Made by a program: the position numbers and the translations under genes. The notes beneath the pieces were generated by a model that saw only the letters and a list, made by a program, of their open reading frames with translations, had not been told where the DNA came from and ran no database searches. Below are positions 1 to 64,000 of a stretch of 64,000 nucleotides of DNA, in pieces (position 1 is the first letter of the stretch; every line of letters starts with the position of its first letter). Where the stretch lies: the NCBI GenBank assembly GCA_036271555.1, contig DATBAK010000004.1, forward strand, positions 1 to 64,000. The letters are read 5' to 3'. Source of the stretch: Acidimicrobiia bacterium (lineage in GTDB: Bacteria > Actinomycetota > Acidimicrobiia > IMCC26256 > PALSA-610).

Positions 1-1
1 G

Positions 2-1351
2 AGCGTCACGCTGCAGAACGCGCGCCTCGTCGACCGGCTCCGGCACGAGGCGCTGCACGACAACCTCACCGGACTGCCCAACCGGGTGCTGTTCCTCCAG
101 CGGCTCGCCGACTCGCTCGCGCGCCAGCGACCGACGGATCCCCAGATCGCGGTCATGTTGATCGACCTCGACCGCTTCAAGGAGATCAACGACACCCTCG
201 GCCACGCGACCGGCGACCTCCTCCTGCAGGAGGTCTCGGCGCGTCTCCAGCGCGCGGCCGCCGATCGCGTGACCGTCGCCCGGCTCGGCGGCGACGAGTT
301 CGCGCTGCTCGACCCGTCCCCGGGATCCGCGGGCGACGCGCTCGCGCTCACGCGGTCGCTGCGCGAAGTCCTGCAGCGTCCGTTCACGTACCAGGACCTC
401 GAGCTCGAGGTCAGCGCGACCATCGGTCTCGCGCTCGCGCCGGTGCACGGTCGCGACGCGTCGACGCTGCTGCGGCGCGCCGACGTCGCGATGTACGCGG
501 CGAAGAACACCGCGCCCGGCGTCGCGTGCTACGGCGAGAACCTCGACGAGCACAGCCCGCGCAAGCTCGCCCTCGTCGGCGAGCTGCGCAGCGTCATCGA
601 GCACGAAGGCCTCGAGATGCACTACCAGCCGAAGGTCGACATGGCAAGCGGCCGCGTCATCGGTGTCGAGGCGCTCGTCCGCTGGCCGCACCCGGCCGAA
701 GGCCTCGTGCCACCGGACGAGTTCGTCCCGATCGCCGAGCGCACCGGACTCATCGGGCCGATGACCGATTTCGTGCTGCGCACCGCGCTCACCGAGTGCC
801 GGCAATGGCGCGACCGCGGCAACAACCTGTCGGTCGCGGTCAACCTGTCGGCGCGCAGCCTGCTCGACTCGGATCTCGTCGACGACATCGCGCGCGCGCT
901 CACGCTCTCGGGCGTCGAGCCGTCGCGACTCGTGCTCGAGATCACGGAGACGAGCGTCATGTCCGACGCCGAGTACGCGATGCGCGTGCTGAACCGGCTT
1001 TCGTCGATGGGCTGCACGCTCGCAATCGACGACTTCGGAACCGGTTACTCGTCGCTGTCGTACCTGAAGCGACTGCCGGTCGACGAGGTGAAGATCGACA
1101 AGTCGTTCGTCCTCAACATGCAGGACGACGAGAACGACGCCGTCATCGTGCGTTCGATCATCGACCTCGCCCGCAACCTCGGCCTGCGCGTCGTCGCCGA
1201 AGGCGTCGAGACCGAGAGCGCGTGGGACGCGCTCGTCGCCATGGGCTGCGACATCGCGCAGGGCTACTACATCAGCCGTCCGCTGCCGAGCGCCGCGCTC
1301 TCCGCGTGGCTCACGACGGTGCGCGCCATCCCCGTCGGCGCCGGCCGCTGA
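2..1351 (+). CDS. GGDEF-EAL cyclic-di-GMP signalling protein (5' end outside window)
   Basis: This is the C-terminal part of a protein that makes and/or degrades cyclic di-GMP. The frame is open from the first bases and already reads the typical pre-GGDEF segment HEALHDNLTGLPNR, so the gene starts upstream; the GTG at 86 is internal. The diguanylate cyclase motif GGDEF is intact at 287-301. I see no RxxD inhibitory site five residues before it. The phosphodiesterase motif EAL is intact at 668-676, followed by the metal-binding DDFGTGYSS and KIDKSFV motifs, so both activities could be functional. The sensory N-terminus is not visible. It ends convergently with the subtilase gene. Confidence 0.93.
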   Translation, partial: SVTLQNARLVDRLRHEALHDNLTGLPNRVLFLQRLADSLARQRPTDPQIAVMLIDLDRFKEINDTLGHATGDLLLQEVSARLQRAAADRVTVARLGGDEFALLDPSPGSAGDALALTRSLREVLQRPFTYQDLELEVSATIGLALAPVHGRDASTLLRRADVAMYAAKNTAPGVACYGENLDEHSPRKLALVGELRSVIEHEGLEMHYQPKVDMASGRVIGVEALVRWPHPAEGLVPPDEFVPIAERTGLIGPMTDFVLRTALTECRQWRDRGNNLSVAVNLSARSLLDSDLVDDIARALTLSGVEPSRLVLEITETSVMSDAEYAMRVLNRLSSMGCTLAIDDFGTGYSSLSYLKRLPVDEVKIDKSFVLNMQDDENDAVIVRSIIDLARNLGLRVVAEGVETESAWDALVAMGCDIAQGYYISRPLPSAALSAWLTTVRAIPVGAGR

Positions 1352-1541
1352 GCTCGGACGCTCCGCCCACCTGAACGAGCCCCGTGCGTCGGTTGTTCAC
1401 GCAGTCACGACCACCGGGCGGTCGCCCGTGCGGGCCGCCATCGCCGTTGGCGAGCAATGATTCCCCCGGAGCGGTACTGAAGGCGCGTCGAACGCGACGG
1501 CCGCCGCGACGAGCCCCGAGCGACTGAGCCCGGGCGCGACA

Positions 1542-1577
1542 CCGGCTCGCAACGGCGGCGTTGCCGTTGCGAGCCGG
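1542..1577. terminator. GC-rich hairpin between convergent genes
   Basis: A perfect 15-bp inverted repeat (arms 1542-1556 and 1563-1577) with a 6-base loop lies in the convergent gap between the GGDEF-EAL gene and the subtilase gene. There is no T-run. A bidirectional terminator is the simplest reading, by position and strength of the stem. The rest of 1352-1608 shows no gene. Confidence 0.55.
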
Positions 1578-1608
1578 ATGTGCGAAACCCGGAGTCGAGC
1601 CGATGCGC

Positions 1609-3426
1609 TCAGTTCCAGGAGGAGCCGTTCCAGGACGAGCCGTTCCAGCTCGACCCGTTCCAACTCGAGCCGTTCCAGCTGGAGCCGTTCCAGCTGGAGC
1701 CGTTCCAGGACGACCCGTTCCACGAGGACCCGTTCCAGCTCGAGCCGTTCCAGCTCGACCCGTTCCACGAGGACCCGTTCCAGCTGGAGCCGTTCCAGCT
1801 CGAGCCCTGCCAGGTGTCCTTGAGGTTCACCGTGTCACCCATGTTCGTGGGCGTCGTCGGCACCGTCTGCGTGAGCTGCAGGCCGGGGTTGACCACCGCC
1901 TTGAGCACGTTGAGGGCGCCGTGGCCGTCGACGAACGGGTTGCCCACCGGGCCTGCCGTCGTCGTGCCGAGGAGCTGCGCCTTCACCTGGTCGGGCGTGA
2001 TCGGGAACTGACCCTTGGCACCGGGCCAGAGCTTGCTGCTCTGGATCTCGAGCGCCGCCGCACCGCTCGTGACCGCCGCGCTGAACGACGTGCCCGAGCC
2101 CACGAAGTTGTTCTTGCCGATCTCCGCCGTCGAGTTCAGCGTGTCGATCGTCGAGCCGGGAGCCCGCAGGCTCACGACCGAGCGACCCGAGGTCACGAGG
2201 TCCGGCTTGAACCAACCGTCGGGGTTCGTCGGACCTGCGCTGCTGAACGGGCTCGTCTGCGCCTGGGTGGCGTCGGTCGAGCCGTTGTCGTCGAGCGAGC
2301 CGACCGTGATCGCCAGCGGGTCGTCACCGGGCGAGAGGATCGTGCCGTTGAACGGACCGGCGTTGCCGGCCGAGACGACGACCACGATGCCCGCCTGCCA
2401 CGCCGTCTCGACCGCCTGGTCGAGCGGGTTCAGGACCGACGAGGTCACCGGGATCGCGCCGAGCGACATGTTCAACACCCGGATCTTGTAGCGGTCCGCG
2501 TTGTTGACGACCCAGTTGATGCCCTTGATCACGGTTGCGACGTCGGTCAGCCCGGAGGCACCGGCGACCTTCACCGCCACGAGGTTGGCGTTGGGCGCCT
2601 CCCCCATGTACTGGCCCTTCGACGAGGTGCCGGCGCCGGCGATGAGGCCGGCGACGAACGTGCCGTGGCCGTAGTTGTCGTCGTACGGGTTGCCCTCACC
2701 GCTGAAGTCGACGCCACCGATGACGTGCTTCAGGTCGGAGCTCTTCGTGATGCCGGTGTCGAGCACCGCCACGGTGACGCCGTTGCCGTCGATGCCCCGC
2801 GACCAGAGCGTCGTTGCTCCGGTGGTCTGGGGGAAGACGGCGGCGGGCGGCCGGGTCGGCGCCGGGTTCGGCGTCGCGGACGACAGCGTCGACACGGTCG
2901 ACGTGAGCGTCGACGTCAGTGTCGACGTGAGGCCCGTGAGCGTCGAGCCGAGGGAGGCGTCGGCCATCGCGACGGGCAGGTTCGGCGTGACGACGACGGC
3001 CGGGTTGGCCTGGAGGGCCGCCAGCTGTGTCGGCGTGACGTTGGCGACGACGCCGTTCGCAGCGTCGAGGTCCGTGCCGTCCTGGCCGGTGGTCGCCGTG
3101 ACGACGTTGTCGACGGCGTTCGTCTGGATCGAACGCACGGTGGCGTCGATGTCGTTCGCCGCCGGGTCGCCCGCGGTGGCTGCGTTGTAGGGGTCGGGGC
3201 GTACCGCGGCGGTCACGAGGACCGTCTGGCTCGGACCCGTGACCGTCGACGCTGACGGTCCGGGACCGGACGCGCCGGCCGGCGCCATGGTCAGGATGCC
3301 GCCGAGGGTGGCGACACCTGCCACGACGGCGACCCGCCGCTTGGCCCATTCGATTCCCCGGGGCGTGGAGACGCGGCCGCGATGGCCTCGCTCCGTACCT
3401 CCCGGGGACGACAGGGTGTCTCGCAA
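1609..3426 (-). CDS. Secreted subtilisin-like (S8) serine protease with C-terminal GSSWN repeats
   Basis: This is a 605-residue extracellular S8 peptidase. A signal peptide is visible at about 28-53 (KRR, hydrophobic stretch, APAGASG). A possible I9-like propeptide with a Thr/Ser-rich linker spans about 65-195. The catalytic triad is D223 (VLDTGI), H254 (GHGTFVAG) and S448 (GTSFSAA), with N355 as oxyanion residue. The C-terminus (541-605) is thirteen exact copies of GSSWN ending at the stop codon. The start is TTG at 3426, chosen because AGGAG lies 8 bases upstream. The tail carries no LPXTG motif, so its role (wall binding or partner docking) is unknown. Confidence 0.93.
   Translation of the reverse strand: MRDTLSSPGGTERGHRGRVSTPRGIEWAKRRVAVVAGVATLGGILTMAPAGASGPGPSASTVTGPSQTVLVTAAVRPDPYNAATAGDPAANDIDATVRSIQTNAVDNVVTATTGQDGTDLDAANGVVANVTPTQLAALQANPAVVVTPNLPVAMADASLGSTLTGLTSTLTSTLTSTVSTLSSATPNPAPTRPPAAVFPQTTGATTLWSRGIDGNGVTVAVLDTGITKSSDLKHVIGGVDFSGEGNPYDDNYGHGTFVAGLIAGAGTSSKGQYMGEAPNANLVAVKVAGASGLTDVATVIKGINWVVNNADRYKIRVLNMSLGAIPVTSSVLNPLDQAVETAWQAGIVVVVSAGNAGPFNGTILSPGDDPLAITVGSLDDNGSTDATQAQTSPFSSAGPTNPDGWFKPDLVTSGRSVVSLRAPGSTIDTLNSTAEIGKNNFVGSGTSFSAAVTSGAAALEIQSSKLWPGAKGQFPITPDQVKAQLLGTTTAGPVGNPFVDGHGALNVLKAVVNPGLQLTQTVPTTPTNMGDTVNLKDTWQGSSWNGSSWNGSSWNGSSWNGSSWNGSSWNGSSWNGSSWNGSSWNGSSWNGSSWNGSSWNGSSWN
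1612..1806 (-). repeat. 13 x 15-bp in-frame tandem repeat (GSSWN)
   Basis: Thirteen contiguous 15-bp units encode GSSWN at the C-terminus of the subtilase. The Trp and Asn codons are almost invariant, but the two Ser positions mix TCC, TCG, AGC and AGT, and Gly uses GGC or GGG. Protein identity with shuffled serine codons suggests the peptide, not only the DNA, is under selection. Confidence 0.95.
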
Positions 3427-3760
3427 GTAACCCGCTCCTGTTTCGAGGGCGCTGAAAGCGCCGGCTGGGACTCGAACAGGACGCCGGGTTCGCCACTAGC
3501 TCCCTGCCGTCCAGGCGACCACATAAAGGCGGCAGATCTTCGCTTCGTCCGACCGACTCTTTGTCGGCAGGCAATTCTTCGGCCGCGCTCCGCGCGTGCT
3601 TGAGAACAATTTGAACAACTTTCTCACGCAGCGCGCGAACAGGCCGGAGGCCCGGATGCTCGGCAAGTCGCGGGCCGGTTCGCAGCCGGCTCTCAACCTG
3701 TTTCTCGATCATCGGCAACGTCCGGTGCACCCGCGCCGGCGCGCACAGGAGGCGCGACCG
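3427..3760. other. 334-bp divergent intergenic region, subtilase / MacAB-like operon
   Basis: This divergent spacer must hold promoters for both flanking transcripts. I see an AT-rich patch at about 3601-3625 with two GAACAA-type direct repeats, a short CCGAC/GTCGG hairpin near 3552-3566, and an AGGAGG ribosome binding site at 3747-3752 for the downstream gene. On the minus strand, a GTTCGAGTCCC string resembles a tRNA T-arm, but no complete tRNA fold could be built. No riboswitch family is recognised. Confidence 0.4.
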
Positions 3761-4735
3761 ATGGACACAGCCGAGCCACCCGACGAGTCCGACCTCGAAG
3801 CCCTCGCTCCCCTCGCGGACGACACCGATGCGGTTGCAGCCGCGACCGGGGCGACGCCCGCCGAGCCGGCCGCGGCGGACGAGCCGGCCGTGCCACCGAA
3901 TCGGCGACGACAGGCGGTCCTCGCCGCCGGCGCCGTCGTCGTCATCGCGGGCGCGGCCGCGTTCGGCGTCCACGCCGCGAGCGGCAGCAACGCGGGGGCC
4001 ACCGCGAACACCGCCGCGACGAACGGCGCCCCGAACCCGGCGCTCGGCGGCTACGGCCCGGGCGGCAGCTCCCAAGGCCGCTTCGGCAACGGCAACGGCG
4101 CGTTCGGGACCGTCTCCGCGATCGACGGCTCGACGCTGACGGTCAAGGGCAACGACGGGACGGCGACGAAGGTCGCGACGACCTCGAGCACGTCCGTGAC
4201 CAAGTCGGCCGACTCGTCGGTGGGCGCCGTCGCGGTCGGTGACCACGTCACCGTGGTCGGCAGCGGCTCGAGCACGAGCCTCGCCGCGCAGCGCATCACC
4301 GACACCGGCGCCACCGACCTCGGCGGCACCGGCTTCGGTGGCGGCACCTTCGGCGGTCCTCCCGGCGGCGGCAGCACCGACGGCCAGGCGCCGAGCTTCA
4401 ACGGCACCCCGCCGGGCAGCGGGAGTAGCGGGAGCGCGCCGAGCACGCAGTTCGTGGCCCAGAGCGGGACCGTCAAGTCGATCTCCGGGTCGACGATCAC
4501 GCTGACGACCTCGGCAGGCGCCGAAGTGACGGTCACCGCGTCCTCCTCGACGTCGGTCAGCCGCACGACGAAGAGCACCGTGTCGGCGCTCGCGGTCGGC
4601 GACTCCGTCAGCGTGATGGGCAGCACGAAGAACGGAACCCTCACCGCGACGTCGATCCGCGAGGGCGACGCCGGCGGGTTCGGGCGGGGCAACTTCCCCG
4701 GCGGCCCGCAGACCAGCCAGGGGCAGAGCTCCTGA
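3761..4735 (+). CDS. Membrane-anchored DUF5666-type protein, first gene of export operon
   Basis: This is a 324-residue protein with an acidic cytoplasmic N-terminus, a transmembrane segment at about 51-72 and an extracytoplasmic part. That part holds two similar beta domains of the DUF5666 type (about 113-182 and 232-300: GTVSAIDGSTLTVKG and GTVKSISGSTITLTT), separated by Gly/Ser/Pro-rich linkers. The start is ATG 3761, set by AGGAGG at 3747-3752; the reading frame is open further upstream but without a ribosome binding site. Its stop overlaps the next gene's start (TGATG), so it is translationally coupled to the adaptor. The function is not known. The context suggests a role at the cell surface with the exporter. 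Confidence 0.8.
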   Translation: MDTAEPPDESDLEALAPLADDTDAVAAATGATPAEPAAADEPAVPPNRRRQAVLAAGAVVVIAGAAAFGVHAASGSNAGATANTAATNGAPNPALGGYGPGGSSQGRFGNGNGAFGTVSAIDGSTLTVKGNDGTATKVATTSSTSVTKSADSSVGAVAVGDHVTVVGSGSSTSLAAQRITDTGATDLGGTGFGGGTFGGPPGGGSTDGQAPSFNGTPPGSGSSGSAPSTQFVAQSGTVKSISGSTITLTTSAGAEVTVTASSSTSVSRTTKSTVSALAVGDSVSVMGSTKNGTLTATSIREGDAGGFGRGNFPGGPQTSQGQSS

Positions 4736-6066
4736 TGTGGCAGAACCTCAAGCGTCCGCGCGTCCGGGCGGTCGGAGCAGTCCTCGTGGTGGCAGTCATC
4801 GCCGCCGCGGCGTACGTCGGAGCGCGCGCGACCGCGAAGAAGTCGCCGGCGGCCGCCGCAACCTCGCGACTCGTGGCCGCGACCGTGGGCACGATGAGCC
4901 AGACCGTCTCGGCGTCGGGGACGCTCGCCCCCGCCGACACCGAGGATCTGAGCTTCTCGGCCTCCGGCACGGTCACCGCGGTGAACGCGAAGGCCGGGCA
5001 GAAGGTCGTGAAGGGTCAGGTGCTCGCGACGATCGACTCCGCGTCGCTCGCGAGCGCGGTGGTGCAAGCCGAGGCGCAGGTCACGGCCGACCAGTCGACG
5101 CTCGACGACGACGACGCCAACGGCGCGTCCTCGGCGCAGCTCACGGCGGACCGCGCCACCCTGGCGTCCGACCAGGCGCAGCTCGCGAGCGCCCGCACCG
5201 CGTTGGCGGGCGCGTCGCTGACGTCTCCGATCGACGGGGTCGTCTCCACGGTGAGCCTCACGGTCGGTCAGCAGCTCGGGAGCAGCGGCGCATCGGGCAA
5301 CACGCCGAGCGGGAGCGACTCGGGCGCCGGCCCGACGGTCCCGGACGCGTCGTCGAGCGACGCGTCGAGCGCGCAGATCACGGTCGTGAGCACGAAGCTC
5401 GTCGTGAACCTCGACGTCGACGACACCCAGATCTCGCAGCTGAAGGTCGGTCAGAGCGCGACCGTCAGCCCGTCGAGCGCATCGAGCAGCGGGCGCAACG
5501 GGTTCGGCGGGCTCGGCACCTTCTCCTTCGGAGGGTTCGGCAACCGCGCCGCGAATCCGAGCGCCAACCAATCGAGCAACTCGTCCACCGGCAACTCGAC
5601 GACCACGAACACACCGACGACGAGCACGACCGCGAAGGTGACGTCGGTCGGTGCGATCGCGTCGGCGAGCTCGGGTGTGGCGACGTTCCCCGTCGCGGTG
5701 ACCGTCACCGGCGCGACGACGGGCCTGTACTCGGGTGCGACCGCGCAGGCGACGATCACGTACCACGAGCTCCAGAACGCGATCCAGGTCCCGACGCTCG
5801 CGGTGACGCAGTCGAACGGTCAGTCGTACGTCACCGTGTCGACGAACGGCAAGACCGTGAAGCGCGCGGTGACGACCGGCATCACGAGTGGCGGTGAGGT
5901 CCAGATCACGAGCGGGCTGAAGACCGGTGAGGAGGTCGTCGTCGCCACACCTGCGGCGACGCGTGGGAGCGGCAACGGCTCGAACAACTCGGGCACCGGC
6001 GGCACGTTCACCCCACCCGGCGGCGGCAACTTCACGCCGCCCGGCGGTGGAGAGTTCGGGAAATGA
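4735..6066 (+). CDS. HlyD/MacA-like periplasmic-adaptor-type protein
   Basis: This is a 443-residue adaptor of the RND/MacA superfamily. A single N-terminal transmembrane segment (about 10-30) is followed by the barrel/lipoyl region (SASGTLAPADTEDLSFSASGTV, then GQKVVKGQVLATID). A short coiled-coil hairpin rich in QAEAQ and SDQAQL repeats spans about 110-160, followed by the second lipoyl half (LTSPIDGVVSTVSL). Long Ser/Thr/Asn-rich insertions and a Gly/Pro-rich tail are unusual. The start overlaps the upstream stop, and its stop overlaps the ATPase start (ATGA). In a one-membrane actinobacterium such an adaptor would act between the permease and the wall; this is inference. Confidence 0.85.
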   Translation: MWQNLKRPRVRAVGAVLVVAVIAAAAYVGARATAKKSPAAAATSRLVAATVGTMSQTVSASGTLAPADTEDLSFSASGTVTAVNAKAGQKVVKGQVLATIDSASLASAVVQAEAQVTADQSTLDDDDANGASSAQLTADRATLASDQAQLASARTALAGASLTSPIDGVVSTVSLTVGQQLGSSGASGNTPSGSDSGAGPTVPDASSSDASSAQITVVSTKLVVNLDVDDTQISQLKVGQSATVSPSSASSSGRNGFGGLGTFSFGGFGNRAANPSANQSSNSSTGNSTTTNTPTTSTTAKVTSVGAIASASSGVATFPVAVTVTGATTGLYSGATAQATITYHELQNAIQVPTLAVTQSNGQSYVTVSTNGKTVKRAVTTGITSGGEVQITSGLKTGEEVVVATPAATRGSGNGSNNSGTGGTFTPPGGGNFTPPGGGEFGK

Positions 6067-6767
6067 GCGGCGCGACGGTCATCGAGCTCGTCGACGTCGA
6101 CAAGACGTACCGCGCGGGTCTGCTCGAGGTGCACGCGCTGCGCGCCGTGTCGCTCGTCATCCGCAGCGGTGAGTACCTCGCGATCACGGGACCCTCGGGC
6201 TCCGGCAAGTCGACCCTGATGCACATCATCGGCTGCCTCGACGTGCCGTCCGCCGGCAGCTATCACCTCGCCGGCGAGGACGTCGGCTCGATGAGCGAGG
6301 ACCAGCTCGCCGACGTGCGCAACCGGCGCATCGGGTTCGTCTTCCAGCAGTTCAACCTGTTGCCCTCGCTGAACGCGTGGCGCAACGTCGAGCTGCCGCT
6401 CGCGTACTCGGGTGTGCCGCGCGCCGAACGACGCGACCGCGCGATCGCCGCGCTCGAGCAGGTCGGGCTCGGTGATCGCATCGAGCACCGCCCGGGCGAG
6501 CTGTCGGGAGGTCAGCAGCAACGCGTCGCGGTCGCGCGCGCGCTGGTGACCGAGCCCGCGCTCATCCTCGCCGACGAGCCGACCGGCAATCTCGACTCCG
6601 CGTCGACGCGCGACGCGCTGCGGTTGCTGCGCGACCTGCACGACGCGGGCCGCACGATCGTCCTCATCACGCACGAGCGCGACGTCGCCGCGGAGGCAAG
6701 TCGGGTCGTGCACATCCTCGACGGCGAGATCGCCGAGGACTCGGAGCTCGAGGTGGTCGCAGGATGA
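6063..6767 (+). CDS. ABC transporter ATP-binding protein (MacB/LolD class)
   Basis: This 234-residue ATPase powers the adjacent FtsX-type permease. It has Walker [10 protein letters not shown] (43-51), the Q-loop [10 protein letters not shown], signature LSGGQ (147-151) and Walker B LILADEP with catalytic E172. The switch histidine lies in VLITHERD. The TGNLDS D-loop is typical of the MacB/LolD subfamily, which does mechanotransmission and not classical substrate pumping. Four-base overlaps with both neighbours show a single coupled operon. The substrate is unknown. Confidence 0.93.
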
Positions 6768-7999
6768 GCTGGCTCGACACCTTCCGCACCGGCTTCGAAG
6801 CGATCCGCACGCACCGACTGCGCTCGAGCCTCACGATGCTCGGCATCCTGATCGGGATCGCCGCGGTGATCCTCACCGTCGGTCTGGGCGAGGGCGCGCA
6901 GGCCGAGGTCCGCGGCGAGATCAACGCCCTGGGCACGAACCTGCTCATCATCTCGCCGGGCTCATCGACGAGCAGCTCCGGCGTGCGCGGCGGGTTCGGC
7001 TCCGCCTCGACACTCACGAAGTCCGACGCCGACGCGCTCGCGTCGAAGACGGTCGCACCCGACATCGAGGCAATCGCGGTGACGACGTCGACGTCGGGGT
7101 CGCTGACCGCGGGAACCACGAACTGGACGACGAGCGTCGTCGGCACCACCGACTCGTGGCTCCAGGTACGCGCGCGGAAGGTCGACACCGGCCGGTTCCT
7201 GAACGCCGCCGACGAGACGAAGTCGCGCGCGGTGACCGTGCTCGGCTCCGACACCGCGCAGGAGCTCTTCGGCGGCAGCGCGGCCGCGGTCGGACAGACC
7301 GTGACCTACAACGGCGTCCCGCTCCAGGTCATCGGCGTGCTCAGCCCTTCCGGTTCGAGCAGCAGCACGAACGACGACGACCAGGCGATCGTCCCCTACT
7401 CGACCGCGACCGAACGGCTCATCGGCGGCACCGCGCGCACGTCGGTCGGGACGATCTACGTCGAGGCGACGGGCTCGTCCACCCTGTCGGCCGCATACCA
7501 GGAGGCCGACCAGGAGCTGCTCCAACTGCACGGCATCACGACCGCGAGCGACGCGGACTTCACAATCACGACGCAGGACTCGCTCATCGACGCCGCCACG
7601 TCGGTCGACAAGACCCTGACCGTGCTGCTCGGCGGGATCGCCGGCATCTCGCTGCTCGTCGGCGGCATCGGCGTGATGAACATCATGCTCGTCTCGGTCA
7701 CGGAGCGGATCCGAGAGATCGGCCTCCGCAAGGCGCTCGGCGCGCGACCGCGTGTCATCCGCCGCCAGTTCCTCGTCGAAGCCTCGACGCTCGGACTCGC
7801 CGGTGGTGTGCTCGGCGCCGCGCTCGGACTGATCGGCGCCAACGTGCTCCCGCACTTCATCTCGTCGCCGGTCGCGTTCTCCCCGACCGCGTCGGCCGGG
7901 GCGATCGCGGTCGCGATCGTCATCGGCCTCGCGTTCGGCGTCTACCCGGCGACGCGCGCCGCGCGCCTTGCACCCATCGACGCCCTGCGAACGGAATAG
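6764..7999 (+). CDS. MacB/FtsX-type ABC transporter permease
   Basis: This 411-residue permease has the MacB layout: one N-terminal transmembrane helix (about 18-40, [16 protein letters not shown]), a large extracytoplasmic domain (about 45-280, MacB_PCD type), and three C-terminal helices (about 283-405, FtsX domain) with the conserved [11 protein letters not shown] motif between the second and third helices. It overlaps the ATPase stop by 4 bp. Two bases separate its stop from the second adaptor. Family members couple ATP hydrolysis to movements outside the membrane for export of peptides, lipids or antibiotics. The substrate cannot be read from the sequence. Confidence 0.92.
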
Positions 8000-8001
8000 C
8001 G

Positions 8002-9633
8002 ATGACGATCCGCCACCCCCGCTCCACGCGCGTCGTCGTGCGCACGATCGTCGTGCTCGCGATCATCGGCGCGATCGCGACCGCAGCGGTCGCCGCGACG
8101 GGATCGCACGGCACGACCTACCGCACCGCACTCGTCACGCGGGCGAACGTCGACGCTGCGCTGCACGAGACCGGCACGATCCAACCCGTCGACCAGGCGA
8201 CGGTCGCGTTCCCGATCGCGGGGACGGTCGCGTCGGTCGCGGTGAAGCCCGGGCAGTCGGTGACGACGGGACAGACGCTCGCGACGCTCGACACCTCGTC
8301 GCTGCTCGCCTCACTCACCCAGGCCGAGGCGAGCCTCGCGTCGGCCGAGCTCACGCTCGACGAGGTGCGCAACGGCGAGCAGGTCTCCGGTGGGAGCGGC
8401 GGCGCGTCGCCGAGCGGGCACGACGCGACCGGCGCCACCGGCGCATCGAGCAGCGCGACGACGCCGACGACCGCGGCGGCGACCGCGAGTCCGTCGAATC
8501 CGTCGAACCCGTCGAACCCGTCGGGAAGCGGTGGCCGCGCGCTGCAAGCCGCGGAGCGCGCGGTCACTCAGGCGCAGCAGAAGGTGCAGGCTGCGCTCGG
8601 CGCCGCCCAGACCGCGGTCCAGCGCAGCGCGACCGCGTGCGCGTCGAGCCCGCCGACCACGACGTCGACCACCACCTCGACGACGACACCGAGCGCACCA
8701 CCGGCGTCGAGTTGCGCGACCGCGCAGGCCGCGGCGCTGCGCGCGCTCCAGTCGGTCGCGTCGGCGGAGCAGGATCTGGCTCGCGCGCAGCAGCAGTTGA
8801 GCGTGCTCCTGTCGTCGAGCGCCGGCGGATCGAACGCCAACACCCCGTCGACCACGCCGGCCACGACGTCCACGACGACACCGAGCACGAGCGTCGACTA
8901 CACCGACGCGCAGATCGCGTCCTACGAAGCATCCGTGACCGCCGCGGCCGCCGAGGTCACCGCGGCACAGCAGGATCTCGCGCAGGCGACGATCGTCAGC
9001 CCGATCACGGGCACGGTCGCGAGCGTCGGCCTCGCCGCCGGCGACAGCGTGGCGGCCGCGTCGAGCACCGCGAACGTCGTCGTGGTCGGCGACGGAGGCT
9101 ACGAGATCGCGACGAGCGTCACGATCGCGGACCGGGCGAAGCTCAAGGTCGGCGACAGCGCGACGATCGTCCCCGACGGCTCGAGCGCGCCGCTCACCGG
9201 CCGGGTCGTCGCGATCGCCGTCGTCGAGTCGACGAGCAACAACACGAGCAGCTACGCCGTGACGATCGGCTTCACCGGCCGGCCGTCGGGACTGCGCAAC
9301 GGCGCGTCGGCGGCGGTCACCATCGTCACCGCGCACACCGCGAACGCGCTGACCGTCCCGACCTCGGCGGTGCACTCCACCGGTGCTCTGCACACGGTGA
9401 CGGTGATGACGAAGGGCAAGCCGGCCACCACGATCGTGCAGGTCGGCACCGTCGGCGCCACGCGCACGGTGATCACGTCCGGCCTAACGGCCGGTCAGGT
9501 CGTCAGCCTCGCCGACACCGGCGCGTCGATCCCGTCGTCGAACACGAACACGAGCACGAACAACGGCGGCACGTTCTCCAACGGCCTCGGAGGCGGCAAC
9601 GGCCCCACCGTGGTCCAACAGTTCGGGAAGTGA
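8002..9633 (+). CDS. Second HlyD/MacA-like adaptor with low-complexity insertions
   Basis: This 543-residue adaptor has a transmembrane anchor at about 11-31. The first lipoyl half is GTVASVAVKPGQSVTTGQTLATLD, followed by a long helical hairpin (residues about 95-310) rich in Ala and Gln. The second half is ATIVSPITGTVASVGLAAGD, and a beta-barrel and a membrane-proximal domain follow. The hairpin is interrupted by Ser/Thr/Pro/Asn-rich stretches, including short PSN repeats, and contains two Cys residues flanking a Thr-rich segment. Start ATG 8002 lies 2 bp after the permease stop. Having two different adaptors for one ATPase-permease pair is uncommon; they might form a mixed ring. It ends 3 bp from convergent gcvP. 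Confidence 0.83.
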   Translation: MTIRHPRSTRVVVRTIVVLAIIGAIATAAVAATGSHGTTYRTALVTRANVDAALHETGTIQPVDQATVAFPIAGTVASVAVKPGQSVTTGQTLATLDTSSLLASLTQAEASLASAELTLDEVRNGEQVSGGSGGASPSGHDATGATGASSSATTPTTAAATASPSNPSNPSNPSGSGGRALQAAERAVTQAQQKVQAALGAAQTAVQRSATACASSPPTTTSTTTSTTTPSAPPASSCATAQAAALRALQSVASAEQDLARAQQQLSVLLSSSAGGSNANTPSTTPATTSTTTPSTSVDYTDAQIASYEASVTAAAAEVTAAQQDLAQATIVSPITGTVASVGLAAGDSVAAASSTANVVVVGDGGYEIATSVTIADRAKLKVGDSATIVPDGSSAPLTGRVVAIAVVESTSNNTSSYAVTIGFTGRPSGLRNGASAAVTIVTAHTANALTVPTSAVHSTGALHTVTVMTKGKPATTIVQVGTVGATRTVITSGLTAGQVVSLADTGASIPSSNTNTSTNNGGTFSNGLGGGNGPTVVQQFGK

Positions 9634-9636
9634 CGC

Positions 9637-12501
9637 CTACTCGTACTCGGACAGGGGTGGGCAGGAGCACATGACGTTGCGGTCGCCGTAGACGTTGTCG
9701 ACACGGCTGACCGGCGGCCAGTACTTGTCGGTCCGCAAGGCGGCGACCGGGAACGCGGCCTCCTCACGCGAATAGGCGCGCGACCAACCGTCGGACACGA
9801 CGTCGGCCGCGGGGTGCGGCGCGCCGCGCAGCGGGTTGTCGTCGGCGGCGAGCGCACCCGACTGCACGCGCGCGATCTCGGCGCGGATCGCGATCATCGC
9901 GTCGCAGAAGCGGTCGAGCTCGAGGAGATCCTCCGACTCGGTCGGCTCGATCATGAGTGTGCCCGCGACCGGGAACGACATCGTCGGCGCGTGGAAGCCG
10001 TAGTCGATGAGCCGCTTCGCGACGTCGTCGACGGAGACGCCCGCGTCCTTGGTGATCGGGCGCAGGTCGATGATGCACTCGTGCGCGACGAGGCCGCTCG
10101 CGCCGGTGTAGAGGACGGGATAGTGCGGCGCGAGCCGGTGCGCGACGTAGTTGGCGTTGAGGATCGCGACGCGTGTCGCGTCGAGCAGACCCGAGCCGCC
10201 CATCATCGTGATGTAGGTCCACGAGATCGGGAGGATGCCCGCGGATCCCCACGGCGCCGACGCGATCGCGCCCACTCCCGTCGCGGGACCGGCCTCCTCA
10301 CGCAGCGGATGGTTCGGTAGATAGGGCGCGAGATGGGCGCGCACCGCGACCGGGCCGACGCCGGGGCCGCCGCCGCCGTGCGGGATGCAGAACGTCTTGT
10401 GCAGATTCAGGTGCGACACGTCGGCACCGAAGCGACCGGGCTTCGCGACACCGACGAGCGCGTTGAGGTTGGCGCCGTCGAGGTACACCTGGCCGCCCGA
10501 GTCGTGAACGAGCGCGCAGACGTCGGCGATCTGGTCCTCGTAGACGCCGTGCGTCGACGGGTACGTCACCATCAACGCGCAGAGCCGGTCGGCGTTGTCG
10601 ACGACCTTCGCCTTGAGATCGTCGATGTCGACGTTGCCGCGCTCGTCGGTCTTCACGACGACAACCTGCAGTCCCGCCATCGCCGCGCTCGCCGCGTTCG
10701 TTCCGTGCGCGGACGCGGGGATAAGACAGACCTCGCGGTGGGTGTCACCACGCTCGGCGTGGTACTTGCGGATCGCGAGCAGGCCCGCGTACTCACCCTG
10801 GGAACCGGCGTTCGGTTGCAACGACACCGCGTCGTAGCCCGTGATCTCGCACAGCATGCGCTCGAGGTCGGTGATGAGCTCGGTGTAGCCACGCGCCTGG
10901 TCGATCGGCGCGAACGGGTGCAGCGACGCGAACTCCGGCCACGTGACCGGCAGCATCTCGGTCGTCGCGTTGAGCTTCATCGTGCACGAACCGAGCGGGA
11001 TCATCGACCGGTCGAGGGCAACGTCGCGGTCGGCGAGGCGCCGGAGGTAACGCAGCATCTGCGTCTCCGACCGGTGCCGGTGGAAGACGGGGTGCGTGAG
11101 GATCTCGCTGGTGCGTTGCAGCGATTCCGGGAGCGCGTCGTCGACGCGCGCGTCGAGTGCGGCGACCGTCGCGTCGACGCCGAACGCGCGCCAGACGGAC
11201 TCGACGATCGCGACCGTCGTCGTCTCGTCGAGCGTGATACCGAGGGTGGCCCTGTCGACGACGCGCAGGTTGATCTTCGCGTCGCGCGCCGCGCTCGCAA
11301 TCGAATCGGCGCGTCCGGGCACCCGCACGGTGAGCGTGTCGAAGAACGCGTCGTGCACGACCTCGACACCCGCGTCGCGCAGCCCCGCGCCGAGGATCGC
11401 GGTGAGCCGGTGCACGCGCCGGGCGATGTGTTCGAGTCCTTCGGGTCCGTGATACACCGCGTACAAGCCGGCGATGACCGCGAGCAGCACCTGCGCGGTG
11501 CAGATGTTGCTCGTCGCCTTCTCGCGCCGAATGTGCTGCTCGCGCGTCTGGAGCGCGAGGCGCATTGCCGGCCGGCCCGCCGCGTCGACGGACACCCCGA
11601 CGAGTCGGCCCGGCAGCGTGCGCTTGTGCTCGTCGCGCACTCCGATGAAGCCCGCGTGCGGCCCACCGAACATCGGCGGCACACCGAAGCGCTGCGCGGA
11701 GCCGACGACGATGTCGGCGCCGATCTCGCCCGGCGACCGCAGCAGCACCAGCGCGAGCAGATCGGACGCGACGGTCACGAGCACGCCGGCCTCGCGGCAA
11801 CGCGCGATGAGCGCGGCGTCGTCGCGCACACGACCGCTGCTGCCCGGGTATTGGAGCAGCACGCCGAACGCGTCGTCGGGTACGAGCTCGCGGTCGGGAT
11901 CGCCGACGACGATGTCGATGCCGAGCGGCTCGGCACGGGTCGCGACGACCGCGATCGTCTGTGGATGGCAGTCGGCGTCGACGAACAGCATCTGCCGCCG
12001 TTTCGGCGCGAGCCGCGCCATCATGCCCATCGCCTCGGCTGCCGCGGTGCCCTCGTCGAGCAGGGACGCGTTCGCGATCTCCATGCCCGTGAGGTCCGCG
12101 ATCATCGTCTGGAAGTTGAGGAGCGCCTCGAGCCGGCCCTGTGAGATCTCGGGTTGATAGGGCGTGTACGCGGTGTACCACGCGGGGTTCTCGAGCACGT
12201 TGCGCTGGATGACGGGCGGCGTGAACGTGCCCGTGTAGCCGAGCCCGATGAGTGACGTGTGCACCTGGTTCGCGGCGCCGAGCGCGCGCAACCGGTCGAG
12301 CGCCTCGGCCTCGCCGATCGGATCGGCGCCGACCGCGGGCGACGGGTCGCGGATCGACGACGGCACCGCGGCGTCGACCAGCGCGTCGAGCGACTCGTAG
12401 CCGAGCGCGTCGAGCATGTGCTGCTGCTCGGACGCGTCGGGGCCGATGTGACGCCGCGCGAACCCCGCAGATTCGCTCGCCGACTCCAGCCCGCGTCCCA
12501 T
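9637..12501 (-). CDS. gcvP: Glycine dehydrogenase (decarboxylating), P-protein
   Basis: This 954-residue full-length single-chain P-protein is the PLP enzyme of the glycine cleavage system. It decarboxylates glycine and passes the aminomethyl group to the lipoyl arm of GcvH. The N-terminal half begins with the typical FARRHIGP segment. The PLP lysine is K702 in [17 protein letters not shown], within the C-terminal half. The start is ATG 12501. The T and H proteins are not adjacent, so the system is dispersed here. The gene is separated from the upstream ABC exporter by 116 bp that hold a strong hairpin. Confidence 0.97.
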
Positions 12502-12560
12502 ACGAAGCGCCGACGATAGTGCAGCGCGATTTGGTGCCTCTCACCCGCCCCGACCGGCCC

Positions 12561-12608
12561 CGGTGGTACTGCGTTGTCGGGGCATGGCCCGACAACGCAG
12601 TACCACCG
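12561..12608. terminator. Perfect 21-bp hairpin downstream of ABC exporter operon
   Basis: Arms 12561-12581 and 12588-12608 are perfectly complementary (21 bp) around the loop GCATGG. The hairpin follows the stop of the ABC exporter gene and precedes gcvP on the same strand, so it probably ends exporter transcription. There is no T-run. One arm shares the 15-mer AACGCAGTACCACCG with a site inside the ligase gene near 42167, probably by chance. Confidence 0.5.
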
Positions 12609-12617
12609 AACGCGGGT

Positions 12618-14624
12618 TCAGGCGCTCGTTCCGTCGGCGCGCGTATTGCCGACCCAGCTCTCGTAGAGGCCGGCGTACACGCCGCCGCGGCCGACGAGCT
12701 CGGTGTGGTGTCCCCGCTCGACGAGCTCGCCGGCGTCGAACACGAGCACGAGGTCGGCGGCCTCGGCGGTCGACAACCGGTGCGCCACGCTGATCGTCGT
12801 GCGGCCGCGCGCGGCGCGGACGAGCGCACCCGCGAGCGCACGCTCCGTCTCCGGATCGACCGCGCTGGTCGCCTCGTCGAGGACGAGCAAGCCCGGCGCG
12901 CCCATCTGCGCGCGTGCGAGCGAGACGAGCTGCCGCTCGCCGACCGAGAGACTCTCGCCGCGCTCGCCGACCTCGGTGTCGAGGCCCTCGGGCAGCGCCG
13001 CGAGCCACCAGTCGAGACCGAGCGCGACGAAGGCGCGGTCGACGTCGTCGTCGGTCGCGCCGATGCGCCCGAGACGCACGTTCTCGCGGATCGTCGTGTC
13101 GAAGAGGAAGCCGTCCTGCGGAACGAGGCGGATGCGCTCGCGCCGTTCGACGGGCGCGACCGTGCGCAAATCGATCCCTCCGAGCTCGATCTCCCCCGCA
13201 GTGGGATCGGCGAGGCGGCACAGCAGCTTCGCGAACGTCGTCTTCCCCGAGCCCGTCTCACCGACGATCGCGACGTTCGCGCCGGCGGGGAGCTCGACGT
13301 CGATGCCGTGCAGCACGCGGCCGCCCTCCCGGTACGCGAACTCGACTCCCGAGGCGCGCACCGGCAACGGGCCGGGCGGCAGCGATTCCTGCTCGGGCGC
13401 GTTCGGCTCGACGACGTCGACGGGCACGTCGAGCACCGCGATCACCTTGCGCCAGCCTGCGATCGCGGTCTGCGTCTGGTCGAGGATCTCGCTGAGCTCG
13501 GCGATCGGGTTGAGGATCAGGTTCGTGAGGAAGAGGAACGCGACGACGTCGCTCACGTTGAGCCCGAGACTCCGGCCCTTGTACGCGGCGACGATCGTCA
13601 CCGCCGCGATCGCGATCGAGCCGAACACGTCGCCGAGCGGGAACATCACGGCGAAGTAGAGCGCGGCGCGCATGTGCGCGTCGTAGAGCTTGCGGACGCG
13701 ATCACGCATGCGGGTGCGGGCGCGGTCCTCGAGACCGTACGCGCGCACGACGGCCGCGCCGCCGATGACCTCCGAGATCTCCGACAGCATGTCGCCGGTG
13801 CGTTCGCGCGCGAGGTCGTACGCACGCAGCTGACCGCGCTGCAGGATTCGGAAGAGCGGGATCACCGGCAGATAGGCGACGATCACGACGAGCGCGAGCT
13901 GCCACGAGTAGACGAACATCACGATCAGCGTGCCGACGATGAGCGTGCCGTTCACGACCCACGACACCGCGCCCCACTGCGCGAACCGCGCGAGCGTCTC
14001 GATGTCGCTCGTGACACGCGAGACGAAGATGCCCTTCTTGGTCTCGGTGTGGTCGGCGAGGCTGAGCCGGTGGATGTGCTCGAACACGCGCACGCGGAGT
14101 CCGTAGAGCGTGTCCTCCGCCGCGTGCACGAGCCGGACGTACGCGATGCGGCTGAGCCACAGCGCGGCCGCGATGACCGCGACCGCGATCGCGGTCGCGC
14201 CGTAGACATACCCGGCTCGGAAGCCCGCGTCGTCGAGGATGCCGTGCTCGAGCACGAGCTGGATCAGGATCGGCACGATCAACTTGCCGATCGCGGCGAT
14301 GACCGCGAACGCGAAGCTGACACGGATGCCGCGCCGCAACTCCGGACTGACGGCAAGCCCTCGGCGGACGACTGCGATCGCGCCGAGCGGCGGCAGCGGA
14401 AGGTCGTCGTCGAGCAGACCCTCGAGCTCGGGATGAGGATGACCGACGGCCTCGCGCAGCACGTCGGCGGGCGCGGCGTCGGACATCGCGTCGAACGCAG
14501 GACCCGCCGGCGGCTCCGTCGGTTCGGTCCGCATGGTCGCGCGCTCGCGCGAATCGGCACGGGCGTTCGGCCGTTCCCCGGGTTGACCGCTCGCCCGCTC
14601 TTCGCTGCCCGCCCGCGGCGTCAT
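12618..14624 (-). CDS. ABC exporter half-transporter, subunit 2 (canonical Walker B, degenerate signature)
   Basis: This 668-residue fused membrane/ATPase half-transporter has an acidic N-terminal extension (about 1-100), six transmembrane helices (about 110-400) and a nucleotide-binding domain. The Walker A lysine is K461 (GETGSGKTT) and Walker B is LLVLDEATSAVD with the catalytic Glu, but the signature reads LSVGE instead of LSGGQ. The H-loop is SVAHRLS. The start is ATG 14622-14624, preceded by GAGGAG, 28 bp after the stop of the partner subunit; a longer open frame has no support. With the upstream gene it forms a heterodimeric exporter of the TM287/288 or LmrCD kind, usually for lipophilic compounds or peptides. 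Confidence 0.92.
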   Translation of the reverse strand: MTPRAGSEERASGQPGERPNARADSRERATMRTEPTEPPAGPAFDAMSDAAPADVLREAVGHPHPELEGLLDDDLPLPPLGAIAVVRRGLAVSPELRRGIRVSFAFAVIAAIGKLIVPILIQLVLEHGILDDAGFRAGYVYGATAIAVAVIAAALWLSRIAYVRLVHAAEDTLYGLRVRVFEHIHRLSLADHTETKKGIFVSRVTSDIETLARFAQWGAVSWVVNGTLIVGTLIVMFVYSWQLALVVIVAYLPVIPLFRILQRGQLRAYDLARERTGDMLSEISEVIGGAAVVRAYGLEDRARTRMRDRVRKLYDAHMRAALYFAVMFPLGDVFGSIAIAAVTIVAAYKGRSLGLNVSDVVAFLFLTNLILNPIAELSEILDQTQTAIAGWRKVIAVLDVPVDVVEPNAPEQESLPPGPLPVRASGVEFAYREGGRVLHGIDVELPAGANVAIVGETGSGKTTFAKLLCRLADPTAGEIELGGIDLRTVAPVERRERIRLVPQDGFLFDTTIRENVRLGRIGATDDDVDRAFVALGLDWWLAALPEGLDTEVGERGESLSVGERQLVSLARAQMGAPGLLVLDEATSAVDPETERALAGALVRAARGRTTISVAHRLSTAEAADLVLVFDAGELVERGHHTELVGRGGVYAGLYESWVGNTRADGTSA

Positions 14625-14652
14625 CGGGCCCGCTCCTCGTCGGCTTGGGCGC

Positions 14653-16476
14653 TCACGGTCGCATGCTCGCTCGGTCGTGGGCCGCGGCACGACCCATCTC
14701 GCCCTCGTCGCTCGCCTGCTCGTACGCCGACACCAGCGCCGCGTACTCGGGCACGTCGAGCAACTCCACGTGCGTCCCCGTCGCCGCGATCGCGCCACCG
14801 CGCAGGAAGAGCACGTGATCGGCCAGCGCGATCGTGGAGAGCCGGTGCGCAACCACGAGCGTCGTCATGTCGAGCTCGTCGCGCAGACCACCGAGGATGC
14901 GGGCCTCGACCGTCGGGTCGACGGCCGATGTCGCGTCGTCGAGGATCAGGAGTCGCGGTCGCCGCACGAGCGCGCGTGCGAGTGCGACGCGTTGACGCTG
15001 GCCACCCGAGAGCGTGACGCCGCGCTCACCGACGATCGTGTCGTAGCCGCCGGGGAGCTCGGCGATGAAGTCGGCCGCCTGCGCGATCTCCGCGGCGCGG
15101 TCGCGCGCCGCGAGGTCGGCATCGGAACCGACCGTGATGTTGTCGCCGATGTGATCGGCGAACAGGAAGGACTCTTGGAACACGAGCGAGACCGCACCGC
15201 GCAGCTCGGCGGGCGCGACCTCGCGTCCGTCGACACCGCCGATGCGCACGACTCCCTGATCGGGCGCGACGAGTCCCGCGACGAGATCGCAGAGTGTGCT
15301 CTTGCCCGAACCGGTCGCGCCGACGAGCGCGACGATCGCACCCGGCGCGATCGCAAACGAGCAGCCGGTGATCACGGGATCGCTTCCGGGATAGGCGAAC
15401 CCGACCGCCTCCGCCGACACACTGAGCGCGCCGGCCGGCAGCGGCAGGGGCTTCGCGGGTCGCACCGCGGGCAGCGCCGCGAGGATGCGATCGACGCGCG
15501 CGATCGACACGACCGAACGCGGCAGCTCCTCGAGCAGGAACCCGACGACGCGCATCGGGAACGCGAGCAACGTGAAGAGGAGCATGACGGTCACGAGCTG
15601 ACCGGGCGTCACTGCGCCCTGTGAGACGCGCCAGCCGCCGACCGCGAGGATCGCGACGCTGCCGAGGTTCGGCATCGCGTCGAGTGACGGCTCGAAGAAC
15701 GCGCGCAGCTTCCCGACCTCGATCCGCTCCGCACGCAGGCGGTCGGCGGCGTCGGCGAGTCGCGCCTTCTCGAGCGCTTCGAGACCCAACGTCTTGACCG
15801 CGAGCGCGCCGTCGAAGCTCTCGTGCGCGATCGCCGACACCTCTCCGACGCGCTCCTGCACCATCGCCGCGGGCCGCTCCACCCGGCGCGTGTACGAGCG
15901 GTTCAGCACGAACATCGCCGGGAACAGCAGCAGACCGACGATCGCGAGCACCGGGTCGATCACGAAGAGCTCGACGACCGAGAAGAGGATCAGCACGATC
16001 AGGCCGATCGAGAACGGCAACGGATGCACGACCTCGGTCGACGCCTCGACGTCGATGTCGGCGTGCGCCATCAGCTCGCCGGTCGGGTGCGCGCGGTGGA
16101 ACTCGAGCGGCACGTCGATGTACTTGTCGGTCACGTCGAGCCGCAGCGACACCTGCGAGCGGCGGGCCGTCATCGCCGCGAAGTACCGCCGCGTGACGAC
16201 ACCGGCACCGCGCAGCAGCGCGACGAGCACGACGAGGAACCCGTAGAACCACGCCGTCGAGTACGAGAGGTGCTTCGAGGAATCGAACGCGGGCGTGATC
16301 ACCTTGTCGGTCACGCGGCCGAGCACGGTCGCGCCCGCGACCGACATGCCCGCGTAGACGACCGATCCCGTGACCGCCGTCGCGAACGGCAACGGGTGCA
16401 TCGAGATGAAGCGCCGCAGCACGTGAACGCCCCGACGAAGCAGGCTCCGGCCCGCGCCCTCGGACTGCGCGTTCAC
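14653..16476 (-). CDS. ABC exporter half-transporter, subunit 1 (Asp-substituted Walker B)
   Basis: This 607-residue half-transporter has six transmembrane helices (about 30-330) and a nucleotide-binding domain. The Walker A lysine is K392 (GATGSGKST) and the signature LSGGQ is canonical. Walker B reads [12 protein letters not shown], so the catalytic Glu is Asp. In known heterodimeric exporters this substitution marks the degenerate ATP site, which pairs with the imperfect signature of the other subunit, exactly as found downstream. The start is GTG 16476 with GAGGAAG 7 bases upstream. It is first in the two-gene operon and divergent from msrA. Confidence 0.92.
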
Positions 16477-16583
16477 GCGATTGCTTCCTCTCCTCGAGCT
16501 TCCACGACCCGCGCCGCCAGGCTGGGAACAGGGCGCGGGGGTTTACGATTGTACCGGCGCCACCGCGACCCTTCGGAGGGACA

Positions 16584-17234
16584 ATGGCCCTGTTCAAGCG
16601 TGCATCCGCCATGGTCGACGAGTCCCGGGCGCTGCCCGGCCGGACCGAGGGGATGCCGGTCCCGGAACGCCACTTCGTCCTCGGGACCCCGCTCGAGCCG
16701 CCGTTCCCGGAGGGCATGGAGCGAGCGATGTTCGCGATGGGCTGCTTCTGGGGTGCGGAACGGAAGTTCTGGACCGAGCCCGGCGTGTACACCACGGCCG
16801 TCGGATACGCCGGCGGCTTCACGCCGAATCCGACGTACGCCGAGGTGTGCAGCGGCTCGACCGGTCACACCGAGGCCGTGCTCGTCGTGTTCGACCCGAA
16901 GGTCACGTCGTACGAGCGCATGTTGCAGGTGTTCTGGGAGAGCCACGACCCGACGCAGGGCATGCGGCAGGGCAACGACATGGGCACGCAGTACCGGTCG
17001 GGCCTCTACTTCTTCACCGACGCGCAGGAGCGCGCCGCGACCGCGTCTCGCGACCAGTACCAGGAGAAGCTGACGCAGTCGGGCTACGGCGAGATCACGA
17101 CGGAGCTACGCGGTGCGCCCGAGTTCTATTACGCCGAGGACTACCACCAGCAGTACCTCGCCAAGAACCCGAACGGCTACTGCGGGATCGGTGGCACGGG
17201 CGTGAGCTGCCCGGTCGGCCTCGCCGCGGGCTGA
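16584..17234 (+). CDS. msrA: Peptide-methionine (S)-S-oxide reductase
   Basis: This 216-residue MsrA reduces methionine-S-sulfoxide in proteins, using thioredoxin for recycling. The catalytic cysteine C54 lies in [11 protein letters not shown]. The C-terminal Cys pair C200 (GYCGIGG) and C209 (VSCPVG) matches the three-cysteine recycling arrangement of E. coli-type MsrA. The segment GYAGG and the HTE of the active site are present. The start is ATG 16584, preceded by CGGAGGGACA. It stands alone between the divergent ABC exporter and an SDR gene. It is a cytoplasmic protein with no signal peptide. Confidence 0.96.
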
Positions 17235-17259
17235 GCCGCGCGCCTAGCGTGCGCGACTC

Positions 17260-18048
17260 GTGATCCTCGATCTGTTCAAGCTGACCGATCGCGTCGCGAT
17301 CGTGACGGGCGCGGGCAAGGGCATCGGCGCGGGAACCGCGATCGCGCTCGCGGAAGCCGGTGCCGACGTCGTGGTCGCGGCCCGCACGCGGGACGACCTC
17401 GAGCGCACCGCGGCCGAGGTGCGCTCGCGCGGTCGGCGCGCGCTCGCAGTGCCGACCGACGTGACGCGCACCGACGAGCTCGAGGCGCTGGTCGCGGCGA
17501 CGGTGTCGGAGTTCGGTCGCGTCGACATCCTCGTGAACAACGCCGGCGGTTGGCTGCCGCGGCCGATCATGGAGACGAGCGAGAAGGCGTTCGAGGCCGC
17601 GCACCGCTTCAACGTGACGTCGGTCTTCAATTTGGTGAAGCTCGTCGTACCGGCGATGGTCGAGCACGGCGGCGGTGCGATCGTGAACATCTCGTCGCGG
17701 GCCGCAAGCATGGTGCAGCCCGGCTTCACGGCGTACGGCTCGGCGAAGGCCGGCATGTCGTTCTTCACTCGCCTCGCCGCGCCCGAGCTCGCGCCGAAGA
17801 TCCGCATCAACGCGATCGAGGTCGGCGGGGTCGAGACGTCGGGTCTCGCAATGGTGCTCACCGACGACTCCGTGCGGGAACAGCTCGAGGGCAACACACC
17901 GATGAAGCGCGTCGGCCAGGTCGAGGACATCGCCGCCGCCGTGGTCTACCTCGCGTCGCCGGCGGCGTCGTGGGTGACGGGCAAGATCTTCGAGGTCGAC
18001 GGCGGTGTCGACCACCCCGCGTTCACGATTCCCACGCCCCCGCTGTAG
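17260..18048 (+). CDS. Short-chain dehydrogenase/reductase (SDR)
   Basis: This 262-residue classical SDR has the NAD(P) motif TGAGKGIG (16-23), the NNAG stabilising motif (93-96), and the catalytic Ser145/146, Tyr159 and Lys163 (YGSAK). It oxidises or reduces a hydroxyl/carbonyl on a small substrate. The C-terminal EVDGGVDHP resembles the FabG-like/2-oxo-reductase group, but the substrate cannot be named. The start is GTG 17260. It lies 25 bp after msrA and 16 bp before a haloalkane dehalogenase gene; the latter seems to have its own -10 element. Confidence 0.9.
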   Translation: MILDLFKLTDRVAIVTGAGKGIGAGTAIALAEAGADVVVAARTRDDLERTAAEVRSRGRRALAVPTDVTRTDELEALVAATVSEFGRVDILVNNAGGWLPRPIMETSEKAFEAAHRFNVTSVFNLVKLVVPAMVEHGGGAIVNISSRAASMVQPGFTAYGSAKAGMSFFTRLAAPELAPKIRINAIEVGGVETSGLAMVLTDDSVREQLEGNTPMKRVGQVEDIAAAVVYLASPAASWVTGKIFEVDGGVDHPAFTIPTPPL

Positions 18049-18064
18049 CGGGCAGACTGCGCGC

Positions 18065-18976
18065 ATGAAGAGCCTGCGCACTCCGGACGAGCAATTCGTC
18101 GACCTGCCCGACTTCCCGTTCGAGCCTCACTACGTCGAGATCGACGACGGCGACGGGGGCACGCTGCGCGTGCACTATCTCGACGAAGGTCCGGCGGGCG
18201 CGCCGCCGGTGCTACTCATGCACGGCGAGCCGTCGTGGTGCTTCCTGTACCGCACGATGATCCCGGTCATCACGGGCGCGGGCTACCGCGCGATCGCGCC
18301 CGACCTCGTCGGATTCGGTCGCTCCGACAAGCCCGCCCAGCGCACCGACTACACGTACCAGCGTCACGTCGAGTGGATGCAGCGCGCGGTGATCGACGGG
18401 CTCGACCTGCGCGACGCGACGTTCGTGGGTCAGGATTGGGGCGGCCTCATCGGCATCCGGCTCGTCGCCGAGAACCCCGACCGTTTCGCGCGCGCCGTCG
18501 CCGCGAACACGATGCTGCCGACCGGCGATCACCATCCCGGCGACGCGTTCCTCGCGTGGCAGAAGTTCTCGCAGGAGACGCCGAACTTCCACGTCGGCGG
18601 GATCGTGAAGGGCGGCTGCACTTCCGATCTCTCGGCCGAGGTGATCGCGGCGTACGACGCGCCGTTCCCGGACGAGACGTACAAGGAGGGCGCGCGGCAG
18701 TTCCCGCTGCTCGTGCCGACGTCGCCCGAGGATCCGGCCGCGCCCGCCAACCGGGCTGCGTGGGAAGTGCTGAACAAGTGGGAGAAGCCGTTCCTCACCG
18801 CGTTCTCCGACAAGGACGCGATCACGCGCGGCGGTGAGCGCGTGTTCCAGCACAACGTGCCGGGCGCCGCAGGTCGCGAGCACCCCACGATCACCGGCGG
18901 CGGCCACTTCCTGCAGGAAGACGCCGGGCCGGAGCTGGCGCGCGTCGTCGTCGACTTCATCGCATCGACCCGCTGA
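18065..18976 (+). CDS. Haloalkane dehalogenase (alpha/beta hydrolase)
   Basis: This 303-residue cytoplasmic alpha/beta hydrolase of the haloalkane dehalogenase family (DhlA/DhmA-like) cleaves carbon-halogen bonds through an Asp ester intermediate. The nucleophile is D124 in VGQDWGG, and W125 follows as a halide-binding residue. The oxyanion motif HGEPSWCFLYR carries E55 and W58. The acid is probably D251 and the base H281 (GGGHFLQED). The Asp nucleophile followed by Trp separates it from epoxide hydrolases and esterases. The start is ATG 18065, with CAGACT six bases upstream and no Shine-Dalgarno sequence, suggesting a leaderless mRNA. The true substrate could differ. Confidence 0.9.
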   Translation: MKSLRTPDEQFVDLPDFPFEPHYVEIDDGDGGTLRVHYLDEGPAGAPPVLLMHGEPSWCFLYRTMIPVITGAGYRAIAPDLVGFGRSDKPAQRTDYTYQRHVEWMQRAVIDGLDLRDATFVGQDWGGLIGIRLVAENPDRFARAVAANTMLPTGDHHPGDAFLAWQKFSQETPNFHVGGIVKGGCTSDLSAEVIAAYDAPFPDETYKEGARQFPLLVPTSPEDPAAPANRAAWEVLNKWEKPFLTAFSDKDAITRGGERVFQHNVPGAAGREHPTITGGGHFLQEDAGPELARVVVDFIASTR

Positions 18977-19230
18977 CCGCCAGCCGCCCCTCTGCCCGGG
19001 CGCGGGTTCGCACGCGGCACGGGCTCCAGACCGGACCGGGAGCCTCCGGGGGGAAGGAAGCGGGCCGCGGATGGGCACTCGCGCCGCGTACGAGCCGACG
19101 CCGGCGACCGGGGTCGGACGGAGCAGAGGGATGTGGGAGGCCTGACTCCGCCCGACCGTCACGGTACGCCTACGACCGTCAGCGTACTTCATAAACCTGA
19201 TCGGTCAAGTTGTATTTAGCGAAGCGTGTG
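18977..19230. other. 254-bp convergent intergenic region
   Basis: No gene is seen here. It contains two direct copies of GACCGTCA(SS)GTAC, 20 bp apart (19154-19167 and 19174-19187), and an AT-rich stretch (19188-19222) that stands out from the surrounding G+C. No terminator hairpin or known RNA family could be assigned. Confidence 0.4.
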
Positions 19231-20307
19231 TCAGGTCACCGTGAGGCAGCCCGCGCACGTCGCCCTGCCGCCGTCAGCGTTGACGACGGTCACGTCACGC
19301 ACGCCGGTTTTCACGTGACGAGCGATCGTCACGGTGACTCCCCTGAGTCCTTGACTGCCGCTCGGCGGCGAGAGCGAGATGCCACCACCGCTCACGATCA
19401 CCTTCGTGTTCTTGTAGAACGGCCCGCCCCGGATGTCGAGGGGCGTGCTCGACCCGCGAGGGGCTGAACTCGGGTCGATGCTCGAGATCGACGGACTCTT
19501 CGTCACGGTGAAGCACGCAGTACAACTCAGGGACCCGCTGACACTCGTGATCGTCGCGGCCGAGTCGCCCAAGGTCGCGCCCGCGTCGACGACGACGTGC
19601 GCGATGAGCTTGTTGGGGCTGACGACCCGGGAGACTGACGCACTGATCCCAGGCGTTGCGAAAGCGATCGTGCTGGAGCCGGTGAAGCCGCTCCCGTAGA
19701 ACGTGACGTTCGTCGACGAGCCCTGCGCGCGGTAGCCCTGCTCGATGCAGAGCTTGCTCGGATCGAGCAAGCTCACGGAGACGCGTGGCCCCGTCGCCTT
19801 CGTCAAGACACTCTGGGTGTCGTCGGGACCGGCAACAACACTCGTGTCGGCATACGAGATGCGATACGTGCCGGGATGACAGCGGGCCCGGAAGGTTGTG
19901 TTCGCCAGATGGATGTCGCCGGTCACGGTCGAGGTGCCGAAGACCGCGAGCACCAGATCCGTGGCCCCGCCGCCGCCCTGGTTGATGAAGGGCGACATCG
20001 GGCTGCTCGTGGCGTCCGATCCCATCCAATAGTTCGTCGGCGGGTACTCGAGGTCCGCTTCGACCACCTGCGCGTCGTCGTGCGCGATCTTCATGCGTTG
20101 CTCGAACGTGAACTCCGAGCCCGGCTGGACCGTCATCTGGCTCGGCACCGAGTAGATCCGTGCGTTCGGCACGGCCGCGGGCGCGGCGCCCGCCGGCGGC
20201 GCACTCCCGACACCAACCAGGCCGAGCATCGCCGCGGCGGCGACCGGAACGACCCAGAACCTCGCGCGCCCGCGCCGCAACGCGTTCGACCACAAACGTT
20301 GACCCAC
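19231..20307 (-). CDS. Secreted protein with two IPT/TIG-like domains, each carrying a CxxC
   Basis: This is a predicted 358-residue exported protein. The signal peptide spans about residues 13-42 (RRGRARFW, hydrophobic stretch, APPAGAAP). An N-terminal beta region begins with MTVQPGSEFTFEQRMKIAHD and resembles cohesin-like folds. Two IPT/TIG-like immunoglobulin domains follow; each ends with the pattern C-x-x-C-(F/L)-T-V-T (CTACFTVT and CAGCLTVT). The start GTG 20307 is chosen because AAGGGG precedes it and the signal peptide follows at the usual distance; the frame is open to 20403. It was probably a single transcription unit. Its function is unknown, but surface adhesion or binding is typical for such repeats. 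Confidence 0.75.
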   Translation of the reverse strand: MGQRLWSNALRRGRARFWVVPVAAAAMLGLVGVGSAPPAGAAPAAVPNARIYSVPSQMTVQPGSEFTFEQRMKIAHDDAQVVEADLEYPPTNYWMGSDATSSPMSPFINQGGGGATDLVLAVFGTSTVTGDIHLANTTFRARCHPGTYRISYADTSVVAGPDDTQSVLTKATGPRVSVSLLDPSKLCIEQGYRAQGSSTNVTFYGSGFTGSSTIAFATPGISASVSRVVSPNKLIAHVVVDAGATLGDSAATITSVSGSLSCTACFTVTKSPSISSIDPSSAPRGSSTPLDIRGGPFYKNTKVIVSGGGISLSPPSGSQGLRGVTVTIARHVKTGVRDVTVVNADGGRATCAGCLTVT

Positions 20308-20374
20308 AACAGCCCCTTTGCGAAAGCGAGCGTCAGCTGGCGACGGTCGCGGTCCCACTTTCCCGTGTGCCGAG

Positions 20375-20403
20375 AGGCTGCATCCAAGGCGGTGCGCTGT
20401 CAA
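20375..20403 (-). promoter_or_regulatory. Probable promoter of the secreted IPT protein
   Basis: On the minus strand, TTGACA (20403-20398) and CAGCCT (20380-20375) are separated by 17 bp. This is a good sigma-70-type pair that would give an approximately 60-nt leader before the GTG at 20307. Confidence 0.5.
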
Positions 20404-20426
20404 CCACCGCCGAGGAAAAGCGGGAA

Positions 20427-21332
20427 TCAGATCCGCGCGCGCTGCGGGACGACGACGTACTTCGGGTCACGCGCCGATTGCGTGCCCGCGGCCGTGATCG
20501 CGAACCGTTGCAGTGCCGCGCCCGTGAAGACGAGCGCCGCGCCGAGACGGCGCGTCACGCGCGGAACGAGCAGCGCAGCACCTGCGACCGTCGTCGCGCG
20601 CGCGGCCGTCTCGAGGCGCGCGGCCTCGCCTTCCTCGTACACCTCGCCGATGAACGAACCGAGTCGCTTGCGCATCGCCGCGACCGCGCCGATCTCCGCG
20701 ATCGCGCCGAGCAACGCGAGCCGCGTCGCCGCCTCGGGAACGCGACCCGGCGGCGCGACGAGCACCGCGGCCGCGCCCGCGCTCGCGGCCGTACCCGCGG
20801 CGAACACGAACGGCAGCTCGCGGTACGCGTCGTGCCAAACAGGCACCGCGGTGTCGGCAACCAACACGCCCGTGTACGTCGCGATCGCGGGCGCGAGGCC
20901 GGCGGCGACGACGCTTCCGACGCGCGCGACACCGGTCAGTCCGATCTCGTCCGCGAGCGCTGCGGCGCCGACTGCGGGTCCGTACGCCGTGAGCAACCAG
21001 GTGCCCATGTTCATGGGCGACGACGGTCGGAACACGCGCAGCATGTGATGGAAGCGGTCCTGCCGACCGAGGTCGGCGACGAGGAAGCCGGCCCCGGCGG
21101 CGATCGCGACCAACGCGGTTGCCCGAGCGCGGCGCGCGCCTCGCCGATCGCCGGACCACGCGAGCGCCTCCGCGAGCAACGACGAGCCCGCGGAGACACC
21201 ACCCACGAACATGTACGCGGGGATCCAGTGCTTCCACACCGGCGTCTTCAGGACCGGCCGGTCGTAGTACGTCCGGAACTCGGCGGGCGGAACCATGGCG
21301 CGCTCGCCGCGACCGCGGCCGCGCGGGCTCAT
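20427..21332 (-). CDS. nrfD: NrfD-type membrane subunit of formate dehydrogenase
   Basis: This 301-residue integral membrane protein of the NrfD/PsrC family has about eight hydrophobic segments. It is the quinone-reactive anchor that receives electrons from the iron-sulfur subunit. The conserved start region reads VLKTPVWKHWIPAYMFVGGVSAGSSLL. The start is ATG 21330-21332, overlapping the stop of the upstream ferredoxin-like gene (ATGA), so it is translationally coupled and last in the fdh operon. Unlike E. coli FdnI it is not a cytochrome b type; no haem-binding His pattern is apparent. Confidence 0.9.
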   Translation of the reverse strand: MSPRGRGRGERAMVPPAEFRTYYDRPVLKTPVWKHWIPAYMFVGGVSAGSSLLAEALAWSGDRRGARRARATALVAIAAGAGFLVADLGRQDRFHHMLRVFRPSSPMNMGTWLLTAYGPAVGAAALADEIGLTGVARVGSVVAAGLAPAIATYTGVLVADTAVPVWHDAYRELPFVFAAGTAASAGAAAVLVAPPGRVPEAATRLALLGAIAEIGAVAAMRKRLGSFIGEVYEEGEAARLETAARATTVAGAALLVPRVTRRLGAALVFTGAALQRFAITAAGTQSARDPKYVVVPQRARI

Positions 21333-22231
21333 CGCCGGCGCCCGGCGACCGCGGCGGTGAGGCCGACGAGCGCGACCGCCGCACCCGCGGCCGCCTTCCA
21401 CATCGCGCGCACGTCGCGCGTCGTCACCACGGGGTCGGGCGGGAGCCGGTACACCTCGGGGTCGTCGAGCAGCAGGAAGAACGCGCCCATGCCGCCGACG
21501 CCGTCACCGTCGTCGTCGCCGTAGAGGCGCGCCGCGGTGACCCCGCGACCGTGCAGCGTCTCGACGCGGTCGCGCGCGCGCTCACGCAGCTCTGAGAGCG
21601 GACCGAACTGGATCGACTTCGTCGGGCACGCCTGCGCGCACGCGGGCTCGAGACCGACGTGCAGCCGGTCGTAACACAACGTGCACTTCCACACGCGACC
21701 GTCGGCGTGGCGCTGGTCGATGACGCCGAACGGGCACGCGGGCACGCAGTATCCGCAGCCGTTGCAGATGTCCTCCTGCACCACAACCGTGCCGAACTCC
21801 GTGCGGAACAGCGCGCCGGTCGGGCACACGTCGAGACACGCGGCGTGCGTGCAGTGCTTGCAGACATCGGAGCTCATCAACCAGCGGAAGCCGTCGTGCG
21901 TTTCGGGCGGCGTCGCCGGCAACGCGTCGAGGTCCACCTCGGCGACGAGGTCGCGCGCCTCGGTCAGGCCCGCGTCCTGACCGCCGAGAGGTATCGCCTG
22001 CTCGATGAACGCGACGTGGCGCCATGTGCTCGCGCCGAGCGTGCCGGTGTTGTCGTAGGAGCTGTCGAGGAAGACGAGGCCGTCCTCGGGGACGTCGTTC
22101 CATTCCTTGCAGGCGACCTCGCAGGCCTTGCACCCGATGCAGATCGACGTGTCGGTGAAGAAGCCGACGCGCTCCCCCGGAGCGTCCCATCCCGCGGCGC
22201 GCGCGGGATCGGCCAACGGACGTGCGCTCAC
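21329..22231 (-). CDS. fdhB: Formate dehydrogenase iron-sulfur (beta) subunit
   Basis: This 300-residue electron-transfer subunit carries four 4Fe-4S motifs: CIGCKACEVAC, CKHCTHAACLDVCP, CNGCGYCVPACP and CTLCYDRL with a later CAQACP. A hydrophobic C-terminal helix (KAAAGAAVALVGLTAAVAG) could anchor it to the membrane, as in FdnH. The start is GTG 22229-22231, overlapping the fdhA stop (GTGA). It shuttles electrons from the molybdopterin subunit to NrfD. No Tat signal is present on this subunit. Confidence 0.95.
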   Translation of the reverse strand: MSARPLADPARAAGWDAPGERVGFFTDTSICIGCKACEVACKEWNDVPEDGLVFLDSSYDNTGTLGASTWRHVAFIEQAIPLGGQDAGLTEARDLVAEVDLDALPATPPETHDGFRWLMSSDVCKHCTHAACLDVCPTGALFRTEFGTVVVQEDICNGCGYCVPACPFGVIDQRHADGRVWKCTLCYDRLHVGLEPACAQACPTKSIQFGPLSELRERARDRVETLHGRGVTAARLYGDDDGDGVGGMGAFFLLLDDPEVYRLPPDPVVTTRDVRAMWKAAAGAAVALVGLTAAVAGRRR

Positions 22232-25200
22232 GTGCGGATCCCGGCCTTCCGGCGATAGCGCTCGACGAATGCGAGCAGTGCGGGTCCACGCGGTCGTCGT
22301 CCGGCGACGATGTCGCACGTCGCGGCCTTGACCTCCTGGATGTGCACGTTCGGATCGAGCGCGAGTGCGAACAGATCGTTCGCGGAGTCGCCCGTCGACA
22401 GACCGCGCTGACCCCAGTGGTACGGCAGCCCGACCTGATGCACGACCTGGCCCTGCACCGCGAGCGGCGCGACACGATCCGTCACCTTCACGCGCGCCTC
22501 CACCGCGGTACGCGCGGTCACGATCGTCGCCCACCCGCCGGATGTGAGATCACGCAGCTGCGCGAGCTCGGGGCTCACCTCGCAGAAGAACTCGGGCTGC
22601 AACTCGGCGAGGTGCGAAACGTTGCGACTCATGCCGCCCGCGGTGTGGTGCTCCGTGAGTCGGTAGGTCGTGACGACGAACGGGAACACGTCCTCGCCGG
22701 CGTGACCGTTGGGCGGGTTGTAGTCGTTGCCGCGCGCGTCGAACGTCTGCACGGTCGGGTTCGCGCGCTGTCCGTACAGCAGGTTGCGGAACGGCGACTC
22801 GTAGGGCTCGTAGTGCGTCGGGAACGGGCCGTCCATCACACCCGCGGGCGCGTACAGCCAGCCGCGCCCGTCGGCCTGCATGATGAACGGCTCGTCGCCC
22901 GCGATCGCGGCGCCGCCCTTTGCGTCGTCGGGCGGCTCGTAGTCGGGGGGTCGATCGGCGACGAAGTCGGCGACGTCCGGTCCCTTCCACTTGCCTTCGT
23001 CGGCGTCCCATTCGACGTAGCGCTTGCGATCCGACCAGGCGTTCCCGTCGGGATCCGCGGACGCGCGGTTGTAGAGCATGCGACGGTTCGCGGGCCATGC
23101 CCAGCCCCACTCCGGCGCGACCCAGCTCTGCTCCGACCCCGGCTTGCGTCGCTTCGTCTGGTTCACGTCGTCGGCGTAGCAACCGCAGTAGATCCAGCAG
23201 CCGCACTTCGTCGAGCCGTCGGCCTTCAAATCGGTGTACGACGACAGCGCCTTGCCGTCGGCGCCGGTTCCGTTGACCTCGCGCAGCACCGCGTCCGCGC
23301 TCGGCTCCGCGATCTCGCCCTCGGTCGGGTAATCCCACGTGAGGTCGAGCAACGGCCGGTCGCGCGGATCGGTCGACGACGCGAGCTTCTCGCGCAGCAC
23401 GCGGCCGAGGTGGAACGCGAACCACAGCTCCGAGCGCGCGTCACCGGGCGGATCGACCGCCTTGTGGTGCCACTGCAAGAGGCGCTGCGTGTTCGTGAAC
23501 GTGCCGTCCTTCTCCGTGTGCGCGGCCGCAGGCATGAAGAACACCTCGGTGGCGATGTCCTCGGTGCGCAGCTCGCCGGTCGCGATCTCGGGCGCGTCGT
23601 GCCAGAACGACGCGCTCTCGATCTCCGAGAAATCGCGCACGACGAGCCACTCCGCGGCCGCGAGCGCGAACCGTTGGAGCTTTCCGTTCGCGGAGCCGAC
23701 CGCCGGGTTCTCCCCCATCACGAAGTAGCCGTGGACCTTCTGCTCGATCATGTCGAGCGTCGTCTGATACGTCGAGTGATCGCCGGTGATGCGCGGCAGG
23801 TAGTCGTAGCAGTAGTCGTTCTCGGCGGTCGCGGCGTCACCCCACCACGACTTCAAGAAGCTCACCATGTACGTGTCCATCGCGCCCCAGAAGCCGCTCT
23901 TCGAGGCGGAGCGGTCGATGTACTCGTCGAGCGTGTCGAGCTCGGGGTGCGGCATCGGCAGGTACCCGGGGAGGATGTTGTAGAGAGTCGGGATGTCGGT
24001 CGAGCCCTGGATCGACGCGTGACCGCGCAGCGCCATGATCCCGCCGCCGGGACGGCCGATGTTCCCGAGCAACAACTGCACGATCGCGGCGGTGCGGATG
24101 TACTGCACACCGACGGTGTGCTGCGTCCACCCGACCGCGTAGCAGAACGCGCCCGTGCGATCCGGACCCGACGCGTCGCACAGCGTCTCGGCGACGCGCA
24201 GGAACACGTCGCGCGGCACGCCGCACGCGTCCTCGACCGCCTCGGGCGTATAGCGCGCGTAGTGACGCTTCAGCAGTTGGAACACGCAGCGCGGATCGGT
24301 GAGCGACGGATCGAGGTGCTTCGGACGTCCGGACATGCCGCCGTGGCTGCCGTGGCGCTCGCCTCCGGCGGCTTCGTTCTCGGTGTGCAGCTCGCGCTCG
24401 CCGGCGGCCGCGAGCTCTTCGCCGGCGTCGCGGTACTGCCAGCTCGACGTGTCGTACGTGTTCTTCTCGGGATCGAATCCCGAGAAGAGACCGTCGAGGT
24501 CTTCGGTGTCGAGGAAGCTCTCGTCGACGATCATCGGTGCGTTCGTGTAGCGCTCCACGTACTCGCGGAACTCACGACCGTTCTCGAGGATGTAGTTGAC
24601 GATGCCGCCGAGGAACACGATGTCGCTGCCCGCGCGCAACGGCACGTGCAGGTCGGCGACTGCGCTCGTCCGGGTGAAGCGAGGATCGACGTGGATGATC
24701 GTCGCGCCGCGCTCCTTCGCCTCCATCACCCACTGGAACCCGACCGGATGGCACTCGGCCATGTTCGAGCCCATGATCACGATGCAATCGGAGTGCTGGA
24801 GGTCTTGCTGGAAGGTGGTGGCGCCACCTCTCCCGAACGATGTCCCCAGACCGGGGACGGTGGAGGAGTGTCATATGCGCGCCTGGTTCTCGATCTGGAT
24901 CGCGCCGAGCGCGGTGAAGAGCTTCTTGATGAGGTAGTTCTCTTCGTTGTCGAGCGTCGCGCCGCCGAGGTGCGCGAAGCCGAGTGTGCGGCGCAGCGGC
25001 TTACCGTCGTCGTCGGCGTCCTGCCAGCCGCGCCGGCGTGCGTCGATCACGCGGTCGGCGATCATCTCCATCGCCGAGTCGAGTGAGAGTTCCTCCCACT
25101 CGGTGCCGTGCGGACGCCGGTACTTGACGCGGTACTCGCGTCCGGGGCCGTTCACGAGCTGCCGGGTCGCGGCGCCCTTCGGACACAAGCGGCCGCGCGA

Positions 25201-25440
25201 GATCGGGCTGTCCGGGTCGCCCTCGATCTGCGTGATGCGACCGCGCTCCACGAAGACGCGCTGCCCGCAGCCGACCGCGCAGTACGGGCAGACCGACTTC
25301 ACGACGCGATCGGCGTCGGCGGTGCGCGCGTGCAGCGAAGCAGAACGCGGCGACTGCGCGGTGGGACCGAGGCCGCGCGCGTCGCGCGTCATCAGCTGCT
25401 GGACGACGGGCCACGACGCGAGCCGATCTCGCACTCCCAT
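22228..25440 (-). CDS. fdhA: Selenocysteine-containing formate dehydrogenase catalytic subunit (in-frame TGA at 24871-24873)
   Basis: This is a molybdopterin/tungsten formate dehydrogenase of 1,070 residues when TGA codon 190 is read as selenocysteine. The two open halves (25440-24874 and 24870-22228) are in the same frame and join as NQARI-U-HSSTV, the exact context of Sec in FdhG-type enzymes. An N-terminal 4Fe-4S site is formed by C51, C54, C58 and C86 (CPYCAVGC, then CPKG). The start ATG 25440 (MGVRDRL) has a purine-rich AGGGGGG upstream; another ATG at 25470 is possible. No twin-arginine signal is seen, so the active site may face the cytoplasm. It heads the operon fdhA-fdhB-nrfD. The selA, selB and selC genes are not in the window. 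Confidence 0.93.
24842..24873 (-). promoter_or_regulatory. SECIS-like hairpin after the fdhA UGA codon
   Basis: Beginning 12 nt after TGA (24873-24871), a perfect 6-bp stem GTCCCC/GGGGAC (24858-24853 and 24847-24842) closes the five-base loop GGTCT. E. coli fdhF SECIS elements carry a GGUCU apical loop at the same 18-nt distance from UGA (recalled, not searched). It would recruit SelB with Sec-tRNA. Confidence 0.85.
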
Positions 25441-25548
25441 GCGTCCCCCCTTACCCCGTCGCGTGCTCATGTACCGCCCGCGGCGACGCTAGCCAGCGGC
25501 ACCACGCGCCCTCGGGACGCCCGCGCCGCTGACGGTAACGTTCCAACC

Positions 25549-26733
25549 GTGAACGACCTCGATTTCAAGGCCTTCGACGCCGACAATCACTACTACGAGG
25601 CGATCGACGCCTTCACCCGGCACCTCGACCCACGCGTCGGGCCCCGCACCGTCCAATGGTGCGAGATCAACGGGCGGAAGTACCACGTCGTCGGCGGGCG
25701 CGTGAGTCACGCGGTCGTGAACCCGACCTTCGACCCGATCGCGATGCCCGGCGCGTTGCACGACTACTTCCGCGGCAACCCCGAGGGTCGCAGCCCGCTG
25801 GAGATGCTCGCCGAGCGCGAGCCGATCCGACCCGCGTACCGCGATCGGGACGCCCGCATCGTCGCGCTCGACGAGTTCGGCCTCGAAGCGGTGTGGCTGT
25901 TCCCGACACTCGGTGTGCTCTACGAAGAGTTGCTCGTCGACGACATCGACGCGATCGGCATGGTGTTCCGCGCGTTCAATCGCTGGCTCGACGAGGACTG
26001 GGGCTTCGCGTACCGGAACCGCATCTACGCGGCGCCGTACCTCTCGCTCGCCGACGTCGACTGGGCGGTCGAGGAGCTCGAGTGGGCGCTCGGTCGCGGC
26101 GCGCGCGTCGTCGTGCTGCGTCCCGCGGCAGTGCACACCGCGACCGGACCGCTCTCCCCCGCCAACGAGCACTTCGATCCGTTCTGGGCACGCGTGCAGG
26201 AAGCGGGCATCACGGTCGTCGTGCACGCGGGCGACAGCGGGTACACGACGCACGGCTACGCGCGCGACGGCTTCGGTGCCGGCTTCGACGGTGGCGGTTG
26301 GCGGCCGTCGATCAAGGGCTTCAACATCGAACGCGCCGCGTACGACTTCCTCATCACGCTCTCGTTCGAGCGGATGTACGAGCGCTTCCCGGGGCTGCGC
26401 ATCGCGTCGGTCGAGAACGGGTCGGAGTTCCTGCCCGACCTGTTCCGCAAGTTGCGTCAGACCGTCTACAAGATGCCGGGCTACTTCCGCGAGGACCCGG
26501 CCGAGTCGTTCCGGCAGCACGTGTGGATCAACCCGTTCTGGGAGGACGACGTCACCGAGACGGTCGCGCTCATGGGCGCGGACCGCGTGATCTTCGGCTC
26601 CGACTGGCCCCACATCGAGGGCATGCCCGAGCCGCTCGACTACCTGCCCGAGCTCAAGTCGTTCGACGACGACGAGAAGCAGCTCATCCTCCGCGACAAC
26701 GCCCGCGAGCTCACCGAGCTGAAGCCCGCTTGA
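25549..26733 (+). CDS. Amidohydrolase-2 family metal-dependent hydrolase
   Basis: This 394-residue TIM-barrel hydrolase of the amidohydrolase-2 (ACMSD-like) superfamily opens with FDADNHYYE, the family's N-terminal metal-binding strand. It continues with a mid-region VVVHAGDSGY and ends with FGSDWPHIEGMPEP, which carries the conserved metal-site Asp. Members act as decarboxylases or hydrolases on aromatic or lactone-type substrates; the actual substrate is unknown. The start is GTG 25549, with TAACGT seven bases upstream and no Shine-Dalgarno sequence, consistent with a leaderless mRNA. It is divergent from the fdh operon, 108 bp away. Confidence 0.88.
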   Translation: MNDLDFKAFDADNHYYEAIDAFTRHLDPRVGPRTVQWCEINGRKYHVVGGRVSHAVVNPTFDPIAMPGALHDYFRGNPEGRSPLEMLAEREPIRPAYRDRDARIVALDEFGLEAVWLFPTLGVLYEELLVDDIDAIGMVFRAFNRWLDEDWGFAYRNRIYAAPYLSLADVDWAVEELEWALGRGARVVVLRPAAVHTATGPLSPANEHFDPFWARVQEAGITVVVHAGDSGYTTHGYARDGFGAGFDGGGWRPSIKGFNIERAAYDFLITLSFERMYERFPGLRIASVENGSEFLPDLFRKLRQTVYKMPGYFREDPAESFRQHVWINPFWEDDVTETVALMGADRVIFGSDWPHIEGMPEPLDYLPELKSFDDDEKQLILRDNARELTELKPA

Positions 26734-26771
26734 CGCACGGACGCGTCCGGCCTCACGGTCGCCGACGAGTC

Positions 26772-26820
26772 GTTTGGTTGGCCGTCAATACCGCTGAGAG
26801 GTACTGAAGGCCAACGAAAC
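26772..26820. repeat. Imperfect 21-bp inverted repeat
   Basis: Arms 26772-26792 and 26800-26820 pair at 18 of 21 positions around the loop GCTGAGA. The element abuts the broken end of the HNH remnant. A related but less symmetrical sequence sharing GTTGGC, CAAT and GGTACTGAAGGC lies at about 1454-1497. Confidence 0.55.
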
Positions 26821-26831
26821 CACGAACCTCG

Positions 26832-26960
26832 CCCGGCGAAGGCGTTGACATGGTTCGTGCCACCGCGACTGAGCGGCACGACGTGGTCGATCGTGAGCTG
26901 CCGCTTCTTGACGCCGAACTCGACGCCGCGGTACCAGCATCGGTCTCCGTCGCGCTCGCG
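26832..26960 (-). pseudogene. HNH endonuclease remnant
   Basis: On the minus strand a short frame reads DRCWYRGVEFGVKKRQLTID followed by HVVPLSRGGTN and then N. This is the central DHxxPLSxGGxxxxxN signature of small HNH nucleases (phage/IS607-neighbour type). The second Cys of the usual CxYCG is Arg, and after N-A-F-A-G the sequence runs into an inverted repeat without the expected CxxCNxxKG end. It is a truncated relic in the 358-bp gap before the sigma factor gene. Confidence 0.6.
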
Positions 26961-27091
26961 CGGCCGGGCCACCGCCAGCGTGCCGGGCGCCACCCCGAAA
27001 GCCCCCGCTCTTGGCCGAAGTCTGGCAAGAGGATGAGACAGCGACTCGCGACATCGCAACGGATCGGTGGCGCCGGGCGTCTCAGACGGTG

Positions 27092-27586
27092 ATGGAGCAT
27101 GTGGCGGTGACCGTCGAGGCTGACGTCCCCGAGCCGCGGCCCGAGCGGGCGGGCTTCGACGACTTCTGCCGGGACGCGTACGCGCCCATGGTGCGGATGG
27201 CGTTCCTGCTCACGTCGTCGATCGAGACCGCCGAGGACCTCGTGCAGGACGTCTTCGCGCGCGCCTACCCGCGCTGGTCGACGATCAGCGAGCCTTCCGC
27301 GTACGTGCGGCGCGCGGTCGTCAACGCGTGCCACTCGCATCATCGACGGCGGTTTCGTGAGCGCGCACACCGGCCGAGCACACCCGACGCGATCGAGCTC
27401 GAAGCCGACGAGCTGTTCGACGTGCTCGCCACGCTCCCCGCGCGGATGCGCAGCGCGATCGTGCTCCGGTACTACCAGGACCTCGCCGAGAACGACATCG
27501 CCGAGATCCTCGGTTGCGCGCCCGGCACCGCGCGCTCACTCATCCACCGCGGCCTCGCGCGTCTCAGGACGGTGATGGAACCATGA
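27092..27586 (+). CDS. SigE-family extracytoplasmic-function-like sigma factor
   Basis: This 164-residue sigma-70 factor has region 2 at about 20-90 (FDDFCRDAYAPMVRMAFLLT, then AEDLVQDVFARAY) and region 4 at about 108-160 (LPARMRSAIVLRYYQDLAEN, then IAEILGCAPGTARSLIHRGL). It would direct RNA polymerase to a small regulon. The start ATG 27092 is tentative because no clear ribosome binding site is seen; GTG 27089 and GTG 27101 are alternatives. Its stop overlaps the start of a membrane-anchored serpin (ATGA), the position where an anti-sigma factor is normally encoded. Confidence 0.9.
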   Translation: MEHVAVTVEADVPEPRPERAGFDDFCRDAYAPMVRMAFLLTSSIETAEDLVQDVFARAYPRWSTISEPSAYVRRAVVNACHSHHRRRFRERAHRPSTPDAIELEADELFDVLATLPARMRSAIVLRYYQDLAENDIAEILGCAPGTARSLIHRGLARLRTVMEP

Positions 27587-29046
27587 ACGATTCCGAAGAC
27601 AAGCTCCGCACCGCATTGTCGGCGCGCGCCGCGAGCGTGCGCGTCGACGATCCCGCGCCGAAGGTGCGGCACCGCATCGTCGTGCGCCGGCGCCGGCGCC
27701 GGCAGCGACTCGCGTTCGGTGGCGCCGCGCTCGCGTTGGTCGTCGCCGTGGGAGTGCTGGTGCCGATCGTGAACAACGACGGCCATCACGCCTCGACGCC
27801 TGCAGCCGCGCCGCGCGGCAAGGCGGCGTCGCCCGGCGTCCTGCGCTCACAACTCGTGCGCGACACGCGACCCGCGGTGCCGGCGAGCGCGGTCAAGCAG
27901 CTCACGACCGCGAGCGCGCAGACCGCGCTCGACCTGTACCAACAGCTCGCGAAGACGCCGGGCAACGTCTTCTTCTCGCCGTACAGCATCGAGACCGCGC
28001 TGGGCATGGCCGCCGCGGGCGCGCGCGGCCAGACGCTCGATCAGATGCTCGCGGTGCTGCACAACCGGCTCTCGCCGGCGCAGTTCCAGGACGCGACGAA
28101 CGCGCTGAACCTCTCGCTGCTCGGGCCGCGCACTCTGCCGGGCGAGTCGGCGTCGGGTCAGCCGTTGCGGCTCGAGATCGCGAACTCGGAATGGGGTCAG
28201 TCGGGCTACCCGATCCTGAAGTCGTTCCTCGACCAACTCGCGCGCAACTACGGCGCCGGCCTGAACACCGAGGACTTCGCGGGCCACAACGATGCCGCGC
28301 TCGCGGCGATCAACAGCTGGGTCGACGCGCACACGCACGGCAAGATCAAGCAACTGCTCGACTCACTCGACCCGGCGACCAAGCTCGTGCTCGTGAACGC
28401 GGTGTATTTCAAGGCAAGTTGGGCGCTTCCGTTCGTCGCGAGCCTGACGAAGACCGGATCGTTCACCACCACGAGCGGCGGTACCGTGAGTGCTTCCTTC
28501 ATGAACGGAGAGCCGGATGGCTCGTACGCCTCCGGGCCCGGATGGCGGGCCGCCGAAATTCCGTACCTCGGGGGCGCGTCGATGACGATCGTGATGCCCG
28601 ACGCGGGATCCTTCTCGGCCTTCGACCGATCGTTCGATGCGTCGATCCTGACGAAGGTCATCGACGGTCTCCAGCCGTTGACGCTGCAACTCGCGCTCCC
28701 GAAGTTCCGGATGACAGATCGGGCCGCGCTCCACGACGCCCTGACAGCGCTGGGCATGACCGACGCGTTCAACGGTACGGACGCCGATTTCTCGGGAATC
28801 ACGAACCCGTCGAAGCTGCATATCTCGGAGGTCGTGCACCAGGCGACGATCACGGTCGACGAGAAGGGCACCGAGGCCGCGGCGGCAACCGCGATCGGCT
28901 TCCAGGCAACGTCTCGGAGAGTAGGACCGACGGTCACCTTCAAGGCCGACCACCCGTTCCTCTACTTCATCCGCGACACGAAGACCGGGACGATCCTCTT
29001 CATGGGCCGCGTCACCGACCCGACGCAGACCTCGACGCAGCAGTAG
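27583..29046 (+). CDS. Membrane-anchored serpin with anti-sigma-like cytoplasmic N-terminus
   Basis: This 487-residue protein has a short charged N-terminus (1-43, ending in a run of Arg), one transmembrane helix (about 44-64), a linker, and a complete serpin domain outside the membrane (about 100-483). Serpin hallmarks are NVFFSPYSIETALGMAAAGA, NAVYFKASWALPF and the inhibitory hinge EKGTEAAAATA (427-437), followed by HPFLYFIRD. Counting from the hinge puts the scissile bond at T443-S444, a small-residue site suited to elastase- or subtilisin-like proteases. Translational coupling to the sigma factor suggests it acts as its membrane regulator; this role is inference. Confidence 0.9.
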   Translation: MNDSEDKLRTALSARAASVRVDDPAPKVRHRIVVRRRRRRQRLAFGGAALALVVAVGVLVPIVNNDGHHASTPAAAPRGKAASPGVLRSQLVRDTRPAVPASAVKQLTTASAQTALDLYQQLAKTPGNVFFSPYSIETALGMAAAGARGQTLDQMLAVLHNRLSPAQFQDATNALNLSLLGPRTLPGESASGQPLRLEIANSEWGQSGYPILKSFLDQLARNYGAGLNTEDFAGHNDAALAAINSWVDAHTHGKIKQLLDSLDPATKLVLVNAVYFKASWALPFVASLTKTGSFTTTSGGTVSASFMNGEPDGSYASGPGWRAAEIPYLGGASMTIVMPDAGSFSAFDRSFDASILTKVIDGLQPLTLQLALPKFRMTDRAALHDALTALGMTDAFNGTDADFSGITNPSKLHISEVVHQATITVDEKGTEAAAATAIGFQATSRRVGPTVTFKADHPFLYFIRDTKTGTILFMGRVTDPTQTSTQQ

Positions 29047-29055
29047 CGCCCGCCC

Positions 29056-30021
29056 TCACAACTCACGCAGGCGCGGCAACAGCTCGCGTTCGGACCACTC
29101 GAGGAACTCGGTTTGCGTGTCGCCGCCGATCTGCACGACCGCGACATCGGTGAACCCGGCGTCGACGAACTTCTTGAACGCGTCGACGTGGCGGTCGACG
29201 TCGGGCCCGCACGGGACCTGCTCGGCGACCTGGTCCTCGGTCACGGGCTCGGACGCCGCCGCGAAGCTGCGCGGGTTCGGCAGCTCGGCCATCACCGGCC
29301 ACCCGCCCGTGAACCAACGGAACTGCTCTCGCGCGCGTTTGCGGGCACGCCCCTCGTCGGTGTCGTAACACAAGCCGACCTGCCCGATTCGGCGCTTGCC
29401 GCGTCCGCCTGCGGTGTCGAAGCGATCGCCGAGCGACGCGTCGGGTGCGACCGCGATCATCGCGTCGGCGTGCTCACCCGCGAGCGCGCAGCTCTTCGCG
29501 CCGGACACCGCGATGCCGATCGGAGGCGGCTCGTCGGGAACGTCCCAGACCTTCGCGTGACGCGCGTCGAGATGGCGACCCTCGTAGTCGACGACCTCGC
29601 CGGCGAGCAGCGGCCGGATGATCTCGACCGCGTCGACGAGCATCTCGTGGCGCACGTCGACCGGCGGCCATCCGATGCCGACGATGTGCTCGTTGAGCTG
29701 CTCCCCCGCGCCGAGGCCGAGCAGGAAGCGACCGTCGGAGAGGATCTGGATCGTCGCCGCCTTCTGCGCAACGACCGCGGGGTGATAGCGCATCGTCGGG
29801 CACGTCACGTACGTCATCAATCCGATGCGACTCGTCGCGTGCGCGACCGCACCGAGCACCGACCACACGTACGGCGAGTGCCCCTGCTCCTCCAGCCACG
29901 GGAAGCAGTGGTCGCTCGCGGCGACGAAGTCGTAGCCCGCCGCCTCGGCGCCGATGGCATCGGCCACCAGCGCCTTCGGAGCGGACTGCTCGCCCATGAT
30001 CGTGTAGCCGATGCGCACCAT
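29056..30021 (-). CDS. F420-dependent LLM-class oxidoreductase
   Basis: This 321-residue luciferase-like monooxygenase-fold enzyme belongs to the F420 group related to glucose-6-phosphate dehydrogenase Fgd (TIGR03557-like). It opens with IGYTIMGEQ and contains AASDHCFPW, LMTYVTCPTMRYHPA and FLLGLGAGEQLNEH, all typical of this group. It would transfer hydride to or from coenzyme F420 on an unknown substrate. The start is ATG 30021, with TAGAGC six bases upstream on the minus strand and no ribosome binding site. It is convergent with the serpin gene, 9 bp away. Confidence 0.88.
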   Translation of the reverse strand: MVRIGYTIMGEQSAPKALVADAIGAEAAGYDFVAASDHCFPWLEEQGHSPYVWSVLGAVAHATSRIGLMTYVTCPTMRYHPAVVAQKAATIQILSDGRFLLGLGAGEQLNEHIVGIGWPPVDVRHEMLVDAVEIIRPLLAGEVVDYEGRHLDARHAKVWDVPDEPPPIGIAVSGAKSCALAGEHADAMIAVAPDASLGDRFDTAGGRGKRRIGQVGLCYDTDEGRARKRAREQFRWFTGGWPVMAELPNPRSFAAASEPVTEDQVAEQVPCGPDVDRHVDAFKKFVDAGFTDVAVVQIGGDTQTEFLEWSERELLPRLREL

Positions 30022-30107
30022 GGGCGCGCTCTACCCGGAGCGACGCGGAATCGACACCCCGACAACGCACGCATGACCGCGGCGGGTCGCGGGGTACCGC
30101 ACGGCGA

Positions 30108-30236
30108 GTGACAACCCTGATCGTGATCCTCATCATCGTCGTGCTGATCGCGCTCGTCGGCGCCGCGACGTTCCAACGCAAACGGCGCGCCGGCGGCGTG
30201 ATCGCCGCGAAGCCGAACCGTGGACGCCGGCGATGA
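30108..30236 (+). CDS. 42-residue single-span membrane peptide
   Basis: A small frame starting at GTG 30108 encodes a hydrophobic helix (residues 3-20, nearly all Leu, Ile, Val, Ala) followed by a strongly basic tail (QRKRR, then NRGRRR). Its TGA overlaps the ATG of the PRC-barrel gene (ATGA at 30233-30236). This coupling and the clean membrane-peptide composition support a real gene despite its size. The function is unknown; it may anchor or recruit the PRC-barrel proteins to the membrane. Confidence 0.65.
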   Translation: MTTLIVILIIVVLIALVGAATFQRKRRAGGVIAAKPNRGRRR

Positions 30237-30826
30237 CCGGGCTCCTCCTCCGTGGAACCGATCTGAACGGACTCCCGGTCGTGAGCATCGCGACCGGTGA
30301 CGCGCTCGCCGAGATCAAGGACATGGTCTACAGCCCCGACTGCGCGCAGCTCCTGGGATTCACGCTGAACAAGCGCGGGTTCTTCGGCAGCCCACTGCGC
30401 GAGACGCTCGCGTACACGAACGTCGCCGCGGTCGGGCGCGACGCGGTCATGGTCGAACACGACGACGTCGTCGGCGCCGACGACCACGGGCTCGGCGAGA
30501 TCGTCGGCGCAGCCGCGGGTCGGAACGTGCTCGGCGACGAGGTGCTCACCGACGACGGGCGCCGGCTCGGAGTCGTCACCGACGTCGTGGTCGACGTCGC
30601 GAGCGGCGACGTCGTCGGGTACGAGCTGAAGGGCGACGAGAACCTGCAAGCCCACGCCGGCCGTCCGATGCTCGTGCCGATTCCGGCGACGCTCGCGGTA
30701 TCGGGAACCGCGCTCATGGTGCCCGCCCAGGTCGAGCCCTTCATCCGCGACGACCTCACCGGCTTCGGTGCGGCCGTCGACGAGTTCCGCGACGAGCTTC
30801 CGAGGACTTCCGATGCTGCTGAGTGA
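30233..30826 (+). CDS. PRC-barrel protein, two domains
   Basis: This 197-residue soluble protein has two PRC-barrel-like modules: about 5-75 (LNGLPVVSIATGDALAEIKD) and about 98-175 (GDEVLTDDGRRLGVVTDVVV). PRC barrels occur in RimM, photosynthetic reaction centre H subunits and many stress or cell-division associated proteins of actinobacteria, where they mediate protein contacts. Its start overlaps the 42-residue membrane peptide, and its end overlaps the next PRC-barrel gene by 14 bp, so the three form one operon. No enzymatic motif is present. Confidence 0.82.
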   Translation: MTGLLLRGTDLNGLPVVSIATGDALAEIKDMVYSPDCAQLLGFTLNKRGFFGSPLRETLAYTNVAAVGRDAVMVEHDDVVGADDHGLGEIVGAAAGRNVLGDEVLTDDGRRLGVVTDVVVDVASGDVVGYELKGDENLQAHAGRPMLVPIPATLAVSGTALMVPAQVEPFIRDDLTGFGAAVDEFRDELPRTSDAAE

Positions 30827-31271
30827 GACGTTGGGTGAACGCATCGTCAGCAAGGCGAGTGCCGAGACGCTCGGCTCCGCCGACGGTGTGATCGTCGACC
30901 CGGAGTCGCCGCGCATCGTCGCGGTGCGCACGGGCAAGGGTCGCAAGGCGCGCGTGATCCCGTGGGAGACGCTGTCGGGAGTCGGCGACGCCGCGGTCGT
31001 CGTCGAGCAGGACGACGCGGTGCGCGAGCCCAGCGAAGGACGTGAGCACGATCAGGCAACCGACGCGGTCAAGGTGCTCGGTGGGCTCGTCGTGTCCGAC
31101 CGCGGCAACGAGCACGGCACGATCACCGACATCGCGTTCGACGCCGCGAGCGGTGCAGTCGAGGAGATCCGAACGTCGCGGTCGACGACGATCATCGGCG
31201 AGCGGATCCGCTCGATCGGGCACTACGCGTGGATCGTCACCGCGGCCGACGACGAGCTCGGCGGGCTCTGA
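30813..31271 (+). CDS. PRC-barrel protein
   Basis: This 152-residue protein follows in the same operon and is related in pattern to the preceding one. LLSETLGERIVSKASAETLG and a second module GGLVVSDRGNEHGTITDIAF suggest two PRC-like halves. Start ATG 30813 lies inside the end of the upstream gene, with CGAGGA seven bases before it. The role is unknown; co-expression with a membrane peptide and a second PRC protein suggests a small complex at the membrane. Confidence 0.75.
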   Translation: MLLSETLGERIVSKASAETLGSADGVIVDPESPRIVAVRTGKGRKARVIPWETLSGVGDAAVVVEQDDAVREPSEGREHDQATDAVKVLGGLVVSDRGNEHGTITDIAFDAASGAVEEIRTSRSTTIIGERIRSIGHYAWIVTAADDELGGL

Positions 31272-31295
31272 GCGCGCCCGATCAGAGTCTCGGAG

Positions 31296-32597
31296 TCAGG
31301 GTCGACAGAGATACCGGTCGATCACGCGGTGCATGTGCGCGACGTTGCCTTCCTGGCGCGGGTTGAGCCGCAGGCCGTCGAAGTCGCGTGACTTCATGCC
31401 CGTCTGCACCTCGAGCATGTTGTCGTAGTCCTGCGTGGTGATGACACCCCAGTCGTGCTCGTGCCAGTCGGCGAAGAACTTCCGATTGAGCGGACGCGGC
31501 TCCCGCCCGGGCGCGGGCCACTCGAGCACCCACGTGTCCTTGATCGACGAGTCGGGATCGAGACCGTTGGGGCGGACGCGGAAGAGGATCGCACTGCCGG
31601 GATAGATCGGGCCGACGAGGTTCGGGAACCAGTACACGTCGTCGGCGCTCGTCATGAGCTCGTCGCCGAGCTCGCTGACGTCGAGCCCCCGCTTCGCGAG
31701 CAGCTGTTTGCGCCGGCGCTGGAACTCGGCGAGCAGTTGATCGGGCGGTGTCGACGCGCGCACTTCTTCGACGAGCGCGCGCTCTTCCTTCAAGAACGCG
31801 CCACCGAGCCCTTCGACGAGGCCGCTCAGGATCGCGCCGCTATCGATCTCGTCGTCGCGGAGCCCGAGGCGCGGGCTCGGCGTGAGCGCGCGGCGCGCCC
31901 CCTCGAGTCGTCCGTAGCGCGCGTGCGTCTCGAACTGCTCGTATTCGATGCTGACGTCGTCGGTCCACGCGAGCAGCTGCGGGTGCGTGCCCTGCACGTG
32001 GTAGCCCTCGTTGAACGCGTCGACGACGACCTTCCAGTTCGCGGGCAGGATCGTCGTCAGGTAACCCCGGAAGCGCATCTGGTCGAGGTGGTAGCGGTCG
32101 AGCAGCTTCGGGATCGGGTGCAGGAAATCGAGCAGCGGCTCCGCGTCGCGGTCGGCGTTGACGAACACGAAGCCGCCCCACGTGTCGACGCGCCACCCGG
32201 CCAGGTGCAGTCCGTCGGGCAGGTCGGTGAACTCGTGCCGGTCGACGACTTCGACGAGCTCACCGTCGAGCGCGTACCGCCACGCGTGATAGCGGCAGCG
32301 GATCTGACCGTCGCCGAAGTTGCCGGTTCCATTCGCGAGCCGGGTGCCGCGGTGCAGGCAGTGGTTCGAGAGCGCTCGGATCGCGCCGTCGTCGCCGCGG
32401 ACGACGAGAATCGACTGATCGCCGATCGTGTACTCGAGGAAGTCGCCCGGATTCGGGACCTCCTCCTCACGACACGCGACCTGCCAGACCCGACTCCAGA
32501 GCCGTTCCATCTCGAGCTCGACGAACGCGCTCGACGTGTAGCGCGCCTTCGGCACGACGCCGTCCGGCCGGACGAGCAGCGAGGTCACATCGGTCAT
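31296..32597 (-). CDS. Rieske-type aromatic-ring-hydroxylating oxygenase, alpha subunit
   Basis: This 433-residue oxygenase has an N-terminal Rieske 2Fe-2S domain (C80-x-H82 and C101-x2-H104) and a catalytic mononuclear iron domain. The iron ligands are probably H200 and H205 (NEGYHVQGTH), with a carboxylate further on; E197 is the likely bridge between centres. No beta subunit or reductase lies nearby, so it belongs to the single-component terminal oxygenase type used for ring hydroxylation or demethylation. The start is ATG 32597. Its divergent neighbour is an acyl-CoA synthetase, hinting at catabolism of an aromatic or steroid-like acid. Confidence 0.88.
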   Translation of the reverse strand: MTDVTSLLVRPDGVVPKARYTSSAFVELEMERLWSRVWQVACREEEVPNPGDFLEYTIGDQSILVVRGDDGAIRALSNHCLHRGTRLANGTGNFGDGQIRCRYHAWRYALDGELVEVVDRHEFTDLPDGLHLAGWRVDTWGGFVFVNADRDAEPLLDFLHPIPKLLDRYHLDQMRFRGYLTTILPANWKVVVDAFNEGYHVQGTHPQLLAWTDDVSIEYEQFETHARYGRLEGARRALTPSPRLGLRDDEIDSGAILSGLVEGLGGAFLKEERALVEEVRASTPPDQLLAEFQRRRKQLLAKRGLDVSELGDELMTSADDVYWFPNLVGPIYPGSAILFRVRPNGLDPDSSIKDTWVLEWPAPGREPRPLNRKFFADWHEHDWGVITTQDYDNMLEVQTGMKSRDFDGLRLNPRQEGNVAHMHRVIDRYLCRP

Positions 32598-32604
32598 GAG
32601 ATTC

Positions 32605-32690
32605 GTTCCCGCAAGAGCGGCCGGGTCGCTTGGCGGCCCGGCCGAGCCGGAGACTGAGGCGTCGAGGAGGGCGAGCTTGCGAGCCCGACC
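32605..32690 (-). repeat. Dispersed intergenic repeat, copy G (minus orientation)
   Basis: This is a member of the about 90-bp repeat family described in the findings. On the minus strand it starts GGTCGGGCTCGCAAGC, contains GACGCCTCAG and ends AAGCGACC(..)TTGCGGGAAC. It sits in the divergent spacer between the Rieske oxygenase and the acyl-CoA synthetase, the only copy upstream of two gene starts. Confidence 0.7.
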
Positions 32691-32789
32691 ATGAGTACAG
32701 GCAGAATCCGGATTGTATGGGCACTGAGCGGATGCGCGGTCGGTCGGCAACGGTGGGTAGTCCCGTGCCGAACGAGTGAAGACGCGACC

Positions 32790-34451
32790 ATGAGCACGGG
32801 GTCGACCTTCAACTTCGCCGACTGCTTCGAGCTCGTCGCCGACACCGTGCCCGACAGGATCGCGATCGTCTCGGGCGACCGCCGCCGCACCTACGCCGAG
32901 GTCGACAACCGCACGACTCGGTTCGCGCATGTGCTCGCCGACGCGGGCGTCGGGATCGGCGAGCACGTCGGCCTCTACCTCCACAATCGCGGCGAGCACC
33001 TCGAGGCGATGCTCGCCTGCTACAAGCGCCGCGCGGTCCCGATCAACGTGAACTACCGCTACGGCCGCGACGAGCTGCGCTACCTGTTCGACAACGCCGA
33101 CGTCGTCGCGCTCGTCTACGGATCCGAGTACCGCGACACCGTCGAGGCGCTGCGACCGCAGCTGCCGAAGTTGCGGGTTCTGATCGAGGTGGGCGACGCG
33201 CCCGCGAACGACGCGATCGCGTATGACGACGCGATCGACGCGGCCGGCACGACGCGCGCGTTCACGCCCCGCTCCCCCGACGACCACTACGTGCTCTACA
33301 CGGGCGGAACGACCGGGATGCCGAAGGGCGTCGTGTGGCGGCAGGAAGACATGTTCTTCGCGACGCTCGGCGGCGGGAATCCCGGTGGTCTGCCGATCAC
33401 GAAGCCCGACGAGATCATGCAGACCGTGCTCGTGAACACGTCGCAGCGACTCACACCGTTCCTGCGGCCCGGCGACCCCGAGCCCGAGCAGTTCGTCGTG
33501 CTCGCGCTCGGCCCGCTGATGCACGCGAGCGGGCAGTGGTCGTCACTGGGCACGCTGCTCGCGGGCGGCACCGTCGTCATCTACACCGAGCCGAGCATCG
33601 ACATGGCGCGCGTGTTGACGCTCGTCGAGCGCGAACGCGTCGTGATGCTCACGCTCGTCGGCGACGCGAGCGCGCGCCCGCTGCTCGCGGCGCTCGACGC
33701 GCACCCCGGGAAGTACGACACGTCGTCGTTGCAATTGCTCGGCTCGGGTGGCGCGATCCTCTCGGCCGAAGTGAAGCAGCGGCTGCTCGACGAGATTCCG
33801 AGCGTGATCGCGATCACCGAGGCGATCGGCTCGTCGGAGTCGCCGGTTCAGGCGGTGGCGGTCGCGCGACGAGACGGCGAGCAGCGCAAGACGCTGCGCT
33901 TCGACGCGCGCGAGACGACGATGGTCGTCGACGACGACCTGCGACCGATCGCGGCGGGTTCGGGCAGCGTCGGCCGGCTCGCGACGAAGGGGCGCGTGCC
34001 GCTCGGCTACTACCGCGACGAGGAGCGCAGCGCGCGCACGTTCGTCGAGATCGACGGCGCGCGCTGGGCGCTGCCCGGCGACATGGCGACGGTCGCCGCC
34101 GACGGCTCGATCCAGCTGCTCGGCCGCGGGTCGATGTGCATCAACACCGGCGGCGAGAAGGTGTACCCCGAAGAGGTCGAGGCGATCGTGCGTCAGCACC
34201 CGGCGATCGTCGACGCGGTCGTCGTCGGTGGTCCCGACGAGCAGTACGGGCAGCGCGTCGTGGTTGTCGCGGCGGCGGACGCGTCGAGCCCGCCACCGAC
34301 GCTCGAGGAGCTGCGCGCGCACTGCCGCGAACACCTCGCGGGCTACAAGTTGCCGAAGGCGATCGTGCTCGTGGATCGCGTCGAGCGATCGCCGGCGGGC
34401 AAGCCCGACTACCGCTGGGCGACCGCCGTCGTCACTCGCGCGTCGCAATGA
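32790..34451 (+). CDS. Acyl-CoA synthetase (AMP-dependent, FadD-like)
   Basis: This 553-residue ANL-superfamily enzyme activates a carboxylic acid to its CoA ester through an acyl-adenylate. It has the P-loop YTGGTTGMPKGV, the adenylate motif GYYRDEERSA, and the hinge/catalytic C-terminal region GDMATVAADGSIQLLGRGSM with the lysine in LPKAIVLVD near the end. It resembles the actinobacterial FadD17/FadD19 group by length and motifs, which act on long-chain or sterol side-chain acids; the substrate is not certain. The start ATG 32790 has a weak ribosome binding site. It is divergent from the Rieske oxygenase. Confidence 0.9.
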   Translation: MSTGSTFNFADCFELVADTVPDRIAIVSGDRRRTYAEVDNRTTRFAHVLADAGVGIGEHVGLYLHNRGEHLEAMLACYKRRAVPINVNYRYGRDELRYLFDNADVVALVYGSEYRDTVEALRPQLPKLRVLIEVGDAPANDAIAYDDAIDAAGTTRAFTPRSPDDHYVLYTGGTTGMPKGVVWRQEDMFFATLGGGNPGGLPITKPDEIMQTVLVNTSQRLTPFLRPGDPEPEQFVVLALGPLMHASGQWSSLGTLLAGGTVVIYTEPSIDMARVLTLVERERVVMLTLVGDASARPLLAALDAHPGKYDTSSLQLLGSGGAILSAEVKQRLLDEIPSVIAITEAIGSSESPVQAVAVARRDGEQRKTLRFDARETTMVVDDDLRPIAAGSGSVGRLATKGRVPLGYYRDEERSARTFVEIDGARWALPGDMATVAADGSIQLLGRGSMCINTGGEKVYPEEVEAIVRQHPAIVDAVVVGGPDEQYGQRVVVVAAADASSPPPTLEELRAHCREHLAGYKLPKAIVLVDRVERSPAGKPDYRWATAVVTRASQ

Positions 34452-34536
34452 GGTCGTAGGACCAACGCGCGATCGCATCGCGCGCCGGCGACTCCGGACA
34501 CTGGGCTCCCAATACCGGAACCCAAGGAGTCCAGCC

Positions 34537-34920
34537 ATGCACAAGCTCTTCGCCACCGTTGCGGTCGGCGCGCTCGCCGCGATCGCCGTCCCGGGGGTCG
34601 CGTCGGCCAAGGGCGGCCCCGGCGTCACCACCAAGGGGCACTGCTCGGCGCGCAGCGAGTCGAAGGTCAAGGCCAAGACCGACGACGGCCGCATCGAGAC
34701 CGAGTTCGAGGTCGACCAGAACGTGAACGGCGACACGTGGAAGGTCGTGCTCCGCGACAACGGGATGGTGGTCGCTCGGGGCAAGGCCACGACCGCGGCG
34801 CCGAGCGGCTCGTTCGAGTTCCGCCGGACGATCGCCGACCGGTCGGGCCAGGACGTGATCCGTGCCAAGGCCATGAACCTGAAGACCGGCGAGACCTGCA
34901 AGGCGTCGGTCTCGCTCTGA
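34537..34920 (+). CDS. Small secreted protein
   Basis: This 127-residue protein has a clear signal peptide (MHKLFATVAVGALAAIAVPG, then ASA). The mature part of about 100 residues is rich in charged residues, with two cysteines (GHCSARSE and TCKASVSL) that could form a disulfide. The pattern EFEVDQNVNGDTWKVVLRDN suggests an all-beta domain. The start is ATG 34537, with AAGGAG seven bases upstream. I do not recognise a family. It is probably transcribed alone. Confidence 0.75.
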   Translation: MHKLFATVAVGALAAIAVPGVASAKGGPGVTTKGHCSARSESKVKAKTDDGRIETEFEVDQNVNGDTWKVVLRDNGMVVARGKATTAAPSGSFEFRRTIADRSGQDVIRAKAMNLKTGETCKASVSL

Positions 34921-35069
34921 CCGCGGCCACGGGTGGGAGTCGGCCGCGCCGGCCCCCATCCAAGCGGATGTTTCAATTCGTGGGCAAACGTTCACTCTCC
35001 GTGGTTTATCCCGTGATCGACGCGGGTAGACGCGTCGTCTCGGCCGCGACGACCTGGGAGGAACCCGCG

Positions 35070-35690
35070 ATGAGAAACACGCTCCGCCGCAGCCTTGCGG
35101 CATGCTCGATCCTCGCTCTCTCGGCGCTGGCGGTGACGCCCGCGGGGGCGACGGCCGCCAAGCCGACGAAGGATCCGACGGTCCCGTTCGACTACGTGAT
35201 CCACGCGACGACGACCCTGAAGAAGCTCAACCAGACCGTGACGATCCCGGCCGGTGAGTTCAAGGGCACGATCGACATCGTGACGTCGAAGCTCACGGGC
35301 ACGATCTCGCTGCCGCCGGCGAAGTCGACGGTGGCGATCGCAGGTCTGCCGCTCGCGACCGCGACGTTCAAGACCGTCGAGGTCGGTCCCGTGACCGGCA
35401 AGGTCGACTTCAAGAAGCTGACCGCGACCGCGACCTCGGTGTTCAACATCCAGATCCCGAGCGTGACGCCGACGGGCCTGTCGTTCGTGAACCTCGTGGG
35501 CAATTCGTGCACGACGTCGACACCGGTGAGCGTGACCATGACCGGGTCGCTCAAGCCGCCGTTGAAGTTCACCGGCACGTTCACCGTGCCGCCGCTCAAG
35601 ACGTGCGGCGCGGCGACTCCGGCGCTCAACCTCGTGATCCCCGGACCCGGCAACACGTTCAGCGCGACGGCGACCACGAAGACCAAGTAG
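35070..35690 (+). CDS. Secreted beta-rich protein of unknown function
   Basis: This 206-residue exported protein has a signal peptide at residues 1-30 (MRNTLRRSLAACSILALSAL, then PAGATA). The mature domain is Thr/Val/Lys-rich and probably all-beta (GTIDIVTSKLTGTISLPPAK). Two late Cys residues (NSCTTSTP and KTCGAATP) could pair. The start is ATG 35070, with GGGAGG at a good distance. The organisation is similar to actinobacterial surface proteins related to LppX-like or choice-of-anchor folds, but no family is claimed. A strong terminator follows. Confidence 0.75.
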   Translation: MRNTLRRSLAACSILALSALAVTPAGATAAKPTKDPTVPFDYVIHATTTLKKLNQTVTIPAGEFKGTIDIVTSKLTGTISLPPAKSTVAIAGLPLATATFKTVEVGPVTGKVDFKKLTATATSVFNIQIPSVTPTGLSFVNLVGNSCTTSTPVSVTMTGSLKPPLKFTGTFTVPPLKTCGAATPALNLVIPGPGNTFSATATTKTK

Positions 35691-35713
35691 CGCGCACTTC
35701 AGCTCGTTCGAAA

Positions 35714-35750
35714 CCGACGGCGCCGCGCTTCCCGCTCGCGGCGCCGTCGG
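35714..35750. terminator. Bidirectional terminator hairpin
   Basis: A perfect 14-bp GC-rich stem (arms 35714-35727 and 35737-35750) with a 9-base loop lies between the convergent ends at 35690 and 35779. It has no T-run. Position and stability support a terminator for both transcripts. Confidence 0.65.
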
Positions 35751-35778
35751 CGCGTCAGCCGGGACGCGACCGAGAACC

Positions 35779-35991
35779 TCAGAGCGCGCGCAGGATGAGC
35801 CACCACGACGCGAGCCCGTGCTCGCACCAGCCGTCGGGCACGACGAGGCATGCATCCGGCGCGCGGCACACACCGTCGGCGACCCACTCCTCGAGCTCGT
35901 CGACGTCGGGCGGCGCCCATCCGCTGTGGTGCTCGAACCACTCGTGCGCGTTGGCGATCGCCTCGTCCGCGCTCGTGGGCTGCACGTGCAC
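35779..35991 (-). CDS. Small hypothetical protein downstream of merR-like gene
   Basis: This 70-residue soluble protein is rich in Trp, His, Asp and Glu, with three Cys. It starts at a GTG 7 bp after the merR-like stop, so it is likely cotranscribed. The sequence HEWFEHHSGWAPPDVDELEE and a Cys pair (GVCRAPDAC) hint at a small metal- or thiol-linked domain, but I recognise no family. Confidence 0.5.
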   Translation of the reverse strand: MHVQPTSADEAIANAHEWFEHHSGWAPPDVDELEEWVADGVCRAPDACLVVPDGWCEHGLASWWLILRAL

Positions 35992-35998
35992 TCGCCGG

Positions 35999-36382
35999 TC
36001 AGCCGGCGACGTCGAGCGTGACGCAGTCGGGACCGCCGTCGACGCACTCGGCGACGAGCTGCGCGAGCCGCTCGCGTCGCGCTTGCTGTGCTTCGAGGTC
36101 TGCGTCGAGGCGCGTGAGCTTGGCGCGCGCGGCCGCGAGCACGCCGTCGGCGCAGCCCGTGTCGGCCGCGGGCAACAACTCGCGGATCTCGGTGAGCGTG
36201 AAGCCGAGATCCTTCGCGCGCCGGATCAACCGCAGACGGGCGATGTCGCCTTCCGAGTACTCGCGGTACTCGGAGCCCTGCCGCACCGGCTGACGGATCA
36301 GCCCGCGCCGCTCGTAGTACCGAACGGTCTCCACGTTGACGCCCGCCTCGCGGGCGAGGCTCCCGATCGTGAACGCGCGCAC
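35999..36382 (-). CDS. MerR-family regulator with three mer-like cysteines
   Basis: This 127-residue MerR-family activator has an N-terminal winged helix (FTIGSLAREAGVNVETVRYY), a dimer helix, and a C-terminal effector site. Cysteines C77, C113 and C120 have nearly the spacing of MerR Cys82/117/126 (36 and 7 residues apart versus 35 and 9), so a soft metal or thiol stress is the likely signal. It starts at GTG 36382, six bases downstream of TACCGT, implying leaderless transcription. It is divergent from thioredoxin across a symmetrical mer-like operator and presumably controls both. Confidence 0.88.
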   Translation of the reverse strand: MRAFTIGSLAREAGVNVETVRYYERRGLIRQPVRQGSEYREYSEGDIARLRLIRRAKDLGFTLTEIRELLPAADTGCADGVLAAARAKLTRLDADLEAQQARRERLAQLVAECVDGGPDCVTLDVAG

Positions 36383-36388
36383 CGAGCA

Positions 36389-36456
36389 ACGGTACCGGCC
36401 GTACCGCGGTACGGAGTCAAGCCCTTGACTCCGTACCTACGAACGGGCCGTACGGT
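36389..36456. promoter_or_regulatory. Symmetrical divergent promoters with MerR-type operator
   Basis: A perfect 14-bp inverted repeat (36408-36421 and 36424-36437) contains both -35 boxes. On the plus strand TTGACT (36425-36430) is followed by exactly 20 bp and TACGGT (36451-36456). On the minus strand TTGACT is followed by 20 bp and TACCGT (36394-36389). The long spacer and the CCGTAC-N4-GAACGG dyad are typical of MerR-regulated promoters. Confidence 0.85.
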
Positions 36457-36462
36457 CGCCCC

Positions 36463-36795
36463 ATGACGATCACCAACTTGAACGACCAGACCTTCGAAGA
36501 GTTCGTCCAGGGCGCCGAGCGGCCGCTCCTCGTGGAGTTCAGCGCCCGCTGGTGCGGTCCCTGCAAGATGCTCGCGCCGGTGCTCCGCGGGCTCGCCGCC
36601 GACCAGGCCGGCGAGCTCGAGGTCGCCGAGATCGACGTCGACGACAACCCGTACACCGTCTCTCGCTATCGCGTGATGTCGATGCCGACGCTCGTGCTCT
36701 TCGTCGACGGTGAGGAGCGCGCGCGACTCGTCGGCGCCCGAGGCAAGGCGCACCTCCTCCAAGACCTCGCGGAGCACCTGTCGTCGCGGGTGTAG
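36463..36795 (+). CDS. trxA: Thioredoxin
   Basis: This 110-residue classical thioredoxin has the redox motif WCGPC (C31, C34), the cis-proline loop SMPTLVLF and a buried Asp in EIDVDDNP. It is cytoplasmic, reduces protein disulfides and could serve MsrA. ATG 36463 lies six bases after the -10 hexamer TACGGT, so the mRNA is probably leaderless. Its promoter has the MerR-type 20-bp spacer, so expression should depend on the divergent MerR-like regulator. Confidence 0.95.
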   Translation: MTITNLNDQTFEEFVQGAERPLLVEFSARWCGPCKMLAPVLRGLAADQAGELEVAEIDVDDNPYTVSRYRVMSMPTLVLFVDGEERARLVGARGKAHLLQDLAEHLSSRV

Positions 36796-36813
36796 GTCCG
36801 ACAGAATGCGGTG

Positions 36814-37776
36814 ATGAAGGCTGCCGTCTATTACGAGACCGGATCGCCCGACGTCTTTCGCTACGAGGACGTTCCCGATCCCGAGGTGTATCCCGGCGGG
36901 GTCGTCGTCGCGATCGAGGCGATCAGCATCGAGGGCGGCGACACGCTGAACCGCGCGGGCGGCGAGATGGCGACGGTGCCGCACATCGTCGGATACCAGT
37001 GCGCGGGCACCATCATCGAGGTCGGCGAGGGCGTGACCGATCGCGCGGTCGGCCAGCGTGTCGTGTGCACGAACCTCTGGGGCTCGCATGCCGAGCGCAT
37101 GGCCGTGCCCGCGGTCATCACGTGGCCCGTGCCCGACGGCGCCGACCTCGTCGCGGTCGCGTGCGTGCCGGTCGCCTTCGGCACCGCCGACGACTGCCTC
37201 TTCGAGTTCGGGCGTTTGAAAACCGGCGAGACGGTGCTCGTGCAGGCGGGCGCGGGCGGCGTCGGCGTGGCCGCGATCCAATTGGCGAAGCGCGCGGGCG
37301 CGACCGTGATCTCGACCGCGTCGAGCGCGGACCGGCTCGAGCGCCTCGTGCCGCTCGGGATGAGTCACGGAGTGAACTACACCAACGACGGTTGGGTCGA
37401 CGAGGTGCGCGCGCTCACCGATGGGCGCGGTGTCGACCTCGTCGTCGACTCGGTCGGCGGGCGCATCCTGCAAGGCAGCGTCGCGTGTCTCGCGTATCGC
37501 GGACGCGCGATCACGGTCGGCAGCGCGGGTCGCGATCCGCAACCGTTCGACGTCGGCGTGCTCGGCGGCAACAACCAGTCGATCACGGGTGTGTTCCTCG
37601 GCGCGGAGATCACGACCGAGCGCGTGCAGAAGATGATCGCCCACCACATCGACGACGTCGCGGCCGGGCGGCTCACGGTGATCGTCGACCGCACGTTCCC
37701 GCTCTCGGAAGCCGCGGCCGCGCACGCGTTCCTCGAGAGCCGTCAGGCCGTCGGTCGCGTCGTGCTCATTCCGTAG
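36814..37776 (+). CDS. Zinc-independent MDR oxidoreductase (quinone reductase-like)
   Basis: This 320-residue medium-chain dehydrogenase/reductase has a GroES-like N-terminus (about 25-110) and a Rossmann domain with VQAGAGGVGVAAIQLAKRAG. The catalytic-zinc ligands are lacking, so it fits the NADPH:quinone oxidoreductase subgroup. ATG 36814 is preferred over GTG 36811 because CAGAAT lies exactly six bases before it, the pattern of leaderless genes here. It follows thioredoxin by 18 bp on the same strand but seems to have its own -10. The substrate is unknown. Confidence 0.88.
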   Translation: MKAAVYYETGSPDVFRYEDVPDPEVYPGGVVVAIEAISIEGGDTLNRAGGEMATVPHIVGYQCAGTIIEVGEGVTDRAVGQRVVCTNLWGSHAERMAVPAVITWPVPDGADLVAVACVPVAFGTADDCLFEFGRLKTGETVLVQAGAGGVGVAAIQLAKRAGATVISTASSADRLERLVPLGMSHGVNYTNDGWVDEVRALTDGRGVDLVVDSVGGRILQGSVACLAYRGRAITVGSAGRDPQPFDVGVLGGNNQSITGVFLGAEITTERVQKMIAHHIDDVAAGRLTVIVDRTFPLSEAAAAHAFLESRQAVGRVVLIP

Positions 37777-37778
37777 CG

Positions 37779-38345
37779 GTGGAGCGCGTCGACGAGCTGC
37801 GCGCGATCCTGCACGGGTCGGATTGGTTCTGCCGCGTGCTCGCGAACGTCGCTGCGCTCGATCTGCCCGACTGCTGGGTCGGTGCGGGCGCGGTGCGCGA
37901 CCTCGTGTGGGACGTGCGCTTCGGCGCGGGCTTCGACCCCGCGGACATCGTCGACGTCGACGTCGTGTTCTTCGACGGCGGCGACCTGTCGGCCGAGCGC
38001 GAAGAACAGGCCGAAGCCGCGCTGCGCGTCGCCGACCCGTCGGTGAAATGGGACGTGAAGAACCAGGCTCGCGTGCACCTGTGGTTCGAGGCGCGCTTCG
38101 GCGCCCCGGCCGAGCCACTCGCGTCTGCGTTCGAAGGGGTCGCGACGTGGCCCGAGCGCGCGAGCGCGGTCGCGGTCCGGCTCGACGGCGAGGACGAGAT
38201 CGACGTGCTCGCCCCGTTCGGGCTCGACGACCTGCTCGACGGCGTATGGCGCCGCAACCCGACGCGTGTCACAGAACGGGAATGGCAGGCGCGGCTCGAC
38301 CGGAAGCAGCCGGGGCGACGCTGGCCGGCCGTGACCGTAGTGTGA
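37779..38345 (+). CDS. Nucleotidyltransferase-fold protein (NTP_transf_6/DUF925-like)
   Basis: This 188-residue soluble protein of the minimal nucleotidyltransferase fold has the motif WVGAGAVRDLVWD (about 28-40) and the acidic pair in DVDVVFFDGGD (about 57-67), as in the family formerly called DUF925. Family members are presumed to transfer a nucleotide to an unknown acceptor. The start GTG 37779 lies 2 bp after the upstream stop, indicating coupling with the oxidoreductase gene. Its stop overlaps the start of a tiny downstream frame (GTGA). Confidence 0.75.
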   Translation: MERVDELRAILHGSDWFCRVLANVAALDLPDCWVGAGAVRDLVWDVRFGAGFDPADIVDVDVVFFDGGDLSAEREEQAEAALRVADPSVKWDVKNQARVHLWFEARFGAPAEPLASAFEGVATWPERASAVAVRLDGEDEIDVLAPFGLDDLLDGVWRRNPTRVTEREWQARLDRKQPGRRWPAVTVV

Positions 38346-38491
38346 AACCGATGCTCGCGATCTCGGCCGATTCGCAGCGCGTGCTCGCCGAGCAGACCGC
38401 ACACCTCGATCCCGACGTGCGCGACGGCATCGTCGGGCGTAACACCGCGCGTCTCTACGGGTTGGATGCGACCGACGGCATCGAAACCTGA
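38342..38491 (+). pseudogene. 49-residue frame resembling an amidohydrolase C-terminus
   Basis: This short frame ends AHLDPDVRDGIVGRNTARLY followed by GLD, which is the usual last helix of amidohydrolase-2 proteins (the I-x-x-x-N-x-x-R-x-Y-G-L pattern). It starts at GTG 38342, overlapping the previous stop, and its TGA lies inside a dispersed repeat copy. It is either the leftover of a deleted amidohydrolase gene or a recruited small protein. Confidence 0.4.
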
Positions 38492-38525
38492 GGCGTCAGG
38501 AGCGACGAGCGAAGCGAGTGCGACC
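38487..38525 (-). repeat. Dispersed intergenic repeat, copy A (short, minus orientation)
   Basis: Only the first about 39 bp of the family consensus is present. On the minus strand it reads GGTCGCACTCGC, then CTCCTGACGCCTCAGG. The palindromic CCTGAGGCGTCAGG supplies the stop codon of the preceding short frame. It lies between convergent genes. Confidence 0.7.
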
Positions 38526-38536
38526 AGAAAGCGACA

Positions 38537-39517
38537 TCAGCTGAAGCGCGCGCGGTTGGTCATCAAGATCTCGTCGATCTTGTGAAGCGCGTCGGCATCG
38601 AGCTTCGCGAGCACGTCGAGCGCGCCGAGGTTCTCCGTCACCTGCGCGGCGCGACTCGCACCGGTGATGACGGTCGACACGTGCGGGTTGTGCGCACACC
38701 ACGCGATCGCGAGCTGCGGGAGCGAGCAGCCGAGCTCGTCGGCGAACGACTTGAGCGCCCGCACCGCGTTGTTCGTTCGCTCGTCGCGCAGCGTGTGCTG
38801 CAGCCACTCGTAGCCTTCGAGCGCGCCGCGCGAACCCTCGGGAATGCCGTCGACGTACTTCCCCGACCACAATCCCGAAGCGAGCGGGCTCCACGTCGTG
38901 AGACCGAGGCCGATGTCGTCGTAGAGGCGCGCGTACTCCTGCTCGACGCGGCGCCGGTGCGTCAGGTGGTACTGGGGCTGCTCCATCACCGGCTTGTGCA
39001 GACCCTGACGGTCGGCGATGTCCCACGCGGCGCGGATCTCGTCCGGGCCCCACTCCGACGTGCCCCAGTAGAGCGCCTTGCCGCTGCTGACGATGTCGGA
39101 CATCGCCCACACCGTCTCCTCGATGGGGGTGTTCGGATCGCCGCGGTGGCAGAAGAGGAGGTCGACGAAGTCGAGCCCGAGCCGCTCGAGCGATCCGTCG
39201 ATTGCCTGCATGAGGTACTTGCGGTTGAGCGTGTTCTGCATGTTCGGGGCTTCGTGCAGGCCCCAGAACAACTTCGTCGAGATGACGTACGACCAGCGCG
39301 GCCAGCTCATCTCCGCGATCGCGGCGCCCATGATGCGCTCGGACTCGCCGCCCGCGTACGACTCCGCGTTGTCGAAGAAGTTCACGCCGCCGTCGTACGC
39401 GGTCTCCATGCAGGCGCGCGCTTCCTTCACGCCCATCTGGTCCTTGAACGACACCCACGATCCGAACGAGAGAACGCTGACCTGCAGTCCCGAACCACCC
39501 AACCGTCGATATTCCAT
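38537..39517 (-). CDS. Aldo/keto reductase (potassium-channel beta-like)
   Basis: This 326-residue NADPH-dependent aldo/keto reductase of the Kv-beta/YghZ type has the catalytic tetrad D49 and Y54 (FFDNAESY), K82 (ISTKLFW) and the His of LLFCHRGD. It reduces aldehydes or ketones; the physiological substrate is not known. ATG 39517 (MEYRRLG) matches the family's usual start; a GTG three codons upstream (39526) is possible. It stands alone, convergent with the short frame at 38342 across repeat copy A. Confidence 0.9.
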
Positions 39518-39617
39518 GCGCGGCACCCTATAGGAGCGCGTACGCGGTCAGTCCCTGCGCGGGCGGCGCGGTCCCTGCCGCGAAGTGCAGGCACGCGACC
39601 ATCGGTATCGTCGCCGC

Positions 39618-39830
39618 ATGGACGGACATCAGTGGATCGAGGCGTTCGCTCGGGAGCTCGGCGTCGACCCGCCGAGCGCGACGCTCGTCGATGAGTTGCT
39701 CGCGCTCGCGGGCGAGGCCGCGCACGCGTCGGAGCGCACCGCCGCGCCGATCACGTGCTACCTCGTCGGCAAGGCGGGCGTCGACGTGGAGACCGCCCGG
39801 CGCGCGGCCGCTACCGTTTCCGCGACCTGA
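39618..39830 (+). CDS. DUF6457-type small protein
   Basis: This 70-residue helical protein has WIEAFARELGVDPPSATLVD and a conserved AGEAAHASERTAAPITCYLV motif. It matches the small DUF6457-like family often found beside molybdopterin or formate-dehydrogenase accessory genes of actinobacteria. The start is ATG 39618, with TATCGT six bases upstream (leaderless pattern). It precedes the cupin gene by 16 bp. Function unknown. Confidence 0.7.
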   Translation: MDGHQWIEAFARELGVDPPSATLVDELLALAGEAAHASERTAAPITCYLVGKAGVDVETARRAAATVSAT

Positions 39831-39846
39831 CAGGGGGAGACGAGCG

Positions 39847-40311
39847 ATGACGATGATCGAGATCCCGACCGCGGTCCACCGCGGCGACGACGAGCTGCCG
39901 TGGGTCGACATCGGCGACGGCTCGCTCCTCAAGGTGCTCCACATCAAGGAGCGCGAGGGACTGTGGGTGATCCGCAATCGCTTCTCCCCCGGCTACCGCG
40001 TGCAGACGCACAAGCACACCGGCCCCGTGTTCGCCTACACCGAGAGCGGCGCGTGGCGGTACCTCGAGAGCGACTTCGTGAACACCGCGGGCTCGTACCT
40101 CTACGAGCCGGCCGGATCGGTGCACACGCTCGTGGTGCCCGAGGAAAACACCGAGCCGACCGACGTGTTCTTCGCGATCAACGGCGCGAACTTGAACCTC
40201 GACGCGAACGGCAACGTCGAGAGCGTGTACGACGCGACGCTGATCCTGCAGTCGTACTACCTCATGTGCGAAGCCGCGGGTCTGCCGCGCCCACCCGTCG
40301 TCATCGACTGA
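39847..40311 (+). CDS. Cupin-domain protein (2,4'-dihydroxyacetophenone dioxygenase-like)
   Basis: This 154-residue single-cupin protein has the first metal motif in YRVQTHKHTGPVFAYTESGA and the second in YLYEPAGSVHTLVVPE. The ligand His residues are therefore conserved, and it may bind iron. It resembles the family annotated as 2,4'-dihydroxyacetophenone dioxygenase, although most members have untested activity. The start is ATG 39847, with a GGGGGAG ribosome binding site. Repeat copy B lies immediately downstream. Confidence 0.82.
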   Translation: MTMIEIPTAVHRGDDELPWVDIGDGSLLKVLHIKEREGLWVIRNRFSPGYRVQTHKHTGPVFAYTESGAWRYLESDFVNTAGSYLYEPAGSVHTLVVPEENTEPTDVFFAINGANLNLDANGNVESVYDATLILQSYYLMCEAAGLPRPPVVID

Positions 40312-40318
40312 ACTTGTT

Positions 40319-40416
40319 GGTCGCACTCGCTGCGCTCGCCGCTCCTGACGCCTCAGGCTCCGGGTCGGACCCGAATCCGGCGGCGTCGCACAGCGACCCG
40401 CCCGTTCCTGCGGGAC
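40319..40416 (+). repeat. Dispersed intergenic repeat, copy B (full length)
   Basis: This full-length member runs from GGTCGCACTCGC through CTCCTGACGCCTCAGG and CCCGAATCCGGCGGCGTCGC to CGTTCCTGCGGGACC. It shares that 20-mer exactly with copy F. It fills the gap between the cupin gene and the DUF5655-like gene. Confidence 0.8.
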
Positions 40417-40432
40417 CGTAGGTTCTGCGGCC

Positions 40433-40846
40433 ATGGTCTGGACGTGTCCGGACTGCGACCGTCAGTTCGCGCGCACGCGGCAGGGGCACGAGTGCGCGCC
40501 CGCGATGACGCTCGCGGAGTACTTCTCCACCGGGCCACCGATGGAGAAGCCGATCTTCGCAGTGGTTCTCGCGCACCTCGAGTCGCTCGGACCCGTGCAC
40601 GTCGAGCCGGTGTCGGTCGGCGTGTTCTTCAAGCAGCCGCGGAACTTCGCGCAGCTACGTCCGATGACGCGCTGGATCGCGTTGTCGTTCTCACTGAACC
40701 GGCGCGTCGACCACCGGCTGATCAGCCGCAAGCCGCTCGCGCACGGCGGCCGCTACTACCACGTCGTCAACCTGCGCGAACCCGATGATCTCGACGCCGA
40801 GATCAAGGGCTGGCTCTCCGAGGCGTACTTCGACGAGGGCCGATAG
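40433..40846 (+). CDS. DUF5655-like protein with N-terminal zinc-finger-like motif
   Basis: This 137-residue protein has an N-terminal CPDCxxxF...HEC (C5, C8, H19, C21) that may bind zinc. A domain of the DUF5655 type follows (PIFAVVLAHLESLGPVHVEP, then VFFKQPRNFAQLRP, ending HVVNLREPDDLDAEIKGWL). DUF5655 proteins are small, widespread and uncharacterised. The start is ATG 40433. Repeat copy B precedes it, so its promoter may overlap the end of the repeat. Confidence 0.75.
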   Translation: MVWTCPDCDRQFARTRQGHECAPAMTLAEYFSTGPPMEKPIFAVVLAHLESLGPVHVEPVSVGVFFKQPRNFAQLRPMTRWIALSFSLNRRVDHRLISRKPLAHGGRYYHVVNLREPDDLDAEIKGWLSEAYFDEGR

Positions 40847-40887
40847 GCGCGCGTAGCGTTCGCCGCGGGCGCGATCGGGAGGTCTCC

Positions 40888-41421
40888 ATGCTCTACGCAT
40901 TCGGCTTCGAACGGCTCGGCGTCGTCGCGGGCGACCTCTACTTCGTCGATCCCAATCCCGGGAAGAACCAGGAAGGGCCCGAACAGGGCGTGCGCGTCGA
41001 AGTGCGGATGCTCGCGCCGGGCGAGCTGCGCGGCTCGATCTACTCGGCGCGACCGATCGCGGTCGACCGGGCGATCTGGCGCGCCGACCTGCTCGAATCG
41101 GTCGACAACCCGGGTTCGCTCGACCGCGCGCACCATCACCCGCGTTTCACCGGTTGGGAACCGGGCTCGCGGAAGTTCGTGAAGGACATGACGACGAACC
41201 CGGTCGCGTTCGTCGGCAAGTACCTGGCCGACGTCGAGGGACTGCTCGACGCGGCCGGCGTCTCTCCCGACGAGCTCGGTGCCGACGACGCCGAGCAACT
41301 GCGCCGCGCGGTGCCCGACATCATGGACGCGGTCCGTCGTCTGCTCGACGGCGTGCGCGCGGGTCAGCTCGCCCGCCCGCCCGACGACTCCGTGGCGTCG
41401 GCGCGCGTCTCGTGGCTCTGA
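40888..41421 (+). CDS. Conserved hypothetical protein
   Basis: This 177-residue soluble protein opens with an ordered domain (FERLGVVAGDLYFVDPNPGK) followed by a helical C-terminus (YLADVEGLLDAAGVSPDELG). The histidine-rich DRAHHHPRF and GWEPGSRKFVKDM stretches look like a functional loop, but I recognise no family. ATG 40888 has GGGAGG seven bases upstream, a good ribosome binding site. It is followed by repeat copy C and convergent ligB. Confidence 0.7.
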   Translation: MLYAFGFERLGVVAGDLYFVDPNPGKNQEGPEQGVRVEVRMLAPGELRGSIYSARPIAVDRAIWRADLLESVDNPGSLDRAHHHPRFTGWEPGSRKFVKDMTTNPVAFVGKYLADVEGLLDAAGVSPDELGADDAEQLRRAVPDIMDAVRRLLDGVRAGQLARPPDDSVASARVSWL

Positions 41422-41428
41422 GTTCTCT

Positions 41429-41513
41429 GGTCGGGCTCGCAAGCTTCGCCCTCCCACGCCTCAGTCTGCGGCTCGGGCCGGCCGCGCTGCGACCCGCCCG
41501 TTCTGGCGCGAAC
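41429..41513 (+). repeat. Dispersed intergenic repeat, copy C
   Basis: This diverged copy starts GGTCGGGCTCGCAAGCTTCG, has CACGCCTCAG and ends GCGACCCGCCCGTT(..)GCGCGAAC. It is closest to copy G. It lies between the convergent ends of the hypothetical gene (41421) and ligB (41529). Confidence 0.7.
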
Positions 41514-41528
41514 GCCCCTCACGCGGCT

Positions 41529-43055
41529 CTACGGGAGGAGGGCGCGGACGGCGTCGATGGTGTCGGCGTCGGCGGGTGACTTGTCGGGGCGGTAGCCGCG
41601 CACGCGGGCGAACCGCAGCGCGACTCCGCCCGGATAGCGCGTCGACCGTTGCACTCCGTCGAGCGCGATCTCGACCACGAGCTCGGGGCGCACGTACACG
41701 ACGATGCCTTCCTGCTCGGTCGCGAGCTCCTGGAACTTCTCGGTCTGCCACGTGAGCAGCGCGTCCGTGAGTCCCTTGAACGTCTTGCCGACCATCACGA
41801 ACCGGCCCGTCGTCGACGGATCCCGCGCACCCAGATGCAGGTTCGACAGCCAACCCTGCCGCCGGCCGTGGCCCCACTCCGCGGCGAGCACCACGAGGTC
41901 CAACGTGCGGACCGGCTTCACCTTGCGCCACGCCTTGCCCCGACGGCCGGCCTCGTACGTCGACGTCAGCGCCTTCACCATCACGCCTTCGTGCCCCGCC
42001 GCGAGCGATTCGGCGAGAAAGGCCTCCGCGGCCGTCGGGTCCGAGGTCACGATCGACGGGATCACGCAGCCGGCGGCGACGCGCTCGAGCACCGCGCGCC
42101 GGTCCGACAGCGGCGCGTCGAGCAGATCGACGCCGTCGGCGCGCAGGCAGTCGAAGAAGAACGCACGTAACGCAGTACCACCGGGGAGGTCCTCGGTGTC
42201 GGCGGTGCCGAAGCGGCTCATCGTGTCCTGGAATCGGTGCGGACGGTCGTCGTCGGCGACGCCGATCGCCTCGCCGTCGAGCACGAACTCCGTCGAGGAG
42301 AACGCGAGCACCGATTCCACGACCTCGGGCAACCGCTCGGTGACGTCGTTCAAGTTGCGCGTGAAGATGCGCACCTCCGACGCCGAGCGGTGCACCTGCA
42401 CGCGCGCGCCGTCGAGCTTCCACTCGACCGACGACGGGCCCGTCTCCGCGAGCGCGGCCTCGACCGACGGCGCGCTCCCCGCGAGCATCGGGAGCACCGG
42501 TCGCAGCACTTCGAACTGCACCGCGTTCAACGCGTCGACACCACCCTCGAGTGCGACGCGCGCGGTCGCACCGAGATCACCGCTGCGCATCGCGGCGCGC
42601 CGCACGGTCGCACCGTCGACGTCGGCGGCACGCGCGATCGCGTCGAGCATCAAACCTTCGAGCGCGCCCTGACGGAGTCCGCCCGTGAACAGCGCGCGCA
42701 CGAACTCGGCCTCCGATTCGGTCGCACGCCCGAGCAACCGCGACAGCCGCTCGCGTCGCGCCGCTTCCGAGCCCGCGCCTGCGGTCTCGCCGACCGCGAC
42801 CACGGTGTCGTCGAGCTCGCGCAAGGTGATCGACGGTGTCGCGACATCACCGATCGGGATCGACCCGATCGTCGCCCACCCCACGCCGATGCGACCCTGG
42901 CGCGGCACGCCGGTCAACAGGCCGACCGCGATCTCCACCTCGTCTCCCGCGTCGCGCAACTGCGCGAGCAACTCGGCCAGCGCCGCGATCTTGGCGTTGC
43001 GCGACCGCGTCGACGCGACGGAAGCAGAGGTCGCGACGACGTCGGCGAGCAGCAT
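41529..43055 (-). CDS. ligB: ATP-dependent DNA ligase, LigB type
   Basis: This 508-residue ATP-dependent ligase seals nicks through a lysyl-AMP intermediate. It has an N-terminal DNA-binding domain (about 1-180) and an adenylation domain with the nucleophile K213 in EWKLDGARV. Later nucleotidyltransferase motifs include FVLDGEAI, EGVMVKAL and KVKP. The OB-fold domain is C-terminal. Its length and order match mycobacterial LigB (about 507 residues), a repair ligase that works beside the NAD-dependent LigA. The start is ATG 43055, 8 bp after the enoyl-CoA hydratase stop on the same strand. Confidence 0.94.
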   Translation of the reverse strand: MLLADVVATSASVASTRSRNAKIAALAELLAQLRDAGDEVEIAVGLLTGVPRQGRIGVGWATIGSIPIGDVATPSITLRELDDTVVAVGETAGAGSEAARRERLSRLLGRATESEAEFVRALFTGGLRQGALEGLMLDAIARAADVDGATVRRAAMRSGDLGATARVALEGGVDALNAVQFEVLRPVLPMLAGSAPSVEAALAETGPSSVEWKLDGARVQVHRSASEVRIFTRNLNDVTERLPEVVESVLAFSSTEFVLDGEAIGVADDDRPHRFQDTMSRFGTADTEDLPGGTALRAFFFDCLRADGVDLLDAPLSDRRAVLERVAAGCVIPSIVTSDPTAAEAFLAESLAAGHEGVMVKALTSTYEAGRRGKAWRKVKPVRTLDLVVLAAEWGHGRRQGWLSNLHLGARDPSTTGRFVMVGKTFKGLTDALLTWQTEKFQELATEQEGIVVYVRPELVVEIALDGVQRSTRYPGGVALRFARVRGYRPDKSPADADTIDAVRALLP

Positions 43056-43063
43056 CTAGGGCA

Positions 43064-43903
43064 CTAGCGGATGCGGGGCTCGATGCGCTGGCCGCCCGCA
43101 AACTGCTCCTGCCCGGCCGAGATGCTCGCGGGGTCGCTGCCGATGCGGATGATGTAGTCACCCATCTTCAGCGCCTGCTGCCGCGAAAGCTCGAGCGCGG
43201 TCCACAGCGCGCGCACACCACCGGCAGTGGCCAGCGGAGGCGCCGACGCGATCGCGTCCGCCGCCCACTGCGCGCGCTCACGCAGATCGGCCAGCGGCAC
43301 GACCTCGGACACGAACCCGATCTCGTACCCGCGCTGCGCCGACATGCGCTCGTGGTTGCCGAGCAACGTGATCCGCATGATCTCGTGGAACGGCATCTTC
43401 TGCATGACGTGGATCGGCTCGAACACCGGTGTCATGCCGTAGGTGACGTGCGGGTCGAAGAACGTCGCGTTGTCGGACGCGATGATGAACTCGACCTCGC
43501 CGAGCATGTAGAACGCGCCGCCGCACGCGATGCCGTTCACTGCCGCGATCACGGGCTTCCAGAGGTCGCACGACTTCGGGCCGATCTCCTCACCCGGGTC
43601 GTCGAACATCCACGGCGAGCCGCCGAAGCCGGTGCCCGACTGCTGCTGCTTCTCGGGATCGGGATAGCCCTCGCCCATCGTCTCCATGCGGTCGATGCCG
43701 CTGCAGAACGCGCGCTCCCCCGCGCCCGTGAGCACGACGACGTTCACGTCGCCGTTGCTGCGCAGCGACCGCCAGCAGTCCTTGAGCTCGCGGCGCATCT
43801 GGATGTTGAACGCGTTGTGCACCTTCGGACGGTTGAGCGTCACCCACGCGACGCCGTTGTCCTGCTGCTCGTAGGTGATCATCTCGTAGTCGCGGTCGGC
43901 CAT
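43064..43903 (-). CDS. Enoyl-CoA hydratase/isomerase family protein
   Basis: This 279-residue crotonase-fold protein has the CoA-binding start VAWVTLNRPKVHNAFN and oxyanion segments LTGAGERAFCSGID and VIAAVNGIACGGAF. The general base region reads ATFFDPHVTYGMTPVFEP, so the Glu of hydratases at this place is not obvious and the reaction may differ. The start is ATG 43903, with TACGAT seven bases upstream (leaderless pattern). It is divergent from ino1, with 66 bp between start codons, and is followed by ligB. Confidence 0.88.
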   Translation of the reverse strand: MADRDYEMITYEQQDNGVAWVTLNRPKVHNAFNIQMRRELKDCWRSLRSNGDVNVVVLTGAGERAFCSGIDRMETMGEGYPDPEKQQQSGTGFGGSPWMFDDPGEEIGPKSCDLWKPVIAAVNGIACGGAFYMLGEVEFIIASDNATFFDPHVTYGMTPVFEPIHVMQKMPFHEIMRITLLGNHERMSAQRGYEIGFVSEVVPLADLRERAQWAADAIASAPPLATAGGVRALWTALELSRQQALKMGDYIIRIGSDPASISAGQEQFAGGQRIEPRIR

Positions 43904-43969
43904 GGCGGCGATCGTACGTTCGACCGTCGCCGGCACGCCAAGGTGCGGACCCGCGCGTACGCTCGACCC

Positions 43970-45289
43970 ATGCCTCAGACCCCCACGATTGCTCCCGCCG
44001 TTGGCCGACTCGGTGTCCTCACCGTCGGTCTCGGCGCGGTCGCGACGACACTCATCGCGGGTACCGAGCTCGCGCGCCGCTCGATGGCCGCGCCGATCGG
44101 CTCGCTCACGCAGCTCGCGACCATTCGTCTCGGCAAGCGCACCGACCAGCGCGCGCCGCTCATCCGCGACTTCGTTCCGCTCGCCGATCTCGACGACCTC
44201 GTCTTCGGCGCGTGGGACCTCTTCCCCGACGACGCGTACACCGCCGCCGCGCGCGCGGGCGTGCTCGACGTCGGCCGTCACCTCGAGCCGATCGCCGACG
44301 CGATGCGTGCGGTGCAGCCGATGACGGCGGCGTTCGACCCGTACTACGTGAAGCGGCTCGACGGTCCGAACGTCAAGGACCGCAGCAGCAAGCGGGCGAT
44401 GCTCGAAGGCATCCGCGAGGACATCGGCAAGTTCCGCGACGACAACAAGGTCGACCGCATCGTCATCATCTGGTGCGGGTCGACCGAGATCTTCATCGAG
44501 CCCGGCCCCGCGCACGCCGACCTCGACGCGTTCGAGAAAGCGATCGACGCCGACGACGAGACGATCGCGCCGTCGATGCTCTACGCCTACGCCGCGCTCG
44601 AAGCCGGCATCCCGTTCATCAACGGCGCGCCGAACCTCTGCGTCGACACACCCGCGCTCGCCGACTATGCGGTCGCGCAGCGTGTGCCGGTCTGCGGCAA
44701 GGACTTCAAGACCGGCCAGACGCTGCTCAAGACGGTGCTCGCGCCGATGTTCAAGGCCCGCATGCTCGGTGTCGCGGGCTGGTACTCGACGAACATCCTC
44801 GGTAACCGCGACGGCGAGGTGCTCGACGATCCCGAGAGCTTCAAGACGAAGGAGGAGTCGAAGCTCGGCGTGCTCGAGCACATCCTCCAGCCCGAGATGT
44901 ATCCCGACCTGTACGGCGACATGTACCACAAGGTGCGCATCAACTACTACCCGCCGCGCGGCGACAACAAGGAAGGGTGGGACAACATCGACCTCGTCGG
45001 ATGGCTCGGCTATCCGATGCAGATGAAGGTCGACTTCCTCTGCCGCGACTCGATCCTCGCGGCGCCGCTCGCGCTCGACCTCGTGCTGTTCAGCGACCTC
45101 GCCCAGCGCGCCGGTCTGAGCGGCGTCCAGGAGTGGCTGAGCTTCTACTTCAAGTCGCCGCAGACGCCGCCGGGCCTGTATCCGGAGCACGACCTGTTCA
45201 TCCAGCAGTCGAAACTGAAGAACACGCTGCGCTGGATGATGGGCGAGGAGCAGATCACCCACCTCGGCATGGACTACTACATCGATTAG
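43970..45289 (+). CDS. ino1: Inositol-3-phosphate synthase
   Basis: This 439-residue myo-inositol-1-phosphate synthase converts glucose-6-phosphate to inositol phosphate using bound NAD. It supplies inositol for phosphatidylinositol and mycothiol-type compounds in actinobacteria. It has the Rossmann start RLGVLTVGLGAVATTLIAG and the conserved core VPVCGKDFKTGQTLLKT and GWYSTNILGNRDG, followed by SKLGVLEHIL and KVRINYYPPRGDNKEGWDNI. It is full length. The start is ATG 43970, with TACGCT six bases before it. It is divergent from an enoyl-CoA hydratase gene. Confidence 0.96.
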   Translation: MPQTPTIAPAVGRLGVLTVGLGAVATTLIAGTELARRSMAAPIGSLTQLATIRLGKRTDQRAPLIRDFVPLADLDDLVFGAWDLFPDDAYTAAARAGVLDVGRHLEPIADAMRAVQPMTAAFDPYYVKRLDGPNVKDRSSKRAMLEGIREDIGKFRDDNKVDRIVIIWCGSTEIFIEPGPAHADLDAFEKAIDADDETIAPSMLYAYAALEAGIPFINGAPNLCVDTPALADYAVAQRVPVCGKDFKTGQTLLKTVLAPMFKARMLGVAGWYSTNILGNRDGEVLDDPESFKTKEESKLGVLEHILQPEMYPDLYGDMYHKVRINYYPPRGDNKEGWDNIDLVGWLGYPMQMKVDFLCRDSILAAPLALDLVLFSDLAQRAGLSGVQEWLSFYFKSPQTPPGLYPEHDLFIQQSKLKNTLRWMMGEEQITHLGMDYYID

Positions 45290-45359
45290 TTCCGCTCCCG
45301 CGCGCGCTCGGATCCTCCGAGCCGTTCCCGACTCCGGGTTTGACCCGTACGCTCACGCG

Positions 45360-45899
45360 ATGCGCCACGAGCTGTTCGTCGGCTGGTTCGACTTCTACCG
45401 CGCCCGAACCGACGAGCGCCTCGCGGGGCTGACCGACGCCGAGTACCTGTGGGAGCCGGTACCCGGTTGCTGGAGCATCCGGCCCGGCGAGTCCGGCTGG
45501 GTGTTCGAGGGCTCCGGCTCCGACCCCGACCCCGCGCCGGTCACGACGATCGCATGGCGGCTGGTGCACGTGAGCGCGTCGCTGCGGGAGCACTGGGTGC
45601 GCGCGGTCGCGTTCGAGCGCGGCAAGGCCGACTGGTTCCCACCGACCGAGGTGCCCGCGACCGCCGCCGACGGGATCGCGATGTTCACGCGCGCGTGCGA
45701 GCAGTGGCGCGCCGACATCACGAGCATCGACGACGCGCGCCTCGACGAACCGCTCGGTCCGGAAGGTGGACCGTTCGCCGACGAGCTCGTCGCGACGTTC
45801 GTCGAGCACATCCACGACGAGCTGATCCACCACACCGCGGAGATCGCGTTGCTGCGCGACCTCTTCCGCGCAGCCGCTGGCGCGCCGCTCGCGCGCTAG
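45360..45899 (+). CDS. DinB-family protein
   Basis: This 179-residue four-helix-bundle protein of the DinB/YfiT metalloenzyme superfamily has likely metal ligands in WRLVHVSASLREHW and FVEHIHDELIHHTAEIALLR (three His positions). The family includes mycothiol- and bacillithiol-dependent transferases; here the substrate is unknown, but the neighbouring ino1 gene makes a mycothiol link attractive. The start is ATG 45360, six bases after TACGCT. Its last 4 bp overlap convergently with the RHH-Clp_N gene. Confidence 0.85.
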   Translation: MRHELFVGWFDFYRARTDERLAGLTDAEYLWEPVPGCWSIRPGESGWVFEGSGSDPDPAPVTTIAWRLVHVSASLREHWVRAVAFERGKADWFPPTEVPATAADGIAMFTRACEQWRADITSIDDARLDEPLGPEGGPFADELVATFVEHIHDELIHHTAEIALLRDLFRAAAGAPLAR

Positions 45900-46648
45900 T
45901 TGTCGCCGGCGTCGAGGCGGCGCTCGATCGCTTCGACGCGCCGCATGATCGAGTCGAGCGCATCGGGCGGGGGTGGCGAGCCGGCCTTACGGGCCTGCAC
46001 GAACCCCGCGAGCGCGCTCGTGACGGCGCGCCGCGCGACTGCGGGCTCGACACCGAGATCGCGCAGCACGCGACCCGCCGCGCTGTCCGGCTCGGCGACC
46101 ATTCCGAGGAGGAGGTGCTCGCAGCCGAGGTAGTTGTGCGCGAGGTCGATCGATGCCTCGAGCGCGGAGGCGAACGCCTGCTGCGCAGGCACCGTGAGCG
46201 GCGGCCACCCGGTCGACCCGGTCGCTTCGGTCGCGGCCGACGTCGGCGCGGCCTCGGCGACCGTCGACTGCTCGATCGCGGTCCGGAGGTCGTCGAGGTC
46301 GACGAGCAACGTCGGCAGCACGCCGAGCGCGAGGTTGCCGCCCTCGGCGAGCAGGCCGAGCAGGAGCTCACGGGTACCGACCCGGCCGTCCGGTCCGGCG
46401 GTCTCACCGGCGAGGTCGACGACGTGGCGCAACCGGGGCGTCATCCGCCCGCCGACGCGGTCGGCGAACCGGGTCGAGCGGGACGCATCGAACGCGGGAT
46501 CGCGCATGGAGCGGATGGCCCGGCGGGCGGTACCCACGGAGCGCACCGCCTCCGCCAGCGCGAGCTGGCAGATCTGCGAGACCGGCACGTTCGCGGTCTT
46601 CACCGCCGCCGCCAGGTCGTCGGGCAGGTAGACATTGATCTTCGGCAT
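45896..46648 (-). CDS. Ribbon-helix-helix / double Clp_N-domain fusion protein
   Basis: This 250-residue protein has an N-terminal ribbon-helix-helix-like DNA-binding segment (1-45: PKINVYLPDDLAAAVKTANV, then SQICQLALAEAV). It is followed by two Clp_N-type helical repeats (about 75-125 and about 150-215: GTRELLLGLLAEGGNLALGV and LGCEHLLLGMVAEPDSAAGR) and an acidic C-terminus. Clp_N domains bind substrates or adaptors of ClpA/ClpC chaperones, but no ATPase domain is present. The start is ATG 46648, with GGAGGG four bases upstream. A perfect palindrome 10 bp upstream suggests autoregulation. It may be a DNA-binding protein controlled by Clp proteolysis; this is inference. Confidence 0.8.
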   Translation of the reverse strand: MPKINVYLPDDLAAAVKTANVPVSQICQLALAEAVRSVGTARRAIRSMRDPAFDASRSTRFADRVGGRMTPRLRHVVDLAGETAGPDGRVGTRELLLGLLAEGGNLALGVLPTLLVDLDDLRTAIEQSTVAEAAPTSAATEATGSTGWPPLTVPAQQAFASALEASIDLAHNYLGCEHLLLGMVAEPDSAAGRVLRDLGVEPAVARRAVTSALAGFVQARKAGSPPPPDALDSIMRRVEAIERRLDAGDN

Positions 46649-46658
46649 GACACCCTCC

Positions 46659-46686
46659 ATCTATAACCCCTTTCAGGGTTATAGAT
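46659..46686. promoter_or_regulatory. AT-rich palindromic operator upstream of RHH-Clp_N gene
   Basis: A perfect 11-bp inverted repeat ATCTATAACCC/GGGTTATAGAT (46659-46669 and 46676-46686) with a 6-base spacer lies in the divergent gap. It is strikingly AT-rich for this genome and contains TATAA-like elements. It is a probable binding site for the RHH protein and/or a promoter core. Confidence 0.75.
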
Positions 46687-46715
46687 CCGGGCGGGACCCG
46701 CGGTCAAGGGGCAGA

Positions 46716-47111
46716 ATGGGCGCCGTGGCCCGACCGAGCGACGTCCGGCGCATCGCACGCTCGCTGCCCGAGACGGTCGAGGGCGAGGATGGGTTCGGCT
46801 TCTCCGTCCGCACCGGCACCAAGGACAAAGGCTTCGCGTGGGTGTGGCGCGAGCGCGTCGACCCCGGGCGGGCCCGGGTCCCGCAGCCGAAGGTGCTCGT
46901 CGTGCGGGTCGCCAACGGCGCCGAGAAGGAGGCGCTCATCGCCTCCGATCCCGAGAAGTTCTTCACCGAACCGCACTACAACGGCTATCCCGCGGTGCTC
47001 GTCCGCCTCGCCGCGATCGGGGTGAAGGAGCTGCGCGAGCTGCTCACCGACGCCTGGCGCACGCAGGCGCCGAAGGCACTCGTGAAGGACTTCGACGCCG
47101 GTCGTCGATAA
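46716..47111 (+). CDS. MmcQ/YjbR-family protein
   Basis: This 131-residue protein of the MmcQ/YjbR family has ARPSDVRRIARSLPETVEGE at the start, the core KGFAWVWRER and the late EPHYNGYPAVLVRLAAIGVK, ending LLTDAWRTQAPKALVKDF. The fold resembles a DNA-binding CyaY-like module, but the function is unclear. The start is ATG 46716; GTG 46725 is an alternative. It is divergent from the RHH-Clp_N gene across the palindromic operator, so it may be co-regulated. Confidence 0.85.
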   Translation: MGAVARPSDVRRIARSLPETVEGEDGFGFSVRTGTKDKGFAWVWRERVDPGRARVPQPKVLVVRVANGAEKEALIASDPEKFFTEPHYNGYPAVLVRLAAIGVKELRELLTDAWRTQAPKALVKDFDAGRR

Positions 47112-47112
47112 C

Positions 47113-47152
47113 CAAAGGAACCTTTGCAAAGGGTTGCTTGCACCCGTAGCCT
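47113..47152 (+). promoter_or_regulatory. Promoter with overlapping palindromes, HTH-MFS operon
   Basis: TTGCAA (47124-47129) and TAGCCT (47147-47152) are 17 bp apart, with GTG six bases after the -10. The -35 box lies within two overlapping palindromes, CAAAGGAACCTTTG (47113-47126) and CCTTTGCAAAGG (47121-47132). A regulator bound there would occlude RNA polymerase, so autorepression by the HTH protein is likely. Confidence 0.7.
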
Positions 47153-47158
47153 GCCGGC

Positions 47159-47770
47159 GTGCCGCGGGACGCCAACGACGACCGGATCCGCAAGGTCGAG
47201 ATCGACGCGCGGAACCTCCGCGGCATCGCTCATCCGGTGCGCGTCCGGCTGCTCGCGTTGCTGCGCTCCGAGGGACCGTCGACGGCGACCCGGCTCGCCG
47301 CGCGCCTCGGCCTGAACTCGGGCGCGACGAGCTACCACCTCCGTCAGCTCGAGACCTACGGATTCGTCGCCGAGGACGCGGCGCGCGGCACCGCGCGCGA
47401 GCGCTGGTGGCGGCCGTTGCACGATTCGACGCTGGCCGCGCCGGCCGACCTGCTGCAGGGCGAGACGTCCGAGCTGGGCGAGGAGTACCTGCGCGCGCTC
47501 GCCATGTTCGCCGCCGACGCGACGCTGCGCGCGGTCGACGAGTGGGGCCGCCGGCCCGAGACCTGGCGCGACGTCGGCACGTTGAGCGACTACGCGCTGC
47601 GCCTCACCCCCGCCGAGCTCGACGCATTGCTCCAAGACCTCTTCGCGGTCCTCGACCGCGCGCGCTGGCACGACGCCGACGACGCGCCCGCCGACAGCCG
47701 ACCGGTCACCGTGCAGCTGCAGGCGTTCCCGACCCCCGGCACGATCGACGATGACGCCGTCGACGGATGA
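47159..47770 (+). CDS. ArsR-like winged-helix transcriptional regulator
   Basis: This 203-residue regulator has an N-terminal ArsR-type winged helix (about 20-80: GIAHPVRVRLLALLRSEGPS, then LGLNSGATSYHLRQLETYGF). A larger C-terminal helical effector domain (about 90-185) is longer than in metal-sensing ArsR proteins, so the signal may be a small molecule. The start is GTG 47159, with a leaderless-type promoter whose -35 is buried in palindromes. Its end overlaps the MFS transporter start by 20 bp. This arrangement is typical of a repressor controlling an efflux pump. Confidence 0.9.
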   Translation: MPRDANDDRIRKVEIDARNLRGIAHPVRVRLLALLRSEGPSTATRLAARLGLNSGATSYHLRQLETYGFVAEDAARGTARERWWRPLHDSTLAAPADLLQGETSELGEEYLRALAMFAADATLRAVDEWGRRPETWRDVGTLSDYALRLTPAELDALLQDLFAVLDRARWHDADDAPADSRPVTVQLQAFPTPGTIDDDAVDG

Positions 47771-49064
47771 GCCGCGCCGCACCCGCGCGCCGCTGACCCG
47801 TTACCTCGGCGCGCTCGCGATCTCACTCGCGGGTACCGAGCTCTCGCTGCTCGCGCTGCCGTGGTTCGTGCTCGTCACGACCGGCAGCGCAGCCCGCACG
47901 GGCGTGATCGCGGCGTGCGAGATGGCGCCGTACGTCGCGGTGCAGGTGCTCGGAGGTCCGCTGATCGACCGGATCGGTGCGCGCCGGGTCAGCGTCACCT
48001 CCGACCTCGCGAGCGCACTGGTCGTCGGCGCGATCCCCGCGCTGCACGCGATCGGCGCGCTGCACTTCGACGTGCTCGCGGGCCTCGTCGCACTCGCGGG
48101 TGCAACGCGCGGGCCGGGCGACTCGGCGAAGTCGACGCTCGTGCCGGACGTCGTCGCGCGCGCCGGCGTGCGCACGGAACGCGTCACCGGGCTCGTCGGC
48201 GCGGCCGAACGCATGGCCGGAACGGTCGGCCCCGCGTTCGCGGGAGTGCTCATCGCCTGGCGCGGGCCGCTCGCGGCGATGACCGTCGACGCGGTGACGT
48301 TCGCGGTGTGTGCAGTGCTCATCGCGACGCTGCACCTCTCGCGCGTCGCGACGCCGAGCGAGACGGACCACGGCTACACGCGCGCGCTGCGCGCCGGTTT
48401 CACGTTCCTTCGCAGCGACCCGCTCCTGCGCGCGATCGTCGCCGTCATCGCGACGACGAACCTCCTCGACGCGGCGATGTTCTCGGTTCTGCTGCCGGTG
48501 TGGACACGCGATCACGGCCATGGGCCCGCCGCGATCGGCCTGATCGCGAGCGCGTTCGGCGCGACGGCCCTCGCGGGCAGCGTCGTCGCCGCCGTCGCCG
48601 GCCATCGACTCCCGCGCCGCGTCATCTTCGTCGTCGGCTACCTCGTCGTCGGCATCCCCCGCTTCGCAGTCCTCGCGCTCGGCGCGCCGTTGAGCGTCGT
48701 CGTCGCCGTGCACGTGCTGGCCGGATTCGGCGCGGGGTTCCTCAACCCGATCACCCACGCGATCACGCTCGAACGGATCCCCGCCGAGGCGCTCGGGCGC
48801 GTCACGAGCCTCATCGAGGCACTGACGTGGTCGGGCATCCCGCTCGGCGGTCTCGTCGGCGGCGCTTTGATCGCGGCGGCCGGCCTCGCGTCCGCACTGT
48901 GGGTCTGCGGTGCCGTCTACCTCGCCGCGACGATCGCGCCCGCGTTGCGGCCCGCGTTCCGCGAGATGGATCAGCCCGTCTCGGGTTCGAGGCTCGCGGC
49001 CTGCAACACGGCGACGAGCAACACCGCGATCGCGCTCCCGAAGACCGCGCCACCCATGCCGTAG
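47751..49064 (+). CDS. MFS transporter
   Basis: This 437-residue major facilitator protein has about 12 hydrophobic segments. It is of the enterobactin-exporter/macrolide-efflux-like group (GTELSLLALPWFVLVTTGSA, later GFGAGFLNPITHAITLERIP). It likely exports the ligand sensed by the upstream repressor, with which it overlaps. The C-terminus after the last helix is a 35-residue tail that overlaps the convergent AI-2E gene by 94 bp (48971-49064). Both reading frames look genuine there, but only the AI-2E gene has membrane character in the overlap. Confidence 0.9.
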   Translation: MTPSTDEPRRTRAPLTRYLGALAISLAGTELSLLALPWFVLVTTGSAARTGVIAACEMAPYVAVQVLGGPLIDRIGARRVSVTSDLASALVVGAIPALHAIGALHFDVLAGLVALAGATRGPGDSAKSTLVPDVVARAGVRTERVTGLVGAAERMAGTVGPAFAGVLIAWRGPLAAMTVDAVTFAVCAVLIATLHLSRVATPSETDHGYTRALRAGFTFLRSDPLLRAIVAVIATTNLLDAAMFSVLLPVWTRDHGHGPAAIGLIASAFGATALAGSVVAAVAGHRLPRRVIFVVGYLVVGIPRFAVLALGAPLSVVVAVHVLAGFGAGFLNPITHAITLERIPAEALGRVTSLIEALTWSGIPLGGLVGGALIAAAGLASALWVCGAVYLAATIAPALRPAFREMDQPVSGSRLAACNTATSNTAIALPKTAPPMP

Positions 49065-50005
49065 ACGCGGTAGCCGATCACGATCGTGAACACGAGGACG
49101 AGCGGTCCGACGTAGAGGCTGTGGTTCACGATCTCGGGCTGCGTGATCCAGATGTGCACGAGCTGCAACCCGACGAAGATCGCGAGCAGCACGCCCGCGC
49201 GTCCGAAGGACTGCAAGCCCGCGGTGATGAGCAGCGCGGGCACCGACCCGAGGATCACTCCCATATAGGGCACGATCGAGATGAAGGCGACGACCAGCGC
49301 GAGTGGAGTCGGCGCGGGGACGGACAGCAGGCGCAGCACGATCCAGGTGACGACGCCGTACGCCAGTCCTTGCAGGACACTGCCGACGATGTAGTGCTGC
49401 CACCGGCCGAACGCGTCTGCCGCGATGTGCTCGACGCGCGTGCGTCGGACGGGATCTCGTATCTGTTCGCCGGCCGCCGTCGCCATGCGCGGCCCCCACG
49501 ACAGCACGAAGATCGTGAGGATCGCGCACACGAAGTACGTGCCCGCGCGACTCGCGGCCTTGCCCGCGAGCTTCGTCGAGCGCTTGCGCAACGTCTTCAC
49601 CGCGTCGGTGACGCGCTGCTCGAGGTCGAAGTCGCGCGCGGCCCGACCGAAGCGCTTCGACTGCTCGATGTTGTGCGCGGCCTTGGGCGCGGCGTCGTAG
49701 AGCCGCTTCGACTGCACGTCGAGGTCGTGCAGCACACCCCAGAACACGAACCCGACGGTCGCCGCCGTCACCAACAGCACGAGGAGCAGGGCGAAGATCC
49801 GGCGCATGTGCTGTGCGGCGCGTTCGACGAGCGGCGCGAGGAAGCTCGCCGCGATCACCGAGGCCACGGCCCATCCAAGGGGGCGGCGCGCCGCCACGAT
49901 CACGCCGCGCATCAGCACGACCAGCACGATCAGCCCGAACGCGAGGGCCACCGTCCGCCCGCTGATCTCGACGTCGGTCGCGAGGGACCGCGTCTCGCGT
50001 GCCAT
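48971..50005 (-). CDS. AI-2E family transporter
   Basis: This 344-residue membrane protein of the AI-2E transporter (YdgG/PerM) superfamily has paired helices at the N-terminus, a soluble central region (about 85-160), then five to six C-terminal helices with the family motif IVPYMGVILGSVPALLI. Most members are not autoinducer exporters; ion antiport or unknown roles are reported for others. The start is ATG 50005. It is head-to-head with a second AI-2E gene, with only 19 bp between start codons, and overlaps the MFS gene at its 3' end. Confidence 0.88.
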   Translation of the reverse strand: MARETRSLATDVEISGRTVALAFGLIVLVVLMRGVIVAARRPLGWAVASVIAASFLAPLVERAAQHMRRIFALLLVLLVTAATVGFVFWGVLHDLDVQSKRLYDAAPKAAHNIEQSKRFGRAARDFDLEQRVTDAVKTLRKRSTKLAGKAASRAGTYFVCAILTIFVLSWGPRMATAAGEQIRDPVRRTRVEHIAADAFGRWQHYIVGSVLQGLAYGVVTWIVLRLLSVPAPTPLALVVAFISIVPYMGVILGSVPALLITAGLQSFGRAGVLLAIFVGLQLVHIWITQPEIVNHSLYVGPLVLVFTIVIGYRVYGMGGAVFGSAIAVLLVAVLQAASLEPETG

Positions 50006-50024
50006 TGATCCGTACAGTAACGAC

Positions 50025-51194
50025 GTGGCCGCTGGCGACCGTGGCAATCCGCCGACCACCGAGACCGCGGCGCCCGCGGGTGCCCGAGCGCCGCGGCGCT
50101 TCGTCGTCACGATCGCGCCGACATCGGTGCTCGCCCTCGTGATCGCCGCGGTCGCGGCGCTCTTCGTCTTCCCGATCGTGCGGCCCGCGGCGACGGGCCT
50201 GACGCACATCGCGATCGGCATTCTGCTCGGTCTCGCGCTGTTCCCGATCGTCGTCTCGGTGCGCGAACGCCTGCACTGCCGGCACACGTTCGCGGTGCTG
50301 CTGGTCGGCAGCGCGGTGCTGCTGTTCGCGGTGCTCGTCGGCATCGTGATGGGCCCGCCCGCGGTGACGCAGGCGGAGAAGTTCGGCCGTCAGCTTCCCG
50401 AGACGATGCGCGGGCTGTATCACCTGCCGGTCGTCGGAGGGCGGCTGAAGAAGGCCGACGCCGCGGGCACCGTGCAGCAATGGGTGAAGGACCTGCCCGC
50501 ACGGGTGAACTCGCAGACGGTCTCCGACGTCACGCGCTCGCTGCTCGGCGGCGCGGTTGCGCTCGTCACCGTGGTGATCATCGCGCTCGCGGTCCTGCTC
50601 GACGGCGAGATCTTCGTCCGCCGCGTGCGCGGACTCATCCCCGAAGCGAATCGCGAGCGCGCCGACGAGATCGCGGGCATCTTCTACCGCGTGATCGGCA
50701 AGTACTTCGCCGGCTCGCTCGTCGTCGCGGTGCTCGCGGGCATCTACATCCTCGCCGTCGGTCTGGCGTTCGGTGTGCCGCTCGCGCCGATCGCCGCGCT
50801 CTGGATGGTGATCACCGATCTCATCCCGCAGGTCGGCGGCTTCCTCGGTGGCGCGTTCTTCACGCTGCTCGCGGTGAGCCAGAGCGTGACGATCGGCCTC
50901 GTCTGCCTCGTTCTCTACCTGCTCTACATGAACCTCGAAAACCACGTGATCCAGCCCGCGATCGTCGGCGAGGCCGTCGACCTGTCACCGCCGACGACGA
51001 TGCTCGCCGCGCTCGTCGGCGGCGCCGCGGGCGGCATCCCGGGCGCGCTCTTCGCGACTCCGCTCGCGGGCGCAGTGAAGCAGCTCTATCTCGAGTTCCG
51101 ATTCGGGCACACGACACTCGACGAGCGATCGCGCCGTCAACGAATTCAGCAGATGCTCGAGAAGCGGCGCCGCAAGTCCGCGCCGTCGAGCTGA
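50025..51194 (+). CDS. AI-2E family transporter
   Basis: This 389-residue AI-2E superfamily protein, a distant paralogue of its divergent neighbour, has two N-terminal helices (PTSVLALVIAAVAALFVFPI) and a soluble middle (AEKFGRQLPETMRGLYHLPV). Later helices carry ALWMVITDLIPQVGGFLGGA and LENHVIQPAIVGEAVDLSPP, the family's signature region. The start is GTG 50025, six bases after TACAGT, so the transcript is probably leaderless. The basic C-terminus (RRRQRI, later KRRRKS) is cytoplasmic. The pair may form a hetero-oligomer or be jointly regulated. Confidence 0.88.
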   Translation: MAAGDRGNPPTTETAAPAGARAPRRFVVTIAPTSVLALVIAAVAALFVFPIVRPAATGLTHIAIGILLGLALFPIVVSVRERLHCRHTFAVLLVGSAVLLFAVLVGIVMGPPAVTQAEKFGRQLPETMRGLYHLPVVGGRLKKADAAGTVQQWVKDLPARVNSQTVSDVTRSLLGGAVALVTVVIIALAVLLDGEIFVRRVRGLIPEANRERADEIAGIFYRVIGKYFAGSLVVAVLAGIYILAVGLAFGVPLAPIAALWMVITDLIPQVGGFLGGAFFTLLAVSQSVTIGLVCLVLYLLYMNLENHVIQPAIVGEAVDLSPPTTMLAALVGGAAGGIPGALFATPLAGAVKQLYLEFRFGHTTLDERSRRQRIQQMLEKRRRKSAPSS

Positions 51195-51275
51195 GCGCGA
51201 GCGGAGAGTGTTGAGCACGCGGCCCGACGATCTCCCGTCCCGCGTCATGCAGGGCGGGCGCGCGAGCCCGACCGA

Positions 51276-52073
51276 TCAGAAGCGCGGCGCGCGTTTCTCG
51301 CGGTGCGCAGCGAGTCCCTCGCGCGCGTCGGGGCCGCCGAACCCGTAGAACTCGAGCGCGAGCGACGCGTCGAACACTGGCTCCATCATTCGGTACCAGT
51401 GGTTGAGCGTGTGCTTCGTGAAGTGCAGCGCGTCCTGCGCGCCCGCCACCATCGACGTCGCGATGGCGAGCGCGCGCGCCTGCACGTCCTCGTCGTCGGG
51501 GATGCAGAGCGAGACGAGCCCGATGCGCTCGGCTTCCTCGCCCGTGAGCGGTTCGCACGTGAGCAGGTGGTACTTCGCCTTCGCCATCCCGCAGAGCAGC
51601 GGCCAGCAGATCGCGGCGTGATCACCGGCCGCGACACCGAGTCGCGTGTGACCGTCGATGATGCGCGCCGAGCGCGTCGTCACGGAGATGTCGGCGAGGA
51701 GCGCGGCGACGAGTCCCGCACCGACCGCCGGGCCGTGGATCGCCGACACGATCGGCTTCGAGCAGTCGATGATGTTCACGACGAGGTCGCGCGCCTCGCG
51801 CAGCACGCGCGTGCGCGCCGAGTAATCGGTGACGATCTCGTCGATGAGGTCGAAGCTCCCGCCCGCCGAGAACGCCTTGCCCGCGCCGGTGATGATCGCG
51901 ACGCGCGTGTCGGGATCCCGGTCGACCGCACGCCAGACCTCGGCGAGCTCGCGGTGCATCTCGGTGCCGACCGCGTTGAGGCCGGGCCCGTCGAGCACGA
52001 TCCGCAGCACCGAGTCGGCCGGGCGCTCGAAGCGCAGGCTCCGGAAGTCGGCGTACGGATCGGCGGTGGTCAT
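51276..52073 (-). CDS. Enoyl-CoA hydratase/isomerase family protein
   Basis: This 265-residue crotonase-fold protein has the oxyanion segments [16 protein letters not shown] and [20 protein letters not shown]. The position of the usual first catalytic Glu is Gly/His ([16 protein letters not shown]), so it may be a non-hydratase member. ATG 52073 overlaps the stop of the upstream HAD gene (ATGA), so they are translated together. A short repeat-like region follows the stop. Confidence 0.88.
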
Positions 52074-52723
52074 ACGGCCCTCCCAGAGCTGACGTCGAAG
52101 TCACGCAGCGACTCGACGACGCGCGCCTCGTCGGGCCACGTGCAGAAGCGCGTCACCGCGCACGGCACGACGACGACGGACATGCCGGCGACCATCGCGG
52201 CTTCGTAGCCCGGCAACGAATCCTCGAACACGATGCAATCCGACGGTGCGCGATCGAGACGACGCGCGGTCTCGAGGTAGATGTCGGGCGCGGGCTTGCC
52301 GTGCGCGACCTCGGCGGCGGTGACGATCTCGGCGAACCGGTCGAGGATGCCCGCGTGACCGAGATGACGATCGAGCTTGACGCGTGGACTGCCGGTCGCG
52401 ATCGCGATCGGCCAGCCCGCCGCGTCGGCGGCGTCGAGGAGCTCGACGACTCCGTCGCACAGCGGCACCTCGTGCCGGCGGGCTTCGATGATCTCCCACG
52501 CGACGACGTCGAGCTCGTCGGAATCGGTGTCGGGCCCGACGTGCGTGTGCACCCACTCGGCCCACAACGCATCGTTCACGGGACCGGTCGACCCCATGAA
52601 GGTCGCCATGCTCTCGATCGTGACCGCGACGCCGCGCGCCTTGAGCACCTCGATGAGGACCTCGGCGACGAGCGCCTCGGTGTCGGCGAGCAACCCGTCG
52701 TAGTCGAAGATCAGCGCCGGCAC
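52070..52723 (-). CDS. HAD-superfamily phosphatase (beta-phosphoglucomutase-like)
   Basis: This 217-residue HAD hydrolase has motif [12 protein letters not shown], motif II ATGSPR, the Lys of motif III in [13 protein letters not shown] and motif IV FEDSLPG. The [10 protein letters not shown] start and helical cap place it with the beta-phosphoglucomutase/GPH-type phosphatases acting on sugar or small phosphates; specificity is unknown. The start is GTG 52723, with TACAGT seven bases upstream, preferred over GTG 52732, which would overlap that box. It is cotranscribed with an enoyl-CoA hydratase gene. Confidence 0.88.
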
Positions 52724-52742
52724 GGTGGGCACTGTATTTCCC

Positions 52743-52829
52743 GGTCGCACTCGCTCCGCTCGCCGCTCCTGACGCCTCAGCCGCAGCCTCGGGCGGCCCG
52801 CGAAACGACCCGCCCGTCCCCGCGAGAAC
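52743..52829 (+). repeat. Dispersed intergenic repeat, copy D
   Basis: This full-length copy runs from GGTCGCACTCGC and CTCCTGACGCCTCAGCCGC to AACGACCCGCCCGTCCCC and GCGAGAAC. It lies between the HAD gene start and the hutI end. Its first 43 bp are repeated exactly in copy E, 99 bp further on. Confidence 0.8.
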
Positions 52830-52841
52830 GCTGGGCCTAGC

Positions 52842-52882
52842 GGTCGCACTCGCTCCGCTCGCCGCTCCTGACGCCTCAGCCG
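52842..52882 (+). repeat. Dispersed intergenic repeat, copy E (5' half only)
   Basis: A second tandem copy is limited to the first half of the element, identical over 43 bp (from 52841) to copy D. It ends a few bases before the hutI stop codon, so it could be a recent duplication or a nested insertion. Confidence 0.8.
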
Positions 52883-52889
52883 CCGCGCC

Positions 52890-54056
52890 TTACGGGTGTA
52901 GCGCCCCGCGCTCGACAACGGTGTGTACGAGCGGGACGCCGGGCCGGTACACGAGGTGGGTGTACGACGGCGCGTCGAGCACGACGAGGTCGGCCCGCGC
53001 GCCGGGGGCGATCCGGCCGAGCTCGGGCCGCTGGAGTGCGGTCGCGCCACCGAGGGTCGCCGCCGCGAGCGCTTCCTCTGCGGTCATGTGCATCTCGCGC
53101 ACGGCGAGCGCGAGGCAGAACGCCATCGACGTCGTGTAACTCGAGCCGGGGTTGCAGTTCGTCGCGATCGCGACCGTCGCGCCCGCGGCGAGCAGTCGGC
53201 GCGCGTCGGGATAGGGCTGGCGGGTCGAGAAATCCGTCGCGGGAAGCAGCGTCGCGACCGTCGCACTGCTCGCGAGCGCGTCGACGTCGGCGGCGCCGAG
53301 GTGAGTGCAGTGGTCGGCGGACGCGGCGCCCATCTCGACCGCGAGCTGCACGCCCGGACCCTCACCGAGCTGGTTCGCGTGCACGCGCAGCCCGAGGCCC
53401 GCGTCGCGACCGGCGGCGAGCACCGCGCGCGACTGGTCGCGGTCGAAGGCGCCGACCTCGCAGAACACATCGACCCAGCGGCACTCGGGCGCGCAGGCCG
53501 CGAGCATCTCGCCGCAGACGAGCGCCACGTAGTCGTCGGCGCGGCCATCGAACTCCGCGGGGACGACGTGCGCGCCGAGGAACGTCACGTCGTCGGTGAC
53601 CGCGCGCGCGATCTCGCAGGAGCGCCGTTCGCCTTCGACGTTCAGCGCGTAACCCGACTTCACCTCGACGTGCGTGATGCCGGCGCGGCGTGCTTCGGCT
53701 CGGCGCGCCGCGGTGAGCGCGGTCAACTCGTCGGTGCTCGCAGCGCGGGTTGCATCGGTGGTGACGCGGATCCCGCCGGCCTCGTAGTCGTGGCCGGCCA
53801 TGCGTTGCGCGAACTCGTCGGCGCGGTCGCCGGCGAACACGAGGTGCGTGTGACTGTCGACGAAGCCGGGGATCACGCAGCGACCGTCGGCGTCGACGCG
53901 CTCGTCGGCTGAGAGCGTGCCGGCCGCGCCGACGGCGACGACGTGTTCGCCTGCGACCGCGACCGCGGCATTCCGAACGATTCCGAGCGGACCGGCGCCG
54001 AGCGCGGGGTCGTTCGTGACGAGGAGCCCGATGTGGTCGACCACGAGCGAGCTCAT
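52890..54056 (-). CDS. hutI: Imidazolonepropionase
   Basis: This 388-residue metal-dependent amidohydrolase opens the imidazolone ring to give N-formimino-glutamate, the third step of histidine breakdown. It has the zinc motif [12 protein letters not shown], a [11 protein letters not shown] segment, [10 protein letters not shown] and SADHCTHLG ligand regions, and a late [11 protein letters not shown]. The start is ATG 54056, overlapping the hutF stop (ATGA). It is the last gene of the six-gene hut operon. Confidence 0.96.
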
Positions 54057-55399
54057 GCGCGGACCGCGGCGATCGCGGTCGCCAGCTCGCGTTCGACATC
54101 GAGCTTCACGTGCTGTCCGTCGCGGACGACGACGCCGCCGGCGACGACCACGTGCTGCACGTCGGCCGCGGTCGCAGCGAACACGACCGCGTCGAGCAGC
54201 CGGCCAGGGTGCGAGCCGGCGAGGCGGACGCTGTCGAGCGCGACGGTCGTGAAGTCGGCCGGCGCACCCGCGGCCAGGCATCCGCCGTCCGCCCAGCCGA
54301 GGCTCTCGTAGCCCGCAGCGGTCGCCGCGGCGAGCAACGCGGCTGCGTCGTGCGTGCCGCGCGTGCCCGACACCAACCGCTCGTCGATCTCGACGGCGCG
54401 CGCCTCCTCGAACGGGTCGATGACCGCCTGCGAGTCGGTGCCGATCGCCAACGACGCGCCCGCCGCGCGGAGCCGGCTCGCAGGACCGACACCGTCGGCG
54501 AGGTCGCGTTCGGTTGTCGGACAGAAGCAGCACGTCGCGCGCGCGGCACCCAGCCCCGCGATGTCGTCGTCCGTGAGGTGCGTCGCGTGCACGGCGGTGA
54601 ACCGCGCGTCGAGCGCGCCGGCGTCGGCCAGCACGGCCGTCGGTGTGCGCCCGTAGGCAGCCCGACACGCCGTGTTCTCGGCCGGCTGCTCGGACACGTG
54701 CGCGTGAAGCGGCGCGCCGTGTGCGGTCGCCCATGCGACCACGCGCTCCTGCGCGACCGGATCGACGGCACGCACGCTGTGAATCGCGGCACCGATGGCG
54801 ACTCGAGGACCCGCGAGCGAGCGCAACGCGTCGACTCGCGCCGCCCACCCGTCGGCGTCTTCGTCGGCGAACCGCCGCTGCACGCCGGCGAGCTCGACGA
54901 CGCGCCCTCCCGCGATCCCGCCCTGCAGGTAGCACGTGTCGAGCAGCGTGATCCGGATGCCGGCATCGGCCGCGGCCGCGACGAGCGCGGCGCCCATCGC
55001 GTTGGGATCCGTATAGCGCACGCCGTCACGGTCGTGGTGGAGATAGTGGAACTCGCCGACAACCGTGATGCCCGCACGCGCCATCTCGGCGAAGGTCGCG
55101 CGCGCGAGCGCGCGGTACGAGTCGGGATCAAGGCGCTCCGCGAGCGCGTACATCTCGTCGCGCCAGCTCCAAAAGGTGCCGCGGCGGCTCGTTTGCGCGA
55201 CGCCGCGCAGCGCGCGATGGAATGCGTGCGAGTGCGCGTTCGCGAAGCCCGGGAGCGTGACGCCGCGCAGGATCGTCGCGTCGGCAAACGCCCGCTCCAT
55301 CGTCACGTTCGTGATCAGGTCGCCGTCGACCTCGATGAGGACCCCCGCGTCGACCGAGTCGCCGCCCAGCCACGCGTACTCGCACCAGTACGTCGTCAC
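54053..55399 (-). CDS. hutF: Formimidoylglutamate deiminase
   Basis: This 448-residue amidohydrolase removes ammonia from N-formimino-glutamate, giving N-formylglutamate. It has the metal motif [30 protein letters not shown] and [20 protein letters not shown], and the late Asp in [14 protein letters not shown]. The pattern matches HutF and not the lyase HutG-type or FTCD routes. GTG 55399 overlaps the stop of the deformylase gene (GTGA). The next enzyme of this pathway (HutG, N-formylglutamate deformylase) is not seen in the operon. Confidence 0.93.
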
Positions 55400-55971
55400 G
55401 ACCCGACGCGTGCCACGAACTCGGTGATACGGGCGACGAACGCGTCGCGGTGGAAACGCTCGAACTGCTCCCACGTCGTGAGCGTGCGGGGGTCGCGCAC
55501 GCGGTCGACGAAGAGCACACCGTCGAGATGGTCGAGCTCGTGCTGGAACGTGCCCGCGGTGAGCCCGCGCTTGATCTCGTCGTGCGGGTTGCCATCGCGG
55601 TCGAGATAGCGCACGCGGATGTTCACCCTGCGCTCCACGGTGCCGCGCAGGTCGGGCACCGACAGGCAACCCTCGTTGATCTCGACCGTCTCGTCGTCGA
55701 GCGCCTCGATCACCGGGTTGACGACGACGGTCAGCGGGATCCGCGGCTTGTACGGATAGCGGGGGTTGTGCTCGACCTCGATCACCGCGACGCGCACCGT
55801 CTCGTGCACCTGGTTCGCGGCGATGCCGGCACCGCCCGCGGCACGCATCGTGTCGATCAGGTCGTCGACGAGTCGCTGCATCTCCGGGGCGCGCAGCTCC
55901 TCGACCGTGATCTCGCGCGCGCGTTCGCGCAACACCGGATGGCCGATCGTCGCGATCGGTCGCGCGGTCAC
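55396..55971 (-). CDS. def: Peptide-deformylase homologue inside the hut operon
   Basis: This 191-residue metalloenzyme of the peptide deformylase family has all three active-site motifs intact: GAGIAANQ (Q54), EGCLS (C102 metal ligand) and QHELDH (H144, E145, H148). A loop [14 protein letters not shown] (about 68-81) is longer than in E. coli Def. It starts at GTG 55971, overlapping the hutU stop, and overlaps hutF downstream, so it is translationally embedded between two histidine-catabolic genes. It may be an ordinary Def, or it may remove the formyl group from N-formylglutamate in place of HutG; the second option is inference from location. Confidence 0.93.
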
Positions 55972-57623
55972 GAGCCGTCGCCTTCCGTCATCGGGATGCG
56001 CACGCCGCGCTCGGCCGCGACCTCGGACGCGCGCTCGTAGCCCGCGTCGGCGTGACGGATGACGCCGGTGCCGGGGTCGGCCGTGAGCACGCGCTCGAGC
56101 TTCTCCCCCGCGAGGTCGGTGCCGTCGGCGACGCACACCATGCCCGCGTGGATCGAGCGGCCGATGCCGACGCCGCCACCGTGATGGATGCTCACCCATG
56201 TCGCGCCGGACGCGGTGTTCACGAGCGCGTTCAGCAAGGGCCAGTCGGCGATGGCGTCGGAACCGTCGGCCATCGCCTCCGTCTCGCGGTACGGAGACGC
56301 GACCGAGCCCGAGTCGAGATGGTCACGTCCGATCACGATCGGCGCCTGCACGGCGCCCCGCCGCACCAGGGCGTTGAAGCGCGCGCCGAGTCGCGCCCGC
56401 TCGCCGTAGCCGAGCCAGCAGATACGCGCCGGCAGGCCTTGAAACGCGACGCGCTCGCGAGCGAGCGCGATCCAGCGCGCGAGACCGTCGTCGTCGGGGA
56501 ACTCTTCGAGCACCGCGGCGTCGGTCGCGGCGATGTCGGCGGGATCGCCCGACAGCGCGACCCACCGGAACGGGCCCTTGCCCTCGCAGAACAGCGGGCG
56601 GATGTACGCGGGCAGGAAGCCGGGGTACGCGAACGCACGCTCGAAGCCGCCGGCGCGCGCCTCGGTGCGCAGGTTGTTGCCGTAGTCGAACACCTCGGCG
56701 CCGGCGTCGAGGAAGCCGACCATCGCCGCGCAGTGCACGGCCATCGCGTCCCGAGCGCGGCGCGTGTACTCGGAGGGATCGTCGTCACGGAGGCGCGCGA
56801 TCGCTTCGTCGCTCAAGTCGTTGGGCACGTAGCTGAGCGGGTCGTGCGCGCTGGTCTGGTCGGTCACGATGTCGGCGCCGAAACCCTGTTCGAGCAGCCG
56901 CGGCAGTGCGTCGGCCGCGTTCGCGCGCACGCCGACGCTCAACGCCCGCCGCTCTGATCGCGCGCGTTCACAGCGCGCGACCGCATCGTCGAGATCCGAC
57001 GCCTCTTCGTCGAGGTAGCGCGTCGCGATGCGGCGCGCGATGCGGTCGCCGTCGACGTCGATGCACAGCGCGACCCCGCCGTTCATCGTCACTGCGAGCG
57101 GCTGCGCGCCACCCATGCCACCGAGCCCCGAGGTGAGCGTGATCGTGCCCGCGAGCGTGCCGCCGAAGCGGCGGCGCGCGATCTCCGCGAAGCACTCGTA
57201 CGTGCCCTGGAGGATGCCCTGCGTCCCGATGTAGATCCACGAGCCCGCGGTCATCTGGCCGTACATCGTGAGGCCGAGGTGCTCGAGCCGGCGGAACTCG
57301 TCCCAGGTCGCCCAGTCGGGCACGAGGTTCGAGTTCGCGATCAGCACGCGCGGAGCCCACTCGTGCGTGCGGAACACGCCGACCGGCTTGCCCGACTGCA
57401 CGAGCAGCGTCTCGTCGCCCTCGAGCGTTCGGAGCGTCCGCACGATCGCGTCGAAGGCCTCCCAAGAACGCGCCGCGCGTCCCGTGCCGCCGTACACGAC
57501 GAGGTCCTCGGGCCGCTCCGCGACCTCAGGATCGAGGTTGTTGTGGAGCATCCGCAGCGCGGCTTCCTGCGGCCACCCCTTGCACGAGATCTCGCCGCCG
57601 CGCGGCGCTCGAATCGTCCTCAT
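55968..57623 (-). CDS. hutU: Urocanate hydratase
   Basis: This 551-residue NAD-dependent urocanase converts urocanate to imidazolonepropionate. It has the full-length family features [70 protein letters not shown] and [16 protein letters not shown]. The late [19 protein letters not shown] is strongly conserved in the family. ATG 57623 overlaps the hutH stop (ATGA). It is third gene of the operon. Confidence 0.97.
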
Positions 57624-59137
57624 GACAGCGTCCCTACCACGCCCTCGACGGCGCGCAGCACGGTGCCGTCGACGACCATCGCCTCGACCGCCGCAAGCTC
57701 GGGCGCAAGCCGGCGGTCGGAGCCGGGTCCGTCGACGCGTGCCCGCAGAGCCGCGAGCGCGGCCCCCGTGCCCGCCGCGGGTGCGAGTGGCGCGCGCAGG
57801 TCCAACCCGCGCGCCGCGCACGTGAGCTCGACGGCGAGGATGCGCGCGACGTTCGCGAGGACGCGTCGCAGCTTGCGTGCCGCGCCCCACGCCATCGAGA
57901 CGTGGTCTTCCTGCATCGCGCTCGTCGGCAGCGAGTCGACGCTCGCGGGCGCCGCGAGCCGCCGGTTCTCGGCGACCATCGCCGCCATCGTGTACTGGCC
58001 GATCATCATCCCGGAGTTCACGCCCGCGTCGGGCGCGAGGAACGGTGGGAGCCCCTGCGAGCGCGTCGCGTCGAGGAGCCGGTCGACCCGGCGTTCCGCG
58101 ATCGCGCCGACCTCGGCCGCCGCGATCGCGAGGAAGTCGCATGCGAACCCGAGCGGCGCGCCGTGGAAGTTGCCACACGACTCGATGCGACCGTCGGGCA
58201 GCACCATCGGGTTGTCGATCGCCGAGACGAGCTCCGCGCCGGCGACGCGCCGAGCGTGGTCGACGGTGTCGCGCGCCGCGCCGTGCACCTGCGGCGCGCA
58301 CCGCAACGAGTACGCGTCCTGCACCCGCAGGTCGCCGACGCGGTGACTCATGACGATCGCGGACCCGCCGAGCAGCGCGCGCAGGTTGGCCGCGCTCGCG
58401 CGCTGACCCGGCTGCGGCCGCAGCTGCTGGAGATCATCGGCGAACGCGCGATCGGTGCCGAGCAGCGCCTCGACCGTCATCGCGCACGCGATGTCGGCGA
58501 CGCGCAACAGGTCGTCGAGATCGTGCAGCGCGAGCAGGAGCATGCCGAGGATGCCGTCGGTGCCGTTGACGAGCGCGAGCCCTTCCTTGGCGAGCAACGT
58601 CACCGGTTCGAACCCCGCGCGCGCGGCCTCGACGATGTGGCCGTCGCGGTCGACGACCTCGCCCTCCCCGATGAGCACGAGCGCGACGTGCGCGAGCGGC
58701 GCGAGGTCGCCGCTGGCGCCGAGCGATCCGTGCTCGGGCACGATCGGCGTGAGCCCGCGGTTCAACAGTTCCAGCAGTGTGTCGACGAGCAGCGGACGGG
58801 CGCCGGAGTACGCCATCGCGAGCGTGCGCGCGCGCAGCAGCATCATCGCCCGCACCACTTCGCGTTCGACCGGCGGTCCCATCCCGGCCGCGTGCGAGCG
58901 GATGAGCGCGCGCTGGAGCTCCTCGCGCCGCTCGGGCGGGATCACCGTGTTCGCGAGCGAGCCGAAGCCGGTCGACACGCCGTACACGGGCTCGTCGGAA
59001 CGCGCGTGCGCGTCGACGAGGGCCGCGCTCGTCTCCATCTCGCCGCGCGCCGACGACGCGAGCCGCACCGGTTCGTCGTGCCGCGCGACCGCGACGACGG
59101 CGTCCGCCGTGAGCCCGGTGCCGGTGAGGTCGATCAC
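57620..59137 (-). CDS. hutH: Histidine ammonia-lyase
   Basis: This 505-residue lyase removes ammonia from histidine to give urocanate. The self-made MIO cofactor is formed by A141-S142-G143 in [14 protein letters not shown]. Other conserved parts are [12 protein letters not shown] near the N-terminus and [15 protein letters not shown], which supports HutH over tyrosine or phenylalanine lyases. The start is GTG 59137, overlapping the stop of the upstream DUF1003 gene (GTGA). Operon expression should respond to histidine or urocanate, but no hutC/hutP regulator lies in the window. Confidence 0.96.
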
Positions 59138-59532
59138 GACTGGCCGAGCACCTTCGCGTGCACGGCCTTCGTCAGCTCGTGGATCTCGCGGGTGAGGTCG
59201 GTGTTCGTCTTGAGCTCCTGCTCCTGCTCGGTGAAGTCACGGTCGGCCTTCGCCTGCTGGAACTCCGCAGCACGGTTCTGCCCGATCATGACGAAGGTCG
59301 AGAGGAAGATCGCCTCGAGCGAGACGACGAGGGTGAGCTTCGGCCACGGGTTCTTCTCGACGAAGATCATCCAGACCGCGAACACGATCGCGTGGATGTA
59401 GACGAAGTTCATCGATCCCGCGAAGGAAGTGATCGCGTCGGCGACGCGCAGCTGGATGTTGGCGTAACGCCGTTCCCTGTGCTCGACGATCACCGGGTTG
59501 TGCGTGACGTTCGGGTCGAGCTTGATGGCCAC
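59134..59532 (-). CDS. DUF1003 membrane protein leading the hut operon
   Basis: This 132-residue protein has two hydrophobic helices (FVYIHAIVFAVWMIFVEKNP and LVVSLEAIFLSTFVMIGQNR), followed by a charged coiled-coil-like C-terminus (FQQAKADRDFTEQEQELKTN). This is the DUF1003 pattern. The start is GTG 59532, with GAGGAAG five bases upstream. Its stop overlaps hutH by 4 bp, so it is the first gene of the transcript. Function unknown. A role in histidine uptake is not supported by the fold, and its presence may be accidental or linked to regulation. Confidence 0.85.
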   Translation of the reverse strand: MAIKLDPNVTHNPVIVEHRERRYANIQLRVADAITSFAGSMNFVYIHAIVFAVWMIFVEKNPWPKLTLVVSLEAIFLSTFVMIGQNRAAEFQQAKADRDFTEQEQELKTNTDLTREIHELTKAVHAKVLGQS

Positions 59533-59635
59533 GAATCTTCCTCTCGTCGTCCACCGCGGGACCAGTGAACCCCAGCGCCGGGCGCGAACGGCGGCAATCG
59601 GGCGGGCCCGAAGGCGGCCCGGGCAGACTGTTCCC

Positions 59636-60583
59636 GTGCGGACCGTCCGAGTACCCGACGCGAGCGCGATCACACGCGCGCTCGAGGTGGTGCGCCAGCA
59701 CCTGGCGGTCACTCCCGTGGTTCCCGCGCCGGCGCTCGGCGCCGACGTGTGGCTCAAGCTCGAGACGCTCCAGCCGACCGGCTCGTTCAAGGTGCGCGGC
59801 GCGCTCGTGGCCGTCGGTGCCGCGGTCGAGCGGGAGCCCGACCGACCGATCGTCACCGCGTCGGCCGGCAACCACGGGCTCGGTGTCGCGTTCGCGGCCT
59901 CACGGCTCGGCGCGCAGGCGACGATCGTCGTGCCCGAGAAGGCCTCGCCCGCCAAGCTCGCGGCGCTCGAACGCTTCCCGATCACCCTCGTGCGGCACGG
60001 CGACTCCTACGACGACGCGGAACGCCACGCGCTCGCGCTCGCCGACGCGGGTGCGTTGTTCGTGTCGCCCTACAACGATCCCGATGTGATCGCGGGTCAG
60101 GGCACGATCGCGCTCGAGCTGCGTGCGCAGATCCCCGCGCTCGCGACGATCGTGACGCCGATCGGTGGCGGCGGGCTCGCGTCGGGGCTCGGTCTCGCGA
60201 CGCACGGCACGTCGACGCGTGTGATCGCGGCCGAGGCGTCGCAGTCGCCCGCGTTCCGCAGCGCGCTCGACGCGGGGCACCCGGTGACGGTTGCCGTCGG
60301 CGCGACGCTCGCCGATGGACTCGCCGGCAACCTCGAACCGGGCTCGGTCACGTTCGACCTCGTGCGCCGCGACATCACCGACGTCGTGACCGTGTCGGAA
60401 GACGAGATCGCCGACGCGATGCGGTTGCTCGTGCGCGAGCACGGCGTCGTCGTCGAAGGGTCGGCCGCGGTCGCCGCCGCTGCGGTGGCGACGGGCCGTG
60501 TCCCCCTTGCCGACGGACCGGTCGCGATCGTGCTGACCGGTCGCAACGTCGCGACCGCGACGCTCGCGCGCGTGCTGGGCTGA
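59636..60583 (+). CDS. Threonine/serine dehydratase
   Basis: This 315-residue fold-type II PLP enzyme deaminates threonine or serine. The PLP lysine is K52 in PTGSFKVRG, the phosphate-binding loop is TPIGGGGLASG, and SAGNHGLGVAFAASRLG binds the substrate carboxylate. There is no C-terminal ACT domain, so it belongs to the short catabolic class; related serine racemases cannot be excluded. The start is GTG 59636, six bases after CAGACT, with no ribosome binding site. It is divergent from the hut operon. Confidence 0.9.
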   Translation: MRTVRVPDASAITRALEVVRQHLAVTPVVPAPALGADVWLKLETLQPTGSFKVRGALVAVGAAVEREPDRPIVTASAGNHGLGVAFAASRLGAQATIVVPEKASPAKLAALERFPITLVRHGDSYDDAERHALALADAGALFVSPYNDPDVIAGQGTIALELRAQIPALATIVTPIGGGGLASGLGLATHGTSTRVIAAEASQSPAFRSALDAGHPVTVAVGATLADGLAGNLEPGSVTFDLVRRDITDVVTVSEDEIADAMRLLVREHGVVVEGSAAVAAAAVATGRVPLADGPVAIVLTGRNVATATLARVLG

Positions 60584-60584
60584 T

Positions 60585-60672
60585 GGTCGCGCTCGCTGCT
60601 CCTGACACCTCAGCCCTCGACTCGGGCCCGAATCCGGCGGCGTCGCGAAGCGACCCACCCGTCCCGGCGAGA
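60585..60672 (+). repeat. Dispersed intergenic repeat, copy F
   Basis: This copy has an internal deletion near its start (GGTCGCGCTCG joined to CTGCTCCTGAC). It then matches the family through CCCGAATCCGGCGGCGTCGC and AAGCGACCCACCCGT to GCGAGAAG. It begins 2 bp after the dehydratase stop and ends about 20 bp before the next start codon. Confidence 0.75.
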
Positions 60673-60692
60673 AGCTCGCCCGGCGTCAGCCG

Positions 60693-61688
60693 ATGCTCGT
60701 CCTGACCCGCGCCGACGTCGAGTCGGTCCTCGATCTCGACGCGCTGCGCGACGCGGTGGCGGCGGCGTTGCGGGAGCTCAGCGTCGGCTCGCCGTCGATG
60801 CCGCCGAGGATCGCGGCCGAGACCCCGTCCGGCGGGCTGCTGGCGGCGATGCCGGGTTCGTTCCCCGAGCTGGGCGCACTCGGCGCCAAGCTCGTGGCGG
60901 TCTTCCCGGAGAACGTCGATGCGCCGACACATCAAGCCGTCGTCGTGCTCTGCGACCCGCGCACCGGCACACCGATCGCGCTGGTCGACGGCACCGCGAT
61001 CACCGCGGCGCGCACCGCCGCCGCTTCGGCCGTGGCCGCGCAGCACCTCGCGCGTGCCGACGCGACCGTCCTGACGATCCTCGGGACCGGAGTGCAGGCG
61101 CGCGCCCACGCCGATGCGATCCCGCGCGTCTGCCCGAACCTGCGCGAGCTGCGAATCGCCGGCCGCTCCGCACCCCGTGCGACCGCGCTCGCGCGTGAGC
61201 TCGACCGGCTCGACCGGCTCGACGGGCTCGATCTCGCGATCACCACGACCACTGATCTCGCGACGGCGATCACGGGCGCCGACATCGTGTGCGCGACCAC
61301 GCACTCGCCCGACCCCGTCGTGCGGCGCGAATGGTTGCGTCCCGGCGTGCACGTGAGCTCGGTCGGCTTCAACACCGCGGGACGCGAGGTCGACGCCGAC
61401 ACCGTGCGCCACGCGATCGTCGTCGTCGAATCACGCGCGGCCGTGCTCGCGCCGGTGCCCGCGGGCGCGAACGAGCTGCTCTGGGCGATCCGCGACGGTG
61501 TGATCACCGCCGATCACATCCACGCCGAGGTCGGTGAGCTCGTCGCGGGCACGCGTCCCGGCCGCACGAGCGCCGACCAGATCACGCTGTACAAGTCCGT
61601 CGGAGTCGCGGCGGAGGACCTCGCCGCCGCGCAGCTCGTCGTAGATGCCGCGCGAGCGGGCGGCATCGGATCGGAGATCGCGTTCTGA
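60693..61688 (+). CDS. Ornithine cyclodeaminase / mu-crystallin family protein
   Basis: This 331-residue NAD(P)-binding protein of the OCD/mu-crystallin family has the Lys in GALGAKLVAVFPEN, the nucleotide loop LTILGTGVQARAHADAI and the conserved SVGFNTAGREVDADTV. Members include ornithine cyclodeaminase, alanine dehydrogenase and ketimine reductases; the exact reaction is not clear. The start is ATG 60693. Its TGA overlaps the next ATG (TGATG at 61686-61690), coupling it to the alpha/beta hydrolase. Confidence 0.88.
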   Translation: MLVLTRADVESVLDLDALRDAVAAALRELSVGSPSMPPRIAAETPSGGLLAAMPGSFPELGALGAKLVAVFPENVDAPTHQAVVVLCDPRTGTPIALVDGTAITAARTAAASAVAAQHLARADATVLTILGTGVQARAHADAIPRVCPNLRELRIAGRSAPRATALARELDRLDRLDGLDLAITTTTDLATAITGADIVCATTHSPDPVVRREWLRPGVHVSSVGFNTAGREVDADTVRHAIVVVESRAAVLAPVPAGANELLWAIRDGVITADHIHAEVGELVAGTRPGRTSADQITLYKSVGVAAEDLAAAQLVVDAARAGGIGSEIAF

Positions 61689-62503
61689 TGCCGAAGGTCG
61701 AGCTTCCCGACGTCACGATCGACTACGAGATCGAAGGCGACGGTGATCCGATCGTGCTCGTGTGCGGCTGCACGCAGCCCGCGCTCGCGTTCCGCATCGG
61801 TATCGGTCCCGCGCTCGTCGCCGCCGGCTACCGCGTCATCACGTACGACAACCGCGGTGTGCCGCCGTCGTCGGCACCGCCGGCGCCGTATTCGGTCGGG
61901 CAGATGGTCGACGACCTCGTCGGGCTCCTCGATCACCTGGAGCTCGAGCGCGTGCGCGTCGCCGGACATTCGATGGGTGGCTGGATCGCGGAGACGCTCG
62001 CCGCCCGTCATCCCGAGCGGGTCCGCGCCGCCGCGCTCATGGGCAGCTGCAATGTCGCGACCGAGTGGGAGAAGGCGATCACGACCGTCGAGCGCGATCT
62101 TGCGCGCCTCGACGTCGAGCTGCCGCGCCTCTTCTTCGCGTGCGAGACGCTGCGCTACCTGCCGAACTTCGACCTCCAGGACGACGCGATCGTCGGCGCG
62201 TGGCTGTCGATGATCGGTGATCAGCCGCCGCTCGCGAACCCCGGCCGGCTCGGTCACTACGAGGCGTGCCTCGCGTGGTCACTCGACCTCGAGCGCACGC
62301 GCGTCTGGCCCGACATCAGCGTGCCCTGCCTTGTGCTCGCGTTCGAGCACGACGTCGACTCACCGCCCGCGCACGCGCGCGCCGCCACCGCGCAGATCCC
62401 CGGCGCGCGCTACGCGGAGATCCCGAGCTCGAGCCACCTCGGCATCTTCACGCATGTCGACGCGGTCGCGAGCGAGCTCGTCGCCTTCTTCGCTCGCGTC
62501 TGA
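61688..62503 (+). CDS. Alpha/beta hydrolase
   Basis: This 271-residue alpha/beta hydrolase has the nucleophile S95 in VAGHSMGGW, the acid in FEHDVDSPP and the His in SSSHLGIFTHVD. The start VTIDYEIEGDGDPIVLVCGC carries two Cys in place of the usual HG oxyanion motif (VCGC), which is unusual. It is cytoplasmic; the substrate is unknown, and an esterase or C-C hydrolase role is possible. It is translationally coupled to the OCD-family gene. Confidence 0.85.
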   Translation: MPKVELPDVTIDYEIEGDGDPIVLVCGCTQPALAFRIGIGPALVAAGYRVITYDNRGVPPSSAPPAPYSVGQMVDDLVGLLDHLELERVRVAGHSMGGWIAETLAARHPERVRAAALMGSCNVATEWEKAITTVERDLARLDVELPRLFFACETLRYLPNFDLQDDAIVGAWLSMIGDQPPLANPGRLGHYEACLAWSLDLERTRVWPDISVPCLVLAFEHDVDSPPAHARAATAQIPGARYAEIPSSSHLGIFTHVDAVASELVAFFARV

Positions 62504-62613
62504 GCGCGACAGACAGCGCTCAGCGATCCGACGCCGAACGGTCGCACGCACGCGACCCTTCGGCAACGAGTCGGGTGCACGATGACCTCACGAAAACGAA
62601 AGGGAGGTCGCTG

Positions 62614-62697
62614 ATGTCCCGATCCGCACTTCACTCCACCGAGCGAGACGCCGGAGCCGCCACCGGCGGAGCTCGTCCCCCGCCTCGCCCCGCGTGA
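62614..62697 (+). CDS. Possible 27-residue peptide with strong ribosome binding site
   Basis: ATG 62614 is preceded at six bases by AGGGAGG (62601-62607), one of the best Shine-Dalgarno sites in the window. It opens a 27-codon frame rich in Ser, Arg, Ala and Pro (MSRSALHSTERDAGAATGGA, ending PPPRPA). No gene follows on this strand, so it is not an obvious leader peptide. It could be a spurious frame. Confidence 0.35.
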   Translation: MSRSALHSTERDAGAATGGARPPPRPA

Positions 62698-62752
62698 CAC
62701 TCCGCCAGGGACGGCGAAGCTGCGGGCACAACGGCGTGCCCCACGCTTCCTT

Positions 62753-62800
62753 CCCCTCGCTACTCGGGCGGCCGCAGAGCGATCCGCCCGTTCCTGCGAC
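62753..62800 (+). repeat. Dispersed intergenic repeat, copy H (3' half)
   Basis: This copy carries only the end of the element: CTCGGGCGGCC, AGAGCGATCCGCCCGTTCC and TGCGACAC. It lies just before the stop of the convergent amidohydrolase gene. Confidence 0.5.
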
Positions 62801-62802
62801 AC

Positions 62803-63630
62803 CTACTTCGCGGTGCGATCCAGCAGCCGGCGGGCGGCACCTCCGAGGAAGAGCGCCAACGCCTCCTCGTCGAGCGGCAGCTCCCGCGCCTCCGCGAGGG
62901 AGCGCCGCATGGGGAACCACGGCTCGTCGCTCCCCCAGATCATCCGGCCGCGGAACGCCTTGGTGCTCATGAACTTCACGAGGCCGGGGTCGAAGTACTT
63001 CGGCGCGTACGCGGTGCACGAGAGGTACAGGTTCGGCCACTTGCGCATGTAGTTCATGAGCAGCTCTTCGTAGGGGTGGCCCATGTGCGCGCCGATGACG
63101 ACGAGATCCGGAAAGTCGATCAGCACGTCTTCGAGCAGCTGCGGGTGCTGCACGCTCGAACGCACCCGCGGTCCGGGCACGCCGACGTTGATGCCGACCG
63201 GGATCCCGAGCTCCTCGCACACCTGGTAGATCGGGTAGTGGCGCGCGTCGTTGATCGGCACCTGCGTCGCGAGCGGTGTGACGCGCACCATCGCGAAACG
63301 CGGGTGCTCGGCGAGCCCGCGAATGCGCTTCACGTCGCGCGTCGGACGCAGGCGGTCGCTCACCACCGCGCACACGAGGAAGCGGCCGGGGTGCGCGTCG
63401 GCGACCTCGAACATCGCCTCCGGCCCGCCCTTGACGAGGCCGGTCGTGAGCACGCCGGTGGCCACGCCCTGCTCGTCCATCACCCGGAGCAACGCCTCGA
63501 CGCCGACCCCCTCGCTGCCGTCGCCGCCGAGGTAGCCGGGGATGTGCGCGTTCTCCTCTTGCCCGAGGAACTGCGCCGCCGACTTCGGCGTCACGAGGTT
63601 GACCCAGATGTCCAGAACGTCGGCGCTCAT
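62803..63630 (-). CDS. Amidohydrolase-2 family protein lacking the N-terminal metal motif
   Basis: This 275-residue TIM-barrel protein of the amidohydrolase-2 superfamily has recognisable late motifs: LVVIGAHMGHPYEEL (metal-site His), GRMIWGSDEPWF (Asp) and the C-terminal GGAARRLLDR. The first strand reads MSADVLDIWVNLVTP with no DxHxH or ExH, so metal binding may be reduced or altered. The start is ATG 63630, with GAGGAG at seven bases. It is divergent from a second amidohydrolase across a 64-bp spacer with a 16-bp palindrome. Confidence 0.8.
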   Translation of the reverse strand: MSADVLDIWVNLVTPKSAAQFLGQEENAHIPGYLGGDGSEGVGVEALLRVMDEQGVATGVLTTGLVKGGPEAMFEVADAHPGRFLVCAVVSDRLRPTRDVKRIRGLAEHPRFAMVRVTPLATQVPINDARHYPIYQVCEELGIPVGINVGVPGPRVRSSVQHPQLLEDVLIDFPDLVVIGAHMGHPYEELLMNYMRKWPNLYLSCTAYAPKYFDPGLVKFMSTKAFRGRMIWGSDEPWFPMRRSLAEARELPLDEEALALFLGGAARRLLDRTAK

Positions 63631-63674
63631 TCGCTCGCTCCTCGGCGTCCGCCGCTTTCGCCCGTCATGAGTTG

Positions 63675-63690
63675 CTGACGCTAGCGTCAG
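63675..63690. promoter_or_regulatory. 16-bp perfect palindrome in divergent promoter
   Basis: CTGACGCTAGCGTCAG is a perfect palindrome overlapping the TAGCGT hexamer (63682-63687) that lies seven bases before the GTG at 63695. Such sites are typical operators of TetR-like repressors in actinobacteria. No regulator gene is adjacent within the window. Confidence 0.65.
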
Positions 63691-63694
63691 GTTT

Positions 63695-64000
63695 GTGAGC
63701 GCAGCAACGAAGACAACGAGCACGCAGGACCGCGACGCGACCGGCGGTCCACTGCCCGACCGCTACGTCGTCGTCTCCGCCGACTGCCACGCCGGCGGCT
63801 CGATGGACCAGTACCGCGAGTACCTCGACGCGAAGTACACCGAGTCGTACGACGCGTGGCGCGGGAAGTACTCGAACCCGTTCCGCGACCTGCAGGGCAG
63901 CAGCCGCAGTCGCAACTGGGACACCGATCGCAGAAACCGCGATCTCGAAGCCGACGGCACGGTCGCCGAGATCATCTTCCCGAACACGGTGCCGCCGTTC
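63695..64000 (+). CDS. Amidohydrolase family protein (3' end outside window)
   Basis: This is the N-terminal 102 codons of an amidohydrolase-2 protein. VVVSADCHAGGSMDQYREYL gives the family's first metal strand (SADCH). WDTDRRNRDLEADGTVAEII, ending FPNTVPPF, is the usual next segment. The start is GTG 63695, seven bases after TAGCGT with no Shine-Dalgarno sequence, matching the leaderless pattern. The rest lies beyond the window. Together with its divergent neighbour it may belong to one degradative pathway. Confidence 0.85.
   Translation, partial: MSAATKTTSTQDRDATGGPLPDRYVVVSADCHAGGSMDQYREYLDAKYTESYDAWRGKYSNPFRDLQGSSRSRNWDTDRRNRDLEADGTVAEIIFPNTVPPF

Follow-up and report, generated by a model that had tools for sequence, protein, structure and literature searches.

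A SigE-type sigma gene overlaps the gene of a membrane-tethered serpin

The window analyzed here is the whole stretch of 64,000 nucleotides from an Acidimicrobiia genome. On its forward strand, the gene of an ECF-type sigma factor is coupled to a downstream gene whose product carries a serpin domain (Table 1). The initial annotation had described a SigE-like sigma gene sharing four bases with the serpin gene, and its coordinates proved to be right, with both frames meeting in an ATGA junction. Assignment of the sigma factor to TIGR02983 is marginal (142.6 bits, for a cut-off of 141.55), and Pfam sigma regions 2 and 4 were both detected above cut-off. Control by an anti-sigma factor is not universal among SigE-family sigma factors; the sigma factor of that name in Streptomyces, for instance, answers to a two-component system.

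Table 1. Features of the sigma-serpin locus (positions in the window).
Feature	Position	Strand	Basis
SigE-family (TIGR02983) ECF-type sigma factor, 164 aa	27092..27586	+	TIGR02983 142.6 bits; Sigma70_r2 and r4_2; start ATG 27092, stop TGA 27586
ATGA stop/start overlap of the sigma and serpin genes	27583..27586	+	sequence; -4 overlap also in 43/70 SigE partner genes
Membrane-tethered serpin, 487 aa, putative anti-sigma factor/sensor	27583..29046	+	translation; PF00079 350 bits; start ATG 27583, stop TAG 29046
Residues 1-43, cytoplasmic segment, LRTAL motif and Arg-rich tract, putative sigma-binding end	27583..27711	+	layout common to other SigE-type partners
Residues 44-64, single transmembrane helix, N-in (positive-inside rule)	27712..27774	+	hydropathy
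Residues 65-109, extracellular linker, possible site-1 cleavage region (role inferred)	27775..27909	+	mostly low pLDDT
Residues 110-480, complete serpin domain	27910..29022	+	PF00079 positions 2-370; Foldseek top matches all serpins
Residues 427-435, inhibitory hinge EKGTEAAAA (P17-P9)	28861..28887	+	consensus in PMC8233489
T443-S444, predicted P1-P1' scissile bond	28909..28914	+	gap-free loop alignment, chloropin Arg-Ser

The serpin protein had been described as having a short, basic end in the cytoplasm, a single membrane helix and a complete serpin outside. We found the same layout, with a cytoplasmic end of 43 residues that finishes in an Arg-rich tract, a helix at about 44-64 and a full-length PF00079 domain. 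The helix directly follows R35-R42 and no basic residues stand immediately past it, which indicates an N-in orientation. A gene directly downstream of, and coupled to, a sigma gene, together with an N-in product spanning the membrane once, corresponds to the layout of a membrane-bound anti-sigma factor. Pfam and NCBIfam searches of the protein, residues 1-43 included, gave no match to a known anti-sigma domain. Membership of the class I anti-sigma factors (ASDI, zinc or non-zinc) was rejected, as it requires a recognisable domain of at least 50 aa and the 43 cytoplasmic residues match none. The ASDI classification keeps anti-sigma segments shorter than 50 aa apart, as potential class II factors (PMC7406223), and residues 1-43 are possibly a short segment of this class II type. 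The AlphaFold model has no confident prediction for residues 1-85 and is therefore uninformative on sigma binding.

Other features were observed around the sigma gene. Positions 27069-27104, at the sigma start, closely repeat positions 27551-27588, at the sigma 3' end and serpin start (GGCGCCGGGCGTCTCAG-ACGGTGATGGAGC-ATG compared with GGCCTCGCGCGTCTCAGGACGGTGATGGAACCATG); this repeat may have been left behind when sigma/partner cassettes recombined. A small open frame on the reverse strand lies 5' of the sigma gene (26785-27054). It resembles an HNH nuclease by eye (CWYRG...IDHVVPLSRGGTNH) and had no Pfam match. An ECF-like promoter, GAAC-N15-CGTT at 26824-26846, was discarded, as this pattern occurs at chance level (9 found for 7.45 expected).

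The serpin domain looks inhibitory

The PF00079 match spans positions 2-370 of 370 with 350 bits, which places the domain in the serpin superfamily (MEROPS I4). In the AlphaFold model, the serpin core reaches a pLDDT of about 90 and the loop 433-447 is flexible and un-inserted. The top 50 Foldseek matches of the predicted fold were serpins only, and its TM-score with chloropin (8GXV), also the closest sequence match in the PDB, is 0.90 by target. Chloropin is secreted with a signal peptide and forms covalent complexes with proteases; its P1-P1' bond is Arg-Ser, with P1 determined by mass spectrometry (PMC10090351). An intact hinge and a scissile bond at T443-S444 had been predicted in the initial annotation, and both predictions held. 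Residues E427 to A435 (P17-P9) fit ExGTEAAAA, the published hinge consensus of inhibitory serpins (PMC8233489), and the loop aligns without gaps to the Arg-Ser bond of chloropin. Judged by its sequence, the serpin of the window looks inhibitory. No second serpin was found in this genome.

SigE-type sigma factors of the family are commonly paired with membrane proteins

We then considered the position that the serpin protein occupies. In the genome of the window, 51 stretches match TIGR02983 at E up to 0.001, seven of them above the cut-off. At least 17 SigE-type sigma genes of this genome overlap a downstream partner gene, usually by 4-11 bases, and each of these partners has a cytoplasmic end that is short and basic, followed by a single helix and an outer part of its own. 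A pool of 70 partners was assembled from several genomes of the family, including one row (L171) from a pair of another class. The partner gene starts at -4 relative to the sigma stop in 43 of the 70 and at -8 in 15. The cytoplasmic end has a median length of 43 residues, with seven basic residues ahead of the helix, and an LRxxL-type motif is present in 29/70, compared with 5.5 in shuffles. Outer parts differ wherever Pfam recognises them (BNR-type propeller, DUF4232 and others), and most are unrecognised. The initial annotation had put the serpin protein in the slot of a membrane-bound sigma regulator, and this placement is strengthened by the recurrence, dozens of times and with other outer domains, of the same N-terminal layout and position. 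The slot is thus that of a modular family of sigma factors and membrane regulators, in which the serpin protein is one member with its own outer domain plugged in.

Dozens of SigE partners were collected (L111-L140 and L207-L266), and most outer domains had no Pfam match among the 16 non-serpin ones scanned. These outer domains may be a reservoir of bacterial sensors that have yet to be described.

The sigma-serpin pair recurs in the phylum

Serpins were searched for in the class (395 genomes), the order (58), the family (14) and the phylum (396), and the upstream DNA was read for most matches. Conservation of the pair had been proposed as a check, and the pair indeed turned up in three of the family's genera, with a single further case in a different class. 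The three further coupled pairs are those of genomes G084 (L008), G020 (L013) and G507 (L171). The first two belong to other genera of the same family; they have TAATG and TGATG junctions and an Arg-rich cytoplasmic end followed by a helix, and their sigma factors score about 121 bits with TIGR02983, below the cut-off. G507 belongs to another class of the phylum, and its sigma and serpin genes overlap by 11 bases. Among 17 serpin loci from other phyla, none was sigma-linked.

A survey set of 133 non-redundant serpins of the phylum with enough upstream DNA was compiled. A lipobox was detected in 112 of them, none of which is sigma-linked. All four sigma-linked serpins (4/133) lack a lipobox, whereas it is present in 112/129 of the others (Fisher p 5e-4, to be read as a guide only as the rows are related). 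The lipobox test is a simple pattern that misses some lipoproteins, so this contrast is if anything understated. Serpins lacking the helix and unlinked to a sigma gene had been named in the initial annotation as a finding that would speak against the proposal. They do occur, in the form of the 112 free lipoproteins, but do not amount to a refutation, because serpins of the phylum ordinarily occur as free lipoproteins and a helix and a cytoplasmic end are present in each of the four that are sigma-linked. The small residues of the hinge are also kept in all four, with the P17 glutamate missing in G507. The predicted P1 residue varies (T, T, D and C), as expected if each sigma-linked serpin targets a different protease.

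Other arrangements were seen during this survey. In L192, a sigma gene adjoins a serpin gene; it was rejected as a pair since the serpin is a lipoprotein starting downstream of the sigma stop. In L165 (G580) and L168 (G535), an ECF sigma gene lies slightly more than 100 bases downstream of a lipoprotein serpin gene on the same strand, an order unlike that of the window's pair. A conserved island (CAACC ... GGTCGCG(CG)CCTGTAGACC) was noticed 5' of both serpin-linked sigma genes in L106 and L107, from different genera, and is possibly a shared promoter.

The pairing arose more than once

The phylogeny of the sigma factors placed that of the window in a clade of seven rows (support 100/91) with sigma factors of G166, G084, G020 and G111. 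Other partners in this clade have non-serpin outer domains without Pfam matches, and none of the orthologues of the window's sigma factor in the other family genomes examined carries a serpin partner. The serpin-linked sigma factors of G084 and G020, 68% identical to each other and 32-34% identical to that of the window, fall elsewhere in the SigE tree. Grouping all three was rejected (AU p 0.037), which disfavours a single ancestral sigma-serpin pair for the family. Support for one clade of the serpin domains from the window, G084 and G020 is 93/82, which is not decisive, and these domains may form one clade. Because the sigma factors fall apart in the SigE tree while the serpins may be one clade, the serpin would within the family either have moved between sigma/partner modules or have been gained twice.

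The sigma factor of G507 is far from the SigE-type set, and its serpin clusters with serpins of its own class. The cytoplasmic end of the G507 serpin protein carries the motif IEIPAH. The partners encoded with a paralogue of its sigma factor and with related sigma factors show the variants VEVPSH and IDVPTH and have other outer domains. The G507 pair is an independent assembly. Among the loci of this second sigma group (L171 and L267-L270; G507, G566 and G703), the partners begin with [IV]E[IV]P[AS]H, or in one case IDVPTH, and this motif is a candidate for sigma binding. A serpin was therefore attached to a sigma partner on at least two occasions, perhaps on three, and because the same pairing arose at least twice, the combination appears to be useful.

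Proposed mechanism and alternative explanations

Serpins with such a hinge trap proteases covalently and refold irreversibly, and membrane anti-sigma factors often release their sigma factor through site-1 and then site-2 proteolysis. Reasoning by analogy, we lean towards a membrane anti-sigma factor in which the serpin is inhibitor and sensor of an extracellular protease, and which frees the sigma factor by proteolysis of its linker and helix. The basic cytoplasmic end would hold the sigma factor at the membrane, and the serpin would act as a bait. An extracellular serine (or cysteine) protease would cut near T443-S444 and be trapped covalently while the serpin refolds. Either the refolding or the bound protease would alter the exposure of linker 65-109, a site-1 protease would then cut this linker and an M50 site-2 protease the helix. 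Once freed, the sigma factor would activate genes for defence against proteases, its own operon probably among them. Inhibitor and one-shot receptor would be combined in a single protein, much as inhibitor and receptor of lysozyme are in RsiV. The genome encodes one M50 peptidase as a site-2 candidate (152 bits); this is a weak argument, as almost every genome encodes such a protease. It is plausible, rather than probable, that the pair is a covalent suicide-inhibition switch, in which a single capture of a protease and an irreversible refolding free the sigma factor, and which was assembled independently in at least two lineages from pre-existing modules.

The serpin could instead be an effector only, that is, a membrane-anchored shield against proteases under the control of its own sigma factor, with a cytoplasmic end that may bind sigma and a serpin that carries no signal. 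Where serpins of the phylum stand alone, they are mostly lipoproteins of the cell surface, which are shields of this kind, and the retained hinge suggests that inhibition itself is under selection. We nevertheless regard this explanation as rather unlikely. In dozens of paralogous partners, the place of the serpin is taken by diverse outer domains, which is what inputs should look like; the cytoplasmic end common to sigma partners would be superfluous in a shield; and the genome with the G507 pair also encodes a lipoprotein serpin (L152). It is improbable that the partner is a positive regulator or a membrane anchor needed for sigma activity. No known anti-sigma domain was detected in it, and RskA is reported to behave both as activator and inhibitor (PMC7509140), but the operon order, the overlap and the topology are those usual for membrane anti-sigma factors, and the shortness of its cytoplasmic end is met by the possible class II factors mentioned above (PMC7406223).

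Serpins are metastable, and a cue other than a protease, such as unfolding, heat or a ligand, might trigger the stressed-to-relaxed change. This is very improbable, as the sigma-linked serpins have kept their inhibitory hinge and their P1 varies as it does in serpins that target proteases. Chance neighbours or a non-functional gene fusion are hardly credible. Only four pairs were found among 133 serpins and these genomes have many sigma genes, but the pairing recurs independently, with matching architecture, intact reading frames and an intact hinge. This recurrence largely refutes such an explanation and, with the common architecture, led us to reject chance adjacency.

Comparison with known systems

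The initial annotation knew of no described sigma-serpin switch, and our search of the open literature found none. The pair is of a known kind, namely a sigma factor and a membrane regulator with an exchangeable outer domain, for which we found no description of a serpin as input domain. It is one of at least 17 pairs of a TIGR02983 sigma factor and an overlapping membrane partner in its genome, and differs from the others examined by its serpin, as those have other or unrecognised outer domains. Clostridial RsgI proteins similarly combine one regulator module with many exchangeable outer sensor domains, but they work with the SigI sigma family, have another regulator domain and sense carbohydrates or polysaccharides (PMC12203970, PMC4711584). 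The window's protein shares its serpin fold and hinge with chloropin (8GXV), miropin and tengpin, none of which is described as joined to a sigma factor, chloropin being secreted (PMC10090351).

Little is known about the physiological role of serpins in bacteria. Action as the input of a sigma regulator would give them a concrete one, the sensing and disarming of foreign proteases at the cell surface. The pair also points to the large and little-studied set of SigE-type partners as a modular sensor collection with exchangeable outer domains. The closest parallel is RsiV-SigV of Bacillus subtilis and Clostridioides difficile, where a single protein, RsiV, acts as anti-sigma factor and also binds lysozyme as its receptor and inhibitor (PMC5014341). 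Both partners have a cytoplasmic end, one helix and an outer domain, which in RsiV binds and inhibits the enzyme that is sensed and in the window's protein is predicted to do so. Membership of the RsiV-type lysozyme receptors was rejected, as the outer domain is a serpin only, and the likeness is kept as one of working principle. RsiV has no serpin and binds lysozyme non-covalently, and its anti-sigma function is established, while that of the window's protein is inferred; the latter would trap its protease covalently and irreversibly. If this holds, the sigma-serpin pair would be a one-shot, covalently triggered receptor, close in principle to RsiV and lysozyme but irreversible.
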